A stretch of DNA of 10,575 nt from Bacteroidales bacterium. Lineage in GTDB: Bacteria; Bacteroidota; Bacteroidia; Bacteroidales; UBA932. The notes below the pieces were generated by a model that was given only the letters and a program-made list of their open reading frames with translations, ran no database searches and was not told the DNA's origin. Made by a program: the position numbers and the translations under genes. The stretch covers positions 1 through 10,575 of the forward strand of contig JAGABD010000035.1 of the NCBI GenBank assembly GCA_017614795.1, written 5' to 3'. This document shows positions 1 to 10,575 of this stretch, piece by piece; position 1 is the first letter of the stretch; each line of letters begins with the position of its first letter.

Positions 1-38
1 ACCCTGTAGTAGTGAAGAATTTGTTGTTTAAGGTCCAT
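1..38 (-). CDS. 5' end of an unidentified minus-strand gene, cut by the window edge
   Basis: An ATG on the minus strand at 38-36 opens a frame that stays free of stops to the window edge and reads MDLKQQILHYYR. A TAnnTTTG element lies about 30 bases upstream (69-76), a normal distance for a Bacteroidetes gene. Twelve codons are too few to assign a family. A short charged helix of this kind could begin a helix-turn-helix or transposase protein, but that is a guess. The gene would lie downstream of, and in the same direction as, the three-gene operon at 132-1435. Confidence 0.35.
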   Translation of the reverse strand, partial: MDLKQQILHYYR

Positions 39-68
39 AGAAATCATTGTTTAGAGATTTACTTAACG

Positions 69-76
69 CAAATCTA
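69..76 (-). promoter_or_regulatory. Possible -7 promoter element for the left-edge gene
   Basis: Read on the minus strand, these bases are TAGATTTG, matching the Bacteroidetes -7 consensus TAnnTTTG. The surrounding bases (acgCAAAT on the plus strand) resemble the promoter at 1475-1482. The nearest upstream TTG is about 25 bp away, longer than the usual 19-21, so support is moderate. Confidence 0.35.
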
Positions 77-131
77 CAATGCTTTCCAGTGGTCCCTTTT
101 TCAAATAGAATCGTGGGGGAATTTTACTTTA

Positions 132-542
132 CTATTTACACCCAAGCCCGTAGGTGCAGAGGTTCTGCATATGATAGAGCTTCATCATATTCTCCGCAAA
201 GGGTCCGTCCAGCGAAATGGTCTTGGAGAGGCTGTCCACCACCGCGGCGGCCCAGTCGCTCTCGGTGTCGCCTCCGGCATAGGGCATAACCTTGGCATAA
301 TCGCAAATGGCGTCCTTGAATTGCGAAACGATGAGCCGCTGTGTCTCGCGGGTCATACCGTAGATGTCTCCCGCCTCCTGCTCCGACGTTCGCTCTTGTT
401 CCGTCGCTCGCTCTTGCTCCAGCATCTGCTCCTGCTTCTGCGAATGCGCGTTTGCCAATCTGGACCAGATGGAGGAAATGCCACGGCCCTCGCAGCACCA
501 GGCCAGGGCCGTCAGCAATAAAAGGAATGCCAACTTTTTCAT
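132..542 (-). CDS. Small secreted protein of unknown function with a Glu/Gln-rich stretch
   Basis: This is a 136-residue protein whose first 17 or so residues form a signal peptide (KK followed by LAFLLLLTALAW and two cysteines). The cysteine context has Trp just before it and is not a good lipobox, so ordinary export is as likely as a lipoprotein. Residues 33-58 are polar and helical, with an imperfect six-residue repeat (EQERAT, EQERTS, EQEAGD). The C-terminal half is more globular and ends in a pair of cysteines (LCTYGLGCK). I do not recognise a family. It is the last gene of a minus-strand operon, 11 bp after the preceding gene, and no clear terminator follows. Confidence 0.75.
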   Translation of the reverse strand: MKKLAFLLLLTALAWCCEGRGISSIWSRLANAHSQKQEQMLEQERATEQERTSEQEAGDIYGMTRETQRLIVSQFKDAICDYAKVMPYAGGDTESDWAAAVVDSLSKTISLDGPFAENMMKLYHMQNLCTYGLGCK

Positions 543-553
543 TTTCAGGTATT

Positions 554-1048
554 TTACGATGTTACACGATTTCCCGAGCGGGAGGCTTTGTTGATGAGAT
601 TGTCGGCGACCGCCATTTCGGCCTTATGCTGGACAAGGCCGTCGTAAATCTGTCTGAGCCGTCTGTCGGCCGCCCAGAACATCCCCATATACTCGGGGAG
701 GTTCTGCCTGAAGGCGGTGGCGTTGCGGTCCATCGAGTAGATGTAGAATCGCAGGGTGGGGACATCGTCGGAGCGCTCGATGATGCGGGCTTTCACCATT
801 ATGATGTCCTGCATCATAAGGTTGGCGGCCTCCCTTAGCAGTTCGACGTCCCAGGTCGCAGTATCCACCCTGAAGTTGCAGAGGATGAAGACTTTGGGCA
901 GTTCGTCCAGTTCGACGAACCAGTTGATGCCGTCCTTCTCAAGACGCACCCACTTGTCCCCCTTTTCGGTGCGGTAGCCGGCCTGGCTTGCAATCCTGTC
1001 GACCACATCCACCGAAATCGGAGTGTTAATTTCAAGACGGTTGAGCAT
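554..1048 (-). CDS. Conserved-looking protein of unknown function, possibly YbjN-like
   Basis: A 164-residue soluble protein without signal peptide or membrane segments. It opens with a helix and GYRTEKGDKWVRLEKDGINWF, then alternates short strands with a long helix (residues about 70-90) and ends in a helical region (about 118-152). The order of strands (a variable residue or ligand-exposed strand, a hydrophobic strand VFILCNF, a helix, then LRFYIYS) is reminiscent of YbjN or secretion-chaperone folds, but this is an impression and not a family match. It lies 6 bp after the first gene of the operon and 11 bp before the secreted third gene, so the three are almost certainly co-transcribed. 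Confidence 0.75.
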   Translation of the reverse strand: MLNRLEINTPISVDVVDRIASQAGYRTEKGDKWVRLEKDGINWFVELDELPKVFILCNFRVDTATWDVELLREAANLMMQDIIMVKARIIERSDDVPTLRFYIYSMDRNATAFRQNLPEYMGMFWAADRRLRQIYDGLVQHKAEMAVADNLINKASRSGNRVTS

Positions 1049-1054
1049 AGTTTC

Positions 1055-1435
1055 TTATTTAAGGTAGAGGTTGATTTGCTTGGGATATCTGTGGAGGACG
1101 AGAAGCGTGACCGGGCAGAGCCAAGCGGTCGGGATCTCGGAGCCCTCGACTGCGGGAGTGACGCCTTCGCCGGTGACGTTCTTATACGTTGCGCCGTGTC
1201 CCACGCCCGTGCGTTTCATTATAAGGTCCGGCTGGCGCCCGTCGAGTTTGTGGAGACCGAGGGTAACATCGACCTCCGCGCGTCCCGGGTGACCTTCCAG
1301 GCCTGCGACGTATTCGCACAGGCTGTCGGCGCCCGCGACCATCATAAGGTTGTGGTGACTGAAGGGATAATTGGGGAATTCGATGTACCAGCAGCCGTCC
1401 TGCTCTTTGTTGAAGTTAAGATGATAAGTGCTCAT
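1055..1435 (-). CDS. Small protein of unknown function, first gene of the three-gene operon
   Basis: A 126-residue cytosolic protein with no signal peptide. Visible features are an N-terminal strand (YHLNF), a CWYIEFPNYPF segment, MVAGADSLCEYVAG and, near the end, AWLCPVTLLVLHRYPKQINLYL. I recall small Bacteroidales proteins that combine a W-Y-I-(D/E)-x-P motif, a GAD motif and a terminal WLC-VT-hydrophobic-YP segment, but cannot name the family with certainty. The start at 1435 follows a matching promoter (1475-1507), giving a leader of about 35 nt. The gene is divergent from the Nudix regulator at 1587 and shares its control region, which suggests joint regulation. Confidence 0.75.
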   Translation of the reverse strand: MSTYHLNFNKEQDGCWYIEFPNYPFSHHNLMMVAGADSLCEYVAGLEGHPGRAEVDVTLGLHKLDGRQPDLIMKRTGVGHGATYKNVTGEGVTPAVEGSEIPTAWLCPVTLLVLHRYPKQINLYLK

Positions 1436-1474
1436 TGTTTTGTTTGAATTAAGGTTGTTTGCGTAAATTCAACG

Positions 1475-1507
1475 CAAATATAATGCCTTTTTTCGAAATT
1501 GACACAA
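1475..1507 (-). promoter_or_regulatory. Promoter of the three-gene minus-strand operon
   Basis: On the minus strand, TATATTTG at 1482-1475 matches the TAnnTTTG -7 consensus, and TTG at 1507-1505 lies 22 bp upstream as a candidate -33 element. This -33 falls inside the palindrome at 1500-1512, so a protein bound there should affect transcription of the operon. Confidence 0.6.
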
Positions 1508-1527
1508 TGTCAGTGTAAAAATTACAC
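1500..1527. promoter_or_regulatory. Two adjacent palindromes, candidate operators
   Basis: Two perfect inverted repeats abut each other: TGACA-CAA-TGTCA at 1500-1512 and GTGTAA-AAA-TTACAC at 1513-1527. They lie between the -33 elements of two divergent promoters and overlap the minus-strand -33. Regulators of the NrtR/AraR family bind palindromes near their own gene and often autoregulate, so the neighbouring regulator is the obvious candidate ligand. The binding itself is inference. Confidence 0.45.
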
Positions 1528-1534
1528 AAATTTC

Positions 1535-1565
1535 TTGGAAATGTCCGTTATTTGGTTTAGTTTTG
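1535..1565 (+). promoter_or_regulatory. Promoter of the Nudix-family regulator
   Basis: TTG at 1535-1537 and TAGTTTTG at 1558-1565 are separated by 20 bp, an almost ideal Bacteroidetes promoter. Transcription should start near 1570, leaving a leader of about 16 nt before the ATG at 1587. A TTG codon at 1563, inside the -7 element, would extend the frame but cannot be the start if this promoter is used. Confidence 0.7.
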
Positions 1566-1586
1566 CAGCGGAAAAACAATTCTATT

Positions 1587-2312
1587 ATGCCTAAAAAAGG
1601 ACAGTACACTTACGAGTATCCCCATCCCGCCGTCACCGCGGACTGCGTCGTTTTCGGGTACGACGGCAAGGAAATCAAGGTTCTTCTCATCAAGCGAGGA
1701 GAGGAAAAAGAAGCCAGCGTCAAGGCGTTTGTCGGGTCCTGGGCCCTCCCCGGAGGCTTTCTCGACGTGGAGAAGGACAAGACCATCGCCCATACCGCCG
1801 CGCGGGAACTGAAGGAAGAAACCGGACTTAAACTTGCTCTCAAAGACTTCAGGGAAGTCGGCTGTTTCAGCTACATCAACCGGGATCCGCGCGAGCGGGT
1901 GATCACCATAGCCCATTACGCTCTTGTCAAATTGTCGGAGGTCCAGGCCGACACCGACGCCGAAAAGGCGGAATGGTTCTCGCTCAAGGACGCCCCGTCC
2001 CTCGCCTTCGACCACGACAAGATTCTCCGGATGGCGTTTTCCCATCTCAAGCAGGACATCCATTTCGAGCCCGTAGGGTTCGACCTTCTGCCGACAGTCT
2101 TCACTCTGCCCCAGTTGCAGAACCTCTACGAGTCCATTCTCGAGGTCAATTTCGACCGGCGGAATTTTGCCAACAAGATGAAACATTACGAAATTCTTAC
2201 GGAAGTTGACGACGGCACGCCCCGTCACGGCACAAGGACTCCTCTGAAATACAGCTTCAACAAGGAAAACTACGACCGTCTGAAGAGCAACGGATTCCAG
2301 CTGGAGTTCTAG
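1587..2312 (+). CDS. NrtR/AraR-family transcriptional regulator (Nudix domain plus winged helix)
   Basis: A 241-residue cytosolic protein. Residues about 10-160 form a Nudix domain and residues about 168-238 the C-terminal winged helix typical of NrtR proteins (FTLPQLQNLYESIL, then DRRNFANKM, then TPLKYSFNKENYDRL). Family members sense ADP-ribose (NrtR, NAD metabolism) or sugars (AraR of Bacteroides, arabinose use) and repress nearby promoters. The Nudix box at 56-81 keeps the REXXEE glutamates (E74, E77, E78) but has a 2-3 residue insertion ahead of them (DVEKDKT). Many regulators of the family have lost these residues, so hydrolytic activity cannot be excluded. The effector cannot be read from this window: no NAD or arabinose genes are adjacent. 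ATG 1587 is preferred because the promoter ends at 1565. Confidence 0.88.
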   Translation: MPKKGQYTYEYPHPAVTADCVVFGYDGKEIKVLLIKRGEEKEASVKAFVGSWALPGGFLDVEKDKTIAHTAARELKEETGLKLALKDFREVGCFSYINRDPRERVITIAHYALVKLSEVQADTDAEKAEWFSLKDAPSLAFDHDKILRMAFSHLKQDIHFEPVGFDLLPTVFTLPQLQNLYESILEVNFDRRNFANKMKHYEILTEVDDGTPRHGTRTPLKYSFNKENYDRLKSNGFQLEF

Positions 2313-2554
2313 TTGTTCGCCAGGAATGAGGCATAGATTTCTTTGATTCCGCTGAAATCGACATTTTCTCCCCTCGCCCTTTTCTCTTCAAGCCTTGAAT
2401 TGAGATCGGCGAGGGCTTTGTCGCATAAAGGGCACGTCCCCCTGCAGGACGGATTCTGGTGAGGGCAGGGCTTCTCCCCGTATTCTATTCCATTGTTCTC
2501 GCACATCCGCCTGCGGATCGCGCGGAACAGTTCGCAGCGAGTTTTTCCGTTCAT
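2309..2554 (-). CDS. 81-residue cysteine-rich protein, possible Fe-S or metal binder, partner of the radical SAM enzyme
   Basis: The ATG at 2554 lies 19 bp after the stop codon of the radical SAM gene, so the two form one transcript. The protein has a basic N-terminal helix (residues 4-18), a cysteine cluster and a charged helix (45-61). The cluster is C30-x6-C37-x3-C41-x2-C44 with His32 in between (CPHQNPSCRGTCPLC); the CX3CX2C part has the same spacing as the cluster motif of radical SAM enzymes. Small Bacteroidales and Firmicutes proteins with a C-x-GTCP-x-C core seem familiar to me, but I know no function. It could be an electron-transfer or accessory protein, or less likely a peptide substrate. 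The frame continues upstream without an ATG until inside the radical SAM gene, so 2554 is the only sensible start. Its TAG stop overlaps that of the opposing regulator. Confidence 0.75.
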   Translation of the reverse strand: MNGKTRCELFRAIRRRMCENNGIEYGEKPCPHQNPSCRGTCPLCDKALADLNSRLEEKRARGENVDFSGIKEIYASFLANN

Positions 2555-2573
2555 ATCTATTGGAATAAAGATT

Positions 2574-3296
2574 TTATCCCACGAAGCCCTTGGTATTTCC
2601 CGGGTCCAGGTCCCCAAGCAAATCATCGTCACCAAAGTACGGGCATCCCTCCTGCACTCGATCTCCCCACTTGTCAAGCATGACGTAAGGGAACATCTCG
2701 ATCTTGCTCAATCCCATTTCAGTAAGGATCTGACAGGATTTCTCCACATCTGACTCCCTGTTGTATTCCGGAATGCTCGGAACCCTTACGTGAATCCTGT
2801 CGGCAAGGCCCCTGTCGATGAGATATCGGAGATTCTCGAGGACGAGGCGGTTGTTCGACTTAGTGTACTTCTTGTATATCTCCGGGTTCATGTCCTTGAT
2901 GTCGACGTGCCAGACTCCGATGATGTCGGCAAGGGTTTCGACGTGCCCGCGCGGCACGTTCAGGGATGTCTCGATGTCGATGTGCCAATCGGGCGGACAT
3001 ATGCTTTTGAACTCCTTGATGAACTCGCTCTGGAGCGCAGGTTCGCCGCCTCCGAAAGTGACGCCTCCGTCCGACCCTTTAAAATATGCATCGTATTTCA
3101 TCAGTTCCACCAACAGATCCAGAGGTGTGTACTCCTTCATATCGTTCCCCTTCATCATCTTTTTGTTGATGCAATACTTGCATTTAAGCGGGCAGCCGGC
3201 GAAACAGACGAGCGATCTGATGCCTTCCCCGTCGGACTCTATCCGGAGCCCGTCGATTGCGAAAATTTTAGCTTTGGTCATAATTTGGTTCTCCAT
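2574..3296 (-). CDS. Radical SAM enzyme resembling glycyl radical enzyme activases (PflA-like)
   Basis: A 240-residue protein. The iron-sulfur motif CX3CX2C is C35-C39-C42 (GCPLKCKYC), preceded by DGEGIRSLVCF as in pyruvate formate-lyase activating enzyme. The GGE motif, which contacts SAM, is at 82-86 (GGGEP). Later activase landmarks follow: IETSLNV (108-114), HVDIKDMNPEIYKKYT (130-145) and RVPSIPEYNRE (171-181). Such enzymes cleave SAM reductively and abstract a hydrogen from a backbone glycine of their partner. The extra ferredoxin-like cysteine insert found in many other activases is missing, as in PflA. No glycyl radical enzyme is present in the window; the only partner is the Cys-rich protein downstream. 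ATG 3281 (235 residues) is an alternative start; 3296 fits the promoter at 3349-3379 equally well. Confidence 0.88.
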   Translation of the reverse strand: MENQIMTKAKIFAIDGLRIESDGEGIRSLVCFAGCPLKCKYCINKKMMKGNDMKEYTPLDLLVELMKYDAYFKGSDGGVTFGGGEPALQSEFIKEFKSICPPDWHIDIETSLNVPRGHVETLADIIGVWHVDIKDMNPEIYKKYTKSNNRLVLENLRYLIDRGLADRIHVRVPSIPEYNRESDVEKSCQILTEMGLSKIEMFPYVMLDKWGDRVQEGCPYFGDDDLLGDLDPGNTKGFVG

Positions 3297-3348
3297 ATTT
3301 TTTAATTGTTGCAAAAATGTCAGTTGTTCGCGAATTCTAATTTCGTCG

Positions 3349-3379
3349 CAAATGTAATGTTCGCGCGGACGGACTCCAA
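3349..3379 (-). promoter_or_regulatory. Promoter of the radical SAM / Cys-rich protein operon
   Basis: On the minus strand, TTG (3379-3377) and TACATTTG (3356-3349) are 20 bp apart, matching the Bacteroidetes consensus. The predicted leader to the ATG at 3296 is about 48 nt. It rules out the longer reading frame that starts at 3407. Confidence 0.7.
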
Positions 3380-3382
3380 GTT

Positions 3383-3398
3383 TCCGCAAGGTTGCGGA
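3383..3398. promoter_or_regulatory. Palindrome between divergent promoters, candidate operator
   Basis: TCCGCA-AGGT-TGCGGA is a perfect 6+6 inverted repeat just upstream of the minus-strand -33 element and 29 bp ahead of the plus-strand -7 element. A regulator bound here could control both the radical SAM operon and the 3441 operon. There is no terminator-like T run. Its role is inferred from position only. Confidence 0.35.
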
Positions 3399-3427
3399 CT
3401 TTCGCAAAGAATTCCCGGCTAAATGAT

Positions 3428-3435
3428 TATCTTTG
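3428..3435 (+). promoter_or_regulatory. -7 promoter element of the 3441 operon
   Basis: TATCTTTG matches TAnnTTTG exactly, but I see no TTG at the expected distance upstream, so the promoter may need an activator. The predicted start of transcription falls at about 3439-3442, on or next to the ATG at 3441, so the transcript would be practically leaderless. Confidence 0.45.
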
Positions 3436-3440
3436 TGTCT

Positions 3441-4547
3441 ATGGCAGAACTTCAGAAATATTCAGTCAGGAAGAAGGCGATTCCTTGCGAGTTTGATGAG
3501 CAGGAACTGTTCTTTTATACGCCGACTCCGGGCGATAATGTCGAACAGGCTGTTTCATCCTGTTATGAAGACTTGGCAGCCATCTGTTCCTCTCTGGGAT
3601 GCAGCCTTGTATTTCTTCCCGAACTCAACAAAGAATTCAACTCCAGCGAGGGCAGAGAAAAACTGGCGTACTACAACCCGAAAGCGAATCTGCCGGAAGG
3701 GCCCGTAGAGGCACTGACATACAAGGACCTGAAAGATCTGTTGCAAATTCCGGATTCTGTAGACGGACCCTGCTTCGTCCGTTTTGTTGAATCCCATTTC
3801 TGGAAAATAGACTTTGTCTTTATCAAGATCGAGTACGGCACTGAACGGGATATCATAGCTGCCTTAAACTCCATCCTCACTCAATACGAAGAGAGTCCAA
3901 GATATTCTCTGGACGAGGTCCATCCCTTTAGGAAGGATTATATGTTTGGCCCGATGGATGAATTGCCGGAAGCCGAACTTTCAATAATCAGTGAGCCAAA
4001 GCCTATTCCCGCCGATGAAACATTCGATATAGATATCCAAATAATCGAGCAGGAGATCCGGGATCGAGTTAACCAGCTTCGCGCAAAGGGCATCACCGAG
4101 CTCGCAATACGAAAGCTGATCGGGGACGATGCCGACAAGCCGGGCAAAATCCACATCGACGAGCGGCACAAAATCTATATGACTGACTATGGCAACAAAG
4201 AGATAAAGATGGAGCCGCTCCAGAAGGCCGTCTTCTTCCTCTTCCTGAAACACGACGAAGGCATCTACTTCAAGGACCTCGGAGATTACCGCAAGGAACT
4301 TACCGACATCTACAAGGAGATTACCGGCCGCGAAAGCATAGAGGACATCGAGAACAGCATAGCCCGCCTGACCGATCCCTTCGACAACTCCATCAACGAG
4401 AAGTGCGCGCGCATAAAGAGCGCCTTCGTATCGCAGTTCCGCGACGAGGTGGCGCAATGGTACTACATCAAGGGCGAGAGGGGAAAGAAGAAGGGCATCT
4501 CCCTCCCTCGCAACCTTGTAACCTGGGACTCAAGAACACGCGTATGA
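3441..4547 (+). CDS. Bacteroidales protein of unknown function with a possible C-terminal winged helix
   Basis: A 368-residue soluble protein without signal peptide. The N-terminal part (1-170) is a mixed alpha/beta region. A Glu-rich linker (about 175-205) follows. The C-terminal part (about 235-360) has a strand (KIHIDERHKIYM), TDYGNKEIKMEPLQKAVFFLFL, then HDEGIYFKDLGDYRKEL and SINEKCARIKSAF, ending in SLPRNLVTWD. This order (short beta strands, xLxPLxxAxxFLxLxxxxGI, helix) resembles winged-helix domains of response-regulator type. I recall the C-terminal pattern from other Bacteroidales proteins, without a known function. If it binds DNA, it could regulate its own and the divergent radical SAM promoter. 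ATG 3441 is chosen over 3423 because the latter lies upstream of the -7 element. Its stop overlaps the next start (ATGA). Confidence 0.8.
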   Translation: MAELQKYSVRKKAIPCEFDEQELFFYTPTPGDNVEQAVSSCYEDLAAICSSLGCSLVFLPELNKEFNSSEGREKLAYYNPKANLPEGPVEALTYKDLKDLLQIPDSVDGPCFVRFVESHFWKIDFVFIKIEYGTERDIIAALNSILTQYEESPRYSLDEVHPFRKDYMFGPMDELPEAELSIISEPKPIPADETFDIDIQIIEQEIRDRVNQLRAKGITELAIRKLIGDDADKPGKIHIDERHKIYMTDYGNKEIKMEPLQKAVFFLFLKHDEGIYFKDLGDYRKELTDIYKEITGRESIEDIENSIARLTDPFDNSINEKCARIKSAFVSQFRDEVAQWYYIKGERGKKKGISLPRNLVTWDSRTRV

Positions 4548-4960
4548 TTCTCAAAGCAAGATACTTGCAGATTCTCCTGGCGTTGGCGCTTTCCGCTCCG
4601 GTGGCTTTCGGGCAAAGCGTCAAGAACGCTGCGTACCGGACCGTCGCTCACATAAAGTCCGACGGGACGATTCAGGATTCCGGGTACAGGACCATCGGCC
4701 ATATCAAGTCCGACGGCACCGTCCAGGACGCCGGCTACAGGACTATCGGACACCTGAAGGATGACGGCACCGTGCAGGATGCCGGTTACAGGACCGTAGG
4801 GCACATCAAATCCGACGGGACCGTGCAGGACGCAGGCTACCGCACCATCGGTCACGTCAAGTCCGACGGCACAGTCCAGGACTCCGGCTACCGCACCATC
4901 GGCCACGCCGACGGCATCCCCCTCAAATGGGCGGCGTTCTATTTCTTTTTCAGTAACTGA
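4544..4960 (+). CDS. Secreted 5-fold beta-flower-type repeat protein
   Basis: A 138-residue exported protein. Residues 1-23 are a signal peptide with a good cleavage site (Ala-Phe-Gly before Gln24). Five 17-residue repeats follow at 30-46, 47-63, 64-80, 81-97 and 98-114, with consensus GYRTIGHIKSDGTVQDA, then a partial sixth copy (115-121) and a hydrophobic tail (IPLKWAAFYFFF). Repeats of an x-x-IG-x-I-x-x-DGT-V-x-(D/N) type with a terminal WAA-aromatic tail match what I know as the 5-fold beta-flower proteins of Bacteroidetes, in which each repeat supplies one petal of a small beta structure. The function of that family is unknown to me. The ATG overlaps the TGA of the preceding gene by 4 bases, so translation is probably coupled, an odd pairing of a cytosolic regulator-like protein with an exported one. 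Confidence 0.88.
   Translation: MILKARYLQILLALALSAPVAFGQSVKNAAYRTVAHIKSDGTIQDSGYRTIGHIKSDGTVQDAGYRTIGHLKDDGTVQDAGYRTVGHIKSDGTVQDAGYRTIGHVKSDGTVQDSGYRTIGHADGIPLKWAAFYFFFSN
4631..4906 (+). repeat. 51-bp coding tandem repeat of the beta-flower protein
   Basis: Five full 51-bp units and a 21-bp partial unit encode the 17-residue repeat. Units differ mainly at third codon positions (for example ggcaccgtccagga, ggcaccgtgcagga and gggaccgtgcagga), so the array is old enough to have diverged at the DNA level while protein sequence was kept. Confidence 0.9.
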
Positions 4961-4995
4961 TGCCGGCCTTTTCCCGCTGTCGTCTACGCCCTTGA

Positions 4996-5030
4996 CCGTG
5001 CTCAACCTCGCAAAAATAGTGAGGTTGGGA
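4996..5030 (-). repeat. Palindromic repeat, copy 1, between the convergent beta-flower and feoAB genes
   Basis: CAACCTC (5003-5009) and GAGGTTG (5021-5027) form a hairpin, extendable by one G-C and one wobble pair towards the loop. The stretch at 4996-5015 is identical to the reverse complement of 7668-7682 plus its loop bases, so this copy is inverted relative to those upstream of feoAB. It lacks a T run but could still slow transcription from both sides. It fills the 104-bp convergent gap. Confidence 0.75.
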
Positions 5031-5064
5031 CCACTGCGAGGGCAAAAATGCTCCGTGAAGTCCG

Positions 5065-7473
5065 TTATATTAGCAACGAGGTGATATGGAACCCGATCCA
5101 GGCGGCGACCCAGGCGACGGCGATGGTGTAGGTGCAGATTGCAATGGCCCAGCTGAGTTTGCCGGTCTCGTTCTTGATGGCGACGAAGGTGGCGATGCAC
5201 GGGAAGTACAGCAGCACGAATATCATAAACGCCACTGCTGCGGGCAGAGGCACGCTGTTCTTCAGCGCGTTCTGCAGGACCGTCGAATTCTCGTCGACCA
5301 CAACCTCGTCACCATCGGGCGAGACGGCGTCATCTCCCGCATACATCACCCCTAAAGTGCTCACCACCAGCTCTTTGGCAGCGACGCCCGTGAGCAGGCC
5401 CACATCCATCTTCCAGTTGAATCCCAACGGATCGAGCGCCGGCGCGACGGTCTTTCCTATCTGACCGATATAGGACTGCTCCTGCCTCTGCGCCTCGCTT
5501 TGCCCCTCGACGCCGCGCGGGAAGTACCCCAGCGCCCAGATTATAACCGACGCCACGAGAATGGTGGTCGCCATCTTCTGCAAGTACTGGCGGCCTTTCT
5601 CCCAGGTATGACGCCCGATCGCCTTGGCGGTAGGCACGCGGTAGGGCGGCAGCTCCATCACGAACGGCAGGTCGTCGTCGCGCACTATGTGCTTGAGCAC
5701 CAGCGCCGAAAGTATCGCCAGCACCACCCCGAGAAGATAGATCCCCAGCAGCACCAGCGCCGCGTTGTTCGGGAAGAAAGCGCCCGCGAGAAGCACGAAG
5801 ATCGGAAGCCTTCCGGCGCAGGACATGAAGGGGATGAGCGCGATGGTTATGAGGCGGCTCTTGCGGCTCTCGATGGTGCGTGTGGCCATTATCGCGGGTA
5901 CGTTGCAGCCGAATCCCATTACCATCGGGATGAAACTCTTGCCGTGAAGCCCGATGCGGTGCATCAGTTTGTCGACGATGAACGCCGCGCGCGCCATATA
6001 GCCCGAGTCCTCCATTATCGAGATGAAGAAATAGAGGATGAGGATGTTGGGAAGGAACACCAGCACGCTGCCGACGCCCGCTATTATGCCGTCCACCAGA
6101 AGGTCCCGCAGCCAGCCGTCGTGCAGCAACGATCCGACGCCCTGCCCTATCCAGGCCACCAGCGCGTCTATCCAGTCCATAGGGTATTGCCCGATGGTGA
6201 AGGTCGCCCAGAAGATAAGGTACAGGAGCGCTATGAAGATGGGGAATGCCGTCCAGCGCCCGGTCACGAGCCTGTCGATGCGGTCGGTGTGGGTGTGCGC
6301 GGGGCGTTTGCCCGTATGTGCCATCGTCTCCGCGAGAGCGCCCTGGATGAAGGCGTACTTCGCGTCCACTATGGCCGATTCGGGGTTCTCGTTGAGAAGC
6401 GCTCCGATGCGTTTTTCCTCCGCCGCCCGTGCCTGCGCGATTTCCTCGCGGCAGTTGAGTCCGGCGATAATGCCTTCTACGTCCCCGTCTCCTTCGAGAT
6501 ATTTGATTGCGAGCCAGCGGGTGGAGAAGCGCGAGCGCACGTCGAGGTCGCAGCGCTTGATGATGTCCTGCAGCACCGAGACGCTCTGCTCCAACTCTGC
6601 GCCGTGGTTGATGTGGATATGCCTGTGGGCGGTGCCCTCTTCCTGCTCGTAAACCTTGATGACAGTATCGAAGAGGGCGCCGATGCCTTCGCCCGTACGG
6701 CTCACTGTAGGGCAGATTGGCATTCCCAAAAGCTCTGAAAGTCTGGCGGTGTCGAGGCTGTCGCCAGTGGCGCGCAGTTCGTCGAACATATTCAGCGCCA
6801 TCACCACCCTCAGGTTCATATCGATAAGCTGCGCGGTGAGATAGAGGTTGCGCTCGAGGTTGCTCGCGTCCACCACGTTCACCACCACGTCAGGCATATT
6901 CTCCAGCAGGTTCTTGCGCACGTAGAGTTCCTCGGGGCTGTAGGCCGAGAGGGAATAGGTGCCGGGGAGGTCCACCAGCACGAAGTTGTATCCGCCGTGG
7001 CTGAACCGTCCCTCCTTCGCATCCACCGTCACGCCACTGTAGTTGCCTACGTGCTCGTGCCCGCCGGACGCTATGTTGAAGAGAGATGTCTTGCCGCAGT
7101 TCGGGTTGCCGACGAGGGCCACGCGGATGACGTGCCCGCGTTCCTCGGCCAGTTCGGCCATTTCACGGTCGATAATGGCCTGCTCTTCTGCGTCGGTCGC
7201 ATTGATGGTTTCGGCGGCGTGTTCGGTGGCGATGTGCTCCTTGACTTCTTCCGTGCCGAGCACCTCGATGCGTTCGGCCTCCTCGCGCCGGAGCGAAACC
7301 TTGTATCCCAGCACCTCGTACTCGATAGGGTCTTTCAGAGGCGCGTTCAGCACCACCCGCACTTTCTTCCCGCGGATGAATCCCATTTCGATGAGACGTT
7401 TGCGGAAACTCCCATGTCCCGCCACCCTGATTATGATGGCGGACTCACCGGTATGTAGCTCTGATAATTTCAT
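5065..7473 (-). CDS. feoB: FeoA-FeoB fusion, ferrous iron transporter
   Basis: An 802-residue inner-membrane protein importing Fe2+. Residues 1-75 are an FeoA (SH3-like) domain and a charged linker runs to about 112. The G domain follows, with G1 GNPNCGKT (122-129), G2 Thr149 in YSGVTVDAKEG, G3 DLPG (168-171), G4 NMFD (228-231) and G5 SRTGEG (258-263). A helical GDI-like segment (about 290-400) leads to a membrane part from about 408 with GCNVPAIMATRTI (522-534), the first gate FMSCAGRLPIF (549-559), the second gate region VGLLTGVAAKELVVSTLGV (691-709) and FPCIATF (757-763). All GTPase motifs are intact. FeoA fused to FeoB is common in Bacteroidetes; no feoC is present. The start at 7473 is chosen over 7560 because a strong promoter (7530-7560) lies between and FeoA homology begins there. 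No obvious Fur box. Confidence 0.97.
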   Translation of the reverse strand: MKLSELHTGESAIIIRVAGHGSFRKRLIEMGFIRGKKVRVVLNAPLKDPIEYEVLGYKVSLRREEAERIEVLGTEEVKEHIATEHAAETINATDAEEQAIIDREMAELAEERGHVIRVALVGNPNCGKTSLFNIASGGHEHVGNYSGVTVDAKEGRFSHGGYNFVLVDLPGTYSLSAYSPEELYVRKNLLENMPDVVVNVVDASNLERNLYLTAQLIDMNLRVVMALNMFDELRATGDSLDTARLSELLGMPICPTVSRTGEGIGALFDTVIKVYEQEEGTAHRHIHINHGAELEQSVSVLQDIIKRCDLDVRSRFSTRWLAIKYLEGDGDVEGIIAGLNCREEIAQARAAEEKRIGALLNENPESAIVDAKYAFIQGALAETMAHTGKRPAHTHTDRIDRLVTGRWTAFPIFIALLYLIFWATFTIGQYPMDWIDALVAWIGQGVGSLLHDGWLRDLLVDGIIAGVGSVLVFLPNILILYFFISIMEDSGYMARAAFIVDKLMHRIGLHGKSFIPMVMGFGCNVPAIMATRTIESRKSRLITIALIPFMSCAGRLPIFVLLAGAFFPNNAALVLLGIYLLGVVLAILSALVLKHIVRDDDLPFVMELPPYRVPTAKAIGRHTWEKGRQYLQKMATTILVASVIIWALGYFPRGVEGQSEAQRQEQSYIGQIGKTVAPALDPLGFNWKMDVGLLTGVAAKELVVSTLGVMYAGDDAVSPDGDEVVVDENSTVLQNALKNSVPLPAAVAFMIFVLLYFPCIATFVAIKNETGKLSWAIAICTYTIAVAWVAAWIGFHITSLLI

Positions 7474-7529
7474 CGCCTGCTTTTGATCTTCCTCTGTAAC
7501 GGCGGCTGGCCGTTTCAGGGTTTCGGGTG

Positions 7530-7560
7530 CAAAGATACTGCACCCGCGCCTGCGTGTCAA
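7530..7560 (-). promoter_or_regulatory. Promoter of feoAB
   Basis: On the minus strand, TTG (7560-7558) and TATCTTTG (7537-7530) are separated by exactly 20 bp, an ideal Bacteroidetes promoter. The leader to ATG 7473 is about 50 nt. The palindromic repeats begin about 35 bp upstream of the -33 element. Confidence 0.75.
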
Positions 7561-7593
7561 TCACAATTTGTAGGTATTTCGTTACGCCCCAAG

Positions 7594-7626
7594 TGAGCCC
7601 AACCTCACTATTTTTGCGAGGTTAGG
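7594..7626 (+). repeat. Palindromic repeat, copy 2, upstream of feoAB
   Basis: AACCTC (7601-7606) pairs with GAGGTT (7618-7623), extended outward by GCC/GGC across one C-A mismatch. The loop ACTATTTTTGC is the exact reverse complement of the loop of copy 1 (GCAAAAATAGT). It lies 51 bp before copy 3 in the same orientation. Confidence 0.7.
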
Positions 7627-7645
7627 CCCAAAAACGGCCCAAAAT

Positions 7646-7682
7646 GAGCTCAACCTCAATAATTTTGCGAGGTTGAGCACGG
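7646..7682 (+). repeat. Palindromic repeat, copy 3, upstream of feoAB
   Basis: GCTCAACCTC (7648-7657) and GAGGTTGAGC (7669-7678) form a perfect 10-bp stem with an 11-base AT-rich loop. Together with copy 2 it forms a direct pair of about 34-bp units with a 51-bp period; the spacers (aaaacggcccaaaatga) are AT-rich. Its right half and flank (CGAGGTTGAGCACGG) reappear inverted at 4996-5010. Confidence 0.75.
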
Positions 7683-7852
7683 TGTACTGGCCAATTTCGT
7701 TCCCCCCGGCAGTTATTCGAGAGGGGGACGACAGTGACGCGGAGGGAGGGACGGCTGCGACGCGGAGAGGGGGACGACAGCGATGCGGAAGAAGGGACTG
7801 CAGGGACGTGGAGGGAGGAACGGCTGCGATGCGGAGGGAGGATCGGCAGGGA
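7683..7852. other. Gene-free stretch between feoAB and the acyltransferase
   Basis: The gap between the feoAB start (7473) and the acyltransferase stop (7853) is 379 bp. It holds the feoAB promoter, two palindromes (7594-7682) and, from 7723, a tandem repeat. Open frames on either strand here consist of repeat translation (Arg/Gly/Asp-rich) and are not credible genes. I see no terminator for the minus-strand lipid operon other than the palindromes. Confidence 0.6.
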
Positions 7853-7860
7853 CTACTGCA
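7723..7860. repeat. Degenerate tandem repeat, 23-bp period, about six units
   Basis: Units start at 7723, 7746, 7769, 7792, 7815 and 7838. GGGGGACGACAG occurs at 7723-7734 and again at 7769-7780 (46 bp, two periods). ACGGCTGCGAnGCGGAG occurs at 7751-7767 and 7820-7836 (69 bp, three periods). A 23-bp period does not preserve a reading frame. The last unit runs 8 bp into the 3' end of the acyltransferase gene. Confidence 0.75.
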
Positions 7861-8884
7861 GGGAATAAACCGCCGAACGGAGAAGGGTGCGAAGTTCCGC
7901 CAGCGAGCCGGCAGCGGCGATTTGGTCGGGGGTGATGAGGGGACCGGCGACGAAACGGAGTTCGCGTCCGCTCTTGTTCAGAAGTTCGGCGGGCAGGCGG
8001 GTGAGGCGGAGACGCCAGTCGATCAGGCCAAGGGAGTAGAAGAAGGATGAGTTCAGCGCGGCGTTGTACACCGGCAGCACCGGCACGCCCGCCCGCTTTA
8101 TGAACTTTACGATGCTCATCTGCCACTCGCGGTCGCGGACACGGGGTTCGCGAAGAGTTTGCCGGTCGCGGCCGGGAGTGACGGCGGGAAGGCCCGCAAT
8201 GACGCCATCGTCAGGCCCGACCCGATCGGGCATCTCAACAACCGGCCGTCGGCCCAGTTCCAGATTAGACACCGCTCCGGCGGGGAAGAGACCGAGACAG
8301 CCGCCTCGACGCAGATGCTCCATCGCCGCATACACTCCGTTGATGCTTTCTGCCGTGGGGGCCGTTCGCACCGCTCCGGTCGGGGTCACCGAAATGAAGC
8401 ACGACGCCGCGGCCCGCATCCGCATAAGCAGGGCGTTCACCATAAACTTGTACCGCGGTTCCGCTGCAGATTCTCCTTGCATAGTGCCCATAGCGCTCCC
8501 GAAAAGATCTATCAATCCCAGCCCGTCGAGAGCCCCGAGCGTATGGTTGCTTACGGTGATGAACGGCCCGGCGGGCAGATTCTCCCGAAGCCAGTCCACC
8601 GCCTCGTCGCGGGGCATCCCGTTCAGAGTCATCCTGTAGCCGGACTCCTCGATGGCCCGCCTGCAGAACTCTACGCCGACGGCGCCCTTCTCGGCGGAAC
8701 CGTCCCAGCCGCAGATATTCTCGTAGAACGCCTCGACCTTGTCAATCGAAAACATCCATTTCAGCACCTTGGCAAAACCGGTCCCGAGACTACCCCGGAA
8801 CAGCGGCGACAACTCCGCCATCTCTTCGAGAGGCAGAAGGGCCCTCCGTACGGAAGGGTCGGCTTTTGGAGCTTTCAGGGCCAT
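7853..8884 (-). CDS. PlsC-like lipid acyltransferase carrying an in-frame repeat-like insertion
   Basis: A 343-residue protein of the PlsC/lysophospholipid acyltransferase superfamily, transferring an acyl chain to a lyso-lipid at the membrane. The catalytic motif is NHTLGALDG (113-121, His114 and Asp120), with five residues between His and Asp instead of four; I recall this spacing from Bacteroidetes acyltransferases related to ornithine- and glycine-lipid O-acyltransferases. The FPxG motif is at 200-203 (FPAGAVS), DREWQ at 251-255 and VPVLPVYN at 267-274. Between NLEL (207-210) and LREPRVRDREWQ lie about 33 residues (212-244) rich in Gly, Pro, Asp and Arg whose DNA looks like an interspersed repeat; relatives as I remember them have no such stretch. 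It is the last gene of the operon, 6 bp after the CDP-alcohol phosphatidyltransferase. The exact substrate is unknown. Confidence 0.82.
   Translation of the reverse strand: MALKAPKADPSVRRALLPLEEMAELSPLFRGSLGTGFAKVLKWMFSIDKVEAFYENICGWDGSAEKGAVGVEFCRRAIEESGYRMTLNGMPRDEAVDWLRENLPAGPFITVSNHTLGALDGLGLIDLFGSAMGTMQGESAAEPRYKFMVNALLMRMRAAASCFISVTPTGAVRTAPTAESINGVYAAMEHLRRGGCLGLFPAGAVSNLELGRRPVVEMPDRVGPDDGVIAGLPAVTPGRDRQTLREPRVRDREWQMSIVKFIKRAGVPVLPVYNAALNSSFFYSLGLIDWRLRLTRLPAELLNKSGRELRFVAGPLITPDQIAAAGSLAELRTLLRSAVYSLQ
8153..8251 (-). repeat. Repeat-like palindromic insertion inside the acyltransferase gene
   Basis: Minus-strand bases 8236-8209 contain a hairpin GCCCGA-TCGGG-TCGGGC and align with 10409-10436 at about 22 of 28 positions (shared GAGAT, CCGnTCGGGTCGG and TGACG). 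A second hairpin-type unit follows at 8204-8174 (CGTCATTGCGGG, then CCCGCCGTCAC). The whole segment is a multiple of three bases and keeps the frame open. Boundaries are approximate and drawn from the protein motifs on either side. Confidence 0.55.
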
Positions 8885-8890
8885 CGGAGG

Positions 8891-9592
8891 CTATTTCTTT
8901 TTGGGAGGATCGAGCCGCGCGTACTCCGCCAGGTCCATAAAGACCGACACCACATATACTACGATGAGGGTGCCCACCAGCACGGCCGCCACATAGTCGA
9001 ACAGCGTCAGATGCACGGTATAGTCGAAGAAGATATGCTCGTTGGTATAGGCCGCGAGGGGTTTCACCAGGATGAACAACGTGTTGATGACGATCATTAT
9101 GAGCCGCAGTTCGGTCGGGCCCAGCTTCGCATAGGTAAGCTTGAACTCTGACTTGAGATGCGCGTTCATGCTCACATTGAGCGTCAGGAGAAGGTAGAAG
9201 ATGAAGCCTGTGAGCGCGATCCAGATGTTGCAAAGCACCGAAAGTCCGATGCCGAAGAACATCAGAAGCTCGTTCAGGGCATCCACCGTATGGTCGAGGT
9301 AGTACCCGTACAGAGGCCTCTGGGTGCCGCGTACGCGGGCGAGGGTGCCGTCCAGCGAATCGCCATACCAGTTCACAATGAAGCCCGCCGATGCCAGCCA
9401 CAGCCACTCGATTCGAAGGTTGGTCAGCACGTACCCGGCGAAGATCATCAGCGATCCGAAGATGCCGATGATGGTAAGCCCGTTGGAGGTCATCCAGCGC
9501 GGCTGCCTGTCCGCCAGCCACACCAGCACCTTCTTCTCCGCAGCATTCAGCAGCGAAGTCTGGATTCTCTGGGATTGTTTCACTTCGGCCAT
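8891..9592 (-). CDS. CDP-alcohol phosphatidyltransferase family membrane protein
   Basis: A 233-residue integral membrane enzyme. The family signature D-x2-D-G-x2-A-R-x9-G-x3-D-x3-D is complete: Asp78, Asp81, Gly82, Ala85, Arg86, Gly96, Asp100 and Asp104. These aspartates bind metal and the CDP-activated lipid. Such enzymes transfer a phosphatidyl group from CDP-diacylglycerol (or another CDP-linked alcohol) to an acceptor alcohol. About six hydrophobic segments are visible (roughly 38-58, 62-77, 106-126, 128-142, 160-178 and 197-220). The substrate alcohol (inositol phosphate, glycerol phosphate, serine or other) cannot be read from the sequence. The gene lies 12 bp after the DUF308 gene and 6 bp before the acyltransferase, so a role in a shared lipid pathway is a reasonable inference. 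Lys-rich C-terminus (PPKKK). Confidence 0.92.
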   Translation of the reverse strand: MAEVKQSQRIQTSLLNAAEKKVLVWLADRQPRWMTSNGLTIIGIFGSLMIFAGYVLTNLRIEWLWLASAGFIVNWYGDSLDGTLARVRGTQRPLYGYYLDHTVDALNELLMFFGIGLSVLCNIWIALTGFIFYLLLTLNVSMNAHLKSEFKLTYAKLGPTELRLIMIVINTLFILVKPLAAYTNEHIFFDYTVHLTLFDYVAAVLVGTLIVVYVVSVFMDLAEYARLDPPKKK

Positions 9593-9604
9593 AACGTCCA
9601 GCGC

Positions 9605-10192
9605 TTATTGCTCGTCGGCGGCGGGAGGAACGTCGCCCGCAGCGTAATAATCGGTGATGGTCTTGCGGATCTTATGCGCGTTGATGAGGTCCATCAGGCC
9701 GTAGACGATAAGGAAGGAACCCGCCAGCACGCTCAGGAAACGAAGGATGTTGTGGGCGTTGTTGAAGAGCAGGACCAGCATCACGATGCCGCCAAGCACG
9801 ATAACGCCGGAGACGATGATGGAGAAGAATCCGAAGCCCCGGAAGTTCAGGATGCTAGAGAACGCCCCCAGCTGTGTAATGCCGGAAATCACCAGCATAA
9901 ACGCCACCACATAATACACCGCGATTGCGACTTTCCCCGCATACACATACAGCAAAGCGGCGATAATCAGGGGAATGATGCCCCCTGCGATGCCCGCCCC
10001 TTTGCCCTTCGGCCCTTTACCGACGAGGGCCGAAATCACGGACGCCGCACCGCCAATGGCGATGAACGCGGCGATAATCTGCACCAGCAGCGCCGGCGCG
10101 TCTTTGACTATAATGAGAACAAGTCCCACGGCGATCGAAATCATCGCCCTGAATATGCAACTGAAGTTGCTGCGGTACCCTATCGTAAACAT
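9605..10192 (-). CDS. DUF308 (HdeD-like) membrane protein
   Basis: A 195-residue protein with about six membrane segments (15-29, 34-56, 68-84, 87-107, 121-145 and 150-172), paired with Gly-rich turns as in the DUF308/HdeD family, whose biochemical role is not established (HdeD of E. coli is linked to acid resistance). The C-terminus is a short acidic cytosolic tail (AGDVPPAADEQ). It is the first gene of the operon with the CDP-alcohol phosphatidyltransferase 12 bp downstream. The reading frame continues upstream to an ATG at 10246, but a TATCTTTG promoter element lies between, so ATG 10192 is preferred; this gives the usual DUF308 beginning (SNFSCIFRAMISIAVGLVLII). ATG 10144 is a shorter alternative that would provide a normal leader. 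Confidence 0.85.
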   Translation of the reverse strand: MFTIGYRSNFSCIFRAMISIAVGLVLIIVKDAPALLVQIIAAFIAIGGAASVISALVGKGPKGKGAGIAGGIIPLIIAALLYVYAGKVAIAVYYVVAFMLVISGITQLGAFSSILNFRGFGFFSIIVSGVIVLGGIVMLVLLFNNAHNILRFLSVLAGSFLIVYGLMDLINAHKIRKTITDYYAAGDVPPAADEQ

Positions 10193-10199
10193 ATCGTTA

Positions 10200-10233
10200 C
10201 AAAGATACAAATAATATTTGTAGGGGTAGTCAA
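10200..10233 (-). promoter_or_regulatory. Promoter of the DUF308 / lipid operon
   Basis: On the minus strand, TATCTTTG at 10207-10200 matches the -7 consensus exactly. The nearest TTG (10233-10231) is 23 bp upstream, slightly long. The predicted transcription start is only 1-4 nt ahead of ATG 10192. A 13-bp palindrome, CAAATA-A-TATTTG (10208-10220), fills the spacer and could be an operator. Confidence 0.55.
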
Positions 10234-10278
10234 CACCAAGATCCATCGTCGGCCTGGAGTCTCCTCAGAATGACAGTT

Positions 10279-10394
10279 TTTGGGCGAGGTCTGTTATTTA
10301 GGTGGACACCTCGCCCATCCAATATGCCACAGAAGCGCCTGTAGTGCCATTCGCCCGGGCGAGGTCCAGGGCATTTCAGCAGACCTCGCCCAAA
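10279..10394. repeat. 116-bp element with four alternating GGGCGAGGT arms
   Basis: The outer ends, TTTGGGCGAGGTCTG (10279-10293) and its exact reverse complement (10380-10394), form a 15-bp perfect terminal inverted repeat. Inside are two further arms: ACCTCGCCCA at 10308-10317 and GGGCGAGGTC at 10357-10366. Each neighbouring pair forms its own 10-bp hairpin (10281-10290 with 10308-10317, and 10357-10366 with 10382-10391). The design is like paired REP units (BIME) or a very small inverted-repeat element. It contains no gene. Confidence 0.75.
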
Positions 10395-10408
10395 TCGCTG
10401 CCAAGTAT

Positions 10409-10437
10409 GAGATTGCCGGTCGGGTCGGCAATGACGG
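10409..10437 (+). repeat. Palindromic interspersed repeat (GAGATTGCCGG type)
   Basis: ATTGCCG (10412-10418) and CGGCAAT (10426-10432) form a 7-bp stem with a 7-base loop, flanked by GAG and GACGGG. The pattern is that of a common interspersed repeat of GC-rich bacteria, and it aligns with minus-strand 8236-8209 inside the acyltransferase gene. Confidence 0.65.
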
Positions 10438-10478
10438 GTGAGAAGCCGACGCGGAAGGGTAGGGCGGCGGGGAGCACG

Positions 10479-10508
10479 AAAAAATAGACAGCCTCTTTCG
10501 AAGCTGTC
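10479..10508 (-). terminator. Rho-independent terminator for a minus-strand gene beyond the window
   Basis: On the minus strand, GACAGCTTC-GAAA-GAGGCTGTC forms a 9-bp stem (one G-T pair) closed by a GAAA tetraloop and followed by TATTTTTTC. It would end transcription entering from the right. The gene it serves is not in the window. Confidence 0.75.
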
Positions 10509-10545
10509 GTGAGAGATTTTGGAGGCGGAGCCGACGCAGGGGAGT

Positions 10546-10567
10546 TTGAGGGGGACCGCCCCCTCAA
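10546..10567. repeat. Strong GC hairpin at the right edge
   Basis: TTGAGGGGG (10546-10554) and CCCCCTCAA (10559-10567) form a perfect 9-bp stem with an ACCG loop. No T run follows on the plus strand within the window. It could be another interspersed palindrome or the end of an adjacent element. Confidence 0.6.
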
Positions 10568-10575
10568 TAGGAAAG

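What the first reader, a model, noticed from the sequence alone, without database searches (positions are those of the whole stretch)
8153..8251. Interspersed-repeat-like DNA inserted in frame inside the lipid acyltransferase
About 33 extra residues (212-244) separate two conserved motifs of the enzyme. Their DNA forms two palindromic units, and one aligns with the intergenic repeat at 10409-10436 (about 22 of 28 bases). Proteins carrying a palindromic repeat in frame are known from Rickettsia (RPE); a similar case in Bacteroidales would be new to me. The loop lies on the side of the FPxG motif, so the enzyme may still be active.
Basis: partly seen in the sequence, partly recalled or inferred. 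Interest (0 to 1): 0.75.

Follow-up and report, generated by a model that had tools for sequence, protein, structure and literature searches.

The report
Palindromic repeats inside bacterial enzyme genes
A short hairpin-forming DNA repeat sits in reading frame inside a loop of a lipid-making enzyme of an uncultured Bacteroidales bacterium, and relatives carry the same repeat family inside many ordinary enzyme genes, so a repeat type usually found between genes appears here to be read as protein.

Summary
A covariance model made only from relatives' repeats finds two strong copies in the window: 10409-10436 (intergenic, E 4.3e-8) and 8209-8236 (inside the acyltransferase gene, E 5.4e-8), plus a decayed one at 8153-8183 (E 0.027). 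Three orthologues (71-77% identical) lack the segment; P0004 carries there the exact translation of a consensus unit.

The repeat has the tag and stem of CGTC-tagged REPs, the superfamily that holds Rickettsia RPE-4 and RPE-6. In the GTDB family of Bacteroidales UBA2861, 27 of 299 genomes match the first pattern (two only in a chance gene); a stricter pattern over the order gives 1 of 295. Stem positions covary.

In some relatives the copies lie mostly in genes. In 33 ORFs of 10 genomes a copy sits in frame between Pfam-matched residues: TruB, TruA, IspG, MnmA, MutY, RmlB, carbamate kinase and others. In G186 and G287 copies look intergenic.

In-frame CGTC-REPs are published, so this is a variant of a known kind, new for its host lineage and its intragenic habit. 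The window's own genome is not held; the mover is unknown.

The parts
7853..8884 (-). Lipid acyltransferase (PlsC-like), 343 aa, carrying the insert
   Evidence: PF19576 and PF01553; best fold match of the model is PlsC 5kym_A, Foldseek E 2.8e-4, TM 0.37/0.51
8150..8242 (-). Extra coding segment, residues 215-245, absent from P0005-P0007; its first residues (VVEMPD) may be ancestral
   Evidence: Alignment A1, loops listed; pLDDT < 50 at residues 217-247; 26 of 31 residues identical to P0002 versus 298 of 312 outside
8209..8236 (+). CGTC-REP unit 1 (5-nt loop); its complement is coding sequence
   Evidence: Covariance model R1, 33.3 bits, E 5.4e-8
8153..8183 (-). CGTC-REP unit 2, decayed, head-to-head with unit 1
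   Evidence: R1 13.3 bits, E 0.027; at this place P0003 and P0004 read VIAGSDRQSLR, whose first nine residues are the exact translation of a consensus unit
8184..8204 (-). Possible third, truncated unit between the two (begins GTCATTGCGGG)
   Evidence: Inference by eye; R1 gives only E 6.7 for 8186-8204
10409..10436 (-). Intergenic CGTC-REP copy of the same family
   Evidence: R1 33.7 bits, E 4.3e-8

Best explanation
The segment is a head-to-head pair of short palindromes, CGTC-tagged REP units, that inserted in frame into a permissive loop of the acyltransferase between the FPxG motif and the EPxVRDRxWQ motif. The family is a non-autonomous repeat that has multiplied in one family of Bacteroidales. 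Its consensus units have no stop in 4 or 5 of the 6 frames, so an insertion whose length keeps the frame adds a peptide of about 9 residues per unit (VIAGxDRQS, VMPGxDRAS, SCPAPTGHL, DARSEPGMT and so on). Insertions that fall in loops or linkers are tolerated, and the palindrome then decays under little constraint. Shown: sequence, family, covarying stem, absence in near orthologues, in-frame copies in many other conserved genes, low model confidence of the loop. Inferred: that the enzyme still works, that copies moved as DNA by an unknown enzyme acting in trans, that the segment is translated and near neutral.
For: Window: two R1 hits at E 4.3e-8 and 5.4e-8. Orthologues: P0005-P0007 lack the segment, P0002 has it, and P0004 has VIAGSDRQS, the frame translation of GTCATTGCCGGCTCCGACCGGCAATCTC, a unit found as DNA in G085 and G287. 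Family: 27 of 299 genomes of the GTDB family match, with 1 control hit in all; two of the 27 (G092, G294) matched there only in superoxide dismutase genes, which I hold to be chance. 291 copies of the 6-nt-loop pattern in 25 of 26 genomes, control 3; 778 copies of the 5-nt-loop pattern, the window's subtype, in 24 of 27 genomes, control 0. In the order 1 of 295 genomes matches the 6-nt-loop pattern at up to 1 mismatch; at that stringency the cut listing already shows 14 of the family's genomes. Stem: first open position GC 20, UA 13, CG 8, AU 1, none unpaired; covariation 0.434 versus 0.116 in shuffles; the same picture in 205 copies. Genes: 90 ORFs with copies were scanned with Pfam (80 outside G287, 10 in G287); 57 of 90 have a family over its cut-off, 0 of the 10 in G287; in 33 of them, from 10 genomes, a copy lies between matched residues (tallied by hand from those tables, by genome). 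PDB alignments leave the residues with the unit unmatched: TruA query 170..206 versus 167..175 of 1dj0, IspG 258..328 versus 256..257 of 3noy, TruB 160..253 versus 137..168 of 1sgv; carbamate kinase and MnmA show a gap at the unit.
Against: The window's own genome is not held, so its copy number is unknown. On the tree the carriers P0004 and P0003+P0001+P0002 are separated by the non-carriers P0005 and P0006 (one of the forks between them weakly supported), so at least two changes are needed: two gains at one site, or gain and loss. The loop varies in length for other reasons in other clades (runs such as PGAG). Part of unit 1 (EMPD) coincides with a residue pattern of outgroups. No DNA of P0002-P0004 was at hand. 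In RmlB the unit does not lengthen the loop against the best PDB match. In G186 and G287 copies do not lie in supported genes. No mover was found: no R1 hit in 10 Y1-transposase loci, of which only 5 come from genomes with copies.
Confidence: 0.9

Rival explanations
1. The loop is simply a hypervariable, GC-rich, low-complexity part of the enzyme that grows by replication slippage; the likeness to the intergenic repeat is chance.
For: Other clades show runs such as PGAG and SASA in the same loop; GC-rich coding DNA often forms short inverted repeats (general knowledge).
Against: E 5.4e-8 for the coding unit with a model made from other genomes; exact consensus peptide in P0004; the same repeat in frame in 33 other ORFs between Pfam-matched residues.
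Confidence: 0.05
2. The insert has been kept because it is useful: it modifies membrane binding, partner binding or activity of the acyltransferase, or its mRNA hairpin regulates expression.
For: The insert is retained in P0001, P0002 and P0003. Some genes carry a unit at the same site in several genomes: RmlB in G115, G251 and G267 in one orientation and in G104 in the other.
Against: It changes faster than the rest (26 of 31 versus 298 of 312 identical between P0001 and P0002), is absent in P0005-P0007, and unrelated proteins carry units in different frames and on either strand, which argues against one shared peptide function.
Confidence: 0.12
3. The segment arose by recombination between REP units and a half-palindrome already present in the gene (ATGCCCGAC of ancestral MPD codons), not by transposition.
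For: The outgroup L016 has ATGCCCGACGGG at the homologous place, matching one arm of the unit.
Against: P0004 carries the peptide of a full unit without the MPD codons. Whether other intragenic sites had such an arm before was not tested.
Confidence: 0.1

Closest known systems
CGTC-tagged REPs (Di Nocera, De Gregorio, Rocco 2013, PMC3733652; abstract, sections 6, 14, 15, 16 and passages seen)
   Same: CGTC (TGTC) tag, 8-bp stem with A-T pairs first and second, 5-nt loop, short tail, head-to-head pairs, units inside genes, no transposase found nearby
   Different: Tail is CTC (72) or CCC (60), CCA in 2 of 205 copies; a second subtype with a 6-nt loop; copies lie mostly inside ORFs in some genomes; one genome, G287, has mainly tail-to-tail pairs at 13-14 nt; host is a Bacteroidales family
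Rickettsia palindromic elements RPE-4 and RPE-6 (Ogata et al. 2002, known to me only through passages of PMC3733652; the paper itself is not held)
   Same: Palindromes inserted in frame inside genes of probably functional proteins; tRNA pseudouridine synthase B is a target in both (in R. conorii by RPE-1, according to that paper)
   Different: Host is a Bacteroidales family, not an obligate intracellular alphaproteobacterium; sequence likeness to RPE not tested
GTAG-REPs with RAYT transposases (abstract and section 16 of PMC3733652)
   Same: Short palindromes, often in pairs, high copy number
   Different: Tag is CGTC; no unit at the 10 Y1-transposase loci examined, 5 of them in genomes with copies; G287, with 78 hits of one pattern, has no PF01797 match at E 1e-3

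Membership tests
CGTC-tagged REP superfamily | Unpaired CGTC (or TGTC, CCTC) at one end | tested here: met
   The base before GTC is C in 164, T in 26, A in 13, G in 2 of 205 copies; that base was not in the search pattern. The three best window hits read CGTC
CGTC-tagged REP superfamily | Stem of 8 or 9 bp, A-T pairs in first and second position | tested here: met
   8 bp, 98.8% of cells paired, changes on both sides in 4 of 8 pairs (42 sequences chosen from 74). The first two pairs were fixed in the search pattern, so their constancy is partly by construction; in window unit 1 one of them is broken
CGTC-tagged REP superfamily | Loop of 4 or 5 nt | tested here: met
   The two good window copies and 778 copies have 5-nt loops; a further 291 copies have 6 nt, outside the usual range
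CGTC-tagged REP superfamily | Tail mostly CCA | tested here: not met
   Tail CTC 72, CCC 60, CTG 28, CTT 19, CTA 15, CCA 2 of 205. The paper says 'most of which fit', so this is typical rather than strictly defining
CGTC-tagged REP superfamily | Head-to-head pairs predominate, tail-to-tail rare | tested here: met
   Outside G287: 34 HH, 4 TT, 8 HT pairs within 60 nt in the fetched loci. G287 alone departs: 23 HH, 42 TT (34 of them at 13-14 nt), 10 HT
CGTC-tagged REP superfamily | No associated transposase | tested here: inconclusive
   No R1 hit in 10 Y1 loci, but only 5 of these lie in genomes with copies; G287 and G292 have no PF01797 match. Other transposase classes not examined
Protein-coding palindromic elements (RPE-like) | In frame inside genes of conserved, probably functional proteins | tested here: met
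   33 ORFs with a copy between Pfam-matched residues; expression not testable here
Rickettsia RPE families proper | Sequence homology to RPE families | not tested
GTAG-REP / RAYT REPtron | GTAG tag | tested here: not met
   Tag is CGTC

The most novel reading that the evidence does not exclude
In part of one Bacteroidales family a REP family has turned the 'extragenic' rule round. Its consensus is stop-free in most frames and its copies lie mainly inside genes: of the 6-nt-loop copies, 23 of 23 examined in G267 (25 by the pattern) and 15 of 19 examined in G270 (52 by the pattern) lie inside ORFs of 150 aa or more, and 10 and 7 of these ORFs have Pfam matches on both sides. It keeps supplying in-frame, probably disordered inserts to essential enzymes, tRNA-modification enzymes among them, with some loops (RmlB, this acyltransferase) hit repeatedly. 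The element would be selected to be translatable: selfish DNA that survives by being harmless protein.
Probability: 0.42. Interest if true: 0.8.

Novelty: new variant of a known kind. Interest (0 to 1): 0.6.

Why it matters
In-frame palindromic elements are best known from Rickettsia, obligate intracellular bacteria, where they are easily put down to relaxed selection (my reading). A large, lineage-restricted set in Bacteroidales, with covarying stems, two loop subtypes and 33 clear insertions between conserved parts of enzymes, lets one ask directly how REP units move, which protein loops accept them, and whether new disordered segments of bacterial proteins come from mobile DNA. It also warns annotators that peptides such as VIAGxDRQS or VMPGxDRAS in these proteins are repeat-derived.

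Tried and rejected
Tried without result: the window's own genome (not held); near DNA match in plasmids (none); genome-contig scan with P0001 alone (none); Rfam on the window (none up to E 1); two 6-nt-loop unit patterns in viral contigs (no exact match), so no sign of phage carriage for those two patterns; R1 in 10 Y1-transposase loci and in L001 (none up to E 1). The nearest named genome, G001, has no match to the 6-nt-loop patterns; the 5-nt-loop pattern was not run on it, nor on the order.

Considered and rejected: superoxide dismutase hits L043 and L055: the matching peptide looks to me like the enzyme's own motif (recalled, not from a call) and both have 3 mismatches; not counted as insertions. 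ORFs without a Pfam match in GC-rich DNA (for example L204-L207, L194, L160, and all 10 of G287) were not counted as genes. ORFs whose best Pfam stretches lie on one side of the copy only, or where the printed stretches leave it open (L197, L198, L200, L212, L267, L191, L229, L243, L153, L240, L246, L248, L253, L257-L259, L041, L159, L162, L164, L165, L239, L242, L244) were left out of the 33.

Mended on checking: I first took tail-to-tail pairs with a 14-nt spacer as a mark of the whole family; one search shows that 34 of the 35 such pairs come from G287, and outside G287 head-to-head pairs predominate as published. The probability of the novel case is a little lower for that reason.

Results against or weakening: G186 0 of 16, G289 2 of 11 and G287 11 of 73 copies internal to ORFs of 150 aa or more, so the intragenic habit is not general. 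In the G104 sample of the 5-nt-loop subtype, taken in list order, 20 of 25 copies were internal to such ORFs, 9 of the 16 ORFs had a Pfam family over its cut-off and in 3 (L271, L275, L277) the copy was clearly between matched residues. The counts 57 of 90, 33, and 9 of 16 were made by hand from the printed tables. Alignment A3 holds 42 of the 74 sequences picked; broken or near-duplicate ones were left out by me, so its pairing figure is favourable; one search gives all 205 copies with full context.

Full report
WHAT WAS CLAIMED AND WHAT IS THERE. The finding says that about 33 residues inside an acyltransferase are an interspersed repeat inserted in frame. The gene (8884..7853, minus strand) is a PlsC-like acyltransferase by Pfam and by fold search of the model (5kym, E 2.8e-4). 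In the 35 rows of alignment A1 the stretch between FPxGAVS and EPx(V/I)RDR varies from 9 to 65 residues. P0001, the window protein, has 39 there; P0005, P0006 and P0007 (71-77% identical) have 9; P0002 (92%) has 39, nearly the same. The AlphaFold model is moderate (mean pLDDT 68.9) and leaves residues 217-247 below 50, as well as four other stretches.

IT IS MORE THAN CHANCE. From units of other genomes only I built a covariance model. On the window with filters off it finds the intergenic copy 10409-10436 (E 4.3e-8), the coding unit 8209-8236 (E 5.4e-8) and a decayed unit 8153-8183 (E 0.027); the other 13 rows are E 1.1 or more. The two coding units are head to head, with a gap that may hold a third fragment. 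P0004 (78%) has at the same place just VIAGSDRQSLR, whose first nine residues are the frame translation of GTCATTGCCGGCTCCGACCGGCAATCTC, a unit that occurs as DNA in G085 and G287. In a distant clade (47-49% identical) seven proteins of A1 (P0017, P0028, P0034, P0044, P0061, P0079, P0085) have VIPGPTGNP in the same loop and five more (P0024, P0046, P0063, P0073, P0086) have one or two residues different. That would be the translation of a 5-nt-loop unit, but I had no DNA of these proteins, so it stays an inference.

A CAUTION ON THE BORDERS. Outgroups read RPVVxMPDG or similar at the start of the segment (P0090; L016), so VVEMPD may be ancestral although it also forms one arm of unit 1. On a tree built without the loop columns the carriers P0004 and P0003+P0001+P0002 are separated by the non-carriers P0005 and P0006, so two changes at least are needed: two gains at one site, or gain and loss. 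Between P0001 and P0002 the insert is 26 of 31 identical, the rest 298 of 312, as expected of a weakly constrained insert.

THE REPEAT FAMILY. The nearest named genome is Bacteroidales bacterium UBA2861 (handle G001), which has no match to the 6-nt-loop patterns. In its GTDB family 27 of 299 genomes match GTCATTGCCGNNNNNGACCGGCAATCTC with up to 3 mismatches, and the reversed control pattern hits once in all; two of the 27 (G092, G294) matched there only in superoxide dismutase genes, probably by chance. A wider pattern (up to 2 mismatches), run on these genomes other than G287, gives 291 copies in 25 of 26, control 3. Its 5-nt-loop form, to which the good window copies belong, gives 778 copies in 24 of 27 genomes, control 0. 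In a sample of the whole order 1 of 295 genomes matches the 6-nt-loop pattern at up to 1 mismatch; the cut listing shows at least 14 family genomes at that stringency. The wider patterns left two stem positions open, and there the pairs change together: GC 88, TA 83, CG 24, AT 3 at the first and CG 105, GC 89 at the second among 205 copies (a 42-sequence test with shuffles). The base before GTC is C in 164 of 205. This is the CGTC tag of Di Nocera et al. 2013 (PMC3733652; outline and abstract, sections 6, 14, 15, 16 and passages seen), whose superfamily includes Rickettsia RPE-4 and RPE-6.

COPIES INSIDE GENES. In fetched loci I examined 238 unique 6-nt-loop copies; 115 lie in an ORF of at least 150 aa with at least 20 codons on each side. 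Because GC-rich DNA has spurious ORFs, I scanned 90 ORFs that hold copies with Pfam (a few of those from G287 are shorter or have the copy near an end): 57 have a family over its cut-off, none of the 10 from G287. In 33 ORFs of 10 genomes a copy lies between matched residues: IspG, RmlB (3 genomes), NtrC-type regulators (2), M20 peptidase, TruA, TruB, GH97, an endonuclease/phosphatase, MetH, MiaB, RimO, GH94, MutY, an aminotransferase, urocanase (2), A2M-like (2), GH3 (2), RsmE, CbiJ-CbiD (2), ketoacyl synthases (2), HemW, a hybrid sensor, MnmA, an NRPS, carbamate kinase. Gene names beyond the Pfam or PDB names are my reading. PDB alignments leave the residues with the unit unmatched in TruB, IspG (61) and TruA (63), in each case as part of a longer unmatched stretch, and show a gap at the unit in carbamate kinase (95) and MnmA (96); in RmlB (62) the unit takes the place of a loop of similar length. 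A list-order sample of the 5-nt-loop subtype in G104 gave 20 of 25 copies internal to such ORFs, 9 of 16 ORFs with Pfam support, 3 with the copy clearly between matched residues. RmlB carries a unit at the same site in G115, G251 and G267 in one orientation and in G104 in the other. Genomes differ: 23 of 23 examined copies internal in G267 and 15 of 19 in G270, but 0 of 16 in G186, 2 of 11 in G289, and 11 of 73 in G287 without Pfam support.

ANATOMY. Stem 8 bp, loop 5 or 6 nt, tail CTC (72) or CCC (60) in 205 copies, CCA in 2. Pairs within 60 nt: outside G287 34 head-to-head, 4 tail-to-tail, 8 head-to-tail, as published for CGTC families; in G287 23, 42 and 10, with 34 tail-to-tail pairs at 13-14 nt. 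Of five consensus units translated, the two with a 6-nt loop have a stop in one of six frames, the three with a 5-nt loop in one or two.

HOW IT WORKS, MOST LIKELY. A DNA-level mover acting in trans inserts units or pairs; which enzyme is unknown. No unit lies in the 10 Y1-transposase loci examined, but only 5 of these come from genomes with copies; G287, rich in copies, has no PF01797 match. The paper states that CGTC repeats lack a dedicated transposase. Insertions that keep the frame and fall in loops survive; the peptide decays. That the acyltransferase is active is inferred from its intact motifs and open frame, not shown.

KNOWN OR NEW. In-frame REP units, CGTC ones too, are published for Rickettsia and several other bacteria, and tRNA pseudouridine synthase B is a published target in four species (section 15 of PMC3733652); it is hit again here. 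None of the titles and abstract starts listed by searches treats such insertions in Bacteroidales (several lists were cut; the library lacks most subscription journals; of PMC5771137 I saw passages only, whose palindromic mentions concern CRISPR). I rate it a new variant of a known kind, of more than usual interest because of the scale and the intragenic habit in some genomes.

Noticed in passing
window 5003-5027, 7600-7624, 7651-7675: A second palindromic repeat (CAACCTCACTATTTTTGCGAGGTTG and its reverse complement), three copies on both sides of the FeoAB gene; not found in the fetched relative loci at up to 4 mismatches.
   Followed up: partly
window 10281-10392: Inverted repeat TGGGCGAGGTCTG at 10281-10293 and its reverse complement at 10380-10392, next to the intergenic REP copy.
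   Followed up: partly
window 7725-7875: Tandem repeats of 23 nt directly downstream of the acyltransferase stop (family D2).
   Followed up: no
window 4618-4957: 51-nt tandem repeats (family D1) coding for 17-residue units such as GYRTIGHIKSDGTVQDA in a small protein.
   Followed up: no
acyltransferase residues about 132-144: A second length-variable stretch (GSAMGTMQGESAAEP against GHARDD in relatives), longer still in P0002; it does not look like the REP units.
   Followed up: partly
P0024, P0028, P0034, P0044, P0061, P0073, P0079, P0085, P0086: The same acyltransferase loop has grown by PGAG-type runs in a distant clade; these rows hold VIPGPTGNP or a form one residue different near the end of the loop, which would be the translation of a 5-nt-loop unit.
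   Followed up: partly
L053 and L201: Two tRNA pseudouridine synthases, TruB (G085) and TruA (G267), carry units; TruB is also a published REP target in four species (PMC3733652, section 15), so some genes may be hit recurrently across phyla.
   Followed up: partly
loci of G287 (for example L108, L111): G287 alone has many tail-to-tail unit pairs with a 13-14-nt spacer and two different stems (34 of 35 such pairs).
   Followed up: partly
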